Assembly (NCBI RefSeq): GCF_002834295.1
Contig: NZ_PISP01000005.1
Span: 49,114 to 113,113, forward strand
Source of the DNA: Rhodohalobacter barkolensis
Lineage (GTDB): Bacteria; Bacteroidota; Rhodothermia; Balneolales; Balneolaceae
Direction of reading: 5' to 3'
DNA length: 64,000 bases
Shown here: piece by piece, positions 1-64,000 of the stretch
Layout: every line of letters begins with the position of its first letter
Position numbering within the stretch: position 1 is the first letter of the stretch
Program-made: the position numbers and the translations under genes
Notes under the pieces: model-generated
Databases searched by the model: none
What the model was told of the DNA's origin: nothing
What the model saw: the letters and a program-made list of their open reading frames with translations, nothing else

Positions 1-261
1 GGAAATATCGGAGGAAATGTAAGTCCAGCAGATGCCAGGGCAGCTGTATTTGCAATTGCCGGAGAAGATACGCTTTCATCAACATATGCTGATGAAGAGT
101 CCGGTGAATTTCTGTTGGTTGGACTTGAAGACGGATCTTATGACGTTTCTGTTGAACCGAGAGAAGACGGTTTTGGAAGCGAGTATCTCGAGAATGTTGA
201 AGTTACGGTAGGTGAGACTACAGACCTGGAAACTATTGAGTTAACAGTAGAAGGTAACTAA
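1..261 (+). CDS. C-terminal fragment of a secreted protein with a carboxypeptidase-regulatory-like domain
   Basis: The reading frame is open from base 1 to a TAA at 259-261, giving 86 residues whose N-terminus lies outside the window. The segment is acidic and Gly/Ser-rich and alternates strand-like stretches such as FLLVGLEDGSYDVSVEP and YLENVEVTVGET. That pattern is typical of a carboxypeptidase D regulatory-like or similar beta-sandwich domain at the end of Bacteroidota surface lipoproteins. No catalytic motif is visible and the full product cannot be named. A strong hairpin follows at 351-385. Confidence 0.6.
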   Translation, partial: GNIGGNVSPADARAAVFAIAGEDTLSSTYADEESGEFLLVGLEDGSYDVSVEPREDGFGSEYLENVEVTVGETTDLETIELTVEGN

Positions 262-350
262 AGAGTAGACGGTTAAAGTAAGAGACCCGATTTGTAAGAA
301 TCAAAGCACTTGCAGTGTGCGAATTGGTTCGAGACAGATCAGAGAACACA

Positions 351-385
351 AAAAAAAGCTCCGGTTGGTCCCGGAGCTTTTTTTA
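351..385. terminator. Bidirectional intrinsic terminator
   Basis: The arms AGCTCCGG and CCGGAGCT enclose a short loop, with an A-run on the left and a T-run on the right. It can therefore stop transcription from both sides: the partial gene ending at 261 and the minus-strand miaB ending at 407. Confidence 0.8.
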
Positions 386-406
386 TATCAATATTTAAGT
401 TGGTCG

Positions 407-1768
407 TCAGGCTGTAACTACAGTTTGATTATAAAACTCAGCAATTGAACTTTTACGTATTGGCTTTGCAATCAGGGTAGCGGAAGTGTAGTCGGTAACT
501 TCAACCTCTACGTAATCACCTTTTTTGAAATTCTTTTTGTCGAACACAACCATTTTATTGGTGTCGGTTCGGCCTGAAAGCTGCTCATCTGATTTCTTAC
601 TGGTTCCTTCAACCAATACCAGATGGCGTCGGGCCACTTCATCTTTATTATTTTTCTCCTGAATGGCCATTTGCTGTTTAATAATCTCTGTCAATCTTCT
701 CTTCTTTATTTTTTCAGGCACATTGTCTTCATACTTACGTGCGGCAAGAGTTCTTTCACGTTCAGAATATGCAAACATGTATGCAAGGTCGTACTCTACA
801 ATTTTCATGAGTGACATGGTTGCTTCGTGCTCCTCTTCGGTCTCATCACAAAAACCTGCAATGATATCCGTTGATAGCGATACCCCGGGAATGATTTCCC
901 GCATTCTGTCAATCAGTTTTAAGTACTGGTCGCGGGTGTAGGGCCGGCGCATTCTCTCCAGCATGGTGTCACTGCCTGCCTGTGCCGGTATGTGAATGTA
1001 GTTACAAAGATTCGGGCGTTCAGCAATTAAATGAAGCAGTGGCTCCGGAAAATCTTTTGGATGTGGAGATGAAAATCTGAACCGTATTTCCGGATTTGCC
1101 TTGCTGACTTCATCCATCAATTTTGTGAAATCAATGTCTTCATATTGATAGGAATTTACATTCTGCCCAAGAACGGTGACCTCTTTATATCCCTGATCAT
1201 TTAGCTGGCTGATTTCATCCATTATACTGCTCAACGGACGACTTCGTTCGCGACCTCTTGTGAAGGGAACAACACAGAAAGCACACATATTATCACATCC
1301 GCGCATAATTGAAACGAAAGCAGTGACGCCGTTGCCACTGGTTCGAACCGGAGTAATATCAGCATAGGTTTCTTCAAGTGACAGGAGCACATTAACGGCT
1401 TTGCGTCCGTCGTTAACTTCTTTAAGCAAATTTGGAATATCCCTGTATGCATCCGGTCCGACAACAATATCGACCAGCTGTTCTTTTTCGATGATATTCT
1501 CTTTGATGCGCTCGGCCATGCAGCCCAGAACACCAACTGTTAAGTCTTTCTTCTCTTTTTTAAGCGACCGAAACTCCTTGAGCCGATTCCATACCCGTGT
1601 TTCTGCATTTTCACGGATAGAGCAAGTATTCACAAAAATAACATCTGCTTCTTCTGCAGAATGAACGGGACTCATTCCTTCATCCATTAGAATAGAGTTG
1701 ACTACTTCAGAGTCGGCCATATTCATCTGGCATCCGTAAGTCTCTATGTAAAATCGTTTATCACTCAT
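407..1768 (-). CDS. miaB: tRNA-2-methylthio-N6-dimethylallyladenosine synthase MiaB
   Basis: Radical-SAM methylthiotransferase that converts i6A37 to ms2i6A37 in tRNAs reading UNN codons. The 453 residues match the family length. The N-terminal UPF0004 domain carries Cys13, Cys49 and Cys83, ligands of the auxiliary 4Fe-4S cluster. The radical-SAM triad is Cys158/Cys162/Cys165 in RGCDNMCAFC, followed by the family hallmark FTRGRERSRP. The C-terminal 65 or so residues look like a TRAM RNA-binding domain. Start is ATG at 1768, giving MSDKRFYIETYGCQMN. It is transcribed alone and ends at the shared terminator. RimO is the closest alternative, but the GCQMN N-terminus and RGRERSRP motif favour MiaB. 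Confidence 0.96.
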   Translation of the reverse strand: MSDKRFYIETYGCQMNMADSEVVNSILMDEGMSPVHSAEEADVIFVNTCSIRENAETRVWNRLKEFRSLKKEKKDLTVGVLGCMAERIKENIIEKEQLVDIVVGPDAYRDIPNLLKEVNDGRKAVNVLLSLEETYADITPVRTSGNGVTAFVSIMRGCDNMCAFCVVPFTRGRERSRPLSSIMDEISQLNDQGYKEVTVLGQNVNSYQYEDIDFTKLMDEVSKANPEIRFRFSSPHPKDFPEPLLHLIAERPNLCNYIHIPAQAGSDTMLERMRRPYTRDQYLKLIDRMREIIPGVSLSTDIIAGFCDETEEEHEATMSLMKIVEYDLAYMFAYSERERTLAARKYEDNVPEKIKKRRLTEIIKQQMAIQEKNNKDEVARRHLVLVEGTSKKSDEQLSGRTDTNKMVVFDKKNFKKGDYVEVEVTDYTSATLIAKPIRKSSIAEFYNQTVVTA

Positions 1769-1924
1769 AACAGCGGAATTGAAAAAGAAAAGTTAATGAA
1801 AAAAATAACGGACAAGCGTGACCGTAATAGAGCTTCAAAAGATACAAATTTAAAAAATGGATGTCATAACAGAATCAGGATCTTAATTCTGATTTCGTAG
1901 CCTTAAAGGAAGGTGTACGATTTG

Positions 1925-3274
1925 TTACTCAATTTCACCATCGGGAGTGGTGATGAGTTTGAATATATCTCTGCCGGATTTTTGAGGGCCTGTAAAAGTT
2001 CCGTCATTGGAGAGGGTCCAACCGGTGAATGCGATATTGCCGTTAGATAATCCGATAACGGATTCCGCCATTTCATCCAGTTCACCGCCATAGGTGTTCA
2101 AATAGTTCAGAGATCCATTTAATCCAAGGCTAACCATAAAAATATCCGTATCACCTATGTTCAGCTCATCAAAGTCTCCATCATTTGATTGTGTTTGACC
2201 CACCGCAACAATATCTCCGTTTTCAATTTCAGTAATTCCATTTAATCCATCTGAGTTGCTTCCCCCATACGTGTTGAGCCACTGTACGGATCCAAAATCT
2301 GTTGTTTTGAGAACAAAAGCATCATTTCCGCCGCTGTTCGTGTTTTGGAAGATTCCATCATTTGAAGAGGATCGGCCGGCTATGGCAAATCCATTATCTG
2401 ACGTGGTTACAATTGAGTTTGCTAATTCGGCTCCGGATCCACTGTAGGTGTAAAGAGAATTGAAAATACCATTTGGCTCAAGCTTCATAAGAAAAGCCCC
2501 GCTTTCTCCGGGTTGACGCCCACTGAAATCGTTGTCGGAAGATGAGTATGAGCCAACAACGGCAATCTGTCCATTCGGGCCGATGGTCAGATCCATTGCT
2601 TCATCATTTTCTGCTCCACCAAAGGTTTCGAGCCAATTAATTTGACCGCTAACATCTGTGAGCATGACAAAAATATCTTTAGAAAAGTTGGAACGACCTG
2701 AGAAGTTACCGTTAACCGATCGGGTTGAACCGGTAATCAGGTATCCACCATTTGGACCTTCAATCAGCGCATATCCATAATCTTCGTCTGCACCGCCATA
2801 AGTACGAGTCCAGATCAGGTTGCCGTTAGGAGATATCTTAATTAGAAAAATGTCGTTTTCGCCACGGTTCGAATTTTGAAACTGATCGTCATCCGAACGG
2901 TTATAGCCGGTAATGACAAAATTACCCTGCGAATCCTGAATGACATCCATTGCCCAGTCGCTGTTGGACCCACCATATGTGTTTACCCACTGTTGTGTGC
3001 CGTCAGAAGTGTGTTTAAGTGCAAAAACATCGCGATTACCGCGAGCCTGACCGGAGAAAATGCCATCGTCCGAAGTTGTGGTTCCAACAATCAAAAAACC
3101 ACCATCTTCTGTTTGTATGATGGTTTTTCCCAAATCGTCGTTGGAGCCGCCATATGAAAACTCGGGCTCGGGATCATCGGAATCTTGAGGAGGTTGCGTG
3201 ATCGACTCCGCGTCGCACGAAAACATAAAAACTACAAGTAGGAGAACAATTCCCGGGAAGTTGAATTTTCGCAT
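1925..3274 (-). CDS. Lipoprotein of seven YGG repeats, predicted beta-propeller
   Basis: Predicted surface lipoprotein of 449 residues. I take the ATG at 3274 (MRKFNFPG...) because a lipoprotein signal with the lipobox FMFSC (Cys20) starts there. The same frame stays open upstream, but that would overlap the FKBP gene. After a Pro/Asp-rich linker come seven repeats of about 55 residues, each with a core like YGGSNSD, then DGGFLIxGxTxSDDGxF, then DxFxLK. The seven starts are YGGSNDD, YGGSNSD, YGGADED, FGGAEND, YSGSGAE, YGGSNSD and YGGELDE. Seven blades of this length suggest a propeller, probably for binding, and no enzymatic residues stand out. The function is unknown. Confidence 0.75.
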   Translation of the reverse strand: MRKFNFPGIVLLLVVFMFSCDAESITQPPQDSDDPEPEFSYGGSNDDLGKTIIQTEDGGFLIVGTTTSDDGIFSGQARGNRDVFALKHTSDGTQQWVNTYGGSNSDWAMDVIQDSQGNFVITGYNRSDDDQFQNSNRGENDIFLIKISPNGNLIWTRTYGGADEDYGYALIEGPNGGYLITGSTRSVNGNFSGRSNFSKDIFVMLTDVSGQINWLETFGGAENDEAMDLTIGPNGQIAVVGSYSSSDNDFSGRQPGESGAFLMKLEPNGIFNSLYTYSGSGAELANSIVTTSDNGFAIAGRSSSNDGIFQNTNSGGNDAFVLKTTDFGSVQWLNTYGGSNSDGLNGITEIENGDIVAVGQTQSNDGDFDELNIGDTDIFMVSLGLNGSLNYLNTYGGELDEMAESVIGLSNGNIAFTGWTLSNDGTFTGPQKSGRDIFKLITTPDGEIE

Positions 3275-3347
3275 GACGGAATAAATGGTTTTAATCTTTT
3301 TGAACCTTATAGGCTGAAAAGAATGATGTTTGTAGTTTTGAGCTAAA

Positions 3348-4205
3348 CTACGTTTCAGTTTGAATAAGTTCCACTTCAAAGATAAGAACTGCTCCTTCAG
3401 GGATTCCATTAGGAGTGTCTGTACCATATCCAATATCCGCCGGTATAAAAAGTTCGTAGACCGCGCCTTCACTCATGAGCTGAATACCTTCAGAAAAGCC
3501 CGGTATTACTGGATTGGAAGTAACCTCGGGGTCTTGAGATAAATTAAACTGAGCGGTTCCATTCTGTGATTCTTCAAAAACATAGCCATTTGTAAATGAT
3601 CCGGTATAGTTTACTCTCACCTGGCTGTTTTCTCCGGGAGTGGAACCTGTACCTTCTTCAATCACTCGATATTGTAATCCACTCTCCGTTACCTGCACAT
3701 CTTCCCGTTCGGCGTTATCGGTCAGGAATTGGCTAGGTTGCTGTAAAAAAGAGTCAAGAGTGATGTCAAAAATGAGAACAGAGCCCGGCCGGATAGGTGT
3801 TCCTGGCGGTGGGTTGTCGCCATAACCTAACTCAGACGGTATCACTAATTCATATTCAGATCCCACTTCCATCAGTTGAACTCCTTCATTGATCCCGGAT
3901 ATGATATCATCCGAAAGGGCAAAATAGTCGAGCTGGGTTGTACGAACAAAAACATCACCGTTTATGAGGCGGCCTTCATATTCAACGAAAACAACAGCGC
4001 CGTTATACGGATTTTCGCCTTCGCTCTCTTGCAGAACCCGGTACTGAAGTCCGCTGGGAGTAACGGTTACGCCCTCTTTTTGAGCATTTTCTTCAAGAAA
4101 ATCAGTTTCATCAACCGGTTCATTGGGGTCATTCGGAGAATTTAAACAGCCTGTAAAAAGTAGAAATGCAAGCAGTGCGGGAATAATTTGTATTGAATAT
4201 TTCAT
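3348..4205 (-). CDS. FKBP-type peptidyl-prolyl isomerase lipoprotein with two FKBP domains
   Basis: Predicted lipoprotein prolyl isomerase/chaperone of 285 residues. The ATG at 4205 is chosen because it gives MKYSIQIIPALLAFLLFTGC, a clean lipoprotein signal with Cys20; an upstream TTG only adds an unsuitable leader. Two FKBP units follow, at about residues 30-150 and 155-283. Each begins with a TPSGLQYRVL or TESGLQYRVI strand and includes an ELGYGDNPPPG-like or DIGYGTDTPNG-like flap and a terminal VLIFDITL or VLIFEVEL strand. Tandem FKBP lipoproteins are common in Bacteroidota. The gene lies 73 bp upstream of the propeller lipoprotein on the same strand and may be cotranscribed with it. Confidence 0.9.
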   Translation of the reverse strand: MKYSIQIIPALLAFLLFTGCLNSPNDPNEPVDETDFLEENAQKEGVTVTPSGLQYRVLQESEGENPYNGAVVFVEYEGRLINGDVFVRTTQLDYFALSDDIISGINEGVQLMEVGSEYELVIPSELGYGDNPPPGTPIRPGSVLIFDITLDSFLQQPSQFLTDNAEREDVQVTESGLQYRVIEEGTGSTPGENSQVRVNYTGSFTNGYVFEESQNGTAQFNLSQDPEVTSNPVIPGFSEGIQLMSEGAVYELFIPADIGYGTDTPNGIPEGAVLIFEVELIQTET

Positions 4206-4237
4206 AAAAAAGTTTGGTAGATAATTAGTGTAATGTG

Positions 4238-4717
4238 TCAAAGTTCTGCTGATGATGGTAATTTTCTAATAGATGTTTCCAGTTCAATAACTTCTGATGA
4301 AATGGAGTGTTCGATGTCGTTACCAAGTTGAGGCCCATAGAAATTTTCGTCAGTATATTGACTCCAGAAAGTTCTTTGATGGTCAATTAACGGGATTGAC
4401 TGGTCAATCAAGTCCGGATCGTAAAACAGAATTTTTCGATGAAGCTCTTCAAAAGCATCATTGATCTGACTTGCAAGTGTAACGATGAAAGGAGAACGAT
4501 GTTTCGTCTCATCTTCCAGCAAATTTTGAAGACCAAATAGGTCAAGTCTGATTTTATGACAAAGTTCGAGCAGGTCAGTTTTGAAAATAATTTCGGACTG
4601 ACCGGCTCTTTTTTTGTAGTAGTTGTAATTTCTGATGAATTTCCGGCTTGTTGTAAGGGTTGCAGCAGCTGCTGCGGCCGTGAATTCAATCAGATCGTCG
4701 GGGTTTATTTTGGCCAT
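4238..4717 (-). CDS. Conserved-looking hypothetical protein overlapping pyrE
   Basis: A 159-residue soluble protein without signal peptide, starting at ATG 4717 inside the last 13 bases of pyrE, which implies translational coupling. The N-terminus has an Ala-rich helix (FTAAAAAATLTTSRKF). The remainder looks helical, with many acidic and aromatic residues and no recognisable catalytic motif. The overlap with pyrE points to a cotranscribed cytoplasmic protein, but nothing shows a role in pyrimidine synthesis. Confidence 0.7.
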   Translation of the reverse strand: MAKINPDDLIEFTAAAAAATLTTSRKFIRNYNYYKKRAGQSEIIFKTDLLELCHKIRLDLFGLQNLLEDETKHRSPFIVTLASQINDAFEELHRKILFYDPDLIDQSIPLIDHQRTFWSQYTDENFYGPQLGNDIEHSISSEVIELETSIRKLPSSAEL

Positions 4718-5373
4718 TCCGCCGGATTTTCTCTCCAGGCATTCAACATTTTCAGATCACTCTCTTTGATATAACTCTCTTCAAGGGCCACTTCGATAAG
4801 TGTTGCGTAGTCTGTAAGGCAATATACCGGAATGTCTAATTTTGCAAATTGATCGATGGCAGCCTGAAAGCCATAGGTAAATATGCTTAACACTCCACGA
4901 ACGTCGGCACCAATAAACTGTAGGGCTTCAATAACGGAAACCGCGGAACCGCCGGTTGAGATCAAATCTTCGATGACAATGGTAGACTGACCTTTGTCGA
5001 CACCACCTTCAATCTGATTGCCTAAACCGTAGGCTTTTGCTTTTGCACGAACATAAGCCAGTGGTTTATCCAGATTTTCTGCAACCCATGCGGCATGAGG
5101 AATTCCGGCCGTTGCCGTGCCGGTAATAACTTCTACATCACTAAAATCCTGATTTATGATATCGACTAAAGCTTTTGAAATCTTTTTTCTGATTTTTGGA
5201 TAGCGTAATGTTAGCCGGTTATCGCAATATATCGGTGAATTCCAACCGGATGACCACGTGAAAGGGTCATTAGGCCGCAGGATTACAGCGTCAATTTCAA
5301 GTAGATGCTTGGCCAGTTCCCTGGCAAAGTTTTTATCTACGATTTTATTTATTGTATGTGTTTCTTCTACCAT
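4705..5373 (-). CDS. pyrE: Orotate phosphoribosyltransferase
   Basis: Joins orotate to PRPP to make orotidine 5'-phosphate, the fifth step of de novo pyrimidine synthesis. The 222 residues include the PRPP-binding loop VIEDLISTGGSA (134-145), the catalytic-loop segment YVRAKAKAYGLGNQIEG (107-123) and the orotate-side motif GWNSPIYCDNR (43-53). Start is ATG at 5373. The gene overlaps the following hypothetical gene by 13 bp. Other pyrimidine genes are not in the window. Confidence 0.95.
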   Translation of the reverse strand: MVEETHTINKIVDKNFARELAKHLLEIDAVILRPNDPFTWSSGWNSPIYCDNRLTLRYPKIRKKISKALVDIINQDFSDVEVITGTATAGIPHAAWVAENLDKPLAYVRAKAKAYGLGNQIEGGVDKGQSTIVIEDLISTGGSAVSVIEALQFIGADVRGVLSIFTYGFQAAIDQFAKLDIPVYCLTDYATLIEVALEESYIKESDLKMLNAWRENPAEWPK

Positions 5374-5486
5374 GTTGTTAATGATTCTAAACTCTTGTTT
5401 CGTCTTTACAGTTTAGACTGATATTTCAATGTTCAAGTTATGAAACTCGTGTTAACTGTCTGTTATTATATTTTTTCAGGGAAATC

Positions 5487-5966
5487 TTAAATCAGAAGTG
5501 ATCCCAATAATGATTTTAGCAGCTCTAAACATATAAGTGCATATACACCTGCTGCTAAATCATCGGCTAATATACCAATTTTTCCGGGCAATTTCTCTAA
5601 TCGAACGATTCCCAACGGTTTGAAAATATCAAAGAGCCGAAAGATGATAAAACCGGCGAACAGTAGAATTAAATTGGCTGTGGTATCATAATGGAAAGCT
5701 GTAAAGATAAATACCATGGTTTGGCCGGCCGTCTCATCGATCACAAATTGCCCCGGATCGTCACCATACTTACCTACACAGACATCCGTACTCCACAGTG
5801 AAATAAGTGATGCAATTACTGCAAATCCGGCAATACCAAAAACAGGATGAATTAAATATGCAGCATAAATAAACGGCAGAGTGAAGAGGCTGCCCCATGT
5901 ACCGGGAGCTTTTGGAAGTAGACCGGAACCAAAAAATGTACCAAGCGTAAGTTTGAGTAATCTCAT
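5487..5966 (-). CDS. pgpA: Phosphatidylglycerophosphatase A
   Basis: Membrane phosphatase that removes the terminal phosphate of phosphatidylglycerophosphate to give phosphatidylglycerol. The 159-residue protein has the family signatures LPKAPGTWGSL near residue 18 and GDDPGQFVIDETAGQ near residue 68, plus several hydrophobic helices. It overlaps the upstream pgsA by four bases (ATGA), so the two consecutive phosphatidylglycerol enzymes are translationally coupled. Confidence 0.93.
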   Translation of the reverse strand: MRLLKLTLGTFFGSGLLPKAPGTWGSLFTLPFIYAAYLIHPVFGIAGFAVIASLISLWSTDVCVGKYGDDPGQFVIDETAGQTMVFIFTAFHYDTTANLILLFAGFIIFRLFDIFKPLGIVRLEKLPGKIGILADDLAAGVYALICLELLKSLLGSLLI

Positions 5967-6553
5967 GATACGGGAGAACTCTTAAACAGAGATCGGTTTA
6001 CAAACAGATACTCAATCCCTGAATAGACGGTAATTAGAACAACAACAACCATTCCCCAGAAAAAGAGATCCAGGCTGTAGATATTCAGCACAAACCTGCC
6101 TACGGCTCCATCAAACAGTAGCAGAAAACCAAATAGCAGAGCCACATAGAGGTAGCCCATCTGGATAGCGGTTTTAATCTTAGCGGTTTTTCTGGTTTGA
6201 AGGGTAATGTTTTTCCGTTTAGTATAAATTCTCAGACCGGTAATGGAGAGATCCCGAAAAACAATGACTGCAACTGCCCACCAGGGAAACTGGGTAGGAT
6301 CGAGGAAGGGAAGGCATACAAATCCGGCAAACGTTAAAAATTTATCCGCCAATGGATCCATGAAAATTCCATACTCACTCTCAACATCATAACGCCGGGC
6401 ATAGTACCCGTCAAGCGCATCAGTAATTGCCGCTACAGCAAAAACGACTAAACTGATACCGCGAAGCAGGAGGTCTTCCTGAATAAAAAGAAGCAAAAAA
6501 ATGGGCGCCATGCCCATTCTCAAGGTGCTGAGTATGTTTGGTAATTTTTCCAC
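5963..6553 (-). CDS. pgsA: CDP-diacylglycerol-glycerol-3-phosphate 3-phosphatidyltransferase
   Basis: Integral membrane enzyme making phosphatidylglycerophosphate from CDP-diacylglycerol and glycerol-3-phosphate. The CDP-alcohol phosphotransferase motif DG(x2)AR(x8)G(x3)D(x3)D is complete in DGYYARRYDVESEYGIFMDP and the following LAD. Start is GTG at 6553, giving MEKLPNILSTLRM, which matches the usual N-terminus; no ATG lies nearby. Length is 196 residues. It is coupled to pgpA by an ATGA overlap, and divergent from cinA. Confidence 0.94.
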   Translation of the reverse strand: MEKLPNILSTLRMGMAPIFLLLFIQEDLLLRGISLVVFAVAAITDALDGYYARRYDVESEYGIFMDPLADKFLTFAGFVCLPFLDPTQFPWWAVAVIVFRDLSITGLRIYTKRKNITLQTRKTAKIKTAIQMGYLYVALLFGFLLLFDGAVGRFVLNIYSLDLFFWGMVVVVLITVYSGIEYLFVNRSLFKSSPVS

Positions 6554-6664
6554 ACCAAAAGGTAAAGTTCTCTGTTAACAAATGATATATTAATTCCCTG
6601 AAAAGGTGTGCGAACAGAATACAAAATTTCATTGATCACCTGCAAAATCCTATTTTCCAACTCT

Positions 6665-7951
6665 ATGAAAAAAGCGCATATAATTTCTATTGGAAATGAA
6701 CTTCTGATTGGAGACACGGTCAACACGAATGCATCGTGGTTAGGCGGACTGTTGACAGAGCAGGGTTTTTATGTTGAACAGGTGTCCACAATCCCTGACA
6801 GTTACGATCTTATTTTTGGTAATGTAAAAAGCTCATTGGTTGAAGCAAAAGTAACGATTGTGACCGGAGGCCTCGGCCCTACACACGACGATATCACCAA
6901 AAAAGTAATGGTTGATCTTTTCGATACGGAACTGATCGAAAACAACGAAGTTCTCGATTTCATAAAGTCGATCTTTAAAAGGCGTGGTTTTGAATTCAGC
7001 CGGTCAAATGCAGCGCAGGCATGGGTCCCAAAGAATTGTGATGTACTATTCAACAATAAAGGCACAGCTCCGGGAATGTGGTTTGAGGAGCAGGGAAATA
7101 TTTTAGTCGTTTTACCGGGAGTTCCAACAGAAATGAAGTTTTTGATGGAAGAAAGAGTGATCCCTAAACTCCATGAAAAGTTTCCCGATCGAGAAGCATG
7201 GGCTACACAATACTTTAAAACCTCCGGAGTGCCGGAAAGCACACTCAGCGATCATATTGGTGATCTTAACGAATTTGAAAACAATGGCGTTGGAGTTGCT
7301 TATTTACCGGGTGTATCCGGGGTTACAATTCGAATCAGTGCAAATGGATTGGATGTTAAACAGGCAGAGGGTAAACTCGAGACCCTTAAGAACTATCTTT
7401 ATGATAAAGTAGGAGCCGTAATTTTTGGTGAGGGAAAAAACCTTACACTGGAGGCGGTGACCGGTAAATTGTTAAGCGATAATAAACTGACAATTGCCAC
7501 TGCAGAAAGTTGTACCGGTGGACTTTTATCCAGTAAAATAACAGATATTCCGGGAAGCAGTGTCTACATGAAAGGCGGAATTGTAGCCTATGCAAACGAG
7601 ATTAAAGAGGGGTTTTTGAAGGTATCAAAAAAAGATTTAGAGAAATCCGGTGCGGTTAGTAAAATTGTAGCTTTGCAAATGGCCAAAGGTGTGGCCGAAG
7701 CTATGAATGCCGATATTGGCGTTTCGGCAACCGGAATTGCAGGACCCGACGGAGGGACTCCGGACAAACCGGTAGGCACGGTATGGATGGGTTTCTGGAT
7801 TAAAGGGGATCACTTTGCACTAAAAACGGTTCTCAGTAATGACCGGTTACTCAACAAGGAGCGGACGGTTATGATTATACTTGAAACGATTCGAAGAAGA
7901 CTACTGAAGCTGGAAGAGCTGCCATATCAACTGAAACCTCAGACGGTTTGA
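6665..7951 (+). CDS. cinA: CinA-family nicotinamide-nucleotide amidase
   Basis: Probable pyridine-nucleotide salvage enzyme (NMN deamidase, with an N-terminal COG1058 ADP-ribose-pyrophosphatase-like domain). The ATG at 6665 gives MKKAHIISIGNELLIGDTVNT, the standard N-terminus; a GTG at 6608 would only add an unrelated leader. The MoCF-like N-domain has TGGLGPTHDD and LPGVPTEM. The C-terminal CinA domain has TIATAESCTGGLLSSKITD and GIAGPDGGTPDKPVGTVW. Full length is 428 residues. The stop codon overlaps the start of the next gene. Confidence 0.94.
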   Translation: MKKAHIISIGNELLIGDTVNTNASWLGGLLTEQGFYVEQVSTIPDSYDLIFGNVKSSLVEAKVTIVTGGLGPTHDDITKKVMVDLFDTELIENNEVLDFIKSIFKRRGFEFSRSNAAQAWVPKNCDVLFNNKGTAPGMWFEEQGNILVVLPGVPTEMKFLMEERVIPKLHEKFPDREAWATQYFKTSGVPESTLSDHIGDLNEFENNGVGVAYLPGVSGVTIRISANGLDVKQAEGKLETLKNYLYDKVGAVIFGEGKNLTLEAVTGKLLSDNKLTIATAESCTGGLLSSKITDIPGSSVYMKGGIVAYANEIKEGFLKVSKKDLEKSGAVSKIVALQMAKGVAEAMNADIGVSATGIAGPDGGTPDKPVGTVWMGFWIKGDHFALKTVLSNDRLLNKERTVMIILETIRRRLLKLEELPYQLKPQTV

Positions 7952-9912
7952 TCTATTTGTTAGCAATATGGACGGCGTTCAGTTTTTCTGTACAGGATAC
8001 TATTCCGCCTGTTCAACAGGATACCCTGCCAGAACCGGCCGTAATGGATACCATTCCTGATTCTACGTATGCGGATTCCACCCTGATCGAAGAACCCGAA
8101 CCGGAAATTCCGGATACTGTATATGTCTGGAAATACAAGATGCAACAAACCATGGATGTTGCAGAAACGGACAGTAGTCTTCGATGGATTAATATGGTGA
8201 ATCTGTTTGATCGCTTTTACGGGAAGAGCGGAGCAATAACCTACAGAACCGGTACTGCCGGTCGGCCGGACGGGCTGGAACTGCACTCATTTGAAACCAG
8301 ACACCTGAATATGGAGCTGGAAGGGATGAGTATCAATGATCCGCTGACCGGCGCTGTTCACTGGAATCGAATTCCAATTCGAAAGATCAAGGAGTACAGA
8401 GAAGCAGATTATGGGGCTTCATATTACGGTCAAATTCGATTGATTGATCACTATTTAACGCAACCCCGAACCTATCTGAATTTTGACGAGAGTAAATACA
8501 ATTATCGTAATCTCGATTTTGTGTTTACCCAAAATTTTCGATCCGATACCAACCTGGAGTTGTCATTCTGGGACAGAAGAGATGGTGGCAGTTACAATCG
8601 ATCTGATGTTGAAGGCAGGCAGGCTGCCGTGCGGGTTTATCATCAACTCTCGAATCGATGGCTCCTGAAAACCATGTATCTTAATAATGCAATCGATCGG
8701 GAAGAATCATTTGGCTATATAGTGAATGACCCTCTGCTTTTTACGTTTAACCGGTTTGTTGAAACACCGATTGAAAATAATGCGTCTTCCAATCAAACAT
8801 CGAGCGATATCTATTTAAAGGCGCAATATCGACCTGATATTAACAGTGCTGTACGAACGGAGTTCGGGCTTCACTATCAAACCAATAAATGGTCGCTAGA
8901 ATATTCGGCGGACTCGCTTTCAACGGATTTTAAACAGACCGAACTATTTGTACGTCAGAATTTAACTTATGGAGGTACAGATCTTACAGTTCAGGGAAGT
9001 GCTAACTGGCTGAGTGAATCGACCAATAGGAATCTTTCAAAAAGCAACTGGCTTGGTGGCCGAGCCAAAGCCGATCTGAATAGCCGTTTATTATCCTGGT
9101 TAAACATTCAGGGTTATGCGGTAAGTGAGTACTGGGATGATAGTCGTTTTAGTTCTGAACTGTCGGGAAGAGTCACGTTTTTCCCGGATAGCCGAATTAC
9201 GCTCTCCGGATTTGGCGGTGTGATGAACAGAGCTCCTGATTTACAGTCTCTCTATTGGATTTCAGATATTTATGATGGAAATTCCCAGCTTCAAAATGAG
9301 CAGGAACTCACGATGGGTGGGTCAGCAGAAGTTCGGGTTTTGGATTGGCTCAGTACAGGTGTAAGAGGTGACTTTCGTTTGAATGAAAACAGTATATTTG
9401 TTGATGATGAGAACCGTTTTACCAATATTGATCCATATACTCATTTGAGTGGAACCGGATGGATTGGCCTGGACAGCCGGCTGTTCGAAGGTGAGTTATC
9501 AGCGGTGTATAAAAAGTTTTTGAATGATTCAGAAAATCCGATCAATCAGCAACTGGAATTATCCGGAGATCGAATTTGGTTGAAAGGAAATCTGTACTGG
9601 AAAAGCTATCTTTTTGATAGGGCAACATTTGTAACGGCAGGTGTTTCAGGAGTTTTTTCACCACAGGCATTTAGTACGGCAGAGTATATCACACCGCTGA
9701 ATCGATGGCAGCACGGAACAAATCCTACAGTAAATCCTTCCTATCACAGAATGGATGTGGATATATCGGCACGAATAAGATGGTTTATGTTGTTGTTAAA
9801 GTGGGAAAATGTACTTGACGGTGTGAATCAGCCGGGCTACTTTGAGTCGACCGGTTACCCCATGCCCGAACGTCGTTTTCGATTGGGACTTAGAATATTA
9901 TTTACAAATTAG
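7948..9912 (+). CDS. TonB-receptor-like outer-membrane beta-barrel protein
   Basis: 654 residues. I accept a TTG start at 7948: it overlaps the cinA TGA (TTGA) and begins a short signal peptide (MIYLLAIWTAFSFSVQ), and the next ATG lies far inside. A Pro/Asp/Thr-rich linker follows, then a plug-like stretch at about 85-170 (LNMELEGMSINDPLTGAVHWNRIPI), then alternating amphipathic strands rich in aromatic and polar residues to the C-terminus (RRFRLGLRILFTN). This fits a 22-strand type barrel. No clear TonB box or carboxypeptidase-like N-domain is visible. The substrate is unknown, and coupling to cinA gives no clue. Confidence 0.75.
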   Translation: MIYLLAIWTAFSFSVQDTIPPVQQDTLPEPAVMDTIPDSTYADSTLIEEPEPEIPDTVYVWKYKMQQTMDVAETDSSLRWINMVNLFDRFYGKSGAITYRTGTAGRPDGLELHSFETRHLNMELEGMSINDPLTGAVHWNRIPIRKIKEYREADYGASYYGQIRLIDHYLTQPRTYLNFDESKYNYRNLDFVFTQNFRSDTNLELSFWDRRDGGSYNRSDVEGRQAAVRVYHQLSNRWLLKTMYLNNAIDREESFGYIVNDPLLFTFNRFVETPIENNASSNQTSSDIYLKAQYRPDINSAVRTEFGLHYQTNKWSLEYSADSLSTDFKQTELFVRQNLTYGGTDLTVQGSANWLSESTNRNLSKSNWLGGRAKADLNSRLLSWLNIQGYAVSEYWDDSRFSSELSGRVTFFPDSRITLSGFGGVMNRAPDLQSLYWISDIYDGNSQLQNEQELTMGGSAEVRVLDWLSTGVRGDFRLNENSIFVDDENRFTNIDPYTHLSGTGWIGLDSRLFEGELSAVYKKFLNDSENPINQQLELSGDRIWLKGNLYWKSYLFDRATFVTAGVSGVFSPQAFSTAEYITPLNRWQHGTNPTVNPSYHRMDVDISARIRWFMLLLKWENVLDGVNQPGYFESTGYPMPERRFRLGLRILFTN

Positions 9913-9923
9913 GTGAGCAAAAC

Positions 9924-10814
9924 ATGAGCTTGGGATATGTATTAAAAGAAGGAGTAGCCGGATTAAGCCGAGCACGCCTGGCGGCATTTACGTCGATATT
10001 TTCACTTTTTGTTGCGGTGCTACTTGTAGGAGTTCTATCAAGGGTTGGTTTTAATGCATTTGAAGTGATACAGATTTTAAAACAGCAGGTGGAAGTTGAA
10101 GTTTTTCTGCAAAATGTAGACGATCAGACAACGCAGGAGATCAGAGATAGAATTGAACAAGAGACAATCGTAGCAGAACTTTCTTATATCTCAAGAGACA
10201 GCGCCTCGAAAATTTTTCAGCAGGATTTTGGTATCGGCAGTGATGCACTGGCAGACCTTCAGTTTTTACCGGCATCCTTTAAGGTAAAAGTGAATGAGAA
10301 TGCTGAAATTGCTCAAATTGACTCTCTTGTTCAGCAGATGTCTGACTATCGCGGGGTAGATGAAGTACGATTCAATCAGGCACTGCTACAAACGCTGGAG
10401 TCCAGAACGGAGACACTGTTTATCATAGGCAGTTCAATCGGGGCTTTTATCCTTTTTGTGGCCATGATTTTGGTTTTCAACACAATCCGCTTAACAATTT
10501 ATGCCAAACGCGACCTGATTCGAGCCATGAAATTAGTCGGTGCAACAAACAGCTTTATTCGCCGGCCTTTTCTAATTGAAGGGATTTTCCAGGGTGTGAT
10601 AGCAGGTACACTTGCTGCCTCAATAATCTATATTCTGTTTGAGTGGGTTGTGCCTCAAATTGTGCCACAGCTGGGAGTACTATCCTGGCCATTTGGAAGA
10701 TGGTATTTCTTACTGGCGGCCGTTCTTTTACTTGCTATCATCATGGGGTGGTGGGGAAGCCGGTGGGCTGCACGCAAATTTATTAGAGAAACCAAGGTTT
10801 ATACCACAAATTGA
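9924..10814 (+). CDS. ftsX: Cell division protein FtsX
   Basis: Permease-like partner of the ATPase FtsE. The complex controls peptidoglycan hydrolases at the division site. The 296-residue protein has an N-terminal membrane helix (about 22-42), an extracytoplasmic domain with SRDSASKIFQQDFG and LPASFKVKV, and three C-terminal helices (about 168-190, 215-240, 258-278). The segment RAMKLVGATNSFIRRPFLIEGIFQG is the conserved FtsX core. ftsE is not adjacent. Spacing of 11 bp from the barrel gene suggests one transcript. Confidence 0.94.
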   Translation: MSLGYVLKEGVAGLSRARLAAFTSIFSLFVAVLLVGVLSRVGFNAFEVIQILKQQVEVEVFLQNVDDQTTQEIRDRIEQETIVAELSYISRDSASKIFQQDFGIGSDALADLQFLPASFKVKVNENAEIAQIDSLVQQMSDYRGVDEVRFNQALLQTLESRTETLFIIGSSIGAFILFVAMILVFNTIRLTIYAKRDLIRAMKLVGATNSFIRRPFLIEGIFQGVIAGTLAASIIYILFEWVVPQIVPQLGVLSWPFGRWYFLLAAVLLLAIIMGWWGSRWAARKFIRETKVYTTN

Positions 10815-10879
10815 AAATCGTACTCTTCGCAATGATAGTGATTGCCAAACCGGGTTTTTCTAAAGAAGTGAGAAGTGGT

Positions 10880-11392
10880 TTAAGCTTCTTCCTTTTTTAA
10901 TGATTTGATCTTATCACCGCTCTCTTTTCTCTTTTGGCAAGCTTCTTCGTCTCGGCATGTTCCAAACAGGTGAAGTGAATGTCCGTCCACATTAAAGTCA
11001 TGAATTTGCTCCATTAACTTTTGAATCTCCAGGATTCTGGGATCACAAAATTCAATGACTACTCCACACTCTTTGCAGATCATATGATCGTGCTGCTGGT
11101 AAGCATACGATCGTTCATAGTAATATTGATTCTTTCCGAACTGCTGTCGCTGTACGAGACCGCATTCAATCAAAAGATCCAGTGTATTATAAACCGTTGC
11201 CCTCGACACCCGGGTGCCCGCATTTTTCATATTGAAAAAGATATCATCTGCGTCGAAGTGACCTTCTGCGCGGTAGATCTCTTCCAATACCATAAACCGT
11301 TCCGGTGTTTGACGCTGGTTTCTCTCTTTCAGATAGGTTCTGAAAATTTCTTTTACTAAGGTAATTGTTTCTTCCTGGGCCGGATGTGCCAT
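10880..11392 (-). CDS. fur: Fur-family transcriptional regulator
   Basis: Metal-dependent DNA-binding repressor of 170 residues. The winged-helix N-domain contains RQTPERFMVLEEIY and the recognition-helix segment VSRATVYNTLDLLIECGLV. The dimerisation domain has the HDHMICKECG metal site and a second Cys (GTCRDEEACQ) near the end, together resembling the structural Zn site. Without further data it could be Fur, PerR or Zur; the generic symbol reflects the family. The 170-bp gap shared with the divergent fadD-like gene is the likely promoter region of both. Confidence 0.85.
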   Translation of the reverse strand: MAHPAQEETITLVKEIFRTYLKERNQRQTPERFMVLEEIYRAEGHFDADDIFFNMKNAGTRVSRATVYNTLDLLIECGLVQRQQFGKNQYYYERSYAYQQHDHMICKECGVVIEFCDPRILEIQKLMEQIHDFNVDGHSLHLFGTCRDEEACQKRKESGDKIKSLKKEEA

Positions 11393-11562
11393 AGCGGTAC
11401 GAAATTAATTCTGCAGTGAATGTATTTGAATAGAGTCGAATTTAATATGTATTATCAGAACCACAAAAACTAAATGAAATTGCCCGGATAATTAATAACC
11501 CTATAATATTTGGGTAATATGTTATCTTAACAGCAATCTACCAGTTAACAAAATTCAAAGAT

Positions 11563-13446
11563 ATGCCAACGCTCGTTGCTTTTGAAACTCTGACGGAACT
11601 CTATCAAAATCTAGTTCAAAAATACGAAAATTCTCTTAAAACTGCTTTTGCTTTTAAACCGGCACCTGATGCCGATTATAAAACGGTTACCTGGAGTACG
11701 GTACGCGACGATGTGAATGCATTGGCCAGTTATTTGATCGATTTTGGCATCGAAAAAGATGACCGTGTAGCCATTTTGAGTGAGAACCGGTACGAGTGGG
11801 CAATTGTAGACCTGGCAATTCAGATGGTAGGTGCAATCAATGTTTCTCTTTATACAACTCTGCCTCCTAAACAGTGTGAATTTATTCTGAAAGATTCCGA
11901 GGCAAAATTGTTCTTTGTGTCAACCGGTATCCAGCTGAAAAAAGCGGTAGAGGTTTTTGATAACTGTCCGGACCTGAAGCATGTGGTGGCATTTGATGAG
12001 CCAAAAGTACAGAAGTATATGGAGAATGATTTTGTTTCACTCTTTGATACAGTCTGTGTTGATGGCGTTAAGTCTGAGCCTAAAAATAGTGAGACAATTA
12101 AAAAACGGGCATTGGAAGCAGAACCTGAAAATGTAGCCACGCTCATCTATACTTCAGGAACAACGGGGAATCCGAAAGGGGCGATGCTCACTCACAGAAA
12201 TATTGTTAGTAATGTAAAATCGGCTCACGAGGCGATTAGTATTGGCGAGACTGACCGCTGTTTGTCGTTTTTGCCGCTCTGCCACTCTTTTGAGAGAACA
12301 GGCGGATACTACGCGATGATGGCGGGAGGAGCCGAGATCTATTACGCAGAAAGCGTGGATACGGTAGCCAAGAATATGCTGGAGGTTCATCCAACAATTG
12401 TAATTAGTGTGCCACGGCTCTTTGAAAAGATCTACAACCTAGTGATGAGTAATGTGAAAGAGGGTTCGGCTATTCAGCAATCCATTTTTGAGTGGGCACT
12501 GGATATTGGTAAACGATACTGGCAGGGCGAGCGCGGGTTAATTAGTATGCAAAAGAAAATTGCTGATAAACTGGTTTTTGACAAACTAAAACAGCGTACC
12601 GGCGGAAATATTCGATTTTTCGTATCCGGTGGAGCTGCACTTCCGGCCGATATTGGTACATTTTTCATGTCAGCCGGCTTAAATATTCTGGAAGGATACG
12701 GATTGACTGAAACCTCACCGGTGATGTGTTGTAACCGATATGGTGAAGAGGAGATGGGTACCGTGGGTAAGGTTATCAATGGCGTAACTGTGGGTATTCA
12801 GCGCCTGGAGGATAGCAAGATTATAGCGCAGCTGAGCGGAGAAGATTACCCCTCAGATCTAACATCTGAAGAGGGTGAGATTCTAAATCGAGGCCCGAAC
12901 ACAATGAAAGGCTACTGGAAAAATGAGGAAGCCACAAATGAGATGATTGATAAGGAGGGTTGGCTGCATACCGGTGATGTGGGTAAGTTTGAAAACGGTC
13001 GCCTGAAAATCACCGATCGAATTAAGCATATGATTGTAAATGCCGGGGGTAAGAATATCTACCCGGGACCTATTGAAGATATGTTTAAAACAAGTCCATG
13101 GATTGATCAGTTGGTAGTTGTAGGGGAGAAACGAAGTTATATGGCTGCCCTGATAGTTCCGGACTTTGAAGCTATTGAAAAGTATGCCAAACAGAACGAT
13201 ATCAAATATTCAGGAATTGAAGAGCTTCTTCAAAATGAAGCTGTTCAAAATCTTTACAACAAAGAGATCCGTTCCTTTTCCAAGGAGCTTGCCTCACATG
13301 AGAAGCTGCGTGATTTTAGGTTGATTCCCAACGAATTCACTGTTGAAACGGGAGAGCTGACTCCGACTCTGAAAGTGAAAAGAAGAATTATTGAGAAGAA
13401 ATACGGTCACCTGATCGAAGATATTTTCGAAGGAGATCAAGCCTGA
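11563..13446 (+). CDS. Long-chain-fatty-acid--CoA ligase
   Basis: AMP-forming ligase that activates fatty acids to acyl-CoA for degradation or lipid synthesis. The 627-residue protein has the P-loop YTSGTTGNPKGAMLTHRN at about 196-213, the A5-like motif GYGLTETSPV, and the hinge region WLHTGDVGKFENGRLKITDR, followed by the A10-like lysine segment LTPTLKVKRR. Length and motifs match the FadD/FadD15 group seen in Bacteroidota. Start is ATG at 11563. A hairpin at 13453-13480 follows the stop. Confidence 0.93.
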   Translation: MPTLVAFETLTELYQNLVQKYENSLKTAFAFKPAPDADYKTVTWSTVRDDVNALASYLIDFGIEKDDRVAILSENRYEWAIVDLAIQMVGAINVSLYTTLPPKQCEFILKDSEAKLFFVSTGIQLKKAVEVFDNCPDLKHVVAFDEPKVQKYMENDFVSLFDTVCVDGVKSEPKNSETIKKRALEAEPENVATLIYTSGTTGNPKGAMLTHRNIVSNVKSAHEAISIGETDRCLSFLPLCHSFERTGGYYAMMAGGAEIYYAESVDTVAKNMLEVHPTIVISVPRLFEKIYNLVMSNVKEGSAIQQSIFEWALDIGKRYWQGERGLISMQKKIADKLVFDKLKQRTGGNIRFFVSGGAALPADIGTFFMSAGLNILEGYGLTETSPVMCCNRYGEEEMGTVGKVINGVTVGIQRLEDSKIIAQLSGEDYPSDLTSEEGEILNRGPNTMKGYWKNEEATNEMIDKEGWLHTGDVGKFENGRLKITDRIKHMIVNAGGKNIYPGPIEDMFKTSPWIDQLVVVGEKRSYMAALIVPDFEAIEKYAKQNDIKYSGIEELLQNEAVQNLYNKEIRSFSKELASHEKLRDFRLIPNEFTVETGELTPTLKVKRRIIEKKYGHLIEDIFEGDQA

Positions 13447-13452
13447 TTTTAA

Positions 13453-13480
13453 ACCGGGCAAATTTTAAAAACTGCCCGGT
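13453..13480 (+). terminator. Possible terminator after the acyl-CoA ligase gene
   Basis: Perfect 8-bp inverted repeat ACCGGGCA/TGCCCGGT with a 12-nt AT-rich loop, seven bases after the stop. The T-run afterwards is weak (ATTCTT), so termination efficiency is uncertain. The convergent small membrane gene ends at 13496. Confidence 0.5.
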
Positions 13481-13495
13481 ATTCTTAATCAATTC

Positions 13496-13867
13496 CTACT
13501 TATTCTTTCTTGCATCAATAAATGATTTTATTCCAAAAGCGAGAAAGAAAATGCAGAGTACAGCCATTACCGCCTGGCTGGAAGCTGCGGTAAATCGGAC
13601 CGGCATTTCCCCACCAAAAAGAGCCACTGTGATCTGACGCAATCCGGTGAATGAACCGCCCAATCCCAAAAGCGCCAGCAGCATTGCCGCATGCATCGAA
13701 TGCTTTTGCATGTTGTCAGACTTTTTAGCCAGTAACCCAAGCCCTACAAATACGATCCCAAATAGAGATGGGATGAGTGCGGTAAAACTCACCATTTCAG
13801 TTGCGATGTATGAAAAAAATCCCAGTATGATTAACAGGATACCAATGTTGATAGATAATTTAGGCAC
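13496..13867 (-). CDS. Small four-helix membrane protein of unknown function
   Basis: A 123-residue hydrophobic protein with four predicted membrane segments (about 5-22, 26-46, 58-78, 95-115) and a basic C-terminus (DARKNK). Start is GTG at 13867, since an in-frame stop lies just upstream and no ATG gives a full first helix. It begins 12 bp after the DUF1499 gene on the same strand, so the two are probably cotranscribed. I do not recognise the family. Confidence 0.65.
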   Translation of the reverse strand: MPKLSINIGILLIILGFFSYIATEMVSFTALIPSLFGIVFVGLGLLAKKSDNMQKHSMHAAMLLALLGLGGSFTGLRQITVALFGGEMPVRFTAASSQAVMAVLCIFFLAFGIKSFIDARKNK

Positions 13868-13879
13868 GACGTAAATGGT

Positions 13880-14356
13880 TTAATTAGAATGGTTAAGAGT
13901 TGCTTCAATTTTGTCCAGAATCTGTTTTACTCTGCGTCTGTTTACCCCCAGGTCGGAGTGTCCAACCCTGCTTGCACTTCGGATATGGAGTATGGATCCA
14001 CTCGGTTTTGTTTCTACAAGAATATGTACGTCATCTTTAAAGCCGAAGAGAGGAATTTTAAAAACAGCTTCAATTCGATGCTCATCAGAGATTAAACTGA
14101 GCTGATATGGATCCAGGTTTTTTAGAACATCTGATACAGCAGGAAATAGTGTCTCTGTTTCCTGAGAATAGGTTTTGGAAACCAATGTGCAATTTGGGGA
14201 ATCGGGGCAAGGCTCAATCTGTTTATGATGATCGGCATCGGATGTAAAATTGGACGGACGAGAACCCTGGAGTGGGAAAATCAAAGCCATGAGAGTCAAG
14301 AGTATGAATCCGGATAGTAAATATCTGAACTTCTTATTTCGGTTACGCTTGCTCAC
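13880..14356 (-). CDS. DUF1499 family protein
   Basis: A 158-residue protein with one N-terminal membrane anchor (about 10-28) and a periplasmic domain. The segments CPDSPNC (50-56), EAVFKIPLFGFKDDVHI and RSASRVGHSDLGVNRRRV match the DUF1499 signature. The biochemical role of that family is not established. Start is GTG at 14356, overlapping the end of the LOG gene by 14 bp, so it is translationally coupled to it. Confidence 0.8.
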   Translation of the reverse strand: MSKRNRNKKFRYLLSGFILLTLMALIFPLQGSRPSNFTSDADHHKQIEPCPDSPNCTLVSKTYSQETETLFPAVSDVLKNLDPYQLSLISDEHRIEAVFKIPLFGFKDDVHILVETKPSGSILHIRSASRVGHSDLGVNRRRVKQILDKIEATLNHSN

Positions 14357-14879
14357 AAAACTCGAAACATTGATTTATCGTTTCGGCAACTTGCACTATT
14401 TTTCGATTGGCAGGTTTAATAAAACCGGTTTCTACGGCATGATCTATCATTTCAATCAACGGATCATAGTATCCGTCAATATTCATTATGGTGACGGGTT
14501 TATTTAAGATTCCAATCTGATTCCATGTAATAATCTCAAAGAGCTCTTCCATCGTGCCAAACCCTCCGGGATAGGCCACAAATGCGTCAGCGAGTTCAGC
14601 CATATGAGATTTTCTCTGATGCATATCCTTAACGGTGATCAATCGGGTAATTCCACGGTGAGCCACTTCTTTGCTGAATAGATTTTCAGGGATTACCCCA
14701 ATCACCTCTCCACCATTTACCATAACTGCATCAGCTATGGCACCCATTATTCCCAGGGAGGATCCGCCATAAATGAGGTTATGATTTTTTTCGGCCAGAC
14801 TTCTCCCAAATGCTTTGGCTTGATCAATGATAACATTGTTCTTTCCGGGTGATGACCCACAATAGACGCAGATGTTCAT
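14343..14879 (-). CDS. LOG-family protein (cytokinin riboside 5'-monophosphate phosphoribohydrolase-like)
   Basis: 178 residues with the hallmark PGGFGTMEE (104-112) and the R-K pair at 89-90 (MHQRKSHM), both diagnostic of the LOG/lysine-decarboxylase-like fold. Characterised members release the base from nucleoside 5'-monophosphates. The physiological substrate in most bacteria is unsettled. The gene starts two bases before the cysteine desulfurase gene ends and overlaps the DUF1499 gene, forming a tight four-gene minus-strand run. Confidence 0.9.
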   Translation of the reverse strand: MNICVYCGSSPGKNNVIIDQAKAFGRSLAEKNHNLIYGGSSLGIMGAIADAVMVNGGEVIGVIPENLFSKEVAHRGITRLITVKDMHQRKSHMAELADAFVAYPGGFGTMEELFEIITWNQIGILNKPVTIMNIDGYYDPLIEMIDHAVETGFIKPANRKIVQVAETINQCFEFCEQA

Positions 14880-14881
14880 TT

Positions 14882-16051
14882 TCAGGACGCTACCTTTAAC
14901 ATTCGATCGAGAACACCTTCCAGTTTGTCCAGAAAGAATGCAACCTCCTCTGCGTTATTCTGTTTGCCAAAGCTGATACGAATACTGGAGTTGGCCAGGG
15001 CTTCATTTTTCGCAACTTCAAGTAGAACATGTGAAGGCTCAGTTGCCCCTGATGTGCATGCCGACCCATTAGAGACACAAATACCCTCAATATCCAGGTT
15101 CAAAAGTAACATCTCTCCATCCAGTCCCTGATCCGTGTTGGATTTAAATCCGATGTTTAAGATGTGTGGAACACCTTCATTTTCGGGGCCGTTAATCACA
15201 AATTGATTGGGGAACTTATCTTTAAGTCCTTCAAGTAGTGATGACCTTAGTTTCCGGAATTTTCCGGTATTGGAATCCATGTTTTCAATACTCAGCTCCA
15301 TCGCTTTGGCGAGGCCCACTACTCCGGGTACATTAGAAGTTCCTCCACGCCGGCGTCGCTCCTGAGAGCCACCCTGCAGCCAGGGAATCCAGGGGGTGCC
15401 GTTTTTCACATAGAGTATGCCAATTCCCTTTGGACCATAAAGTTTGTGAGCACTGATACTGAGCATATTCAGGCCAATTTCTTTTACGTCGACCGGAATT
15501 TTACCGATACTTTGAACCGTATCGGAATGGAAGGGGACGCCTGCTTCCTTACAAACGTCAGCAATCTCTTTAATTGGGTTGATCGATCCGATTTCATTAT
15601 TGACGTGCATCAGGGAGACGATAGCTGTCTTGTCGGTAATGGCGTCCTTTACTTGTTGCGCCGTGATAACTCCGTCACTATTTGGCTTCAGATAAATGAT
15701 TTTAGCGCCTTGCCTTTTTAAAGCTTCGGCCGGATGTGTAACGGCGTGGTGCTCGATTGGAGATGTGATAATCTCCGTTTTTCCGGCCGGACCCAGTGCG
15801 GAAAAAACACCTTTAATGGCAGCGTTATCACTTTCGGTACCGCCGCTGGTGAAAATAATTTCAGATGGTTCCGCATTTAAGAGTTTGGCAACTTTCTCCC
15901 TTGCGTCTTCTACAGCAACTTTGCAGTTCCGGCCAATCTGGTGGGCAGCATCTGCATTCCCAAACTGAGAGTTGAAGTAGGGCAGCATTGTTTCGAGAAC
16001 TTCTTTGTCAACCGGAGTGGTGGCGGCGTTATCAAAATAGACAGGGTCCAT
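14882..16051 (-). CDS. Cysteine desulfurase (IscS/NifS type)
   Basis: PLP enzyme that takes sulfur from L-cysteine and supplies it for Fe-S clusters and tRNA thiolation. The 389-residue protein has YFDNAATTP (5-13), ESDNAAIKG, the PLP lysine Lys203 in SAHKLYGPKG, and the active-site persulfide Cys332 in NGSACTSG. The SxxCxSG arrangement and length point to the group I (NifS/IscS) subfamily. No iscU or other Fe-S assembly genes are adjacent. First gene of the minus-strand run ending at 13496. Confidence 0.93.
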   Translation of the reverse strand: MDPVYFDNAATTPVDKEVLETMLPYFNSQFGNADAAHQIGRNCKVAVEDAREKVAKLLNAEPSEIIFTSGGTESDNAAIKGVFSALGPAGKTEIITSPIEHHAVTHPAEALKRQGAKIIYLKPNSDGVITAQQVKDAITDKTAIVSLMHVNNEIGSINPIKEIADVCKEAGVPFHSDTVQSIGKIPVDVKEIGLNMLSISAHKLYGPKGIGILYVKNGTPWIPWLQGGSQERRRRGGTSNVPGVVGLAKAMELSIENMDSNTGKFRKLRSSLLEGLKDKFPNQFVINGPENEGVPHILNIGFKSNTDQGLDGEMLLLNLDIEGICVSNGSACTSGATEPSHVLLEVAKNEALANSSIRISFGKQNNAEEVAFFLDKLEGVLDRMLKVAS

Positions 16052-16255
16052 AAGTTTGATTTGTCATTTATGGTTTTATCGAGCAAACATAAAATATTCA
16101 AATTGATCATGAAAAGCAGTTGTGAATTCAAATTCAAGTAAACCTTCTCAGATTTTTTGTAATCACATATTAAATGATGGATTTAGAGAGATCAAAAGCT
16201 GAACTTTTCTTACCTTTACGACCATATCAAATTTCATAATCACAGAAAAGTTCAC

Positions 16256-18493
16256 ATGTCTACAACTGTCCCTAAAGAACCTGAAGTTACGCTCGATCTT
16301 GCCATAGAACATGGCCTCAATGAGGAAGAATTTGAAATGATCAAGAATTTCTTAGGCCGAATGCCAACATTTACGGAGCTGGGTGTCTATTCGGTGATGT
16401 GGAGTGAGCACTGTTCTTACAAAAACTCAATTCTGGAGATCAAGAAATTACCTCGCGAAGGTGATCAGCTTTTGGTTGATGCCGGAGAAGAAAACGCTGG
16501 ACTGGTGGATATTGGCGATGGACTGGCGTGTGCGTTTAAAATTGAGAGTCACAATCACCCATCTGCAGTAGAGCCATATCAGGGAGCTGCAACCGGTGTA
16601 GGTGGAATTCACCGAGATATTTTTACCATGGGTGCTCGTCCGGTAGCTTCACTCAATTCACTGCGATTTGGATCGATGGATAACCCGCGTGTTCGATATT
16701 TACTGGATGGAGTTGTGCGGGGAATATCTGATTACGGTAACTCTTTCGGAATTCCAACCGTAGGCGGTGAAATCTACTTTGATGAAGCTTACGAAGGTAA
16801 TCCGCTGGTTAATGCCATGAGCGTTGGGATTGTGAAGCACGGAGAAACGGCGTCGGCCATTGCCGAAGGGGTTGGAAACCCGGTACTGATTGTGGGAGCA
16901 AGTACCGGAAGGGATGGAATCCATGGGGCAACATTTGCATCCGAAGAGATCAGCGAAGAGAGTGAGGCGAAGAGGCCGAGTGTTCAGGTAGGCGATCCGT
17001 TTACTGAAAAATTGTTGCTTGAGGCGAGTCTCGAGGCGTTGAAAACCGGCGCTATTGTTGGACTGCAGGATATGGGTGCTGCCGGAATTACAAGTTCTTC
17101 GTCTGAAATGACGGCGCGGGGCGGAAAGGGAATGCGCCTCGATTTGGATAAAGTGCCGATGCGCGAAGAGGGCATGACCGCTTATGAACTACTGCTCAGC
17201 GAAAGCCAGGAGCGAATGCTGGTAGTAGCTGAAAAAGGACGCGAACAGGAAATTATTGACGTATTTGAAAAGTGGGACCTAAATGCCGTGGTTATCGGTG
17301 AAGTGGTTGAAGGGGATAAACTGACCTACATCAAAGACGGTGAAGTAAAAGCGGAAATTCCTGCCGATTCTCTGGTATTGGGCGGAGGTGCTCCTCAATA
17401 TGAACGTGAAAGAAAAAAGCCGGCTTACATAGATGAAGTTCAAAATTTCGACTTTTCTTCTCTAAAACATCCGGAAAATGTAAATAAAGCATTTTTGAAA
17501 GTACTGGCCTCTCCCAATGTGGCGTCCAAGAGATGGGTTCATGAGCAGTACGATACTACCGTTCGAACCAATACTGTTAACGCTCCCGGTGCTTCGGATT
17601 CCGGTGTGATTCGGATCAAGGGAACTAAGAAAGGTTTGGCTGTGAAAACCGACTGTAACGGCCGATATGTTTACCTAAATCCAAGACGAGGCGGACAAAT
17701 TGCAGTTGCCGAGTCTGCGCGGAATGTGGTTTGCAGTGGCGCAAAGCCTGTGGCAATCTCCAACTGCCTCAACTTTGGGAATCCTTACAAACCGGAAGTG
17801 TATTGGACATTTAGCGAGGCACTGGCCGGCATGGGAGATGCGTGTCGTGCGCTTAATACTCCGGTAACAGGAGGAAACGTAAGTTTATACAATGAGAACC
17901 CGAACGGAGCCATTTTCCCGACTCCGGTGATCGGAATGTTAGGGTTGATTGAGGATGTCGAAAATCACACCATGACACCTCAGTTTAAAAATGAAGGAGA
18001 TATAATTTATTATCTCGGTGCGGATAGAAAAGGATTGGGAGGATCAGAATATATCAAAGCGGTGCATGGTCTCACTACCGGCAATGCTCCGGAGCTGGAT
18101 CTTGATCTGGAAGTGAATTTGCAACAGACGGTTCTGAATCTGATTCATTCAAAAGTAGTGAACGCGGCTCATGATTTATCGGATGGCGGTTTAGTAGTTG
18201 CGCTTGCCGAGATGTCTATTCACTCCGGACTTGGGGCTGACGTGTCCCTTGAAAAAATGAGTGGCGGAACTTATGAAGTTCTTTTCAGTGAAGCACAATC
18301 AGGAATTGTTGTTACGGTAGACAAAGAAAACGTGGCTAAACTGGAAGCTGAAATGGGCAAAAGTAACGTTCCGTTTCATGCTATTGGTGTTGTGAGTGGG
18401 AATACATTCACGATAAACCAGACTGTGAACTTACCGGTATCAAAAATTACTGACGTCTATGAGTCGACTCTTCCAAAGGCTATGGAGCAGTAA
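16256..18493 (+). CDS. purL: Phosphoribosylformylglycinamidine synthase subunit PurL
   Basis: ATP-dependent amidation of FGAR to FGAM in purine synthesis. At 745 residues this is the small-type PurL that works with separate PurQ and PurS. Motifs include [11 protein letters not shown] (about 44-54), [21 protein letters not shown] (about 96-116) and [15 protein letters not shown] (about 272-286). The second AIRS-like half has [21 protein letters not shown] and [15 protein letters not shown]. Start ATG at 16256. purQ and purS are not in the window. Confidence 0.96.
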
Positions 18494-18555
18494 TCCATTG
18501 CTAAGTTGATTCTATTATCGATGATAGTAAGACCGGCTTAAATTGTTCAGGTATT

Positions 18556-19458
18556 TTACCTATTCCCTGTTTCTCTGGCCGGTAAAGATTGGAAATATGC
18601 AAACAGCCCCTGCAGCTCTTCATCAGTCATAGTGCCAAAGACTTGCCAGGGCATATATTCTTTTGGCAATTCCCTGCCCTGAGGCGTAATACCGGTTCTC
18701 ATTGTTTGGAGGAAGTCGTCGGCTGTCCAGTTTCCCATAGAGCCGGCAGGTGTCAAATTGGTTGCAGCCGGCCAATCCGGAGGCACGCCCGGTATTTTTC
18801 CACCCGAAAATCCGGTACCATGACATCCGGTACAGGTAGCGGCAAGGTACTTCCCAAGTTCTGCCGGTGAACGTTCAGCTACGGGTTCGGGAACCGGCAG
18901 ATTGTGGTCGATCAACTTAGCCGGAAAGAGATGGATTTCACTGTCCAGCAGATACATTAACCGGTAGGGGAGATTTATTTTTGATTCAGGAAGCTCATTA
19001 TCAACCGGTTCCAGGTTTCGGATATAAGCAATTAAGGAGCTTAAATCTTTTGAATCGATCTGATTGTACTCATGAGACGGCATAAAGATGACGGATTTAT
19101 TCTGTTGATTTACTCCATGCCGGATGGCTTTGATCAAGTCTTCGTCTGAGTAACTATTCCCAATACCTCCCTCCCCACTTGTAAGGTTTGTAGCAATAAA
19201 TTGTCCGACAATCGGATCTTTAATGAAAACATCCCCTTTCAGATTTTCACCATGACAATCGATGCAGCCTCGAATTGTTGCAACATGCTCCCCTCGCTCT
19301 ATGGATTCTACACTATTGTCGATTTCCAAAGGTTCTACTTCGACCCGGTATGTCCTGTTTCTATGGCTTTCCGTTATAAGATAGACTACCGATGATGCAA
19401 TCAGAATGATCAGTATCAGAACGGCAATCGTGTTTAACCCCCATTTCACAATTTTCAT
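18556..19458 (-). CDS. Membrane-anchored diheme cytochrome c
   Basis: A 300-residue protein with an uncleaved N-terminal helix (about 8-28) and two c-type heme sites, CIDCH (65-69) and CTGCH (209-213). Each is followed by a cytochrome-c-like domain with a likely distal Met (IFMPSHEYN, YMPWQVFG). The two-domain form resembles cytochrome subunits of alcohol/sugar dehydrogenases or terminal electron carriers. No oxidase or dehydrogenase gene is next to it. Start ATG at 19458. Confidence 0.88.
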   Translation of the reverse strand: MKIVKWGLNTIAVLILIILIASSVVYLITESHRNRTYRVEVEPLEIDNSVESIERGEHVATIRGCIDCHGENLKGDVFIKDPIVGQFIATNLTSGEGGIGNSYSDEDLIKAIRHGVNQQNKSVIFMPSHEYNQIDSKDLSSLIAYIRNLEPVDNELPESKINLPYRLMYLLDSEIHLFPAKLIDHNLPVPEPVAERSPAELGKYLAATCTGCHGTGFSGGKIPGVPPDWPAATNLTPAGSMGNWTADDFLQTMRTGITPQGRELPKEYMPWQVFGTMTDEELQGLFAYFQSLPARETGNR

Positions 19459-19671
19459 GATCCAATTTCCCTCTAACTTGTTTGACGTAAATGCTTTAAC
19501 AGTTTTTACACTACTTAATCAGTTGAACATCAGCAATACCATGAAATACTGATTTTTAAAAAAATCTCCGGATCTGATAAAGCAAGGAAGTGGAATATTT
19601 AGGATTTCAACGAACGATTTATATTTCAATCGAATTGAGAGAAGTGAAAATTTTAAAACAAAAAGGATTTT

Positions 19672-20391
19672 ATGGAAGACCAAGTTGTACTTATTGTTGG
19701 CGGTTCAGGTGGTATTGGAAAAGCATCTGCGGATCTGTTTGCTAAAGCAGGAGCAAAGGTGGTATTGGCCGCCCGTGATAAAGCAAAAGCTGAGGAGAAG
19801 GCTAAAGAGATTAATGATAATGGAGGGGAAGCATTCGCAATTGAGGTGAATGTAACCGATTTAGGATCCGTATCGGATATGGCTCGTGAGGTAAATGAGA
19901 ACCTGGGAGAAATTGACGTGCTGGTGAATGCATTTGGATTGGGTTTGATCCAGCCTCTGCTCGATATTAAACCGGATGACGCCAAAGAGGTATTTGATGT
20001 AAATGTCTATGGAACATTTTTGGTTACTCAAACCATCGCAAGATATATGGCAACTGCCAAAAAAGGACGAATCATCATGTTTCCGGGAATTTTAGGAAAA
20101 GCGGTGATGAGAAATACCTCCGTCTATTCTGCTTCAAAATTTGCTGTAACTGGGTTTACCAAGGCGTTGGTAGAGGAGAATAAACGGTCAGGAATTAAAT
20201 TTTCACTACTCTTTTTAGGTGGAGTGGCCACTGATTTTTGGGAGAATCCAAATATTGACATGCGGGTTCAAAAGGATAAGATGCTGACTCCACAACAAGT
20301 GGCAAAGGCGGTCTATTACTCCGCTTCACAACCGGATGATTCAGTTCTGAACGAAATCACGATTCAGCCCGAATCCCACCAGATGGTATAA
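19672..20391 (+). CDS. Short-chain dehydrogenase/reductase family protein
   Basis: 239 residues with a Rossmann glycine motif (GGSGGIG at 10-16), the NAFGLG replacement of the usual NNAG, and the YxxxK pair Tyr152/Lys156 in YSASKFAVTGF. The catalytic Ser normally 13 residues before Tyr is Gly139 here (MFPGILGK), so activity as an ordinary oxidoreductase is doubtful. The substrate is unknown. It converges on the lysine aminotransferase gene, with three palindromes in between. Confidence 0.85.
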   Translation: MEDQVVLIVGGSGGIGKASADLFAKAGAKVVLAARDKAKAEEKAKEINDNGGEAFAIEVNVTDLGSVSDMAREVNENLGEIDVLVNAFGLGLIQPLLDIKPDDAKEVFDVNVYGTFLVTQTIARYMATAKKGRIIMFPGILGKAVMRNTSVYSASKFAVTGFTKALVEENKRSGIKFSLLFLGGVATDFWENPNIDMRVQKDKMLTPQQVAKAVYYSASQPDDSVLNEITIQPESHQMV

Positions 20392-20395
20392 AAAA

Positions 20396-20428
20396 ATCCG
20401 TCTGACCGCACCAAGCGTTCAGACGGAT
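20396..20428 (-). terminator. Terminator for the lysine aminotransferase gene
   Basis: 10-bp arms ATCCGTCTGA/TCAGACGGAT with a 13-nt loop. On the minus strand it is followed by a run of T (A-run at 20390-20396), so it fits a terminator for the minus-strand gene ending at 20543. It may also slow + strand transcription. Confidence 0.6.
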
Positions 20429-20506
20429 GAAATAAGATGTGTTAACCTATCTGACCGACTTTAGCGGTCTGATGGATAATTACTCAAAGTTTCAATCTAA
20501 TTCGTT

Positions 20507-20525
20507 GCACGACTCCAAGTCGTGC
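20507..20525. repeat. Short palindrome (8-bp stem, 3-nt loop)
   Basis: GCACGACT-CCA-AGTCGTGC between convergent genes. The stem length and 3-nt loop resemble REP-like hairpins elsewhere in the window, but it is a single copy here and has no partner unit. Confidence 0.6.
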
Positions 20526-20542
20526 CACGAATAATATCCTTA

Positions 20543-21883
20543 CTATCCAACAACCGGGCACTTCTCAATAGCTATTTTGTAACTCTTTTTGATGATGTCG
20601 ATTCCCTCATCAATCTGATCTTTACTAATGGTCAGTGGTGGACGGAATCGCACAGTTTTAGTTCCACAGCCAAGAATCATGAGGTTGTTGTTCATACACT
20701 CTTTGACAACTTCATTCCTCGCATGACTGTTTGGAAGGTCCATTGCGCAGAAGAGTCCTTTTCCTCGTGGATTAGAGATATGTTCAAACTGATTTGAAAG
20801 GCCTTCAATCTGTTCTTGCAGATGATTTCCAACAGTAGCCGCATTGTTTACCAACTCATCCTCTTCAATCACTTCAAGAATTCTGTCGAACCGAACCATG
20901 TCAACGAGGTTACCGCCCCAGGTTGAGTTAATTCGGGATGAGACGTGGAAACAGTTGGTTTCGATGTCATCAATTCTGTCACTTGCCAGGATACCGCACA
21001 CCTGAGCTTTTTTGCCGAATGCAAGAATATCCGGTTTCACATAATATTGGTGAGCCCAGAATTTCCCGGTCAGGCCAACACCGGTTTGAACTTCATCATA
21101 GATCAACAGAGCATCAAATTCATCACAGAGGTCACGCAGGGCCTGGTGAAACTCTACTCTGAAGTGATTATCACCGCCTTCACCCTGGATCGGTTCAAGA
21201 AGAATACAGGCGATATCGTCCTTATATGTTTCAAAGTATTGACGAGCTTGTGCCAGCGCCTGTTGCTCTTCCAGCTCAACCTGCTTTGTATTATCTGCAT
21301 TCAGTGGAAATTTAGCAGCCGGTGTGTGAATTCGGGGCCAATCAAATTTCGGGAAGTATTTTACCTTATTCGGATCGGTATTGGTTAATGACAACGTATA
21401 ACCGCTGCGGCCATGAAAGGCTTTGTCGAGATGGAGAGCTTTGTGCCCTTTTTCAACCCGATAACCTTTTTTGAAGTTTTTCTGAACCTTCCAGTCGAAG
21501 GCAACTTTCAGGGCATTTTCTACGGCGAGGGCGCCCCCGGAAACGAAAAATGCATAGGGCATGTAATCGGGAATTCCCACACGGGAGAATGTTTCTACAA
21601 AATGAGCCATCTCTTCGGTATATACATCCGAATTGGATGGTTTGTTGATTGCAACCTGTCCGAGTTTGGCAACAAAATCCGGATCTCCGGCAAGTTTGTC
21701 GTGATTCATTCCCAGCGGATTAGATGCAAAAAAGGTAAAGAAATCCAGATAATCTTTACCGGAAGCAGAGTCGTGCAGGTAAGCTCCCTTACTTTTTTTG
21801 AGGTCGAGAACCATTTCATATCCATCAGCAAGGATATGTTTTTGCAGAGTTGAGCGTACGTTTTTCGGTTGTATCCCTTTCAT
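20543..21883 (-). CDS. lat: L-lysine 6-transaminase
   Basis: Class-III PLP aminotransferase that converts L-lysine and 2-oxoglutarate to 2-aminoadipate 6-semialdehyde and glutamate. The 446 residues contain LEPIQGEGGDNHFR, IYDEVQTGVGLTGKFWAH, and the PLP-lysine segment AFGKKAQVCGI (Lys291 or 292). The distinctive FFTFFASNPLGMNH and INKPSNSDVYT segments separate Lat from ornithine and GABA transaminases. Start ATG at 21883. It lies 57 bp downstream of a second class-III transaminase, suggesting a shared role in basic amino acid breakdown. Confidence 0.92.
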   Translation of the reverse strand: MKGIQPKNVRSTLQKHILADGYEMVLDLKKSKGAYLHDSASGKDYLDFFTFFASNPLGMNHDKLAGDPDFVAKLGQVAINKPSNSDVYTEEMAHFVETFSRVGIPDYMPYAFFVSGGALAVENALKVAFDWKVQKNFKKGYRVEKGHKALHLDKAFHGRSGYTLSLTNTDPNKVKYFPKFDWPRIHTPAAKFPLNADNTKQVELEEQQALAQARQYFETYKDDIACILLEPIQGEGGDNHFRVEFHQALRDLCDEFDALLIYDEVQTGVGLTGKFWAHQYYVKPDILAFGKKAQVCGILASDRIDDIETNCFHVSSRINSTWGGNLVDMVRFDRILEVIEEDELVNNAATVGNHLQEQIEGLSNQFEHISNPRGKGLFCAMDLPNSHARNEVVKECMNNNLMILGCGTKTVRFRPPLTISKDQIDEGIDIIKKSYKIAIEKCPVVG

Positions 21884-21940
21884 GTAATGTGTTGTTTAAA
21901 ATTTAATTTTTAGCTCCAGTTTGTTGGTAAGTAGAGGCTT

Positions 21941-23206
21941 TTAAGCTTCAAATTCAAGGAAAGTTTTCCGAATGATTTGAATGCATTTTTGAAGCTGTTC
22001 CTCATTCATAACTAAAGGAGGGGCAAAGCGAATAATATTGCCGTGAGTCGGCTTTGCTAGCAGGCCATTATCCTTCAGCTTTACACACAGATTCCAGGCC
22101 GTAGAACTGTCGGGAGAGTCGTTTATTTGTACGGCGTTGAGTAACCCTTTACCGCGAACAAGATTGATGAGTTCACATTCATCCTTTAATTCATTCATGG
22201 CTTCCCGAAAGATTTCCCCCAGTTTCCGGGCATTCTGTGATAGTTTTTCATCCTGTACTACTTCAAGCGCCGCGATAGCTACGCGGGCAGCAAGCGGATT
22301 TCCGCCAAATGTTGAACCGTGCTGACCCGGTTTGATGACATCCATAACATCGTTGTCGGCCAAAACAGCTGAAACGGGATAGACTCCGCCAGAAAGTGCT
22401 TTTCCGAGAATCAGGATATCGGGTTTTACATAGTGATCGGGTTGGCGTTCACAACTGCCCTGACACGTACAATTTCCGCAAACGGCAAGCAGAGATCCGG
22501 TTCTGGCAATACCGGTTTGAATTTCATCTGCAATAAACAGGGCATTGTGCTTTTTACAGAGTGCAGCAGCTTTTTTCAGATAGTTTTCGTCAGGTACCAT
22601 TACACCGGCTTCACCCTGAATAGGTTCAACGAGGAAGCCTGCTATATTTTCACCTTTAAGAGCTTCTTCGAGCTCGTCCAGATTGTTGTATTCAACCTTT
22701 TCGAAGCCCGGAGTGTAAGGCCCAAAGTTTTTGCTTGCATCCGGATCATTGGAAAATGAAATGACGGTGGTAGTCCGCCCATGGAAGTTATTGTTACAGA
22801 CAATGATCTTCGCTTCATTTTCAGGGATTCCCTTCACTTCGTACGCCCACTTTCTGCAAATTTTGATGGCGGTTTCCACACCTTCCGCACCGGTATTCAT
22901 AGGCAGTACTTTATCGAAACCAAAGAAATTTGTGATGAACTGCTCATATTCACCAAGTACATTGTTATAAAATGCACGTGACGTCAATGTGAGTGTTTCA
23001 GCCTGTTTTTTCAGTGCTCCGATAATATGGGGGTGGCAGTGCCCCTGATTGACGGCAGAGTACGCCGAAAGAAAATCGAAATACCGGTTTCCCTCAGGGT
23101 CCCATACATAAACACCGTCACCTTTTGCCAAAACAACCGGCAGGGGGTGATAGTTATGAGCTCCGTATTTATCCTCGAGTTTGATAGCATCTTTGGTGGA
23201 AAGCAT
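21941..23206 (-). CDS. rocD: Ornithine--oxo-acid transaminase
   Basis: PLP enzyme converting L-ornithine to glutamate-5-semialdehyde. 421 residues. Seen motifs: [13 protein letters not shown] near the N-terminus, [39 protein letters not shown], and [16 protein letters not shown] with the PLP lysine. A Cys-rich insertion, [10 protein letters not shown], separates IARTG from the PLP segment; I believe such an insert also occurs in other Bacteroidota RocD, but this is from memory. Start ATG at 23206. Probably cotranscribed with lat. Confidence 0.92.
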
Positions 23207-23462
23207 AAAATCTGAAAAGTCGTTTTTGTGTTATTCTTTGTGCGTAAGATAGCAAATACCCTGTTGAGGGGCGACAGGTAACGATTTTCTTTACAAATTA
23301 TGAGAGAACCATGCCTATAAGTTTTAAAGTTGAAAGATAGGTGAGAACCGTGCATGTAAAGTTTACATTTGGTTCGGATCAGTATAACCTAAAGAGTAGG
23401 TTTTGAGAGTGAAAGGTAAGGTAAAGGCGAGTTTGTTTCCTCTCAATACGTCTGGATAAAAT
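23207..23462. other. Gene-free stretch upstream of rocD
   Basis: No credible gene. Upstream of rocD, it holds a short imperfect direct repeat, GAGAACCATGC near 23303 and GAGAACCGTGC near 23343, each followed by an A/T-rich TAAAGTTT-like tail. A role in rocD expression is possible but not shown. Confidence 0.4.
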
Positions 23463-23560
23463 AAAAGCCCAACTGCGTGAGCAATTGAGCTTTTTTTTAA
23501 GAGTGGTGGGTTCGAACCAAAGTCCGCCTCAGGCGGATAAGAGCCCGACGAGCTATCCTT
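23463..23560 (-). pseudogene. Degraded tRNA-fMet fragment plus terminator copy (module 1)
   Basis: On the minus strand this reads as the anticodon-arm and T-arm part of an initiator tRNA (CTCGTCGGGCTC kept, TTCGAACC kept). The anticodon is altered, a CCGCC-TCA-GGCGG palindrome replaces the variable region, and the acceptor stem is incomplete. It is followed by a terminator hairpin nearly identical to that of the intact tRNA at 24181-24214. It cannot fold as a normal tRNA. Confidence 0.65.
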
Positions 23561-23800
23561 TCATGAAGTTTTCACGAATCCATTTTCGTCCCTGTCCACC
23601 CTTAAGCATTTTTCTCTTTTTAAGGCATCTGCCTTGGTTTTGTACAGTTCGGTATGAATAATTTTCCATGGCCGGTATTTAACTGTCCAGCCTTTCGTGG
23701 CAAGTTTGTTATGAGCCTTGAATCGTTGCTGAAGGTTAGATGTATAGCCAATATAGATTTTGTCGTATTTTTCCGAGTGTAGGATGTATACAGTAAACAT
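23561..23800 (-). pseudogene. GIY-YIG nuclease-domain gene, frameshifted copy
   Basis: 79 residues with the GIY-YIG core (FTVYILHSEKYDKIYIGYTSNLQQR) almost identical to the copy at 23910-24158. Near 23608-23614 one base is missing relative to that copy. The conserved tail LKGGQGRKWIREN is lost and replaced by an unrelated CLRVDRDENG tail. Start ATG at 23800. The product may be inactive. Confidence 0.75.
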
Positions 23801-23818
23801 GATGTTGGGGCCTAAAAC

Positions 23819-23935
23819 AAAAAAAGCCCAACTGTGTGAACAATTGAGCTTTTCTAAAAGTGGCTGGTTCGAACCAACGTCCGCCTCAGGCGGATATGAG
23901 CCCGATGAACTACCTCTTTAATAAATTTTCACGAA
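23819..23935 (-). pseudogene. Degraded tRNA-fMet fragment plus terminator copy (module 2)
   Basis: Second fragment. It keeps GGGCTCAT with the CAT anticodon and a GGTTCGAACC T-arm, but carries the same CCGCC-TCA-GGCGG insertion and lacks a normal acceptor stem. The 3' end of the GIY-YIG gene at 23910 runs into it. Same terminator-like tail as the other copies. Confidence 0.6.
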
Positions 23936-24158
23936 TCCATTTTCGTCCCTGTCCACCCTTAAGCATATTTTCTCTTTTTAAAGCATCTTCCTTGGTTTTG
24001 TACAGTTCGGTATGAATAATTTTCCATGGCCGGTATTTAACTGTCCAGCCTTTCGTGGCAAGTTTGTTATGAGCCTTGAATCGTTGCCGAAGATTAGATG
24101 TATAGCCAATATAGATTTTGTCATATTTTTCCGATTGTAGGATGTATACAGTAAACAT
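23910..24158 (-). CDS. Small GIY-YIG nuclease-domain protein
   Basis: 82 residues that make up a single GIY-YIG domain: YILQSEKYDKIYIGYTSNLRQRFKAHN at about 5-31, then an Arg-rich middle and the conserved tail LKGGQGRKWIRENLLKR. The Tyr pair, Arg and a C-terminal Glu (IRE) of the fold are present. Small stand-alone members are related to the UvrC N-domain, but their role is unknown. Start ATG at 24158. The gene lies downstream of the intact initiator tRNA and is followed by a degraded tRNA copy. Confidence 0.85.
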   Translation of the reverse strand: MFTVYILQSEKYDKIYIGYTSNLRQRFKAHNKLATKGWTVKYRPWKIIHTELYKTKEDALKRENMLKGGQGRKWIRENLLKR

Positions 24159-24180
24159 GATGTTGGAGCCTAAAACAAGA

Positions 24181-24214
24181 AAAGCCCAACTGCGCGAGCA
24201 ATTGAGCTTTTTTT
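24181..24214 (-). terminator. Terminator of the initiator tRNA
   Basis: On the minus strand AAGCTCAAT and an imperfect complement (GTTGGGCTT) form a hairpin directly after the tRNA. Two near-identical copies occur at about 23466-23500 and 23822-23856, marking a repeated module. Confidence 0.6.
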
Positions 24215-24218
24215 AAAG

Positions 24219-24291
<73 letters not shown>

Positions 24292-24513
24292 ATGTCAATA
24301 TGTGTTGTTGAGTTTTGAACGATGTCATTACTATCTCTCAACTAGACTCCTAAGATAAGGATTTCTATCTCACCATGTCAACATGAGATTGGAATTTAAT
24401 TGTATTTTTTTCTCATGGAAACCTACATCTAAAACACTGAATTTATTTTGATCATAGGGTGATGTTTTTACTCAAAAAGGAGATTTAGTAATCTTATACA
24501 ATATCGAGAGGAG
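24292..24513. other. Gene-free stretch upstream of the initiator tRNA
   Basis: No gene seen. It contains the promoter region of the minus-strand tRNA and AT-rich sequence up to the first palindrome of the RAYT-1 family. Confidence 0.4.
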
Positions 24514-24584
24514 GTACTGCACCTCCGGCGCAGGCAGGATTTAAGATCGTGTTTTTTGTACAAACCTACTGCTCCTCCGGAGCA
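24514..24584. repeat. RAYT-1 palindrome pair alpha 1
   Basis: Two hairpins about 50 nt apart: GTAC followed by TGCACC-TCC-GGCGCA (24518-24532, one mismatch), and CTAC followed by TGCTCC-TCC-GGAGCA (24570-24584, perfect). Both have 6-bp stems and a TCC loop with a tetranucleotide directly 5'. A further decayed hairpin lies near 24615-24630. Confidence 0.75.
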
Positions 24585-24880
24585 AGGGTAGGGCTGAGGT
24601 TCTTTTTTTAAAATTTGTTGCTCCTTTAAAGTAAGGTTACAGCTTCTGATCTAACTCAGATATATCCTCTTCGGAATATTTCAGAAAGCAACTTATAGTG
24701 TTTTCATGCTTTAAAAGTGTTCAATTTGTTTATTTGATGCTGTTCATAGCTTTTTTTACTTCGTGCTCCGGGTAGGTATATGAGTTGGAGCCTAGATTGA
24801 TACCAAACTATGGCTTCATGTCAGCTTATCCCTTACAGATTAGAATTTCTAACTAGAAAACTAGATGCAGTCTTTTTTTG

Positions 24881-24952
24881 TGCCCCGGATGGGGCATTAT
24901 ATTTGTAAGAAGCTGCCCCGTCACTACAGTAACTGCCCCGGCGGTGCAGTAC
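24881..24952. repeat. RAYT-1 palindrome pair beta 1
   Basis: TGCCCC-GGAT-GGGGCA (24881-24896) and TGCCCC-GGC-GGTGCA followed by GTAC (24934-24952), separated by TTATATTTGTAAGAAGC-like sequence. The loops are the complement sense of the alpha pairs, so this is the mirrored end. It lies just upstream of the transposase gene. Confidence 0.75.
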
Positions 24953-25016
24953 AAAAAGTCTGTAAGGAAATCGTCTTTTTAGCCTCTTACTATAAAAAGA
25001 ATAAAAGGAGGATCTT

Positions 25017-25481
25017 ATGGCTGATACGTACACTCAACTTTATATCCACTTTGTGTTTGCCGTTCAAAACCGGAGAAGTATCATTCACCCTGACTGGGAG
25101 ACTAAACTTTTTAGGTACATGACGGGAATTATTCAGAATAAATCACATAAAATGATTGCCATTAATGGCATGCCCGATCATATTCATATGTTTATTGGGT
25201 TTCAGCCGGTAGATCATATGTCAGAACTCATCAAAGTAGTCAAGGGAGAGACATCAAAATGGATTAATGACAATGGATTGGTTCGTGTGAAATTCAGATG
25301 GCAGGAGGGTTATGGTGCGTTTTCTTATAGCAGAAGTCATATCGATAGGGTTTATCGCTATATTCAGAATCAAAAAGAACATCACAGAAAGAAGTCGTTT
25401 CAGGAAGAGTATATTGAGTTACTGAAGGCGTATGGTGTGGAGTATGATGAGAAGTTTATCTTTAAACCTGTTGCTTACTAA
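25017..25481 (+). CDS. REP-associated tyrosine transposase (RAYT-1, IS200-like Y1)
   Basis: 154-residue HUH single-strand transposase: HxH at His55/His57 in MPDHIHMF, and the nucleophile Tyr, most likely Tyr115, in VYRYIQNQKEHH. The C-terminal EEYIELLKAYGVEYDEKFIF is typical of the REP-associated branch. Start ATG at 25017 with a strong AAAGGAGG Shine-Dalgarno, unlike most neighbours. It is bounded by mirrored hairpin pairs (beta 1 left, alpha 2 right) of its own palindrome family. About half of the residues match the second RAYT at 43765. A plain IS200 element is the alternative; surrounding hairpins favour RAYT. Confidence 0.88.
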   Translation: MADTYTQLYIHFVFAVQNRRSIIHPDWETKLFRYMTGIIQNKSHKMIAINGMPDHIHMFIGFQPVDHMSELIKVVKGETSKWINDNGLVRVKFRWQEGYGAFSYSRSHIDRVYRYIQNQKEHHRKKSFQEEYIELLKAYGVEYDEKFIFKPVAY

Positions 25482-25487
25482 AGCGGT

Positions 25488-25557
25488 GTACTGCATCTCC
25501 GGTGCAGGGAGAAGTTCGGAGTGCGGTTTATTACAAAGCTACTGCTCCTCCGGAGCA
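25488..25557. repeat. RAYT-1 palindrome pair alpha 2
   Basis: GTAC then TGCATC-TCC-GGTGCA (25492-25506) and CTAC then TGCTCC-TCC-GGAGCA (25543-25557). Same order, spacing and loops as alpha 1, and starts seven bases after the transposase stop. Confidence 0.75.
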
Positions 25558-25832
25558 TTTTCTATAATTATAATAAAGTGAATACTAAAGGTTGCTGCCC
25601 GGGTAGGGTGGGGTATTTTAGTTGAAGCACAAAACTATTTCAGAAGACAGGTGTTTCTCAAACTGAACGTATCATCAGAGCATTTTCATTATGCATGAGA
25701 ATGCCAAGCAATTGAGAAACAGGTAGAGTATTTGATATGAAACTCAGAATAATATCAAGTAGATTATGTAAAAACATACAGCTCTTTTGGAATATATTTT
25801 TATCATAAAAGTGAGACACAGCCAATTAATAC

Positions 25833-25903
25833 CGCGGACGGGGCATTATATTTGTAACAGAATGTAGCACGTTACTTCTGACACTGCCCCGGCGGGGCAG
25901 TAC
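25833..25903. repeat. RAYT-1 palindrome pair beta 2
   Basis: A decayed left hairpin (CCGCGGACGGGGCA, 25833-25846) and a perfect TGCCCC-GGC-GGGGCA followed by GTAC (25885-25903). The intervening TTATATTTGTAA is shared with beta 1. The 275 bp between alpha 2 and beta 2 hold no gene. Confidence 0.7.
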
Positions 25904-26051
25904 ACTGAATTCCGGATCCAAATTTGAAGCTCATCGTCATAGCCCTTACCTTATGGCGTATTAGAAAACAGAAGGGCAATTTTTCAATCTGACTTTAAAT
26001 TATCTGTCATGAGTGAGTACACCGATCAACAGCCAATCGTAACGGTGTTCC

Positions 26052-27491
26052 ATGCATCCCGTTGATCTTACCATATTTATACTCTACATCGTTGGTCTGC
26101 TCGCATTTGGATATTTCTTTTTTACGAGGAATAAAAGCGGCGATGATTATTATGTAGGCGGACGAAATATGAAGAGCTACCACGTGGGGCTCTCTGTGGT
26201 GGCCACAGATGTGGGAGGAGGTTTTTCCATTGGTTTAGGAGGACTCGGTTTTGTGATGGGCCTATCCGGTTCCTGGATGCTGTTTACCGGCCTGATCGGC
26301 GCCTGGCTTGCAGCCGTGTTCTTGATTCCAAAAGTAAAACAGAATCGAGCTTTTGATAACGCATACACATTTCCCCAGGTATTTGAACACTACTACTCAC
26401 CGAATGTGGCATTTGTAGCTGCAATTATATCAGCAATTGGATATGCAGGATTTACCAGTTCACAAATGCTGGCTGGCGCCAAACTTGCAAGTGGAACATT
26501 TGCTGACCTGGATCAAACCATGGCTCTTTACATTATGGGCACGGTTGCCGTTGCCTATACTGTACTGGGCGGATTGAAAGCGGTCATTTACACCGATACA
26601 ATCCAGTGGGCTCTTTTGATGATTGGGCTGATATTCGTTGGGATTCCCTTTGCCTATATAGAAATTGGCGGTTTGGAGGCGATCCGTGCCACTGTTGATC
26701 CGGAGATGTTGTCACTTACCAATGTTAGCTGGCAGCAGCTTGTTTATTGGGCAGTCACCATCATCCCAATCTGGTTTGTTGGAATGACTCTCTATCAGCG
26801 GATATATGCTTGCCACGACGAAAAAACAGCAAAACGTGCCTGGTATCTCGCCGGTGTGTTCGAATGGCCAATTATGGCATTTTTAGGTGTTCTGCTTGGA
26901 CTTTTCGCAAAAGTTGGAGCCGATCAGGGGATGTTTGAATATTTGGGTGCAGCCGACATATCAGATACGGATCCGGAAACGGGCCTGCCCATGTTATTAA
27001 GAACTGTGCTACCGGTAGGGTTTTTAGGTGTGATGATGGCCGCATATTTTTCGGCAATTCTCTCCACTGCGGATAGCTGCTTGATGGCTTCCTCAGGAAA
27101 TGTAGTTACGGATATTATTGGCCGATTTACCCCTTTTGATCCCAACAGTTCTAAGTTTGTGAAACTTTCTCAGGTAGTTACACTTATTATCGGTGCACTG
27201 GCGCTATTGCTGGCAGGAACAATGACCAACGTACTCGATTTAATGCTTGACTCCTATGCCTTTATGGTGTCGGGACTTTTTGTACCTGTAATTGGAGCGC
27301 TCTATTGGTCGAAAAGTACACCGACCGGCGCCATGACTGCGATGCTTGTGGGAGGTTTTACAACCATCGGTTTACGATATTCAGGAGTAGAACTGCCGTA
27401 TGATTTAGACCCGAACGTATTTGGAATTTCAGCTTCGGCAATTTCATTCATTGCTGTGAGCCTGATGACGAATGAAAATAAAAATGATTAA
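26052..27491 (+). CDS. Sodium:solute symporter (SSS family)
   Basis: 479-residue membrane transporter with about 13 helices. The N-terminus (FILYIVGLLAFGYFFFTRN then DDYYVGGRNMKSYHVGLS) is the SSS signature, and ATDVGGGFSIGLGGLGFVMG and SAILSTADSCLMASSGNVVTDI correspond to conserved Na+-binding regions. It couples Na+ entry to uptake of a small solute. The substrate cannot be told from the sequence; proline, sugar and carboxylate transporters all occur in the family. Start ATG at 26052. Confidence 0.9.
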   Translation: MHPVDLTIFILYIVGLLAFGYFFFTRNKSGDDYYVGGRNMKSYHVGLSVVATDVGGGFSIGLGGLGFVMGLSGSWMLFTGLIGAWLAAVFLIPKVKQNRAFDNAYTFPQVFEHYYSPNVAFVAAIISAIGYAGFTSSQMLAGAKLASGTFADLDQTMALYIMGTVAVAYTVLGGLKAVIYTDTIQWALLMIGLIFVGIPFAYIEIGGLEAIRATVDPEMLSLTNVSWQQLVYWAVTIIPIWFVGMTLYQRIYACHDEKTAKRAWYLAGVFEWPIMAFLGVLLGLFAKVGADQGMFEYLGAADISDTDPETGLPMLLRTVLPVGFLGVMMAAYFSAILSTADSCLMASSGNVVTDIIGRFTPFDPNSSKFVKLSQVVTLIIGALALLLAGTMTNVLDLMLDSYAFMVSGLFVPVIGALYWSKSTPTGAMTAMLVGGFTTIGLRYSGVELPYDLDPNVFGISASAISFIAVSLMTNENKND

Positions 27492-27563
27492 TTTTCAAAT
27501 TGGATGTTGAATTGGATAAAATCTAATTCAACATTCCGAATTCATCATTCAAAATTTTATAAA

Positions 27564-28019
27564 ATGAACATTGAATATACCATCATAAAAAACGATAAAG
27601 ACAGTGAACCCCGGTTTTCGAGGGATCAGATTGCAGACTTTCTTTATGATCATCTGGATCAGTATGGAGATGAAAGAGAGGCTATTCTGAAATGTATCGC
27701 CTATGCTTACGGAGACAAACAAGGTCAGGGCGGTTTTATCCTTGTTGCCCACGATAAAGATGAGATTTTGGGTGTCGTTATCATCAATAATACCAACATG
27801 GGCGGTTATATACCCGAGCATATTTTGGTGTATATTGCAGTTCATGAAAAAACCAGGGGACAGGGTGTTGGAAAATCCTTAATGAAGCGAATAATCGAAG
27901 AGACTGAGGGCGATATTGCTCTTCATGTTGAGCCCGAGAATCCTGCAAAATTTCTCTATGAGAAGTTTGGATTCACCAATAAATATCTTGAGATGAGACT
28001 AAAAAAGAGTGATCAATAG
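27564..28019 (+). CDS. GNAT-family N-acetyltransferase
   Basis: 151 residues from ATG 27564 (MNIEYTIIKNDKDSEP). The upstream in-frame ATG at 27504 would add a leader encoded by a palindromic stretch and is less likely. The acetyl-CoA motif A is HEKTRGQGVGKSLMKRIIEE (about 97-116), followed by ALHVEPENPAKFLYEKFGF. The substrate is unknown. It lies 73 bp after the symporter and 59 bp before an amino acid racemase-like gene. Confidence 0.85.
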   Translation: MNIEYTIIKNDKDSEPRFSRDQIADFLYDHLDQYGDEREAILKCIAYAYGDKQGQGGFILVAHDKDEILGVVIINNTNMGGYIPEHILVYIAVHEKTRGQGVGKSLMKRIIEETEGDIALHVEPENPAKFLYEKFGFTNKYLEMRLKKSDQ

Positions 28020-28078
28020 TTAAGTAAGATTTGTTGTAAAAGACGTACTGTTGACATTGAATTTTTGTGAACTGATTT

Positions 28079-29152
28079 ATGGCATACGTAAAATTATATC
28101 GAAGTGAGCTGAAGCACAATTTTGAGTTTCTAGACTCACTATTCAAAAAAAATGGCGTCAAGTGGGGCATAACAACCAAACTTCTCTGCGGGAATCGGGC
28201 TTTTCTGGAAGAGGTGATTAACCTGGGAATTGGGGAGGTGCACGACTCCAGAATCAGCAACCTTCGTAGGATTAAGGAGATCAATTCCAATACGATGACC
28301 ATCTACATCAAACCGCCACCCAAGGATATCATTCCAGATGTGGTGAAGTATGCAGATGTGAGTCTGAACACTGAACTCTCAACTCTTTATGAGCTTTCTG
28401 AAGAAGCAGAAAGGCAGAATAAAACTCATAAAGTAATCATCATGATCGAGATGGGAGACCTTCGTGAAGGGGTGATGCGGGAGGATCTCATTAATTTTTA
28501 TGAAAAAGTGTTTAAGCTCCCCGGAATTTCAGTGATCGGTCTGGGTACAAATCTGAACTGCATGCACGGTGTAATGCCTGATGGTGATAAATTGATTCAG
28601 CTGGCACTTTACAAACAGATTATTGAATTACGGTTTAAAAAGGATATTCCACTGGTATCGGGCGGAACAACGGTTACCATTCCTCTTTTGATGAGAGATC
28701 AGCTGCCTGATGGCATTAACCACTTCAGGATTGGAGAGGCACTCTTTTTTGGAAAAGATCTATTCACTGACGGAGTTATCGAGGGTATGAGCGATCAGGT
28801 GATGGAGCTCTACACTCAGGTGATTGAAATTTCAGAGAAACCCGTAGTCCCATCCGGCGAGCTGGGAGTGAATCCTCAGGGGAAAAAGATTGAAGTATCT
28901 CAGGATGATTTTGGAAAAACTTCATACAGAGCCATTATTGATATCGGTGTACTTGATATACAACCCGACTATCTGATTCCGGTGAATGAAAATATAAGAA
29001 TACTGGATGCCAGCTCAGACATGCTTATTCTGGATGTGGGAACCAATCCGGAAGGGTACAAGGTGGGAGATGAAATTCGGTTTAAGCTCAAATATATGGG
29101 GGCTCTCGGTCTGATGAGCTCAGACTATATCGAAAAAAGAGTTGCGGATTGA
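28079..29152 (+). CDS. Alanine-racemase-fold PLP enzyme, ornithine racemase-like
   Basis: 357 residues with the YggS/AlaR N-terminal barrel. The PLP lysine is Lys34 in ITTKLLCGN. Other landmarks are the VHDSRISNLRRIK strand, MIEMGDLREGV, LGTNLNCMHGVMP, VSGGTTVTIPLL and FRIGEALFFGKD. Overall order and the C-terminal domain resemble ornithine racemase (Orr) of clostridia as I remember it. It probably interconverts L and D forms of a basic amino acid (inference). The window also carries rocD and lat, which act on ornithine and lysine. Start ATG at 28079. Confidence 0.8.
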   Translation: MAYVKLYRSELKHNFEFLDSLFKKNGVKWGITTKLLCGNRAFLEEVINLGIGEVHDSRISNLRRIKEINSNTMTIYIKPPPKDIIPDVVKYADVSLNTELSTLYELSEEAERQNKTHKVIIMIEMGDLREGVMREDLINFYEKVFKLPGISVIGLGTNLNCMHGVMPDGDKLIQLALYKQIIELRFKKDIPLVSGGTTVTIPLLMRDQLPDGINHFRIGEALFFGKDLFTDGVIEGMSDQVMELYTQVIEISEKPVVPSGELGVNPQGKKIEVSQDDFGKTSYRAIIDIGVLDIQPDYLIPVNENIRILDASSDMLILDVGTNPEGYKVGDEIRFKLKYMGALGLMSSDYIEKRVAD

Positions 29153-29352
29153 GATTTATGTTTTTTTGTGTATTTCAGCGAGAAATGAAGTAAAATGGAT
29201 TTTTTAAAATGCGGAGAAACTCCAAAATCCCTGTCTGATATTTTATTTTGTGTAATAGCTTTATTTTAAAATTCGTTGTTTATTTAAGACAATGTCTAAA
29301 ATAGACGTGAATTTCTATCTAATCATCATTTTAAAGTGTTAAAAATAGAATT

Positions 29353-29541
29353 ATGGATCTACCTCAATTAAAAAAGGAGATGGCGAACTTACTTGATGGT
29401 TTACCGGATGATGCAGATTGGAATGATGTGATGTACAGCATTTATGTTCGCCAATCTATAGAAGATGGCTTAGAGGATTCAATGAAGGGTAATGTTGTTG
29501 ATCACTCTGTTATTAAAGAAAAATTTCTTGAAAAAAAATGA
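29353..29541 (+). CDS. Antitoxin of a ParE/RelE-type toxin-antitoxin pair
   Basis: 62-residue acidic protein (MDLPQLKKEMANLL... to KEKFLEKK) directly upstream of a ParE-like toxin. Its stop overlaps the toxin start by four bases (ATGA), the usual antitoxin-first order. The charged, helical layout fits an antitoxin, but no ribbon-helix-helix motif is clear. Assignment rests mainly on context. The 200 bp upstream carry no gene and likely hold the promoter. Confidence 0.75.
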   Translation: MDLPQLKKEMANLLDGLPDDADWNDVMYSIYVRQSIEDGLEDSMKGNVVDHSVIKEKFLEKK

Positions 29542-29843
29542 GGGTTTTCTGGACTGAAAAATCAGAAGATCAACTTGATAAAATTTATGCTTACATAGCG
29601 TTGGATTCTCCATTTTATGCTAGGCAGACACTAAGGAAGATTATATCACAGGCAGAAAAAGCTGCTGTATCACCACTGTCGGGAAGAATTGTACCTGAAA
29701 TGAATCAGGAAGAAATACGTGAGGTTTTTCATCATCCTTATAGAATTATCTACTATTTAAACTTTTCGAAAGAAAGAATTGAAGTTTTAAGCGTGCTTCA
29801 TCAAGCCCGAGATTTTAATAGAAACTCACCATTAGAAGATTAG
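29538..29843 (+). CDS. ParE/RelE-family toxin
   Basis: 101 residues: WTEKSEDQLDKIYAYIALDSPFYARQTLRKI at the start, then SGRIVPEMNQEEIREVF, then YRIIYYLNFSKERIEVLSVLHQARD. This is the RelE/ParE superfamily fold signature, closest to ParE, whose members poison gyrase, rather than RelE ribonucleases. The distinction is by resemblance only. Coupled to the antitoxin by an ATGA overlap. Confidence 0.88.
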   Translation: MRVFWTEKSEDQLDKIYAYIALDSPFYARQTLRKIISQAEKAAVSPLSGRIVPEMNQEEIREVFHHPYRIIYYLNFSKERIEVLSVLHQARDFNRNSPLED

Positions 29844-29855
29844 TCTTAGTATTTG

Positions 29856-30446
29856 ATGACTAAAACAAAAATTAAACCGGTGATGAACCTGCCGGATGAA
29901 TATGAAGTATTTGATTTTTCAAACGGATATGATCCCGAGGTAATGACCCGGTTTGTACAAAGTGGCGGTTGGGGAGTTGGCGGTTACAGCGAGAAGCGAC
30001 AGAACATGTACCTGGCACCTCAATACGAAAATCGCCGAAATATTCATATGGGCATTGATGTTTGGGCAGCGGCCGGAGAACCGGTTTTTGCTCCGATTTC
30101 CGGTGAGGTTGCCTACCTTGCAAATCATGAACAGCAGGGGAATTATGGAGGAACGCTGGTTCTAAAGCATACCCTGAAGGGGAAAATATATTTTGCACTG
30201 TACGGCCATCTGTCGCCTGAAAGCATCTCACATCTAAAACCGGGACTAAAGGTAGAAGCCGGAGAAAAAGTTGGCGAACTTGGAGCCGAAGAGGAGAATG
30301 GAAACTGGCCTCCGCATCTGCATTATCAGATCAGTATTGAAGATCCCGGTGAGGCGGATATGCCGGGAGTCGTTTCGGATGAAGAACTCGAAGAGGCATT
30401 GAAACACTATCCCGATCCGCGAATTCTATTGGGTGAAATTTACTAA
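29856..30446 (+). CDS. M23-family metallopeptidase
   Basis: 196 residues. ATG 29856 is chosen over the overlapping TTG at 29853. Zn-binding residues are present: His64 and Asp68 in HMGIDVWAAAGEPV, and His154/His156 in PPHLHYQI, with His118 in LYGHLS. These match the lysostaphin/M23 domain that cuts peptidoglycan cross-links. There is no signal peptide or membrane helix, which is odd for a wall hydrolase, so export or a different substrate is open. A P7 palindrome with T-run follows as terminator. Confidence 0.87.
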   Translation: MTKTKIKPVMNLPDEYEVFDFSNGYDPEVMTRFVQSGGWGVGGYSEKRQNMYLAPQYENRRNIHMGIDVWAAAGEPVFAPISGEVAYLANHEQQGNYGGTLVLKHTLKGKIYFALYGHLSPESISHLKPGLKVEAGEKVGELGAEEENGNWPPHLHYQISIEDPGEADMPGVVSDEELEEALKHYPDPRILLGEIY

Positions 30447-30452
30447 CCCTTC

Positions 30453-30490
30453 AGACCTGACAGGTTTTGAAAACCTGTCAGGTCTTTTTA
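30453..30490 (+). terminator. P7 palindrome acting as terminator
   Basis: AGACCTGACAGGTTTT, a one-base centre (G), and the complementary arm, then TTTTT. It starts seven bases after the M23 stop and can stop transcription there. This palindrome recurs at least five more times in the window. Confidence 0.75.
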
Positions 30491-30503
30491 AAATCCACCA
30501 AAC

Positions 30504-31223
30504 TCAATCCGACAGGTAGTATACAATCGTAGAAACAACCCGTACTTTTTTAATGTGTGGATTATTGTTGTCTCTGTCCATGATACTGAACTGCCCTTGA
30601 GAGGCCGTTTTAATCTTACCTAACCGGCTGTTGGAATCCTCGGCAAACTTTTCGGCGACCTGACGTGCTTCGTTCGTCGCTTGTTCGATCATTCGAGGCT
30701 TTATTTCATTCAATCGGTTAAAGATATATTCAGGGCGGATTTCATACTCATTCCCGCTGAGTGTAACACCCTGTTTTCCCAGATCAACCAATCCACTCAT
30801 GATCTCTCGAACTTGTTCTACATTTTCTGAGTAGATTGTGGCCGTTTGAGATGCAATATACCGATATTGAAAATTTTCGTTGCCACCGTAAAGCTGTGCG
30901 GATCGATCAGTCAATAGCGGTGTTGAGAATGAGATTTCATCTTCTTCAATTCCGCTATCCGTCAAAAAGCTACGCACTTTATCAGCACTGTTTTCCAATG
31001 CCTGATAAGTTCCATCCAAACTGTTCCCTGCTTCTGTAAATTGAATGGGCCAGATTACAATATCTGCCAGGTGCTCCTCTTCGGCCAGACCTTTTACTGT
31101 TACGGTTCGCTCAAAACTTTTGAATTCAACAGCAGCATCTTTTAACAGATAACCCAGAGTTGCCAGACCAAGCAAGATGGAAATCCCTAAAACAATGAAA
31201 CCTAAATCTTTACTATTATTCAT
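30504..31223 (-). CDS. SIMPL-domain (DUF541) protein
   Basis: 239 residues with an N-terminal membrane anchor (about 8-26) and a SIMPL domain: VTVKGLAEEEHLADIVIWPI, ISFSTPLLTDRSA, RYIASQTATIYS, and a C-terminal KKVRVVSTIVYYL. The family is periplasmic or membrane-bound and of poorly known function. Start ATG at 31223. The gene converges with the M23 gene. Confidence 0.85.
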   Translation of the reverse strand: MNNSKDLGFIVLGISILLGLATLGYLLKDAAVEFKSFERTVTVKGLAEEEHLADIVIWPIQFTEAGNSLDGTYQALENSADKVRSFLTDSGIEEDEISFSTPLLTDRSAQLYGGNENFQYRYIASQTATIYSENVEQVREIMSGLVDLGKQGVTLSGNEYEIRPEYIFNRLNEIKPRMIEQATNEARQVAEKFAEDSNSRLGKIKTASQGQFSIMDRDNNNPHIKKVRVVSTIVYYLSD

Positions 31224-31370
31224 TTGATTATTTCGATTTAAAATATTTTTGAGAGTTGCCTTTCAGAGGCTTTATAAAACCGTCAAAAGGAGCCATTCAT
31301 AATCTATGAATCACAGATCCTTCACTTTGTTCAGGATGATGATATCGACTTAATAAAATGCGTTTAAAAT

Positions 31371-34300
31371 TTAATCAATAAACGCACTTGCTGAACCTTT
31401 AATGTCTGTTTTTTTGAAACAGAGTTCGAAAACAGTACCGGTTCCATTCGAATAATATCTGTTTTCTCCCTCCAGTTGTTCCGTTAACAATTCGATCAGC
31501 TCGAGTCCCAGGGAGCTGTTTTTCATGGTTTCAAAATCATCGGGTAATCCCACACCGTTGTCAATCACTTGAATCGAAACGATTTCCTCTTCTTCATGCG
31601 ATTTAAGTTGAATGATTCCCTTCTTCCTTCCTTCAAAACCGTGTTTTAAAATATTTGTAATTACTTCATTCATTAACAACGAGCAGGGTACACTTTGATT
31701 GATATTTAACTCAATCGGTTCAATGTCTATCTTCAGCTCAATATCCATATCGGTTTGCAGTGTATCGATAATATTCCGTGTTAAATTCTTCAGGCTATCA
31801 GAGAATTGAAGGCGGGTAAAGTCATTCGCCTGATAAAGCTGTTCGTGAATACCGGCCATTGATTTTATCCGGAGCACGCTTTCGAGCAGCTGACGGTTCA
31901 ATTCTTCACTATCACTGTTCATGGCCTGCATCTGCATCAGGCTGGAAACAATGGCCAGGTTGTTTTTTACCCGGTGGTGGATTTCTGCGAGAAGTGTTTC
32001 TTTCTCTTTTAGAGAGTCTTTTAGAATTTTTTCCCGTCTTTTCTCATCAGTTATGTCCCGCCCAATTGTTACCCAATGGGTACAGTTGTTCTGATTATCA
32101 AACACGGGTACGCTTGAAAGACTGATCCAGAATTTTTCTCCTGACTTTTTGTAGTTCAAGAGCTCCATTCTTGAGATCTCCTTATTGTTCATCTGCTCCC
32201 CTAATAGCGCCAGTTTTTCGCGATCTGTTTCGGGACCATTCAGTATTTCAAGTGTATGACTTTCAACATCCTTTTTGGTGTAACCGGTCAGCTTGGTAAA
32301 AGCTTTATTGACAAAGATAATTTCCCGGCCGGGCCCATCGCTCGGTTCTCCTTCCGATATCACAACGGAATCATTACTGTTTGTAATGACGGACTCCAGT
32401 AGTTTTAGTCGCTCCTGCTCTTCTACTTCCTGGGTAATATCCTGCATTGCTCCGATTATTCGAATCGGTTCGCCCGACTCATCCTTCATAACAAAAGCTC
32501 TGTCGAATATGTATTTATAGCTGCCATCCCGGGATCTAAACCTGTAGTCAAGCTGAAATCTTTCGGTTCGGTCTGTAATCGCTTTTCGGAACATTTGGTT
32601 AACGTAAGCACGGTCGTCAGGGTGGATATGATTTCTCCACCAATCGGATATATTTTCAACCTCATCCACGCTAAACCCAAACATGTTGTGGATGTTATTG
32701 TTGTACTGCATCGTACCGGTAGACAAATCCATATCCCAGATGGTGTCGCTGGTGGCTTTGGATACAATATCATACCGTTCAAGGCTTTCCCGGAGAGTAA
32801 TTTCTTTCTCAATTTTATCAGTAACATCTCTCTCAATAGCAATAAAGTGAGTGCAGTTTCCGGATTCATCCAGAATCGGATCGATGTTGACTTCCAGCCA
32901 GTAGGGATTACCGGACTTGGTATAGTTTAGTATGATGGAGCTTACTGATTCGTGTTTGTCAATGGCTTTTCGGAATGTGGCAATCGTTTCTTCACTTGAA
33001 TCAGGTCCTTGTAGAAAATCTCCGGGAATTTTTCCCTCAACTTCACTCAGTGTGTACTCAGTCAGCTCTTCGAAAGCACGGTTCACCCAAGTAATTTTCT
33101 CCTCTGCATCTGTAATAATCACAACATCGGTTGTTTTGGAAGCAACAAGGGATAGGTCTTTCAGTTTCTCTTCGCGTTCTTTTTGGCGTGTCACATCCCT
33201 TGAATTTACCACATAGCCGTTGATGGCCGGGTTATCTAAAGAATTTGTGATAACGGTTTCGATCCAGCGCCATCTGCCAAATCCGTCGCGAAATCGGAAC
33301 GGATCGATTTCGAACCGTTGCTGATTCTTTATGGTACCAATAATCTCTGCGATTCGTGGAAGGTCGTCCGGATGGATAAATTCTGAAACGTGTTTTTCAA
33401 TAAAATGATCTGCCGGAATACCTAAAATGGCTTCTGAGTTTTGAGCAACGTAAGTATAGAAAGCGTTTTCGTCCAGAATCCCGATCAAATCTCCACTGTC
33501 CTGAACCAATGACCTGAAGCGTAGTTCGCTTTCATAGATCTCTTGTTCGGCAATAACTTTCTCTGTGATGTCCTGGATACTGCCATATATTCGAATGCAT
33601 TTATCATCTTTAAACTCGGAGTCGCCTATACATCGCACCCATTTAATATTTCCTTTCGCGGTTTTGAGCTGCAGTTCAAGGTCAAAAGAACTTCCATCCT
33701 GCATTGCTTTTTCTATCGCATTATGTATCAGAATCCTACTTTCAGGTTCATAAAATCCCAGTCCGTCCTCAATTGTTGGGGTATGGGAATCATCTACTTC
33801 CAGTATATCTTGTGTTGTTCTTGACCAATACAGTGTTTCAACATCTTTACGAAAATCCAGCTCCCAACTCCCAATTATTGCCAATTCACTTGTTTGGTCA
33901 AGAAGTTTTTCAAGTTTTTTAGTTTCTGTTACATCCCTTCCAAAAGCAAATACCAGATGATCGTCACCAAAAAGATGAGATGAATTCCAGGATATCCAGC
34001 GATATTCACCCGATTTTGTACGCCACCGATTTACCAGGTTTTTGGCAATGTGTTTTCCGGTAAAAGTATCAAATTGCTCATTATTAGTGTTCTCAAGATC
34101 CTTAGGATGGATAAAAGAGGTAAACGGTTTGGATGTCAGTTCTTCTTCGGTGTAGCCTGTAATTTCACAAAAAGCGGGATTTACACGAATAAAACGGTCA
34201 TCGGGAGCTACAACTCCAATAATTTCAGGAGCACTTTGGAACAGAAGAAAGAACTCTTCTTCTTGAATTTTTCGTTGAATCTCTTTTCCAAGTGACTCTG

Positions 34301-37300
34301 AAAGCCCATCGAACCTGTAGATGTTCTGTTCAAATTCAGACGCCGGTTTATTGCTGCCAAAAAGAAGAACTCCTATAAATTGATCATTACTTAAAAGTGG
34401 CAGGCCATAAGCGGAGTGGAGCCCGGCGTTACTTGCCGAATCTGACCGAACAAAATTTGGGTGTTGACCAATATTATCCCAAAGAATCTCTTTATTAGAT
34501 TTCCATATTTTGCCGGGCAGTCCTTCCCCATATTTAAAGCGTTTTACATCACTGCTGAGCTCGTGAAACTTTGAGCCTTTTCCATTCCGGTTATGAGTTG
34601 AACTCAGGACCAGTGATGATTGGTCGGATGTGCTAAGCCAGAATTCTGCGAAATCGTAATTTCCTTCCTGAGCTAACTTACCGAGCAGATCGGGCATGAA
34701 TTCATTCAGTTTTAAGCCGGATTTGAAGAATTGAGAAACTGTTTGTTTAAGTTCCTCTTGAACCTGTTGCCTTTTAGAATCGGTGATGTCGCGAATAGCC
34801 CCAACCATCCGGATGGCTTTTCCGGAATCGTTGCGAATGATATATGCGTTCTCTATCACATATGCATAGGTGCCATTTTTTTTCTTAAAGCGGTATTCGC
34901 AGCTCCAGAACGTTTTATCCGATTGGAGAGCTTCATCCAAACTTTTTTGCGCTACAGGGTGGTCTGACGGGTGGACCATTTTGGTATAATCTCCAAGAGG
35001 GAATAAATCCTCAGTTATGTCATACCCAAAAAGTTTTTGAAACCCCTCTCCCCAATGCAGGTTATCCGATTCAATATCCCAGTCGTAGATAGCATCGCGC
35101 GATGCTTTGGATACATAGTCATATCGTTCCAGACTTCGCTTCAGCTGCTGCTGGTAGTGCTTCCGATCCGTGATATCAGTAAGCGACCCAACGATTGCCA
35201 CGGTTTTGCCATCTTTTAGCAGGGGAGCTTCATTTACTTCAACCCAAATAAGCTGGCCGTCCGATTTTTCGAGTTGCAGCTCATACGGTGGCTGCACTTT
35301 ACCGGTTTGAATCGCTTTATCAGTTCGCTCGCTTCCAATTTGATTGTCGGGATGATCGGTTATAAAATCTAACCACCGGCGTTTTGTCTCCTCCGGTTTG
35401 TAACCCAGGAAGTGTTCGGATTGTGGGCTTACATAGGTAAGAACACCATCCACACCGTGAGTATAGAACATGTTGGTGCTGTGTTCTACAATATTCCGCA
35501 GCTGTTCTTCGGTTGCTTTGAGTTCTTTTTGTGCCTTTTTAAGTTCACGGGCATCCCGCGCTGTGGCATACATTTTCTGATCCGCATCGCTCCATGTGGC
35601 AGACCAGACAATAGGGACAATTTCTCCACTTTTGTGAACATAGCGATTCTCAAAGTAGGTAACGTCGTTACCCTGCATAATACTGGCGGCAACTTCTTGG
35701 GTATGCTCTTTATCATCCTTATAAATCAGGTCCATATACCGGGTGCCGATCAATTCTTCCGGCTTATATCCCCAAACCTGTTCAGAAGCACTGCTCACAA
35801 CTTCCAGGCGTCCATCTTCATCAATAATACAAATCACATCAATTGCCTGATCCAGAATATTCTGTAGCTTCAGTCGGTTGCTTCGATCTGCAAGTTCGGC
35901 TTTTTTTCTGGATGTTATATCTTGTGTAGTTCCGTAGATGGCTACGCATTCATGATTGGAAAAAATGGGTTTTCCTACAGTTCGTATCCACTTTTCATTC
36001 CTTTTAGCGGTAATGATTTTTAACTCTAAATCAAATGTTTTGCCTTCTTCAACGGCATATGCAACAGCCTGTTCAATTTTTTTCTGGCTCTCGCCCTCTT
36101 CATAAAAGTTGATGGCACTTTCCAGGTCCGGTTCATAATCCTTTGGGACATCGTGCAGCTCTTTTACATATTTAGACCAGGATAGAGTGTGCTCGATAAG
36201 ATTTAGCTCCCAGTCACCAATTTTTGCAAGGTTATAGGCATCGATCAGTCGAGCTTCAAGATCTTTTTGGTGGGTTATATCAAGAAGAAATCCACGCATG
36301 ATATCGGGCTCTCCATTTTTTGAGACAACCGTTACAACATCCCGCATCCAGATATAATTACCATCTGCTTTTCGAAAACGGTATTCAAATTCATGGTTAC
36401 GTCCCTCATCTGCTTCAAGACGATAATATTCAATAGCATCATCTCGGTCGGCAGGATGAATATTATTCTGCCAAAATCCTTCATTATTTAGCCACTGTTC
36501 GGGAGTATAACCCAAAATTTCTTCAACCTGTGGGCTAATGTAGTAAAAGTTGAATGTGTTGGCATCCGCTTCCCAAAAAATACCGTCAATGGATTGAACA
36601 AGAGACTGGAACTTCTCGTTAGATTCACGGAGCTTTTTATCGGCTTCAACCTTTTCTGTGATATCCCGGAAATTATCGACAATTCCATTAATCGACGGAT
36701 CGTGGAGCATATTGGTGATCGTACCTGCCATCCAGCGCCATGATCCGTTTTTATGCCGCATTCGGGCCGGTGTAACAGTAATCGGCATAGCGGGATTGGA
36801 AAGGGCAACATCAATCTCATTCATCACTTGAGGAAGATCTTGCGGATGCATTATCTCACCCGGTTTAAAATTCATGGCACTTTCAACACTATATCCAAGA
36901 ACATTTGATATGTTAGGGGAGATATAGGTTGGATTTCCTTCTTTATCCAGTATAAAGAGTACATCACTTCCATTTTCCACCAATGAACGGAAACGCTTCT
37001 CATCTTTTTCGGTTTTCTGTTTATGATTGATTTCTGAAGTGACATCAAGAACCGAGTGTAAAATGCACTCAACATTGCCGTCTAAATCTACGATGGGCGT
37101 GTTCTTTATTTTATAGTAGGCCCACTTTTTCTCACCGGTTTTCCGGTTCTTAAATTCATACTTTTGAACTTCTAAATCGTGTGGTTTTCCACTCTCAATT
37201 ACGGTTTTGAGTGATTTAAGCTGAATTTTTGCGTTTAGGTCATTGGGGTCGTTAAGGTTACCCGGGAAAACATCAAAGAAAGGTTGGCCAATAATTTGCG

Positions 37301-37436
37301 CATCTGGATCGGAGTAGATCTGGAAAAAGTTTTCATTCACATCAAGAATCCCGAATTGAGGTGCATCCGGCTTAATTAGCAGAGCGGGGATAGGCAAGGC
37401 CTCAAAAACAGATTCATAAAAATGGTGTGAATTCAT
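31371..37436 (-). CDS. Giant multi-PAS sensor histidine kinase
   Basis: 2021 residues, no transmembrane helix or signal peptide. Reading in order I count about 13 PAS/PAC units, with a GAF-like domain after the seventh (about FFKSGLKLNEFMPDLLGKL). Then comes a HisKA_2/HWE-type kinase core (EIHHRVKNN, phospho-His near 1820-1821; N-box LLMNEVITNI near 1921; G-box DNGVG near 1959-1963). Units repeat in similar pairs, e.g. LERYDYVSKAS with LERYDIVSKAT, and IGDWELN with IGSWELD. One LOV-like FLQGP segment lacks the Cys. Probably a soluble cytoplasmic multi-signal sensor. No response regulator is nearby. Start ATG at 37436. Confidence 0.92.
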   Translation of the reverse strand: MNSHHFYESVFEALPIPALLIKPDAPQFGILDVNENFFQIYSDPDAQIIGQPFFDVFPGNLNDPNDLNAKIQLKSLKTVIESGKPHDLEVQKYEFKNRKTGEKKWAYYKIKNTPIVDLDGNVECILHSVLDVTSEINHKQKTEKDEKRFRSLVENGSDVLFILDKEGNPTYISPNISNVLGYSVESAMNFKPGEIMHPQDLPQVMNEIDVALSNPAMPITVTPARMRHKNGSWRWMAGTITNMLHDPSINGIVDNFRDITEKVEADKKLRESNEKFQSLVQSIDGIFWEADANTFNFYYISPQVEEILGYTPEQWLNNEGFWQNNIHPADRDDAIEYYRLEADEGRNHEFEYRFRKADGNYIWMRDVVTVVSKNGEPDIMRGFLLDITHQKDLEARLIDAYNLAKIGDWELNLIEHTLSWSKYVKELHDVPKDYEPDLESAINFYEEGESQKKIEQAVAYAVEEGKTFDLELKIITAKRNEKWIRTVGKPIFSNHECVAIYGTTQDITSRKKAELADRSNRLKLQNILDQAIDVICIIDEDGRLEVVSSASEQVWGYKPEELIGTRYMDLIYKDDKEHTQEVAASIMQGNDVTYFENRYVHKSGEIVPIVWSATWSDADQKMYATARDARELKKAQKELKATEEQLRNIVEHSTNMFYTHGVDGVLTYVSPQSEHFLGYKPEETKRRWLDFITDHPDNQIGSERTDKAIQTGKVQPPYELQLEKSDGQLIWVEVNEAPLLKDGKTVAIVGSLTDITDRKHYQQQLKRSLERYDYVSKASRDAIYDWDIESDNLHWGEGFQKLFGYDITEDLFPLGDYTKMVHPSDHPVAQKSLDEALQSDKTFWSCEYRFKKKNGTYAYVIENAYIIRNDSGKAIRMVGAIRDITDSKRQQVQEELKQTVSQFFKSGLKLNEFMPDLLGKLAQEGNYDFAEFWLSTSDQSSLVLSSTHNRNGKGSKFHELSSDVKRFKYGEGLPGKIWKSNKEILWDNIGQHPNFVRSDSASNAGLHSAYGLPLLSNDQFIGVLLFGSNKPASEFEQNIYRFDGLSESLGKEIQRKIQEEEFFLLFQSAPEIIGVVAPDDRFIRVNPAFCEITGYTEEELTSKPFTSFIHPKDLENTNNEQFDTFTGKHIAKNLVNRWRTKSGEYRWISWNSSHLFGDDHLVFAFGRDVTETKKLEKLLDQTSELAIIGSWELDFRKDVETLYWSRTTQDILEVDDSHTPTIEDGLGFYEPESRILIHNAIEKAMQDGSSFDLELQLKTAKGNIKWVRCIGDSEFKDDKCIRIYGSIQDITEKVIAEQEIYESELRFRSLVQDSGDLIGILDENAFYTYVAQNSEAILGIPADHFIEKHVSEFIHPDDLPRIAEIIGTIKNQQRFEIDPFRFRDGFGRWRWIETVITNSLDNPAINGYVVNSRDVTRQKEREEKLKDLSLVASKTTDVVIITDAEEKITWVNRAFEELTEYTLSEVEGKIPGDFLQGPDSSEETIATFRKAIDKHESVSSIILNYTKSGNPYWLEVNIDPILDESGNCTHFIAIERDVTDKIEKEITLRESLERYDIVSKATSDTIWDMDLSTGTMQYNNNIHNMFGFSVDEVENISDWWRNHIHPDDRAYVNQMFRKAITDRTERFQLDYRFRSRDGSYKYIFDRAFVMKDESGEPIRIIGAMQDITQEVEEQERLKLLESVITNSNDSVVISEGEPSDGPGREIIFVNKAFTKLTGYTKKDVESHTLEILNGPETDREKLALLGEQMNNKEISRMELLNYKKSGEKFWISLSSVPVFDNQNNCTHWVTIGRDITDEKRREKILKDSLKEKETLLAEIHHRVKNNLAIVSSLMQMQAMNSDSEELNRQLLESVLRIKSMAGIHEQLYQANDFTRLQFSDSLKNLTRNIIDTLQTDMDIELKIDIEPIELNINQSVPCSLLMNEVITNILKHGFEGRKKGIIQLKSHEEEEIVSIQVIDNGVGLPDDFETMKNSSLGLELIELLTEQLEGENRYYSNGTGTVFELCFKKTDIKGSASAFID

Positions 37437-37987
37437 AATATTTCAGGATTGATAGTGTCGATTAAGTGACATCTTATCATGGGTTTATTTAATTAGAAAA
37501 TCTAAAAAAAGATAAAGGATAAACCTATCTGATTTTAGCTTGAAAATAATAAGTATTGGAGATCCCTCTAGACTAAACCTTTTGATTTAAACGGATAATT
37601 ATTTGTATTCGAAGATCACTTAATTAAATGGTGATCCAGCCATTTGATTCAAAACGATTATACATTCAGAACGATATTTATAACTCTACCGGATCTCTAA
37701 AGGCAAGAATTACAATTATGTAACGGTATGATTGCTAAAGCATTAATTTGTCTGCGACTTTGAAAAACAAGCAATCCAGTATAATAGGTCTCAAGGTTTA
37801 ACCTTATGAATGATAATGACATTTTTGCATCATTATCATGTTCACTATTTACATTTATGATAGTTTTTCAAGGTTTTCTTATTAATAAGTAGGACGAGTG
37901 AAGTGGACTGTTGTTACAAAAAAAGTGAAAGATTGTTCCTCAATACTATTACTGCTATCATCTTGAAGTGTCAATGATTACAAAATT
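37437..37987. other. AT-rich gene-free region between kinase and M20 gene
   Basis: 551 bp without a credible gene. It contains the divergent promoter region. One feature stands out: a perfect 10-bp inverted repeat ATGATAATGA/TCATTATCAT at 37810-37819 and 37830-37839 with a 10-nt spacer, a possible operator. The rest is AT-rich with no clear motif. Confidence 0.5.
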
Positions 37988-39118
37988 ATGTCCATGGATT
38001 TAGATTTGTTGAGAAGAGTAAGAAAAGAGTTACACGCAAGTCCGGAGTTGTCTGGTTCTGAAGAAGAGACGGCCAATCGGGTTATTCATCTTTTGAAAGA
38101 GCTAAAGCCAGATGAACTGATTACCAACATTGGTGGGGAGGGAATTGTGGCCAGGTTCAATGCAATCGCTGAAGTAAAAAAAACAGTTCTGTTCAGGGCA
38201 GAGCTGGATGCCATTGCTGTGAATGAGGAAACTGACTTGAGCTACCGGTCAGGAAAAAACGGGGTGATGCACGGTTGCGGCCACGATGGGCATATGGCAA
38301 TACTGCTTGGCTTTGCCCGCGAAATCGGGAAAAATCGTCCACGTAAAACGGAGGTATGGATCATGTTTCAACCGGCAGAAGAGACCGGAGAGGGAGCGGA
38401 GAGAATGTTGAAGGATCCAAAGTTTGAAAAAGTGAATGCAGATGAAGCATTTGCATTGCATAATCTACCGGGTTTTCCTGTGAACCAGGTAGTTGTAAAA
38501 GAGGATGTTTTTGCAGCTGCCTCCACGGGTGTTGAGGTAAAATTTAAGGGGAAGTCCAGCCATGCCGCTTACCCCGAACAGGGTGTGAATCCGGCTTCAT
38601 ATATCGCGGAGCTTATTTTGTTCGCAGATCAGGAGTTTGATGAGTTCAGGAGTTTAAGTTCGATCAATAAAATTGTAACAACGTATACACAACTAGGTGA
38701 GAGGGCTTTTGGGATCAGTCCGGGAGAGGGAAATGTTGGTTTTACCATTCGATCTTCATCGGATGAGGAGCTGGAAGGCGCTGTGAATAAACTGAAGAGT
38801 AAAGTTCAGCAGCTTCAAAAAACATTTGAGGGTAAAATCAGTGTAGATCTGGTGGAGCCGTTTTCTGCAACGGTGAATCATTCAGAGGGTGTAAAAGCGG
38901 TGGTTGATGCTGCCGAAAAATCAGGGCTGGAGTGGCAGAAGGCGGAGGCACCTTTCCCCTGGAGTGAGGATTTTGGGGAGTTCCGGAAGAAGTTCTCGAT
39001 CACGCTATTTGGTTTGGGTACGGGAGAAGAGCATCCCCCGCTTCATTCCGAGAAGTACGATTTTAATGATGAGTTGATAAGTGCGGGCGTTAAGATGTTT
39101 ATAAATCTGGTCGAGTAA
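37988..39118 (+). CDS. M20-family amidohydrolase
   Basis: 376-residue metallohydrolase of the M20D type (N-acyl-amino-acid, N-acetyl-diaminopimelate or hippurate hydrolases). Landmarks are ELHASPELSGSEEET, FRAELDAIAV (69-78), HGCGHDGHMA (95-104) with the metal-binding residues, FQPAEETGEGAERM (127-140), and LGTGEEHPPLHS near the C-terminus. The substrate is unknown. Start ATG at 37988. A P7 palindrome begins 11 bases after the stop. Confidence 0.9.
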   Translation: MSMDLDLLRRVRKELHASPELSGSEEETANRVIHLLKELKPDELITNIGGEGIVARFNAIAEVKKTVLFRAELDAIAVNEETDLSYRSGKNGVMHGCGHDGHMAILLGFAREIGKNRPRKTEVWIMFQPAEETGEGAERMLKDPKFEKVNADEAFALHNLPGFPVNQVVVKEDVFAAASTGVEVKFKGKSSHAAYPEQGVNPASYIAELILFADQEFDEFRSLSSINKIVTTYTQLGERAFGISPGEGNVGFTIRSSSDEELEGAVNKLKSKVQQLQKTFEGKISVDLVEPFSATVNHSEGVKAVVDAAEKSGLEWQKAEAPFPWSEDFGEFRKKFSITLFGLGTGEEHPPLHSEKYDFNDELISAGVKMFINLVE

Positions 39119-39128
39119 TCCGGATTCC

Positions 39129-39161
39129 AGACCTGACAGGTTTTCAAAACCTGTCAGGTCT
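39129..39161. repeat. P7 palindrome (after M20 gene)
   Basis: Perfect palindrome with arms AGACCTGACAGGTTTT and a single-base centre (C), 11 bases after a stop codon. Likely terminator-like despite a short T-run. Confidence 0.7.
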
Positions 39162-39221
39162 TAAATTAAGATTTGGTTAGGTCTCGAACATGAAAGATCA
39201 GACATGCCTGATACCCATCAA

Positions 39222-39450
39222 GTGTCGTGAGACACGCCAGCGCATCTTAGCCCCACAATTCATTGTAGGGTCTTCAATAATATCCCGGATAAATAAATGC
39301 CGTAGACACGGCCCACAGAATGTAGGTTGGATAAAACATCTGGGTTAAGATATCTCTGTGAATCATGCCTACGGCATTCTGTATGGATATTGCTTTCCAC
39401 ATACCACAGGTTGAAACCTGTGGCTAGTGTGTGGGTCATGACTACGCCAT
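39222..39450 (+). repeat. Composite palindrome unit A
   Basis: Six hairpins in order: P1 GTGTCGTGAGACAC (39222-39235), P2 (39251-39270, one mismatch), P3 (39297-39309, decayed), P4 ATGCCTACGGCAT (39365-39377), P5 CCACAGGTTGAAACCTGTGG (39404-39423), P6 (39438-39450, one mismatch). The linker to unit B is 97 bp and matches that between G and H. Confidence 0.85.
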
Positions 39451-39547
39451 TCGGTTAGTTAGACATGGACTTGGATTGAAGCCCCGTTCTTTTATAGCAG
39501 GTTCATTTTGAAGTGAAGGATGGATTTGGATTATATGCTGCATTAAA

Positions 39548-39775
39548 GTGTCGTTAGACACGTAAACGTGGTCTAGCCCCACAATTTATTGTGGGGTATT
39601 CAATCTCCCCCGAATTGTCCAATGCCGAAGGCACGGCCCACAGAATGTAGGTTGGATAAAACATCTGGATTAAGATATCTCTGTGCACCATGCCTACGGC
39701 ATTCTGATTGGATATTGCTTTCTACACACCACAGGTTGAAACCTGTGGCTAGTGTGTGGGTCATGGCTACGCCAT
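39548..39775 (+). repeat. Composite palindrome unit B
   Basis: P1 (39548), P2 CCCCACAATTTATTGTGGGG (39577-39596), P3 decayed (39622), P4 (39690), P5 (39729-39748), P6 ATGGCTACGCCAT (39763-39775). Spacer between P3 and P4 is about 55 bp. Open frames crossing it are accidental. Confidence 0.85.
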
Positions 39776-39931
39776 TTGGTTTTGTATTAATTAAGCTATC
39801 TAATATAAAAATAGATTCATGAAGGTGTCTCAATCTTATGGTTTAACAATAATGGGAGATGACCTAAATTCGATATTTGATTTTGCTATTATTATGAAGT
39901 CTAAAGATTTTTATCACATGATTTAAAATAA

Positions 39932-40087
39932 GTGTCGTTAGACACGCCAGCGCATCTTAGCCCCACAATTCATTGTGGGGTCTTCAATAGTTTCTCGGAT
40001 AGATAAGTGCCGTAGGCACGGCTCACAAGATATTGGATGGATATTTAAACCAGGAAACGAAATTTCTGTGCACCATGCCTACACCAT
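39932..40087 (+). repeat. Composite palindrome unit C, right end deleted
   Basis: P1 (39932-39945), P2 (39961-39980) and P3 GTGCCGTAGGCAC (40007-40019) are intact. P4 starts normally (ATGCCTAC) but continues as the end of P6 (CCATTTAG-like), so P5 is missing. This looks like recombination between the P4 and P6 TAC loops. A P7 palindrome follows at 40108. Confidence 0.75.
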
Positions 40088-40107
40088 TTAGTTTACGAGT
40101 GATTGCG

Positions 40108-40138
40108 GACCTGACAGGTTTCCAAAACCTGTCAGGTC
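40108..40138. repeat. P7 palindrome next to unit C
   Basis: GACCTGACAGGTTT arm and complement around a short centre, between the truncated unit C and the gene at 40300. Confidence 0.7.
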
Positions 40139-40299
40139 TCTATTTATCAGTCCCGCACATTAGACTCTACATAATAACGAGGAACTACTAAATTCATACG
40201 AAGATCTGATTTATTAACGTTTCATTTACAGAATTCAAAAATTCTTCTTAACTATATAGGTCCAAAGCACCTGAAAATATTGATTAACATCGGTTACTT

Positions 40300-41010
40300 A
40301 TGAAGATAGCTATTACAACATTTACCACTCTGTTATTTGCAACGCTAATGCTAACAACACCGGTTTATTCGCAGGTTCAAAATGAAGCTGATATCTCATC
40401 ATCAGAAATGAGAAATATGCTGGATTCAAATCAAATTCCGGTTCACAGAGCAACCAATACCGAAGGATCCCCATATCTTTTCGAGGATTTTTATGAAGGA
40501 ATTGTCTCTCTTGAAAACGGGTACTCTACGCGTCCACTGCAAATTCGATACAATACACATACCCAGAGTATCGATTTTATGAGCGGTAATCTTGCATTCA
40601 ATGTCAGCGGCGAACAAATTGAATCTTTTGAATTTACAGCAAATGAAAAGGTGCACCAATTCAAAAAAGGATTTGATCTGCGCGGGATTTCCGAGGACGA
40701 TTTTGTTGAAGTAGTTTCCGAAGGGGAAGCCACATTTGTCGTTCGCCACAACACAAATTTCTTCGAAGACGCTGCCAGTTATGGACAGGCAACGCAACAA
40801 GATCGATATGTAACGGACGAGGTGTTTTACCTGAAGGTGGGTAACGATGATTTTAACAGAATCCGAAGACCCAACCAAAGAAGGGTAATGAGAAATTTCG
40901 ATCGTTTTGAAGATGAATTGGAACAATTTGCAGATCAACAGAATTTAGACTTTTCAAACAGGCTGGATATAGCCCGCTTAGTGGACTATTACAACTCGCT
41001 GGCCGAATAG
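40300..41010 (+). CDS. Secreted protein of unknown function
   Basis: 236 residues with a signal peptide (MKIAITTFTTLLFATLMLTTPVYSQ) and no lipobox. The body has beta-rich segments (SPYLFEDFYEGIVSLENGYSTRP, FEFTANEKVHQFKKGF) and a helical, charged C-terminus (RRVMRNFDRFEDELEQF). I do not recognise a family. Start ATG at 40300. Alanine racemase follows 72-99 bp downstream on the same strand. Confidence 0.75.
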   Translation: MKIAITTFTTLLFATLMLTTPVYSQVQNEADISSSEMRNMLDSNQIPVHRATNTEGSPYLFEDFYEGIVSLENGYSTRPLQIRYNTHTQSIDFMSGNLAFNVSGEQIESFEFTANEKVHQFKKGFDLRGISEDDFVEVVSEGEATFVVRHNTNFFEDAASYGQATQQDRYVTDEVFYLKVGNDDFNRIRRPNQRRVMRNFDRFEDELEQFADQQNLDFSNRLDIARLVDYYNSLAE

Positions 41011-41109
41011 CCATAAACTCAAAGCATTGTTCGAATCGATGTAAAACCTGACCGCAATCGGAAGGCAGTCAGGTACAAGGAATTGAAAATTTATCAGCTA
41101 TCACTCTAC

Positions 41110-42291
41110 ATGCAACGATCTCCGTCCGAATCCCTTCAGCCGTCACTTATTGAACTTAGCCGTTCCGCACTCGAACAGAACTTCTCGTTTTTACAAAGCA
41201 GGGCTAAAAATGGCGTGCGAATCTCTTCGGTAATCAAAGGGAATGCATATGGTCATGGGATCTCCTCATTTATTCCGTTGGCTGAATTATGCGGGATTGA
41301 TCACTTTTCTGTATTCAGTGCAGATGAGGCTGAAGGAGTGCTGAAGTTCAGGTCAAATCCCGATACGGATGTTATGATTATGGGAATGATACGGGATGAG
41401 GAACTATCCTGGGCAATTGAAAATGGTATTGAGGTCTATCTTTTTGAGATGGAACGCCTGGACAGGGCGTTTGAAGAAGCAGGTAAATTGGGAAAAAAAG
41501 CCAGGGTACATCTTCAGATCGAAACCGGTATGCACCGGACAGGATTTGAGAAGCCGGAATGGGAAACAGTATTCCAGAAGATTAATGACAATCCCGAATC
41601 TTTTGATTTGAAAGGGATCTGCACACACTATGCGGGGGCTGAAAGTGTGGCAAACTACTTCAGGATTCAGAAACAGAATGAAACCTTTCGAGAAGCCGTG
41701 GAAATGGCCAAATCAATGTTTGATCAGATGCCTCCCGTTCATGCTTCCAGTTCTGCGGCATTTTTAACCATGCCTAAGATGCATTACGATATGGTTCGAA
41801 TTGGTATTGCCCAGTACGGATTCTGGCCCAGCCGGGAGACATACATGCATCACGCCAAGGCTAATGATTTTGAGGAAGAGCAAGATCCGCTTCGCAGGGT
41901 GATGACCTGGAAGAGTGAGGTGATGAGTACTAAATGGGTGAAAGCCGGAGATTTTATCGGTTATGGAAATGTGTATATGGCAGGGCGTGATATGCGAATT
42001 GCCACGGTTCCCATTGGATATACTCACGGTTTTGGGAGAAATCTAACCAACTCCGGTTACGTGTTGATTAGAGGAGTGAGAGCAAATGTATCCGGATTGG
42101 TAAATATGAACATGATTACAGTAGATATCACAGATATTCCGGGTGTTGAAAAAGGGGATGAAGTTGTCCTGATCGGTCACCAGGGAGATGATGAGATTAC
42201 CGTAGCTTCTTTCGGTGAGATGACCAACAACCTGAATTACGAGATTTTGACTCGCCTGCCGGCATCAATCCCGAGGGTTGTGGTGGATTAA
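41110..42291 (+). CDS. alr: Alanine racemase
   Basis: PLP enzyme making D-alanine for peptidoglycan. I use ATG 41110 (393 residues); a TTG at 41083 would add nine residues and cannot be excluded. The PLP lysine is Lys43 in SSVIKGNAYGHG. Also seen: HLQIETGMHRTGF, YDMVRIGIAQYGFWP and the second catalytic region DFIGYGNVYMA, whose Tyr supports the racemase assignment. YggS-type proteins lack this C-terminal domain. Length and layout are normal. A P7 palindrome lies 23 bases after the stop. Confidence 0.93.
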   Translation: MQRSPSESLQPSLIELSRSALEQNFSFLQSRAKNGVRISSVIKGNAYGHGISSFIPLAELCGIDHFSVFSADEAEGVLKFRSNPDTDVMIMGMIRDEELSWAIENGIEVYLFEMERLDRAFEEAGKLGKKARVHLQIETGMHRTGFEKPEWETVFQKINDNPESFDLKGICTHYAGAESVANYFRIQKQNETFREAVEMAKSMFDQMPPVHASSSAAFLTMPKMHYDMVRIGIAQYGFWPSRETYMHHAKANDFEEEQDPLRRVMTWKSEVMSTKWVKAGDFIGYGNVYMAGRDMRIATVPIGYTHGFGRNLTNSGYVLIRGVRANVSGLVNMNMITVDITDIPGVEKGDEVVLIGHQGDDEITVASFGEMTNNLNYEILTRLPASIPRVVVD

Positions 42292-42313
42292 GGAGAATAT
42301 AATTGGGGTTCCC

Positions 42314-42346
42314 AGACTTGACAGTTTTCCAAAACCTGTCAGGTCT
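42314..42346. repeat. P7 palindrome (after alr)
   Basis: Imperfect copy, AGACTTGACAGTTTTCC with the right arm AAAACCTGTCAGGTCT. It stands 23 bases after the alanine racemase stop. Confidence 0.65.
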
Positions 42347-42406
42347 TAGATCTTGATTTATTCAGCTTACAAATGCGAAAGATCTATTGAGCCTCATTCC
42401 AATAAA

Positions 42407-42634
42407 GTGTCGCTAGACACGAATCACATCTTAGCCCCACAATTCATTGTGGGGTATTCAATAGTCTCACGAATTCTCTAGTGCCATAGGCACAGCCCAC
42501 AGGATAATGGTTAATCAAATAATCCGGATAAGGATATTCCTGTTAATCATGCCTACGGCATTCTAAATGGATGTAGTATTCCACATACCACAGGTTGAAA
42601 CCTGTGGCTAGGATGTGGGTCATGGCTACGCCAC
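42407..42634 (+). repeat. Composite palindrome unit D
   Basis: P1 GTGTCGCTAGACAC (42407), P2 (42435-42454), P3 GTGCCATAGGCAC (42481), P4 (42549), P5 (42588-42607), P6 (42622-42634). First of a run D-E-F-G repeating every 392-395 bp. Confidence 0.85.
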
Positions 42635-42798
42635 TGGATCTGTGTTAAACTACCTGTCTAACTTAATAATAGATTCATGAAGATGTCTTATTCGTATTGG
42701 TTTAACAATCATACTAAAATGGAAGATGACCCAAATTCGTTATTTAATTTTACCTTTTTTTTGAAGCCTAAAGATTTGTAACACGTGATTTAAAATAA

Positions 42799-43028
42799 GT
42801 GTCGTTAGACACGCCAACACATCTTAGCCCCACAATTCATTGTGGGGTATTCAATAGTCTCCCGAATTTATTTAGTGCCATAGGCACGGCCCACAGGAAG
42901 ATGGTTGATCAAGAAATCCGTAAAAAGGTATCTCTGTGAATCATGCCTATGGCATTCTAACCGAATGTTGTATTCCACATACCACAGGTTAAAACCTGTG
43001 GCTAGGATGTGGGTCATGGCTACGCCAT
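42799..43028 (+). repeat. Composite palindrome unit E
   Basis: All six hairpins: P1 42799, P2 42828-42847, P3 42875, P4 ATGCCTATGGCAT 42943, P5 42982-43001, P6 43016-43028. The D-E linker (about 163 bp) closely matches the B-C and E-F linkers. Confidence 0.85.
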
Positions 43029-43190
43029 TGTGGTTGTGTTAATTAAGCTGTCTAATTTAATAATAGATTCATGAAGATGTCTCATTCGTATGGTTTAACA
43101 ATCGTACTAAAATGGAAGATGACCTAAATTCGTTATTTAATTTTGCCATTTTTTGAAGTCTAAATATTTGTAACACGTGATTTAAAATAA

Positions 43191-43420
43191 GTGTTGTTAG
43201 ACACGCCAGTACATCTTAGCCCCACAATTCATTGTGGGGTGTTCAATAGTCTCCCGAATTTATTTAGTGCCGTAGGCACGGCCCACAGTATGTAGGTTGA
43301 TCAAATAATCCGGCAAAAGATATCTTTGGTCATCATGCCTACGGCATCCTGGCTGAATGTTGTATTCCACATACCGCAGGTTAAAACCTTTGGCTGAAAT
43401 GTAATTCATGGCTACGCCAT
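43191..43420 (+). repeat. Composite palindrome unit F
   Basis: P1 GTGTTGTTAGACAC 43191, P2 43220-43239, P3 GTGCCGTAGGCAC 43267, P4 43335, P5 43374-43393 with two mismatches, P6 43408-43420. The E-F linker is of the 163-bp type. Confidence 0.85.
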
Positions 43421-43585
43421 TGGATCTGTGTTAATCAACCAGTCTCTTTATAAATGAAGTATATGGACATGATCACGTCACTTGATAGAGTCCTGTTTTT
43501 AGATTTAATCTTGAATTTTTTAGTAGTCAGTATAAAGTTGTTGTAGATAAGATCTATTGAGAATTGGAAGCAATCATACATTAAA

Positions 43586-44333
43586 GTATCGTTAGACACG
43601 ATAACACATCTTAGCCCCAAAATTCATTGTGGGGTTCTTCATAGATGGCGATAGTAGAAAGTGCCGTAGGCACGATTGATATATTTAACAATAATCTCTT
43701 TTTTCAATAAAATTAAGAGGTAAAGAGAGATATTTTAAACAATTAACCTAAGGGGAGAGGAGAAATGGCAAATACATATCACAAAATTTATCTGCATACC
43801 GTATTTGCAGTTAAGAATAAAAAAGCATTGATAAGCCCGGAGTGGGAATATAAGCTACACTCTGTTATTGGAAATTTAATAAATCAATCAGGTGGTAAAT
43901 CCTTAATAGTAAATGGTATGCCGGATCATATTCATTGTTTTTTCCAAAAACAGCCATCAATTTCTGAATCAGAATTGATGCAATCGGTGAAAGCGAAATC
44001 ATCAAAATGGATCAATGATAATGGATTGTCTGTGCGTCGATTTTCCTGGCAAAAAGGATTTGGCTGTTTTTCGTATAGCGAATCACAAAAAAATGACGTC
44101 TACAGATATGTCCGGAATCAAAAAGAGCACCATCGAAAAATGACGTTTAGGGAGGAGTACGAGAAGCTTCTCAAATCATTCAATGTTCAATATGATGATA
44201 AATTCATTTTTACCGGATTGGATTGAATACGTGAATCCTGTGCACCATACCTACGGCATTCTAACTGGATGTTGTATTCCATATACCACAGGTTGAAAAC
44301 CTGTGGCTAGGATATAGGACATGGCTACGCCAT
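43586..44333 (+). mobile_element. Composite unit G carrying the RAYT-2 gene (putative autonomous element)
   Basis: Left half as in other units: P1 (43586-43599), P2 (43615-43634), P3 GTGCCGTAGGCAC (43661-43673). Right half: P4 ATACCTACGGCAT (44247-44259), P5 (44286-44306, one extra base), P6 (44321-44333). Between P3 and P4, where other units have about 55-70 bp, lies a 460-bp transposase gene with its own ribosome-binding site. Hairpin ends plus a Y1 transposase make a 748-bp element. The other units then look like internal-deletion derivatives, though insertion of the gene into a unit is also possible. Confidence 0.8.
43765..44226 (+). CDS. REP-associated tyrosine transposase (RAYT-2, IS200-like Y1)
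   Basis: 153 residues: HxH His55/His57 in MPDHIHCF, and nucleophile Tyr, probably Tyr115, in VYRYVRNQKEHH. Start ATG at 43765 behind GGGGAGAGGAGA, a good Shine-Dalgarno. It shares its N-terminus (MANTYHKIYLH), the SKWINDNGL segment and the tail (EEYEKLLKSFNVQYDDKFIF) with RAYT-1 but is clearly diverged. It sits exactly in the P3-P4 gap of unit G, the only gene-bearing copy seen. By family knowledge it would cut and join single-stranded hairpin ends; activity is not shown here. Confidence 0.88.
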   Translation: MANTYHKIYLHTVFAVKNKKALISPEWEYKLHSVIGNLINQSGGKSLIVNGMPDHIHCFFQKQPSISESELMQSVKAKSSKWINDNGLSVRRFSWQKGFGCFSYSESQKNDVYRYVRNQKEHHRKMTFREEYEKLLKSFNVQYDDKFIFTGLD

Positions 44334-44431
44334 TTGGTTAATTAGGCACTTACTTGGATTGAAGTGCCATTCTTTCAAATGCATTTTCATTTTGAAGTAA
44401 AGGATGGATTTGGATTATGTACTGCATTAAA

Positions 44432-44660
44432 GTGTCGTTAGACACGCCAGCACATCTTAGCCCCACAATTCATTGTGGGGTGTTCAATAGTCCTCCGAAT
44501 TATTTAGTGCCGTAGGCACGGACCACAGGATAATGGTTAATCAAATAATCCGTAAAAAGGTATCTCTGTGCATCATGCCTACGGCATTCTAACTGGATCT
44601 CGCAATCCACATACCACAGGTTAAAACCTGTGGCTAGGATGTGGGTCATGGCTACGCCAT
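44432..44660 (+). repeat. Composite palindrome unit H
   Basis: P1 44432-44445, P2 44461-44480, P3 GTGCCGTAGGCAC 44507-44519, P4 44575, P5 44614-44633, P6 44648-44660. The G-H linker (98 bp) matches the A-B linker, so G-H and A-B may come from a common duplicated pair. Confidence 0.85.
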
Positions 44661-44680
44661 TTGGTTTGGGCATTATCCCA

Positions 44681-44711
44681 GTCATGACAGGTTTCTAAAA
44701 CCCGTCAGGTC
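44681..44711. repeat. P7 palindrome upstream of SusCD 1
   Basis: Decayed copy: TGACAGGTTT and AAAACCCGTCAGGTCT around a short centre. Followed by about 330 bp without a gene before the SusC start at 45041. Confidence 0.55.
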
Positions 44712-44861
44712 TAAACCTGTTTACCGAGATTTACATTCATAAATGCACAATATCGCGTAAGGTTTTTATGATTAGTTTGATAATCTATTTACCGAATAGG
44801 TCTAAATTGTTGCAAACCAATGTTTAACATGTTATAATAACGGCGTTATAAATTTCATCTA

Positions 44862-44869
44862 TACGTTTG
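44862..44869 (+). promoter_or_regulatory. Possible Bacteroidota -7 element before SusCD 1
   Basis: TACGTTTG fits the TAnnTTTG consensus and lies 172 bases before the SusC start. No convincing -33 TTTG is visible, so this is a weak call. Confidence 0.2.
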
Positions 44870-45040
44870 ATAAGTAAATAAACTTTGTTAAAATCGTTAA
44901 GGTTGTTGGGAAGGCTCTAATTTAAAGATGGAATTCTATTGATTATGGGAAAATAGAACCTAAGTTACTGTATAAATTAACTGTAACTCCCTCCCTAAAA
45001 CCCTGTCAATCAAAACCAAAACAAAACACGAGGTACAGGT

Positions 45041-48000
45041 ATGCTTAAAAAGCTACTATTAAGTTCTCTGATGGTACTCGTTTCTGTCTCTTTTGCCTTT
45101 GCGCAGTCGAGCACAGTTACAGGTACGATTACTGACGCAAATACCGATGAACCGATTCCACAAGTGAACGTCTTCATCGTTGAATTGCAAACAGGTGATG
45201 CTACTGACATGGATGGTCAGTACAGCATTGCTAATGTTGAACACGGTACATATAACGTTCGTATCAGTTCTGTAGGTTACACTACGCTGGAACGGGAAAT
45301 TACCGTTGATGCAAATAACACTACTTTTGATTTCCAAATGAACCCGGATGTTCGTCTGCTTGACGACGTTGTGGTTACAGCTTTCGGTGTTAGCCGCGAG
45401 CAGCGTTCTTTGGGTTATTCTGTTCAGGACGTCAACGCAGAAAAGCTTGCGCGTGTTCAACAGGATAACATTGTTGGTGCGCTTGCCGGTAAAGTTGCAG
45501 GTGTTCAGGTTGTAGGAAGTACAAGCTTTGGCGGTTCTGAAAGAATCCGTATTCGTGGTGCGAACGGACTTTCTGATGGCCAGCCACTCTTTGTAGTGGA
45601 TGGTACACCTATTGCCAACCAGTCTTTTGTGACAAACCAAGGTGGTTCAACAACAGGTCGTGATTTGGGTAACCTTGCATCTGACCTAAACCTTCAAAAT
45701 GTAGAAAGTGTATCAGTTCTGAAGGGTGCTGCCGCCGCGGCTCTTTATGGTAACCGTGCTGCCGATGGTGTAATCTTGATTACAACCAAAAATGCATCCA
45801 TGGGTGAAAATATACCGCTTCAGGTTGAGTTTAATCACAATACCACATTTGAAGATGTGTATATCCTACCGGAATATCAGAATGAATATGCCGGCGGGTA
45901 CACTCAAAACTTTATTCAGTATACCGACCCGCGTGACGGACAGACCTACAACGGGTTGAACTACGCTGCGGATGAGAGCTGGGGACCAAAAATGGATGGT
46001 ACGATGTACCGGCCGTGGTGGTCTTGGTTTGACCACGACTTTACCGGTGACGGACAGAACGACTACGGAACTGAGGTTCCCTTGGTACCACAAGAAAACA
46101 ACGTCCGTGATTTTTTTGAGACAGGTTTGAGAATGTCGAACAGCCTTTCTATTACAGGCGGTTCATCAAACGCATCTTTCCGTGCAGGTTTGACCAATAC
46201 GTCTAACAGCGGTATTGTTCCTAATTCACAGCTCGATAGAACGTCATTGAGTTTTAACGGTGCGTTAAGCCACTCAGATAAGTTCACATCCAGAATTGCG
46301 TTTAACTACGTTAATACAGCAACGGAAGGACGTCCTGCAACCGGGTATTCCGCCGTTCAGGGTAACTCTGTTCAGTCATTTAACCAGTGGTTTCAGCGAC
46401 AGTTGGATATGGATAAACTACGTCAGTACCGTACAGATGACGGAACACTGATGTCCTGGAACATCCGTTCCAATACGGATACTCGTCCGCTCTATTGGGA
46501 TAGTCCGTTTTTCAGCATTAATGAAAACAAACAGAATGATGATCGGGATCGTATCTATGGTAACTACCAGTTGTCATACAACGTGAACGAGAATATTGAA
46601 CTGCAAGGTAAACTTCACTTGGATACCTATAGCTTTAACGTGGAAGACCGAATTGCCACAGGTGGACTGGAGCAGGACTGGTTCTACACCGCACAGCGTT
46701 CACGTCGTGAAGTGAACTATGAAGCCGGTCTTCGATATCAGGAAGATTTCCAGGATGTTTCAGTTAGCGGTTATTTTGGCGGAAATATTCTTACCCAAAA
46801 CTACAGTTCATTGCAACAGCAAACACAAGGTGGCCTTTCTGTGCCAAACTTCTTTAACATTGATGCTTCTATTGATCGTCCTGGGGTTTCTAACTACAAT
46901 GAACAGAAAGAGGTAAGAAGTTTATTCGGAACCACAACAATCGGTTACCAGGATCTAGTTTACTTAGATCTAACCGGACGAAATGACTGGTCTTCTGCAC
47001 TGCCTGCAGACAACAACTCATTCTTCTACTATGGTGTATCCGGTAGTTTGGTATTTACTGAGTTCGACATGTTTGCAAATCAGGACATATTAAGCTTCGG
47101 TAAGCTTCGTGCATCGATTGCACAGGTAGGAAATGACCTGGATCCTTTCCGTGTGTTCCAAACGTTTAATAGTGGAACTCCATTCGGTAGTTTGCCTACT
47201 CAGTCGGTTCCTAATACTCTTTTCAATCCGGACCTTGAACCAGCCATCTCATCTGATTATGAGTTTGGTATTGATTTGAGATTCCTGGATGGTCGTCTGA
47301 GAACAGATGTGAATTACTACAACTCAGTACGTGAAAATGAGATCTTAGAACTGGATGTTTCAGGCGCCAGTGGTTATGAATCAACTTTAGTGAATGCCGG
47401 TAAATTTACAACAACAGGTTGGGAAATAGCTTTAGGTGCTACCCCTGTGCAAACTTCTGATTGGAGTGTAGAGGTTGACGTAAACTGGTCAACAAGCAAA
47501 TCTGTTGTAGATGAGTTGACAGAAGGTATTGAGCGTCGTTTACTTGAAAACGCATCATTTGGTATTCAACTCTTTGCGGTTGAAGGAGAAGAGTGGGGTG
47601 AGGCAATAACAACAGGTGCCTATGGTGGTTATTTACTGGATGATGAAGGTCGTAGAATTGTAAATTCCAATGGTACTTATGCATTAGAGTATAACAAGCC
47701 ATTAGGAAATATCTTACCTGACTGGAATGGTGGTTTCAATTTGGGTGTCAATTACAAAGATTTCTCAATTGGAGCTTTTATTGACTTCCAGAAGGGCGGT
47801 AAATTCTACTCCATTTCACGAATGTTTGGAACCTACTCCGGATTGACCGCTAATACCGTTGGAAACAACGCTCTTGGAAACCCAATGCGTGATCCTTTAG
47901 TTGATTCAAATGGTAATACAACATATATCAATGGTGATGGCGATGAAGTTGCGTATACATCCCTTCCTTTGGATCAAACAAGCGCTAATACAGGTGGAGT

Positions 48001-48352
48001 ATTGATAGAAGGTGTAGACACCGACGGTAACGAAGTGGCTTACCTGCGTAATGCTGCAAACTGGGGTATTGATCAGTTCTACAACAAGGAAGCGTGGTTA
48101 GAAGATGCGAGCTATATTAAACTTCGTGAACTTCGATTCACATACAACCTTCCTGTAAGTCTACTTGATAGAACTCCTATCAGCAGAGCTGCTGTATCGC
48201 TCGACTTAAGGAATCCACTGTTGATTTACTCCAGCACCAGCGGAGTTGACCCAACTGCCATTCAGAACAACGCCAACGGTTTTGGTTTCTGGGAAGGTGG
48301 CGGACTGCCGGGTACCCGATCTATCGGATTTAACGTTAATCTTAACTTTTAA
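45041..48352 (+). CDS. SusC/RagA-family TonB-dependent transporter 1
   Basis: 1103-residue outer-membrane channel for large solutes. Signal peptide about 1-22 (AFAQ), a carboxypeptidase D regulatory-like domain (about 25-110), then the plug (LDDVVVTAFGVSREQRSLGYSV, RIRIRGANGLSDGQPLFVVDG) and a long beta-barrel ending in Phe (VNLNF). It lacks an STN domain, so it is not the ECF-anti-sigma signalling type. It pairs with SusD 1, 18 bp downstream. The ligand (glycan or peptide) is unknown. Start ATG at 45041. Confidence 0.93.
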   Translation: MLKKLLLSSLMVLVSVSFAFAQSSTVTGTITDANTDEPIPQVNVFIVELQTGDATDMDGQYSIANVEHGTYNVRISSVGYTTLEREITVDANNTTFDFQMNPDVRLLDDVVVTAFGVSREQRSLGYSVQDVNAEKLARVQQDNIVGALAGKVAGVQVVGSTSFGGSERIRIRGANGLSDGQPLFVVDGTPIANQSFVTNQGGSTTGRDLGNLASDLNLQNVESVSVLKGAAAAALYGNRAADGVILITTKNASMGENIPLQVEFNHNTTFEDVYILPEYQNEYAGGYTQNFIQYTDPRDGQTYNGLNYAADESWGPKMDGTMYRPWWSWFDHDFTGDGQNDYGTEVPLVPQENNVRDFFETGLRMSNSLSITGGSSNASFRAGLTNTSNSGIVPNSQLDRTSLSFNGALSHSDKFTSRIAFNYVNTATEGRPATGYSAVQGNSVQSFNQWFQRQLDMDKLRQYRTDDGTLMSWNIRSNTDTRPLYWDSPFFSINENKQNDDRDRIYGNYQLSYNVNENIELQGKLHLDTYSFNVEDRIATGGLEQDWFYTAQRSRREVNYEAGLRYQEDFQDVSVSGYFGGNILTQNYSSLQQQTQGGLSVPNFFNIDASIDRPGVSNYNEQKEVRSLFGTTTIGYQDLVYLDLTGRNDWSSALPADNNSFFYYGVSGSLVFTEFDMFANQDILSFGKLRASIAQVGNDLDPFRVFQTFNSGTPFGSLPTQSVPNTLFNPDLEPAISSDYEFGIDLRFLDGRLRTDVNYYNSVRENEILELDVSGASGYESTLVNAGKFTTTGWEIALGATPVQTSDWSVEVDVNWSTSKSVVDELTEGIERRLLENASFGIQLFAVEGEEWGEAITTGAYGGYLLDDEGRRIVNSNGTYALEYNKPLGNILPDWNGGFNLGVNYKDFSIGAFIDFQKGGKFYSISRMFGTYSGLTANTVGNNALGNPMRDPLVDSNGNTTYINGDGDEVAYTSLPLDQTSANTGGVLIEGVDTDGNEVAYLRNAANWGIDQFYNKEAWLEDASYIKLRELRFTYNLPVSLLDRTPISRAAVSLDLRNPLLIYSSTSGVDPTAIQNNANGFGFWEGGGLPGTRSIGFNVNLNF

Positions 48353-48370
48353 TCTGACGGGGAAAGAATT

Positions 48371-49867
48371 ATGAATAATTTAAAAGTAAATTTTATGAAA
48401 CCGATCAAACGCTTAATGTTGGTGACCCTAATTGGGGTATCTTTTATGAGTTGTGATGATTTTGGAGATTTAAATGATGATCCAAATAATCCTTCTCAAG
48501 TGAGCCCTGATCAATTGCTGACAGATTCACAACGAAATATGAGTGATGTGATTGGTGCTGTGAACGGTACTCTTTATGTTCAGTACATAGCTGAAACACA
48601 GTATACCGATGCACAAGAGTATCGAACTACGAATGCAAGTTTTTATTTTTGGTACACAGACCCAATACAAAATTTGCAGACCATCATAGACCTCAATACA
48701 GATGAGGAAACTCGAGATCAAGCATCAGCATTAGGTAGCAATGCAAACCAAATTGCTGTTGCTCGTATTCTGAAGGCTTATTTTTATCAGATGATGACCG
48801 ATCGATGGGGGATGATTCCTTACAGTGAAGCGTTGCAGGGGGAAGAAGATTTTTCACCTGCCTACGATTCCCAGGAAGACATTTACGAAGCCATCATTAC
48901 TGAACTGAAAGAAGCGGCTGATCAGATTGAATTATCTGAAGCCGGAGTAAGTGGTGATATTCTTTTTAGCGGTGATATGGAACAGTGGGTTCTATTTGCG
49001 AATAGCTTGAGAGCCAGAGCTGCACTGCGAATTGCAGATGTTGGCGGTGATGTAAGTGTTGACCCCGCCGCTGAATTTGCGGATGCAGTTGATGATGGAT
49101 TGATAAACAGTGATGTTTTATATCCATATCAATCTAACGCAGATGATGAAAATCCATGGTATTCAAGATTTCAGACCCGAACAGACTATGCAATCAGTGA
49201 AACAATTGCAGATTACATGAAGGGACTGGAAGATGACCGGATCCTCGTCTATGCGAATCCTGCACCGAATTATTCAAATGATGATGGTGTGGTAACATTC
49301 GATGAGATTCGAGGAATGCCGTTCCTTGAAGACGCAGGAGAATTAGAAAATGCGGAAATCTCCTTCCCGGGATCTGCAATCGGTGCGGGTGGCCCCGGAG
49401 TAGGAGATCAAAGCGCGCCGCTTCCTATCATTACAGTGGCAGAAATGCACTTTGCAATGGCAGAAGCTGTAGAGCGTGGATGGATTACAGGAGCAGCAGC
49501 AGACTACTACTACGATGGTATTGAAGCATCGTGGGAACAGTGGGGCGTGTATGATGATACAAATTTTGCAGACTACATTGCTCAAACTGAAGTTGCTTAT
49601 GGAACAGACGACTGGGACGTACAGATAGGCACTCAGAAGTGGATTGCCCTCTTTCCGCATGGATACGAAGGTTGGGCTGAGTGGAGACGACTTGGTCAAC
49701 CAGAACTTACACCTAATCAGTTTGGTGTAGGAACTGATCCACAAATTCCGGTCAGATTTACATACCCATCTTCTGAAAACACATTGAATCAGGAAAACTA
49801 CGAAGCTGCTGTGCAGGCTCAGGGACCTGATTCGCCTAATACCAGAATCTGGTGGGATGTAGATTAA
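48371..49867 (+). CDS. SusD-family substrate-binding lipoprotein 1
   Basis: 498 residues with lipobox SFMSC (Cys28). The segment NDDPNNPSQVSPDQLLTDSQRNM points to the SusD-like_2 branch. Helical segments RILKAYFYQMMTDRWGMIPYSEAL and WIALFPHGYEGWAEWRRLGQPEL are typical. It sits on the outer face over the SusC barrel and binds the ligand. Start ATG at 48371. A variant palindrome and a terminator follow. Confidence 0.93.
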   Translation: MNNLKVNFMKPIKRLMLVTLIGVSFMSCDDFGDLNDDPNNPSQVSPDQLLTDSQRNMSDVIGAVNGTLYVQYIAETQYTDAQEYRTTNASFYFWYTDPIQNLQTIIDLNTDEETRDQASALGSNANQIAVARILKAYFYQMMTDRWGMIPYSEALQGEEDFSPAYDSQEDIYEAIITELKEAADQIELSEAGVSGDILFSGDMEQWVLFANSLRARAALRIADVGGDVSVDPAAEFADAVDDGLINSDVLYPYQSNADDENPWYSRFQTRTDYAISETIADYMKGLEDDRILVYANPAPNYSNDDGVVTFDEIRGMPFLEDAGELENAEISFPGSAIGAGGPGVGDQSAPLPIITVAEMHFAMAEAVERGWITGAAADYYYDGIEASWEQWGVYDDTNFADYIAQTEVAYGTDDWDVQIGTQKWIALFPHGYEGWAEWRRLGQPELTPNQFGVGTDPQIPVRFTYPSSENTLNQENYEAAVQAQGPDSPNTRIWWDVD

Positions 49868-49891
49868 GGGATAAACCTTTATTTCAGGCAT

Positions 49892-49912
49892 GTTAGGTTT
49901 TTAAAACCTAAC
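49892..49912. repeat. Short palindrome after SusD 1
   Basis: GTTAGGTTTTTAAAACCTAAC. It starts 25 bases after the stop and resembles P7 in position but not in sequence. Confidence 0.55.
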
Positions 49913-49938
49913 GGGTTCTGTTTAAGGTAATTAAATTG

Positions 49939-49978
49939 AAAAGCCGTTCCGATTCATTTCGGGGCGGCTTTTTTTTGT
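49939..49978 (+). terminator. Terminator of the SusCD 1 operon
   Basis: Imperfect hairpin AAGCCGTTCCGA/TTCGGGGCGGCTT then a run of eight T. A P7 palindrome follows at 50022. Confidence 0.8.
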
Positions 49979-50021
49979 TTATGAATGGGTTCGTTTTTCA
50001 AATCAATTAAAATGAGGTTTA

Positions 50022-50054
50022 AGACCTGACAGGTTTCAAAAACCTGTCAGGTCT
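50022..50054. repeat. P7 palindrome before unit I
   Basis: AGACCTGACAGGTTTC with its complement. Located just before partial unit I. Confidence 0.7.
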
Positions 50055-50102
50055 GAAGTTTATTAACAATCTCGGGTTTTAAATATACCGGCCATGTGCA
50101 CC

Positions 50103-50187
50103 GTGTCTACGGCACTGAATACTTAGGGTGCCATTCAACCCCCACAATGAATTGTGGGGCTAGGATGTGTTACCGTGTCTACGACAC
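50103..50187 (-). repeat. Composite palindrome unit I, partial
   Basis: Opposite orientation to A-H. Only P3 (50103-50115, one change), P2 CCCCACAATGAATTGTGGGG (50140-50159) and P1 GTGTCTACGACAC (50175-50187) are present; P4-P6 are missing. A 128-bp linker leads to unit J. Confidence 0.8.
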
Positions 50188-50315
50188 TGGGTTTAAAACA
50201 GCATTTTGCTTAAAAGTATAGATTCAATACATCGGGAAGTATGTTGAGTCATGCTTTTACCATTCTTCATAATTTTAAATCATATAGGCAATTTGAATTA
50301 CCATGCACAACCCAA

Positions 50316-50545
50316 ATGGCGTAGCCATGGCCTACGTCTTAGCCACAGGTTTTAACCTGTGGATTGGGAAATGGTTAGACAATTCAGAATGCCGTAGGCA
50401 TGACATACAGGAAGGATGTATTCCTGTCTTTAAAACAATCAATTTGCATTATTTAAGCCGTGCCTACGGCACTGAACAATCGGGGTGGCCATTCAACCCC
50501 CACAATGAATTGTGGGGCTAGGATGTGTTACCGTGTCTACGACAC
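50316..50545 (-). repeat. Composite palindrome unit J
   Basis: P6 ATGGCGTAGCCAT (50316-50328), P5 CCACAGGTTTTAACCTGTGG (50343-50362), P4 ATGCCGTAGGCAT (50389-50401), P3 GTGCCTACGGCAC (50460-50472), P2 (50498-50517), P1 (50533-50545). Complete and well preserved. The linkers on both sides are 128 bp and almost identical. Confidence 0.85.
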
Positions 50546-50673
50546 TGGGTTTAAAACAGCATTTTGCTTAAAAGTATAGATTCAATACATCGGGAAGTAT
50601 GTTGAGTCATGCTTTTACCATTCTTCATAATTTTAAATTATATAGGCAATTTGAATTACCATGCAAAACCCAA

Positions 50674-50957
50674 ATGGCGTAGCCATGGCTATACATCTTA
50701 GCCACAGGTTTTAACCTGTGGTCTTTGAAATGAAAAATATATTTAGAATGCCGTAGGCATGAGACACTTGTTTGGGGTTAATTCATTTAAGACCTGACGG
50801 GTTTCAAAAACCTGTCAGGTCTGGGATTTATAAATAATCTCGGGTTTGGAAGATACCGGCCATGTGCACCGTGCCTACGGCACTTGAGAATTAGGGTGCT
50901 CATTCAAATCCCCACAATGAATTGTGGGGCTAGGATGTGTTATCGTGTCTACGACAC
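50674..50957 (-). repeat. Composite palindrome unit K with P7 inside
   Basis: P6 50674, P5 50702-50721, P4 50748-50760, then a P7 palindrome at 50790-50822 inside the spacer, then P3 50871-50883, P2 50910-50929, P1 50945-50957. The insertion makes it about 55 bp longer than J. Confidence 0.85.
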
Positions 50958-51085
50958 TGGGTTTAAAATAGCATAATGCTTAAAAATATAGATGCAACAC
51001 CTCGGATAGTTTGTTAAGTCATGCTTTTACCATTCTTCATAAATTTAAATTATCTATGAAATTCGAATTACCATGCACAACCCAA

Positions 51086-51316
51086 ATGGCGTAGCCATGA
51101 CCAAACATCTTAGCCACAGGTTTCAACCTGTGGATTGGGAAATGGTTAGACAATTCAGAATGCCGTAGGCATGACATACAGGAAGGTTGTATTCCTGTTT
51201 TAAAAACAACCAATTTGCATTATTTAAGCCGTGCCTACGGCACTTGAGAATTAGGGTGGCCATTCAACCCCCACAATGAATTGTGGGGCTAAGATGTGTT
51301 ATCGTGACTACGACAC
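51086..51316 (-). repeat. Composite palindrome unit L
   Basis: P6 51086-51098, P5 CCACAGGTTTCAACCTGTGG 51114-51133, P4 51160-51172, P3 51231-51243, P2 51269-51288, P1 51304-51316 (one mismatch). The K-L linker is again 128 bp. Confidence 0.85.
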
Positions 51317-51869
51317 TGGATTCCATGAGATGGGTAAAACTAAAACATGAATGGTCCCAACCATTAATCAGGCAGATGGTTTATGTGATTCTTAACCAAT
51401 ATTTATAGAGGTGAATATTCTGGTGACAATTGAAAACAAGGGGCACTTCTTAAACCGGAACATATCAACCGGACTGTATTTGATTTTGTTTGGCTATCAA
51501 TGGCTGTAGTTCACTAAGTCCAAAAATTTTAATGATTTCACTTCATTTACACAGATTAACAATCAAAGAGTAAGGCGACGCTCTGTTTACAAGATTAAAT
51601 AAAATATAATTAAGGGAATAAGAACTGTAAAGTCTGTAAGTGCTTTAAATATATCTTTTAAAGGGAATTATAAGTTTATTGCCATGTTAAAAAAAGATTA
51701 ACAAAATTTTGATATTGTAAATTCTTCGATTAGATTCCATCAACTGTAAAAACAGTGAACAGATCTACTTGGCTCAATCGCTCTAAAACTAATAGTTGTT
51801 CACTCTGATTTAGAGTGTTTGGCTGATAATCTGACCATTAATTAAAACATCAAATAACTGAGGTTACGT
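51317..51869. other. AT-rich region upstream of SusCD 2
   Basis: 553 bp with no credible gene and no further palindrome unit. It presumably includes the promoter and 5' leader of SusC 2. I could not find a convincing TAnnTTTG element. Confidence 0.4.
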
Positions 51870-54800
51870 ATGTTAAAAAAGTTACTAACCGTATCCATTA
51901 TGGTTTTACTTTCCTCGCAGCTCGCCCTTGCTCAGTCAGGGACGATCTCAGGAACAGTGACTGATGCCGAATCTGGGGAATCTCTTCCCGGTGCTAGTGT
52001 ATTGGTCGTTGAACTAGAACGAGGTGCAGCCAGTGATATTAACGGTGAATTCGAAATCGAAAATATCCCGGCGGGCACGTATAATATTACTGCTACATTT
52101 GTAGGTTACCGAACCTATAGAGAAACCGTTCAGGTGAATGCAGGACAAACAACCACTCTCGATATAGCAATGGAAGTGGGAGCGATTGGCCTGGATGAAC
52201 TGGTAGTTTCCGGTTACGCGGTTCAAACAAAGCGTGAAATTTCCGGTTCTATCTCTAGTGTACGTTCACAGGATATCCAGGATGTTACACTGCAGAACCC
52301 CGAATCCCTACTTCAGGGTAGAGCGGCCGGTGTTAATGTTACATCAACATCCGGTAACCCCGGGGGTGCATTCCGTGTAAACATTCGTGGTAACGGATCT
52401 GTAAACGCGGCTACTGAACCTCTTTATATTGTTGATGGAGTTCAGATCTCGTTTGCCCAGCAATCAGGTTTGACCAGTACATCACCATTAAACACAATTA
52501 ACCCGGATGATATTGAGTCTATTGAGGTACTGAAAGATGCATCTTCTGCAGCTATCTATGGTGCTGAAGCAGCTGCCGGTGTTGTAATTATCACTACCAA
52601 AAAAGGTCGTGCCGGTTCTACTCAAGTTACTGCACGTGCTGAAACCGGGGTTCGTTCACTGGCTCGTAACGTAGATTATATTACACCAGATCAATATGTA
52701 GACTATTTAGCCGAAGGATTGGAGTATGCATTTCCAGGTGCACTGCCTGACTTTGATGCATACAGAGAAAATAGAAGGAATTCTCTTCTGGATTTCTTTT
52801 TCTCACCAGATTGGACTGACGAAGACAGATCTGCTTATCTTACTGCAAGAAATAGTGGGCAATCAATAAGTGATGCACTACAATCTACCGGAGTGTCAAC
52901 CAATTTGGGTGATACAGACTGGCAGGATTTTATTTTTGATGAAGGTGTAACTCAGCGTTACAATTTATCAGTTTCAGGTGGTAACGAAGAAACTACATTC
53001 CGTGTTTCCGGTGGTTTTGAAGATACCGAGGGAACGGCATTTAAGAGTGACTTCTCACGTTTGAATTTGAGAACCAATCTTGATCATCAAATTAATGATC
53101 GTTTCCGCACATCCGTGGGTACAAACGTTTCCAGAAGTACACAGTTTGGTGTATGTCAGGATGGTAACTTTATTAACTGTCCTCCATCACAGGCGATGTT
53201 TGAGGCACCGATGAGTTTCCCATATTCTGCAAGTGGTGAATATAACCCCGGTACTCGTTTTGGTCTTCCAAACAACCCGGCAGTTCAAGAAAACGAAGTA
53301 GAAAGAAATGTTTCTGTAACTCAGATTCTTTCAAACTTGAACGTAGTATACTTGGCTACAGACTGGCTGAACTTTAACGGTTTAGCTGCTATGGACTACA
53401 GAAATACAGAAGATGAGCAGTGGAGATCGGCTATTGCAGCTCCGGGCCAGGGTGGCTGGGTAAGCTTTGCCAACCGAAATGTGCGAAACTTCAATACAAG
53501 TTTGGTAGCAAACATGCGACAAACATTTGATGGAGTTCATAATGTATCGGGTCTTGTAGGTATTGAGTACAGACGAGATTTCTCAGAAAGTATGTTGACC
53601 ACCGGTGAAGGACTTCCGGGCCCATTCTTTAAAGTACTGAGTGCAACGGCTACTCCGACAAATGCCTCAGGTATTAAAACTGAATGGAGACGGGGAAGCT
53701 ATTTTGCAAACGCGAAGTATAACTACGATGAGAAGTACTACTTGAACGTAGTTGCCCGTTACGACGGTCACTCTCGCTTTGGTAATGAGAAACGATGGGG
53801 TTTCTTCCCTTCTGTATCCGGTTCATGGAGAATCTCTGAAGAGGATTTCTTTGAAGTTGGATTTGTGGATGAGTTGAAGTTGAGAGCAGGTTATGGTGTA
53901 ACCGGTAACTCAAACATCGGTAACTTTGCATCCAGAGGACTCTATTCTGCGGCAGGTTCCTATAATGGAAATACCGGCCTCAGACCTACTCAGCTTGCAA
54001 ACGTGAATTTGAGCTGGGAAGAAGCCAGAGAACTTAACATAGGTTTGGATTACGAACTGTTTGAAGGAAGAATTTTTGGTTCTCTTGACTGGTACCAGAA
54101 AGATAATGAAAACCTTCTCTTCGGTAGGCCACTTCCGAGCGATAGTGGTTATGGTTCCATTACCGAAAACATAGGTAAAGTCAGAAACTCCGGTATTGAG
54201 TTTGAAATAAGTACAGTAAATGTTTCTACTAACAACTTTAGCTGGACTTCAAGATTCAATATTGCAGTTGTTGATAATGAAATTCTGGAACTGCCTGATG
54301 GTACACCTATCCGGGAAGACAATACATTTGATTCCCTGCAAGAAGGAAAACCAATTGGTTTGATTCAGACACCTCGTTGGGCCGGTGTAAACCCTGCCGA
54401 CGGACGTCCGATGTGGTATGATGCTGATGGAAACATCACATACAACCCGGTTCAGGCTGATGACGCCATTGAATACAAAGACGGTGTAGCGAACACGGTT
54501 GGTGGTTTTGGAAACACACTTTCCTACAAGGGTTTGACGCTGAATGCATTCTTCCAGTTCAGTTTTGGTCAGTGGGCATTTGCCGGTACGGACTACTACT
54601 TTACACGTACTCCGGACTTCCTGATGAACATGACAACAGAGGTTGAAGACCGATGGAAACAACCCGGTGACATAACATACTACCCACGTGCTATGTTAGC
54701 AGGAACCGATTTCCCCGGTACGGCAAACTACCGAACACAGCTGAGTACACAGTCAATGTATAACGCAAGTTATATTCGATTGAAAAACGTATCACTCAGC

Positions 54801-55007
54801 TACCAGATCCCTGCAAATCTCACGCAAGAGATTGGTTTGAACAACGTGAGAGTTTACGCTTCTGCCGTAAACCTGTTGACTTGGACGGCATGGCCATGGT
54901 ATGATCCTGAGGTAGCTTTTAGCCCGACAGATATTTACAACAACTCAACCTCAGCTTCCTATCCGACCGAGCGTCAGGTAAATGCTGGAATTGAAATTCG
55001 GTTTTAA
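51870..55007 (+). CDS. SusC/RagA-family TonB-dependent transporter 2
   Basis: 1045 residues: signal peptide (about 1-22, ALAQ), carboxypeptidase-like domain (SGTISGTVTDAESGESLPGASV), plug (LDELVVSGYAVQTKREISGS, FRVNIRGNGSVNAATEPLYIVDG) and barrel ending in Phe (AGIEIRF). No STN domain. It is a paralogue of the other two SusC proteins but clearly diverged in the barrel. Start ATG at 51870. SusD 2 follows 20 bp downstream. Confidence 0.93.
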   Translation: MLKKLLTVSIMVLLSSQLALAQSGTISGTVTDAESGESLPGASVLVVELERGAASDINGEFEIENIPAGTYNITATFVGYRTYRETVQVNAGQTTTLDIAMEVGAIGLDELVVSGYAVQTKREISGSISSVRSQDIQDVTLQNPESLLQGRAAGVNVTSTSGNPGGAFRVNIRGNGSVNAATEPLYIVDGVQISFAQQSGLTSTSPLNTINPDDIESIEVLKDASSAAIYGAEAAAGVVIITTKKGRAGSTQVTARAETGVRSLARNVDYITPDQYVDYLAEGLEYAFPGALPDFDAYRENRRNSLLDFFFSPDWTDEDRSAYLTARNSGQSISDALQSTGVSTNLGDTDWQDFIFDEGVTQRYNLSVSGGNEETTFRVSGGFEDTEGTAFKSDFSRLNLRTNLDHQINDRFRTSVGTNVSRSTQFGVCQDGNFINCPPSQAMFEAPMSFPYSASGEYNPGTRFGLPNNPAVQENEVERNVSVTQILSNLNVVYLATDWLNFNGLAAMDYRNTEDEQWRSAIAAPGQGGWVSFANRNVRNFNTSLVANMRQTFDGVHNVSGLVGIEYRRDFSESMLTTGEGLPGPFFKVLSATATPTNASGIKTEWRRGSYFANAKYNYDEKYYLNVVARYDGHSRFGNEKRWGFFPSVSGSWRISEEDFFEVGFVDELKLRAGYGVTGNSNIGNFASRGLYSAAGSYNGNTGLRPTQLANVNLSWEEARELNIGLDYELFEGRIFGSLDWYQKDNENLLFGRPLPSDSGYGSITENIGKVRNSGIEFEISTVNVSTNNFSWTSRFNIAVVDNEILELPDGTPIREDNTFDSLQEGKPIGLIQTPRWAGVNPADGRPMWYDADGNITYNPVQADDAIEYKDGVANTVGGFGNTLSYKGLTLNAFFQFSFGQWAFAGTDYYFTRTPDFLMNMTTEVEDRWKQPGDITYYPRAMLAGTDFPGTANYRTQLSTQSMYNASYIRLKNVSLSYQIPANLTQEIGLNNVRVYASAVNLLTWTAWPWYDPEVAFSPTDIYNNSTSASYPTERQVNAGIEIRF

Positions 55008-55027
55008 TTAAAAAATTGAAGAACACT

Positions 55028-56509
55028 ATGAAATTAAGTAATCTAATTAAGTTTACTGCAGTTATAGCCCTACTTTTTGCTTATACGGGTTGTAACGATA
55101 TGCTGGAGAATGTAGAGCCATCTACATCCGTATCAGGTGAACAGGTCTTAACAACTGCTGATGGAGTTGAAGGACTGCGAGCCTCGATGTATGGAAAAAT
55201 TCACGGTAGTTTTGCCTACCAAACTGAGTACTTTGTTGGACCCAGTGCGTTTACGGACGAAACCCGTAACCGTCCCGGTTCTACCCGTTACCAAGCATTG
55301 AACCAGGCGGTTCAAAATGTAGGTACGGCACACATTGCCAGTTGGAATGCACATTATGAAGTGATACAGGATGCCAATCTTATGATTGGAGCTGTAGAAC
55401 CCGATGTACTACCGGCCGCTACCTACGATAGGTATCGAGGTGAGGCATTAGCACTTCGGGCATTTGCTATGCACAATCTGGTAAAAGTTTTCGGATATGA
55501 TCCGGGTAATTTTAGCCAGGGTGAAATCGAAGATCCATGGGAAGAAGGTGTAATCGTCAGAACAGAACCGGTACTTGACGTAACTGATGCTGACCTTCGC
55601 CCAAGAAGCTCGGTAACTGAAGTTTATAATCAGATTATCACTGATTTAACGGATGCAAAAGCTTTGCTATCGGGTATTAATTCAGATAACCGTTATGCTA
55701 CCGAAGCATTTGTAGATGGTATGCTGGCAAGAGTTCATCTTTATGCCGGTAACTGGGGTGACGCTGTCACTTCTGCTCAGAATGCAATCACAAATAGCGG
55801 CAGATCTCTCGAAAATACTGATGACGGTGTTGCCGAAATGTTTAACGAAAACACCGGCGGTCATCCGGAAGCCCTATTTAAAGTGGTGGTAGATCCATCT
55901 ACAGAGAATGGCGATTGGAATAACGACGGACCCGGTACCTATACATCTACCGGCTTCCTGGCACAGCTCCCTACTCAATTCTTAATTGATAAGTATGAAG
56001 CGGGTGACTACCGACTTGGCTGGTACAGAGATTGTGTTGAAGCTCAGAGAATAGCTTTAAACCAACCAACCGGTTGTGATGCTGTTAATGACAATGGTTT
56101 TTCACTGGTTAAATTTAATGGAGATAAAGGAAATCATGTAGATGACCTTCCATTTATGAGACTTGCAGAAATGTACCTGATCTGGGCCGAAGCTGCTGCT
56201 AAGGATGTAGATAGCCCGGCAGCCGGAGTTGCTCCACTGCAAGATCTGCTGGACGCCAGAAATGGTGGAACTGTACCGGCTACTGCATTGACTGACATGA
56301 CTGCATTTGAAGATTTCATTCTTGATGAGAGAATGAGAGAGCTTGCTCTTGAAGGTCACAGATTTTATGACCTGAAGAGACTGCAAAGAGATATCCGGAA
56401 TCCAGACGGGTCCATTAAAATGAGGGCGGAAAATTATCGAATTTTGCCTCAGCTTGGTTCAGGACTCCGTAATGTCAATGAGCTTCTTGTTGAAAATCCG
56501 GGATACTAA
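55028..56509 (+). CDS. SusD-family substrate-binding lipoprotein 2
   Basis: 493 residues from ATG 55028 (MKLSNLIKF...AYTGC, Cys22); an upstream TTG at 55016 is unnecessary. Canonical SusD/RagB segments include RGEALALRAFAMHNLVKVFGYD and ERMRELALEGHRFYDLKRLQRD. It binds the ligand of SusC 2. The next lipoprotein starts 43 bp after the stop and is probably part of the operon. Confidence 0.93.
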   Translation: MKLSNLIKFTAVIALLFAYTGCNDMLENVEPSTSVSGEQVLTTADGVEGLRASMYGKIHGSFAYQTEYFVGPSAFTDETRNRPGSTRYQALNQAVQNVGTAHIASWNAHYEVIQDANLMIGAVEPDVLPAATYDRYRGEALALRAFAMHNLVKVFGYDPGNFSQGEIEDPWEEGVIVRTEPVLDVTDADLRPRSSVTEVYNQIITDLTDAKALLSGINSDNRYATEAFVDGMLARVHLYAGNWGDAVTSAQNAITNSGRSLENTDDGVAEMFNENTGGHPEALFKVVVDPSTENGDWNNDGPGTYTSTGFLAQLPTQFLIDKYEAGDYRLGWYRDCVEAQRIALNQPTGCDAVNDNGFSLVKFNGDKGNHVDDLPFMRLAEMYLIWAEAAAKDVDSPAAGVAPLQDLLDARNGGTVPATALTDMTAFEDFILDERMRELALEGHRFYDLKRLQRDIRNPDGSIKMRAENYRILPQLGSGLRNVNELLVENPGY

Positions 56510-56552
56510 ATTCTCATAATCATCAAAGATAATTTCTAAATCTTTTTATCCT

Positions 56553-56996
56553 ATGAAAGTAAAACTATTAATAATCGCACTTTTGCCGCTTCTATTCGCG
56601 AGTTGTGATATGAACGACTTGTTCGATGAAGGCGATACGAAAAAGACCTATGACGGACCGGCACAGGTCGCTTTCTTCCCCGATGAAAGGGAAGTGAGTG
56701 ACGATGACGGTTCAACGTCTATTGAGATCCAATTAATTGGAGAACAACGTGACAGCGACTTAGCAGTCTCTTTCAGTACTGAAGGTGATGCGGTGGCAGG
56801 TACACATTACAATGTGTCTACACCATCACCCATTACTTTAGAGGCCGGAACCAGCACGGTTGATATCGTCATTGAATTGATTGCCGACAGTGTACCTGAC
56901 GGAGAAGAAGTTCAATTGATTCTCAATCTTGATGGTGGAGATGGCGTTGAAGTTGCTGAAAACTACAAGTCATCCAGAATCTTTATTCAGGATTGA
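56553..56996 (+). CDS. Lipoprotein with a Calx-beta-like domain, SusCD 2 operon
   Basis: 147 residues. Lipobox FASC (Cys18) then an acidic beta-sandwich: STSIEIQLIGEQRDSDLAVS, GTHYNVSTPSPITLEAGTS and VDIVIELIADSVPDGEE, a Calx-beta/DUF4843-like pattern. Such small surface lipoproteins often accompany SusCD pairs and may help ligand binding. It ends just before a strong terminator. Confidence 0.8.
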   Translation: MKVKLLIIALLPLLFASCDMNDLFDEGDTKKTYDGPAQVAFFPDEREVSDDDGSTSIEIQLIGEQRDSDLAVSFSTEGDAVAGTHYNVSTPSPITLEAGTSTVDIVIELIADSVPDGEEVQLILNLDGGDGVEVAENYKSSRIFIQD

Positions 56997-57026
56997 CCTG
57001 ATTCCGTAACAAAGGAATAATTCTAT

Positions 57027-57063
57027 AGGCTGTACTCATTCATTTGAGTGCAGCCTTTTTTTA
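57027..57063 (+). terminator. Terminator of the SusCD 2 operon
   Basis: AGGCTGTACTCA/TTGAGTGCAGCCT hairpin with one mismatch, then a run of T. It follows the Calx-beta lipoprotein. Confidence 0.85.
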
Positions 57064-57343
57064 TACGTTTTTATCTAAAGCAATTGAAATTTGAAGAAGT
57101 GCGGACGCATACTTTATAGCAACTGGGCTGTAAGTAGACTGAAAGGAGTTTTGATTACTACAGCTGACGGCGTTTCGCCTGGATGAATGAAGCTGAAATA
57201 AGAAACTTTGGTTCGTATGGTTGTGGAGTTACCACAAGTTGCCAGTGAAGGTTCCGGCAGATATTTCTTAATTCAATGCTAAAGCCGGCTTTTAAAATTC
57301 AGAGAACTGTCATCATTTTTAATGGTGCTAAGCCGATCCGGTT
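57064..57343. other. Gene-free stretch between convergent genes
   Basis: No gene or clear repeat seen between the SusCD 2 terminator and the convergent lipoprotein gene. Confidence 0.4.
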
Positions 57344-58027
57344 TTAAACACTATCACTTTTTATAAATGGACTTACTTTAATAATTTTTTGAAAAGCGGA
57401 TTTGATAACATTTTGATAACTGGTGGTTGCATCATCACCATATAAAATATGGCTGGCATTCACCATGCCCCAGCCGATCTCTCTTTTCTGCTCATTATCC
57501 CAAATAATGTATGCAGTGTCTAATCTGATCCTGTTTTGTGGATCTCCTTCATGGCCGGCGTAAGATCCTCCACCCGTCTCAACCTGATAAGAGGAAAAGT
57601 GATACTTATCCAGAATCACTGTAAATCTGGAATTAATATTAGATGTTGATAAGTCTGTACCCTGTTTTGGACTGATTAAATTTATGGGGCCAGCTTCCAG
57701 TTCAAATCTTCGGCTTTCGAGCTGATCCGGAACCAGGTCTTCACTTACTTTTTTGCCAACTACCGGAGATTGGGTTTGCTGGCGAAACAGTTGAAGTAAA
57801 TCGTTATCAAAAATCATTTTTTCAGTGGGACGCAGGGCACCATAAACGTGATCGGGGAAATAGTTGTAGAGGGGTTCGGGTTCAATAATCAGCAAAGACA
57901 CGGAAGTTTCCCGTGCCTGGAGATGAGTATCCGTTTCATCTTGAAGCAGAACTTGTGTGGTGTTGTTATTGCAGGAAATGATAAAAAGAAAAGCCGCAGC
58001 GCAAATGAAGAAAGATTTAATGCTCAT
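57344..58027 (-). CDS. Lipoprotein of unknown function
   Basis: 227 residues with lipobox FIISC (Cys19) from ATG 58027. The body has FELEAGPINLISPKQGTD, SRFTVILDKYHFSSYQVETG and a likely globular end (IDTAYIIWDNE-like, EIGWGMVNASHILYGDD). I do not recognise a family. It lies opposite the SusCD operons and converges with SusCD 2, so a link to uptake is only possible by location. Confidence 0.7.
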   Translation of the reverse strand: MSIKSFFICAAAFLFIISCNNNTTQVLLQDETDTHLQARETSVSLLIIEPEPLYNYFPDHVYGALRPTEKMIFDNDLLQLFRQQTQSPVVGKKVSEDLVPDQLESRRFELEAGPINLISPKQGTDLSTSNINSRFTVILDKYHFSSYQVETGGGSYAGHEGDPQNRIRLDTAYIIWDNEQKREIGWGMVNASHILYGDDATTSYQNVIKSAFQKIIKVSPFIKSDSV

Positions 58028-58664
58028 AGTGATGCTCGATCGTAGATATATAAAAGTAAGAGTTGTGATAATGAATTGGCCAGCTCCTTGCTGAATAGTT
58101 GTGTGCTAAATTACCAATAAATCAGGACGTAACATATTAATACAGCAGTAAAATGTCTGTAAATAAAAGTTAATTATTAGGATGAGTCTATATAGATCCG
58201 GAGTTAAGCAAAGTGATTCTGTTTTATCCACAGAAACTTTTGTGACTTCGTTTTTACTCTCTTTTATTCACATTAAAGATTGTGAAACAAATCAGGTAAA
58301 AATTTAAAATAAGTGAACGTTTCAAAAAGCTATCTGTCTGCAATTCAAATATTTGAGTAGTTGTTTAATACACTTTTACAAGTTTGAATTGAATATTTCT
58401 TTAGGACTTAAAAGTTGAATTATATTTGACATAGGGTTGACCGAAAACTATACTTGCCTCGAGGTTGATGTTCTGTAAACTGTAATTATTACATCAATCT
58501 ATCTATCAAATGATACCCCTTTAGCATTAAAACACTCCGCTATAAGGAGGAAAAAATCATCTATATAAATCAACCAAAATGCAGAACATTTGTGATCAAA
58601 TCGTTCACTCTAATCATTCATCGATTCTGTTCTGCACTAATCAAAATATCATATGAGGTAAGTT
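58028..58664. other. AT-rich region upstream of SusCD 3
   Basis: 637 bp without a credible gene. It holds the divergent start region of the lipoprotein at 57344 and the leader of SusC 3. TATATTTG at 58421-58428 is a possible -7 element, 237 bases before the SusC start, without a clear -33 box. A 61-residue frame near 58592 is judged accidental. Confidence 0.4.
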
Positions 58665-61600
58665 ATGATTCAGAAGATACTTCAGTCATTAACGAGCCTG
58701 TTGCTGCTTGTTGCTATTTCCGGATTTGCCGGACTGGCACATGCACAGACAGGAACCCTTACGGGTACCGTTACTGACGAGTCTACAGGTGAAACGCTTG
58801 TAGGTGCAACCGTAATGATCGTGGATCTCGAGCGCGGAGCTCCAACGGATATTGAAGGAATGTATATGATCGACAACATTCCAACCGGTACCTACGAGGT
58901 GCGGTTTTCATACGTTGGTTATACTACTGTAACAGAAACCATTGAAATCTCAGAAGGCGAGAATGTCTATGATCTGGAAATGAGCATGGATTCAGCCGGA
59001 CTGGATGAAGTTGTGGTAACAGGTTACGGAAATTTTTCTGACCGGAACTTTACAGGCTCTGTATCTCAGGTGAGTTCAGAATCATTTGAAAATGCACCTG
59101 TTTCATCCATTAATGAAGCATTAAGCGGAAATATTGCCGGTGTTAATATTTCACCTTCAACCGGTACCCCGGGTGCAGTACAGCAGGCGAGAATTCGAGG
59201 AATCAGTTCCATTAACGCCAGCTCAGCACCTTTGTATGTAATTGACGGTGTACCTGTTCAAAGTGGGAGTAATGCACAATCAACGGCTACAAGTTCACTG
59301 GATGTGCTATCAAGCATTAGTGCTAATGATATAGAGTCAGTGACCGTACTAAAAGATGCTTCTTCTACCGCTCTTTATGGAGCCAGAGGATCTAACGGTG
59401 TTATTGTTATTGAAACCAAAAGCGGTAGTTCCGGCGATGTTCAATACTCTCTCTCTATGCAGAGAGGTGTGAATAACCGTGCCGTAGACGGGCCGGGTAC
59501 TTTGAATGCCAATGAATGGGATCAGTTGTTTTACGACTCAGCAGGAAATTACCTTGAGTCTTTAGGTGCTCCTTCCGATAGAGCATCAGTTGATGCACTT
59601 CTATTCCCAAGCGGTTGGGATGGTGAGACAAGTACGGATTGGGGTGATGTTGTTAGAAATGACAATGCCATACAGCAAGAGTACCAATTGGCTGCGCAAG
59701 GTGGTAATGACCGAACGACTTTTTATACCTCTGCCAGCTTTTTTGAACAGGAGGGTCAGGCTATTGGCTCCGGTTTGGAAAGACTATCCGGTAAGTTAAA
59801 TCTAACGCATCAATTTGATGAACGGTTAACCTTCTCAAATAACTTCTCCGGTTCATTTGTTGAACAGGATGGAATTCTTGAAGGTGCCGGTTACTTTGGA
59901 AGCCCTGTATTGGCTGAATACTTCATGTTGCCGACTGATAACGCATACAATGAAGACGGTTCTCCAAATCTGGGTTTATCCTCGAATATTTTCAACCCTG
60001 TGTATGTTCAGGATACAGATATCGATAGAAAACGTAATATTCGCGTGATCAACAATACCAATCTGGATTTTGAGATCACCGATAATCTGGCATTCTCATC
60101 AAACCTCTCTCTGGATTATCTGTTAACGGAAGAGAAATATTATGATAATCCGTTCTACGGAGACGGTGAAGATGTAAGAGGTGCGGTTGATGACATCAAC
60201 ACCCGTAACTTCAACTATGTTTGGAGAAACAGTCTGAATTATATTTATCAGGCAAATGAGCAAAATCTCTTTGATTTCCGATTCATTTCTGAAAGCCAGA
60301 AGAACAAGAATAACTTTCTGGAAGCCTATGGTGAAGGGATTGCTGCTGCAAATCTATACAACCTGAATACAACGGCATCTCCCCAGTTTGTAGGATCCAG
60401 CACAACCGACTGGGCTGTACAGTCGTTCATCGGTTTGGTAAACTACCGATATGACGATAAGGTGATTGTTGACGGTAGTGTTCGTCACGAAGGAAATACC
60501 CGTTTTGGTGAAGATAACCGATGGGGTACATTCTGGTCATTAGGTGTAGGATACATCCTTACGGAAGAGGATTTCTTCGCAGATATTGAGGGGCTCGATT
60601 TTCTAAGAGTTCGAACCTCATACGGTCAGACAGGTAATGCAAGTATTGGTTTAAATAACTACCAGACACTGGTAGGATTTGGCGGATATAACGATCAGCC
60701 GAATATTCAGCCAACTCAGTTTGGTAATCCTAACCTGACATGGGAAAAAGCGAATTCGTTTGACGTATCCGTCGACTTTGAAGCATTTGAGATGCTGGAA
60801 GGTGGTGTAAACTTCTTTAGAAAAGATAGCTACGACCTTCTGTTTAATGTTCCACTCTCGCGCGTATCCGGCCATAATTCACAGGTCCAGAACGTTGGAG
60901 AACTTTACAATCAAGGATTTGAGTTTGAACTGAGTGCCGATATTGTCCGTACTCAGGATTTCGGATGGAATCTTGGCGGTAATTTAACTTTGGTGGAAAA
61001 TGAGATTACAGAGTTACCCCGTGATCAAAACGGTGACCCAATCGAAATTACTTCCGCAACACGATACACAGCTGTTGAAGGCTATGAAGTGAATGCGTGG
61101 TACATGAGAGAATGGGCCGGCGTTGATCCCGATAACGGTGATCCGCTATGGTATATGGATGACGGCGAAGGTGGCCGCACAACTACCAATAGTTACAATC
61201 AGGCGGATACCTATTACCAGGGAGCCAATGCTCAGCCAACGACTTACGGTGGTATAAACACTCGCGTAGATGTGAAAAACTTCTATGTACAGGCCAATAT
61301 GAGCTTTGCACTAGGATACAAAGTGTTTGATAACTGGGCTAATTATATGAGGTCAGACGGAAACGGCGGATTTAATGCTGCCTTTGGCCAATACGGAACA
61401 GCAGCTGACTACTGGGAAGAACCGGGTGACATTGCAGATAATCCACGTCCGGTACTTTTCTCAACAAATCAGGCAAATGCCGCGTCGTCACGATTTTTAT
61501 ATGACGGTGATCACATAAGGCTGAAGTCTCTGAATATTGGGTACAATATTCCAACTCAGCTTATTGAGCAAGTTGGTCTATCATCGGCTACACTCTTCTT

Positions 61601-61736
61601 TAACGGGAGAAATCTATGGACCTACGCCTTTGATGACGATCTGAAATGGGATCCGGAGCAGAAAGCAGACGGATTTACCGACTTGAATGCTCAGCCAATG
61701 AGATCATTGACCTTTGGATTAAAAGCAAATTTCTAA
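58665..61736 (+). CDS. SusC/RagA-family TonB-dependent transporter 3
   Basis: 1023 residues: signal peptide (about 1-27, GLAHAQ), carboxypeptidase-like domain (GTLTGTVTDESTGETLVGATV), plug (LDEVVVTGYGNFSDRNFTGS, ARIRGISSINASSAPLYVIDG) and barrel ending in Phe (TFGLKANF). No STN domain. Start ATG at 58665. It pairs with SusD 3, 13 bp downstream. Confidence 0.93.
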   Translation: MIQKILQSLTSLLLLVAISGFAGLAHAQTGTLTGTVTDESTGETLVGATVMIVDLERGAPTDIEGMYMIDNIPTGTYEVRFSYVGYTTVTETIEISEGENVYDLEMSMDSAGLDEVVVTGYGNFSDRNFTGSVSQVSSESFENAPVSSINEALSGNIAGVNISPSTGTPGAVQQARIRGISSINASSAPLYVIDGVPVQSGSNAQSTATSSLDVLSSISANDIESVTVLKDASSTALYGARGSNGVIVIETKSGSSGDVQYSLSMQRGVNNRAVDGPGTLNANEWDQLFYDSAGNYLESLGAPSDRASVDALLFPSGWDGETSTDWGDVVRNDNAIQQEYQLAAQGGNDRTTFYTSASFFEQEGQAIGSGLERLSGKLNLTHQFDERLTFSNNFSGSFVEQDGILEGAGYFGSPVLAEYFMLPTDNAYNEDGSPNLGLSSNIFNPVYVQDTDIDRKRNIRVINNTNLDFEITDNLAFSSNLSLDYLLTEEKYYDNPFYGDGEDVRGAVDDINTRNFNYVWRNSLNYIYQANEQNLFDFRFISESQKNKNNFLEAYGEGIAAANLYNLNTTASPQFVGSSTTDWAVQSFIGLVNYRYDDKVIVDGSVRHEGNTRFGEDNRWGTFWSLGVGYILTEEDFFADIEGLDFLRVRTSYGQTGNASIGLNNYQTLVGFGGYNDQPNIQPTQFGNPNLTWEKANSFDVSVDFEAFEMLEGGVNFFRKDSYDLLFNVPLSRVSGHNSQVQNVGELYNQGFEFELSADIVRTQDFGWNLGGNLTLVENEITELPRDQNGDPIEITSATRYTAVEGYEVNAWYMREWAGVDPDNGDPLWYMDDGEGGRTTTNSYNQADTYYQGANAQPTTYGGINTRVDVKNFYVQANMSFALGYKVFDNWANYMRSDGNGGFNAAFGQYGTAADYWEEPGDIADNPRPVLFSTNQANAASSRFLYDGDHIRLKSLNIGYNIPTQLIEQVGLSSATLFFNGRNLWTYAFDDDLKWDPEQKADGFTDLNAQPMRSLTFGLKANF

Positions 61737-61749
61737 AAGAGATTAAACA

Positions 61750-63138
61750 ATGAGAAAACTAAGTAAATATATATTAGCACTGCTCATCGCAGCAGGTGTA
61801 TTCACAGGGTGTGACGACTTTTTGTCGCCTTCTGTGGATCAAAACGTTCCAACAGAAACAGCTGTTGAGAGCGTATCAGATCTGGAAGCCGTAGTTTACG
61901 GTGTATATGACGACCTGAACAGGGTTGAACTCTACGGACGTGATTTTTACGTATCCGGAGATGTGATGTCGGATAACGCATGGTCTAACGCCAACTCTGG
62001 TAGATTTGTAGGGCAGGATCAATTCAACTTCACTACAAACAGCGGATATGCGTTAGGTGTCTGGGATGTCTTTTATGAGGCGATCGCCGGAGCAAATATG
62101 GCCATTCAAAGTGATTTGGAATCTGATGCAGATGTGGATCACTTTAAAGGACAGGCTTATGCACTGCGGGCATTCTCACATTTCAATTTGCTGCAGGCAT
62201 TTGGTCAGCAGTATGTTGACGCCGGCGACCCTGCCGATGGTGTGCCGTACTCAGTAGAGTACAGAACGGCAGCTGAAGCAGATGGAGATTATCTCCTGCC
62301 CGAACGTGAAGCGATTGCTAACGTGCTGGCTAATATCGAAGACGATCTCGAAACAGCCGTTGATTTGATTGATCCAAGCAGAGTTGATGTGGTTGAGATG
62401 AACTACTGGGCGGTTCGGGCACTTCAAACCCGTTTTTATCTCTACACGGGGCAAGATGACCTGGTTGTGGAAATCGCTGAAGATATCATCAATAACAGCG
62501 GTTCCGAGATTACATCTGCTGAAGATCTGGTTGCTGACTGGGAATCCGGCAGCGGACCAAATTCACTTTTTGAACTCGCATTTACCAATACTGACCGTTT
62601 AGGAACAGATAATATCTCCCGCATATATAGAGATACAAATTATGGTGATGTTGAAGCGAGTGACGATCTGATCAGTTCGCATGCTGCTGATGATGTAAGA
62701 CTTGACCTTTACTCTTCTGATGGAGATACCCATAGAATGGTGAGCAAATATTCAGACGAACTTGGTTCAGATAATGTTCGAGTGATTCGTTTTGCAGAAG
62801 TTGTTCTGAACTATGCAGAAGCTCTTGCAAATGGAGAGCCAGGCGAAATGACGGCTACAGAAGCATTGAATATGCTTGCTGATGAGCGTTATGAAAATGG
62901 TTCCCCATACACGGCTGCAACAGTGGACGATGTTCTTTTAGAACGTCGACTGGAGCTGGCCATGGAAGGGCATCGTCTGTATGACCTGATGCGAACCGAA
63001 CAAGATATCGTACCGGGCGACGGAAGTTCGGCCAGAGGTGAAACCATAAACTATGGTGATTATCGGTTAGCACTGCCCATTCCGGAAAATGAGATCAGAG
63101 CCAATTCGGCAATGACGCAGAACGAAGGGTACAACTAA
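61750..63138 (+). CDS. SusD-family substrate-binding lipoprotein 3
   Basis: 462 residues with lipobox VFTGC (Cys21). Core segments are YALRAFSHFNLLQAFGQQY, VIRFAEVVLNYAEALANGE and LERRLELAMEGHRLYDLMRTEQD, which fits a classical SusD/RagB. It ends with a typical ALPIPENEIRAN motif. Start ATG at 61750. A terminator follows 25 bases after the stop. Confidence 0.93.
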   Translation: MRKLSKYILALLIAAGVFTGCDDFLSPSVDQNVPTETAVESVSDLEAVVYGVYDDLNRVELYGRDFYVSGDVMSDNAWSNANSGRFVGQDQFNFTTNSGYALGVWDVFYEAIAGANMAIQSDLESDADVDHFKGQAYALRAFSHFNLLQAFGQQYVDAGDPADGVPYSVEYRTAAEADGDYLLPEREAIANVLANIEDDLETAVDLIDPSRVDVVEMNYWAVRALQTRFYLYTGQDDLVVEIAEDIINNSGSEITSAEDLVADWESGSGPNSLFELAFTNTDRLGTDNISRIYRDTNYGDVEASDDLISSHAADDVRLDLYSSDGDTHRMVSKYSDELGSDNVRVIRFAEVVLNYAEALANGEPGEMTATEALNMLADERYENGSPYTAATVDDVLLERRLELAMEGHRLYDLMRTEQDIVPGDGSSARGETINYGDYRLALPIPENEIRANSAMTQNEGYN

Positions 63139-63163
63139 ACTAATCTATTCAAGCTTAATTGCT

Positions 63164-63198
63164 AAACCCGCTCCGATTACTCGGTGCGGGTTTTTTTT
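63164..63198 (+). terminator. Terminator of the SusCD 3 operon
   Basis: AAACCCGC and GCGGGTTT arms around a 14-nt loop, then a run of T. Confidence 0.8.
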
Positions 63199-63366
63199 AT
63201 GTCTTGTAAATTCTGGATGGATATGGTTGAATTTCTGAATACTTATTTACTCTATTGGGTGATGAAATTTAGAGTTTAAAAAATGGACAGAGAGCTTCCC
63301 GTAAAGCGAGACCCATATTTGTTGCATGACAAAAATTCCGTATTTGATAGGGGAATCAGTTGTGCA

Positions 63367-63454
63367 GTGCATCTGGCACTGGGTATGAAGGGACTGTGTT
63401 TTGTATCCCCAAAATAAATTGTGGAGCTATATTGTGTTATCGTGTTTGCGACAC
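63367..63454 (-). repeat. Composite palindrome unit M, decayed partial
   Basis: Decayed P3 (63367-63379), P2 (63407-63426, mismatched) and P1 (63442-63454, GTGTTTGCGACAC). No P4-P6. Same orientation as I-L. The 110 bp to unit N hold no gene. Confidence 0.6.
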
Positions 63455-63563
63455 TGGGTTGTGTAATATATATCTTACTTTTTTTATGGATGATTTTTCA
63501 AAGTTAAAAATGATTGGGATAAGACGACTGTAATAATTCGAAATTGATTACGATCCACACCCA

Positions 63564-63834
63564 ATGGCGTAGCCATGCCCAACATCATAGCCACAGGTTT
63601 CAACCTGTGGTAGGTGAGGCTAACGAAATGCAGAATACCGTAGGTATGGAACACGTGCTTGGTATGAATTATACCAAGATTCAAACCCTGTCAGGTCTGG
63701 GATTACAACATGATCTTTAGCCAGGAAATCCCCGGTCACGTGGATCGTGCCTACGGCACTCTGTGGGTTTGTTTAGCATTTTGTATCCCCACAATAAATT
63801 GTGGGGCTATGATGTGTTAGCGTGTCTATGACAC
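63564..63834 (-). repeat. Composite palindrome unit N with P7 remnant
   Basis: P6 ATGGCGTAGCCAT (63564-63576), P5 CCACAGGTTTCAACCTGTGG (63591-63610), P4 ATACCGTAGGTAT (63635-63647, compensated stem), a half P7 (CCTGTCAGGTCT near 63688), P3 GTGCCTACGGCAC (63747-63759), P2 (63787-63806), P1 (63822-63834). Confidence 0.85.
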
Positions 63835-63931
63835 TGGATTATTCAATATGGTTTAACCTTCTGTGATTTTGTTCAGGGCCTTTTACAACGAATGGGTAGG
63901 GATTTCGATACGGTTCTGCTTTCCAACCCAA

Positions 63932-64000
63932 ACGGCGTGGCCGTGATCCACATCATAGCCACAGGTTTCAACCTGTGGTTTTAGAGTCGGGAAAGAGCGT
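63932..64000 (-). repeat. Composite palindrome unit O, cut by window end
   Basis: P6 ACGGCGTGGCCGT (63932-63944, stem changed on both sides) and P5 CCACAGGTTTCAACCTGTGG (63959-63978). The unit continues beyond the window. Confidence 0.75.

Follow-up and report, generated by a model that had tools for sequence, protein, structure and literature searches.

Members of the IS200/IS605 family carry left-end and right-end hairpins in the same strand sense, and the ends of IS608-type elements are not known to be inverted repeats. Subclass 1.2 of the Y1 transposases is described, in the accessible part of its defining paper (PMC6006769, Quentin et al. 2018), as a group of proteins of about 150 residues (about 148) from Cyanobacteria and Bacteroidetes with the motifs DH[IV]H, WQ and Y---Q--HH, the last being its published mark. 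According to the same part of that paper, these genes are few and diverged in each genome and are associated neither with REPs nor, in general, with IS200 terminal structures. RAYTs appear incapable of self-mobilisation in the accessible text of PMC3116915, where the ancestor put forward by Bertels and Rainey is an autonomous element with flanking REPs. In TIRtrons, as far as the available text of PMC3733652 (Di Nocera et al. 2013) goes, some repeats contain self-complementary tracts and a few belong to repeated families; TIRYT has been suggested to correspond to subclass 2.1 (PMC6006769, accessible part).

The window, the whole stretch of 64,000 nucleotides of Rhodohalobacter barkolensis DNA that was analysed, contains a locus at 43586-44333, hereafter unit G, in which a gene for a 153-residue HUH/Y1 transposase is flanked by three hairpins on its 5' side and three on its 3' side. 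Unit G consists of the following features.

43586..43599, + strand: short hairpin P1, GTATC-GTTA-GACAC, one mismatched pair
43615..43634, + strand: long hairpin P2, CCCCAAAA-TTCA-TTGTGGGG, one mismatched pair, TTAG immediately 5'
43661..43673, + strand: short hairpin P3, GTGCC-GTA-GGCAC
43765..44226, + strand: Y1/HUH transposase gene, subclass 1.2 by motif (H55, H57, W95-Q96, Y115, Q119, H122-H123)
44247..44259, + strand: short hairpin P4, ATACC-TAC-GGCAT, one mismatched pair, inverted relative to P3
44286..44306, + strand: long hairpin P5, CCACAGGTT-GAA-AACCTGTGG, CTAG right before the stem on the reverse strand
44321..44333, + strand: short hairpin P6, ATGGC-TAC-GCCAT, inverted relative to P1

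The hairpin-flanked gene is thereby confirmed, and it lies exactly between P3 and P4, as the initial annotation had placed it. Each arm is composed of a short, a long and a short hairpin. The loop of the short hairpins is GTA or GTTA when read towards the gene, and the right arm is inverted.

The protein contains DHIH, WQ and YVRNQKEHH and matches Pfam Y1_Tnp. It passes the NCBIfam IS200/IS605 model NF033573 (60.9 against a cut-off of 55 bits) and fails the REP-associated transposase model NF047646 (28.4 against 80 bits), and it has NQ in place of the NP of the RAYT motif Y---NP. A canonical RAYT, the label first given to this gene, is ruled out by the family model and by the Y---Q--HH motif, which assigns the enzyme to Y1 subclass 1.2. 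Among 44 aligned relatives, H55, H57, W95, Q96, Y115, Q119 and H123 are invariant and H122 is nearly so. With an AlphaFold2 model (mean pLDDT 92.9) as the query, Foldseek places the predicted fold closest to ISDra2 and IS608 TnpA (E ~1e-7), and the match of the model to the REP transposase 4er8 (TnpA_REP) is weaker (E 1.4e-5). The window contains one other gene of this type.

25017..25481, + strand: second subclass-1.2-type gene

Short hairpins are located at 24881 and 24932 (imperfect) upstream of this gene and at 25543 downstream, and no long hairpin is found there at the threshold used. Elsewhere, on the minus strand at 23460-24291, two near-identical small ORFs read MFTVYILHSEKYDKIYIGYTSN or close to it and are GIY-YIG-like by eye; each has a terminator-like repeat and a piece like the 3' end of the adjoining tRNA-Met gene (24218-24291).

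Family units were searched for by BLAST in the 3.6-Mb genome (7 contigs), P3 being read from the sequence where BLAST missed it. Besides truncated units and solo arms, the genome contains 12 complete gene-free units and the one gene-bearing unit. The annotated coexistence of a single gene-bearing unit with many gene-free ones is therefore correct, and the genome-wide search found no second gene-bearing copy of this family. Of the complete gene-free units, each with P1 to P6, ten are in the window (six on the plus strand and four on the minus strand) and two on contig C4. The units and pieces in the window are listed below.

39222..39450, + strand: gene-free unit A
39548..39775, + strand: gene-free unit B
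39932..40087, + strand: gene-free unit C, truncated, lacking the stretch from P4 to P6, with P4 joined to P6 at a shared CTAC
42407..42634, + strand: gene-free unit D
42799..43028, + strand: gene-free unit E
43191..43420, + strand: gene-free unit F
44432..44660, + strand: gene-free unit H (within the BLAST query)
51073..51317, - strand: gene-free unit
50661..50958, - strand: gene-free unit, 110-nt spacer with a GACCTGACAGG-type palindrome
50303..50546, - strand: gene-free unit
50095..50188, - strand: solo left arm
63555..63835, - strand: gene-free unit near the window end, spacer of about 99 nt
63923-63979: further right-arm piece (P5, P6) near the window end

The spacer of the gene-free units is 55 nt in seven plus-strand units, with the truncated unit C counted, and 58 nt in two minus-strand units, so that the range of 55-70 bp originally given describes 9 of 13 units. 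In the other four, a spacer of about 99-110 nt contains the whole or a part of the GACCTGACAGG... palindrome. Unit G shares its layout with the gene-free units, as had been claimed. One pair is mismatched in each of its hairpins P1, P2 and P4, so that other units are better preserved than the one with the gene. Unit H folds 5.2 standard deviations below 200 dinucleotide shuffles (z = -5.2), and in its fold P3 and P4 are able to pair across the spacer in a REPIN-like manner. Changes on both sides of a stem keep the pairing in P6 on C4 (ACGGC-CAC-GCCGT) and in P4 at the window end (ATACC-TAC-GGTAT). Because of this fold score and these two-sided changes, the hairpins of the gene-free units are not due to chance. 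Unit G sits in a tandem array in which the linkers from P6 to P1 are repeated as well, giving a BIME-like arrangement. Another palindrome, GACCTGACAGGTTT..AAACCTGTCAGGTC, occurs in the window at 39128, 40106, 42313, 44679, 30452, 50021 and 50789 and has many matches in the genus. Copies of it stand on either side of the two plus-strand arrays (39.1-40.1 kb; 42.3-44.7 kb), at distances that are alike, and it has invaded the spacers of four gene-free units.

Hairpin flanks are common in this enzyme class. From 75 HMM matches in the own genome and its relatives, 67 non-redundant full-length subclass-1.2-like loci were retained (the genus/order set) after removal of the partial or broken matches, namely L016, L017, L131 and two pieces each of L018 and L019; L088 is left out of the 67, as it repeats the same upstream sequence. 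A set from named genomes comprises the best 80 of at least 589 matching relatives. Together these make 147 loci, and 138 remain after nine with short flanks are left out. When 260 nt on each side were scanned at a hairpin threshold of 6.5, at least two hairpins were found on both flanks of 94/138 loci, compared with 6/690 dinucleotide shuffles and 7/176 control ORFs of the same loci, and at least three on both flanks of 39/138 loci, compared with 0/690 and 1/176. The genus/order set has at least two on both flanks in 54/64 loci and at least three in 27/64, and the named set is weaker (40/74 and 12/74). Stems of 5 bp, for example ATGCC/GGCAT, escape at a threshold of 7.0, which gave at least two on both flanks in 43/64 and 30/74 loci. 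Hairpins are absent from at least one flank at 17 of the 138 loci, including L187 and L188 of the clade to which unit G belongs. Among the class members analysed, the multi-hairpin layout is thus the prevailing form and no isolated exception, as it had been taken to be unusual. The flanks contradict the published description of subclass 1.2, not membership of the subclass by sequence.

These hairpins are oriented. Read towards the gene, loops are GTA 94 times and TAC 39 times, and GAA 53 times and TTC 16 times, so that they are inverted between the left and right flanks and not in the same sense as in IS200/IS605. The most frequent distances between neighbouring hairpins are 11-14 and 34-38 nt, and minor peaks occur at 22 and 25 nt. 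Of 79 short gaps, 30 end in TAG, TAA or CAG, a number that averages 17.8 and never exceeds 25 in 300 shuffles. Hairpin sequences vary from gene to gene, and some groups of loci have no long hairpin. Inverted similarity between left and right flanks was considered as a single test and is weak, exceeding the 99th percentile of cross-locus pairs at 46/138 loci only, with direct similarity as common (61/138). Nor is a universal GTAG foot supported. The bias among 328 hairpins with stems of at least 7 is modest, GTAG being found 7 times on the 5' side and twice on the 3' side and NTAG 20 and 9 times, respectively, and the arms in the window carry TTAG and CTAG.

In a FastTree tree, the unit G gene falls into a 13-row clade (SH-like 98) whose hosts are Flavobacterium, Spirosoma, an Algoriphagus MAG, Saprospiraceae, a Bacteroidales MAG and its own genus. 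Most of the 13 rows show long hairpins on one side or both, and GTAG stands immediately before the long stem in L188, L189 and L190. No right arm was found within 300 nt of L187 and L188, and L189 has no comparable left arm. Across the phylum, the class model matches 93 of 198 high-quality genomes at E <= 1e-20, a count in which the matches are not sorted by subclass.

The gene-free units were initially interpreted as internal-deletion, MITE-like derivatives of a full-length element. The nine spacers of 55 or 58 nt were compared with the interior of unit G, and eight have no similarity to it (p 0.135-0.87), the remaining one giving p 0.01. Recognisable internal deletions of unit G are therefore unsupported in the window family. 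Because 8/9 spacers have no remnant, its gene-free units either would have arisen long ago or would be independent arm pairs. The idea holds in another family of the same genome. In a unit beside L011 (4388-4641), P1-P2-P3 is followed by a few bases of the leader, the end of the gene and P4-P5-P6, BLAST placing query positions 19-116 and 565-658 six bases apart, and by this structure it is identified as a direct internal-deletion derivative. The paralogous place at L016 has no such deletion unit. The genome contains at least three L011-type genes, which are diverged (81-91%); the number is a lower bound because four contig ends lie within such genes. Three of them (L011, L016 and L017) have an in-frame TAA where the WQ motif has its conserved Gln.

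Gene-bearing units of this kind seem to be mobile, because near-identical copies are present in one relative and orthologous sites without a unit in others. The loci L087 and L088 lie 187 kb apart in one genome. Their left arm and leader are identical (233/233) and their genes nearly so (453/456), the stretch from the stop codon to past P6 agrees at 132/159 positions, and the outer flanks are about 50% identical in a global alignment. The similarity begins ~3 nt before P1 and stops ~16 nt past P6, with one extra short matching patch upstream, AACAAACATGNATCCA. Its drop at the stop codon suggests that the left arm and the gene came together and that the right arm has another history. Each of the two copies has a right arm on its upstream side and a left arm on its downstream side, and the linkers are dissimilar. 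At the site of L014, the unit is absent from the genomes G019 and G009, where the flanking sequence is 81-83% identical; in G009 a terminator-like hairpin stands there uninterrupted, and in G019 its place is taken by a related hairpin that is imperfect. The insert of the own genome extends by eye from ~43 nt before P1 to ~32 nt past P6, and the left stem of the hairpin is doubled beside it. At the site of L012, G019 has a solo right arm and G009 a single fused hairpin. The gene-bearing unit of the own genome is next to a right arm there, and one more P6-like copy follows that arm. At the site of L015, the unit is absent from G009, at a terminator-like hairpin; the insert is 1.3 kb long and includes other hairpins, and G019 has a different palindrome pair there. 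Judged by eye, the insert is located at a terminator-like hairpin in two of these three cases and next to a resident arm in the third. The sites without a unit could also be losses instead of gains.

Other loci share units across unrelated flanks. L081 and L112, in two genomes, share a 696-bp unit at 83% that spans from 1 nt before P1 to ~37 nt past P6. In Phaeodactylibacter xiamenensis, two genes whose left flanks differ agree at 92.7% over 520 bp, the one such pair among 30 loci of 11 named genomes. Near-identical gene copies are rare in relatives, where 60 stretches contained one pair (in G005). Neither a common target word nor a common cleavage site was found by eye in the three site comparisons, and the ends of the inserts differ from case to case. 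The coincidence of the ends with P1 and P6 that the initial annotation had supposed thus does not always apply. The autonomous element that it proposed fits the apparently mobile units at L087/L088 and L014, which are outside the family of unit G. In G009, the site orthologous to unit G is a stretch of 523 bp from one matched neighbouring gene to the other that contains no hairpin unit, and G009 has family arms at another site, near a contig end before the upstream gene pair. By this comparison the array with unit G is absent from G009, but the intergenic similarity is too low for placing the ends.

A promoter-like motif, TGTAAGG-N15-GTTCATA, is located with up to two mismatches upstream of 43/66 subclass-1.2 genes of the genus/order set, including L012, L015 and L087, and in 1/660 shuffles. 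It precedes none of the 79 genes of the named set, and it is absent upstream of the unit G gene, where the best match has five mismatches. In the own genome, TGTAAGG-N16-TTCATA occurs exactly eight times (L306-L313) and the reversed control not at all. These eight motifs are followed by two canonical REP transposases (108 bits against 80), a ComF-like protein (E 1.5e-24, which falls short of the curated cut-off), a ComEA-type protein that exceeds the cut-off of TIGR00426, a YifB protein (623.7 against 362.4), known as ComM in the context of competence, two four-helix-bundle proteins and an RraB-like protein. Three of the eight, in this one genome, precede competence-type genes (comF-, comEA- and yifB/comM-like). 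A motif shared with such genes suggests a link between DNA uptake and single-strand transposition; literature searches covering open-licence papers found no paper that links subclass 1.2 to competence. Unit G may itself be inactive, as three of its hairpins contain mismatches, its gene is without the promoter-like motif and a second gene-bearing copy is absent.

The best-supported reading of these sequence comparisons is that the arms would be the substrate of the enzyme class and that the gene-bearing unit is or was mobile. More specifically, a subclass-1.2 Y1 gene lies between two inverted hairpin arms, and these arms are probably the sites at which the enzyme would bind and cut single-stranded DNA, so that either the gene-bearing unit or the arms by themselves would be carried elsewhere. 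The enzyme would recognise its own arms, the long hairpin with its 5' NTAG foot serving as a REP-like core, and excision and integration would proceed via single strands. Existing hairpins would be favoured targets, in view of the terminator-like hairpins at two of the compared insertion sites and the resident arm at the third. Gene-free arms would be moved in trans or spread through recombination. A bolder version, which is put forward only tentatively, is that these units are a living, self-moving IS200-class ancestor form of REP/RAYT that jumps from hairpin to hairpin, with inverted multi-hairpin arms that transport the gene and also multiply in its absence, its transposase being wired in this lineage to the competence promoter and made when incoming single-stranded DNA is present.

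An ordinary REPtron or REPIN system, in which a domesticated, immobile RAYT has flanking REPs that spread in trans, would account for the gene-free inverted arm pairs and BIME-like alternating arrays, for the NTAG foot 5' of the long hairpin with GTAG in several relatives, for P3-P4 pairing across the spacer of a gene-free unit and for the single gene copy in the family of unit G. Such a system is nevertheless unlikely, given that the enzyme fails the RAYT model (28.4 against 80) and has Y---Q--HH instead of Y---NP, that near-identical gene-bearing copies occur in a relative (L087/L088) and that the short hairpins mostly have a GTA loop. A plain IS200/IS605 element that ends in hairpins and, being old, has been rearranged by recombination agrees with the IS200/IS605 model that the protein passes (60.9 against 55) and with the structural match of the predicted fold to IS608 and ISDra2 TnpA. 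It is less probable still, as the arms are inverted around the gene, unlike IS608-type ends, and 94/138 loci have at least two hairpins per side. The subclass is also said, in the accessible part of PMC6006769, to be without shared IS properties. Least probable are terminators or mRNA stabilisers that insulate a rarely expressed gene, with arrays grown by host recombination and the transposase a bystander: tandem duplication with conserved linkers, slippage-like or recombination-like deletions at shared stems (P4 to P6 and P1 to P6) and the rarer hairpin flanks of control genes (7/176) agree with this, but oriented loops, regular spacing, hairpin sequences that differ between genes and a gene with arms common to unrelated sites do not.

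The preferred reading, in which the arms serve the enzyme, can be set beside the known systems. The enzyme agrees with TnpA_Y1 subclass 1.2 in length, in DHIH, WQ and Y---Q--HH and in the few diverged genes per genome; it differs from the published subclass in that most loci here have hairpins on both flanks and some units look mobile. Literature searches among open-licence papers brought up nothing on hairpin arms in subclass 1.2; the subscription literature may differ. Because the subclass is without a DNA partner in the accessible part of its defining paper (PMC6006769), the arms are a candidate for this partner. With IS200/IS605 elements (IS608 and ISDra2), the units share the HUH/Y1 fold, the catalytic residues and hairpins near both ends, whereas here the arms are inverted and composite and no fixed cleavage site was found. 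With TIRtrons, they share a Y1 gene between inverted repeats; the available text of PMC3733652 describes single or double inverted repeats, and oriented short-long-short arms and apparent gene mobility, which that text does not mention, are features of the units here. With the REPtron/RAYT systems, as presented in the accessible parts of PMC8266576 and PMC3116915, they share oriented palindromes, gene-free inverted pairs and arrays, as well as a 5' NTAG or GTAG foot on some long hairpins, whereas here the enzyme belongs to another class, the arms have two or three hairpins and many loops are of the GTA type. Genes for tnpA_REP are mostly single-copy with no evidence of mobility in the accessible part of PMC8266576, whereas gene copies here appear to have moved: the relatives are not confined to one immobile copy (L087/L088; at least three L011-type genes), and the family of unit G has one. 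By this analogy, units of arms plus gene fit the proposed ancestral element flanked by REPs, whether by descent or by parallel invention, and are a candidate for the autonomous form from which REPs may have originated.
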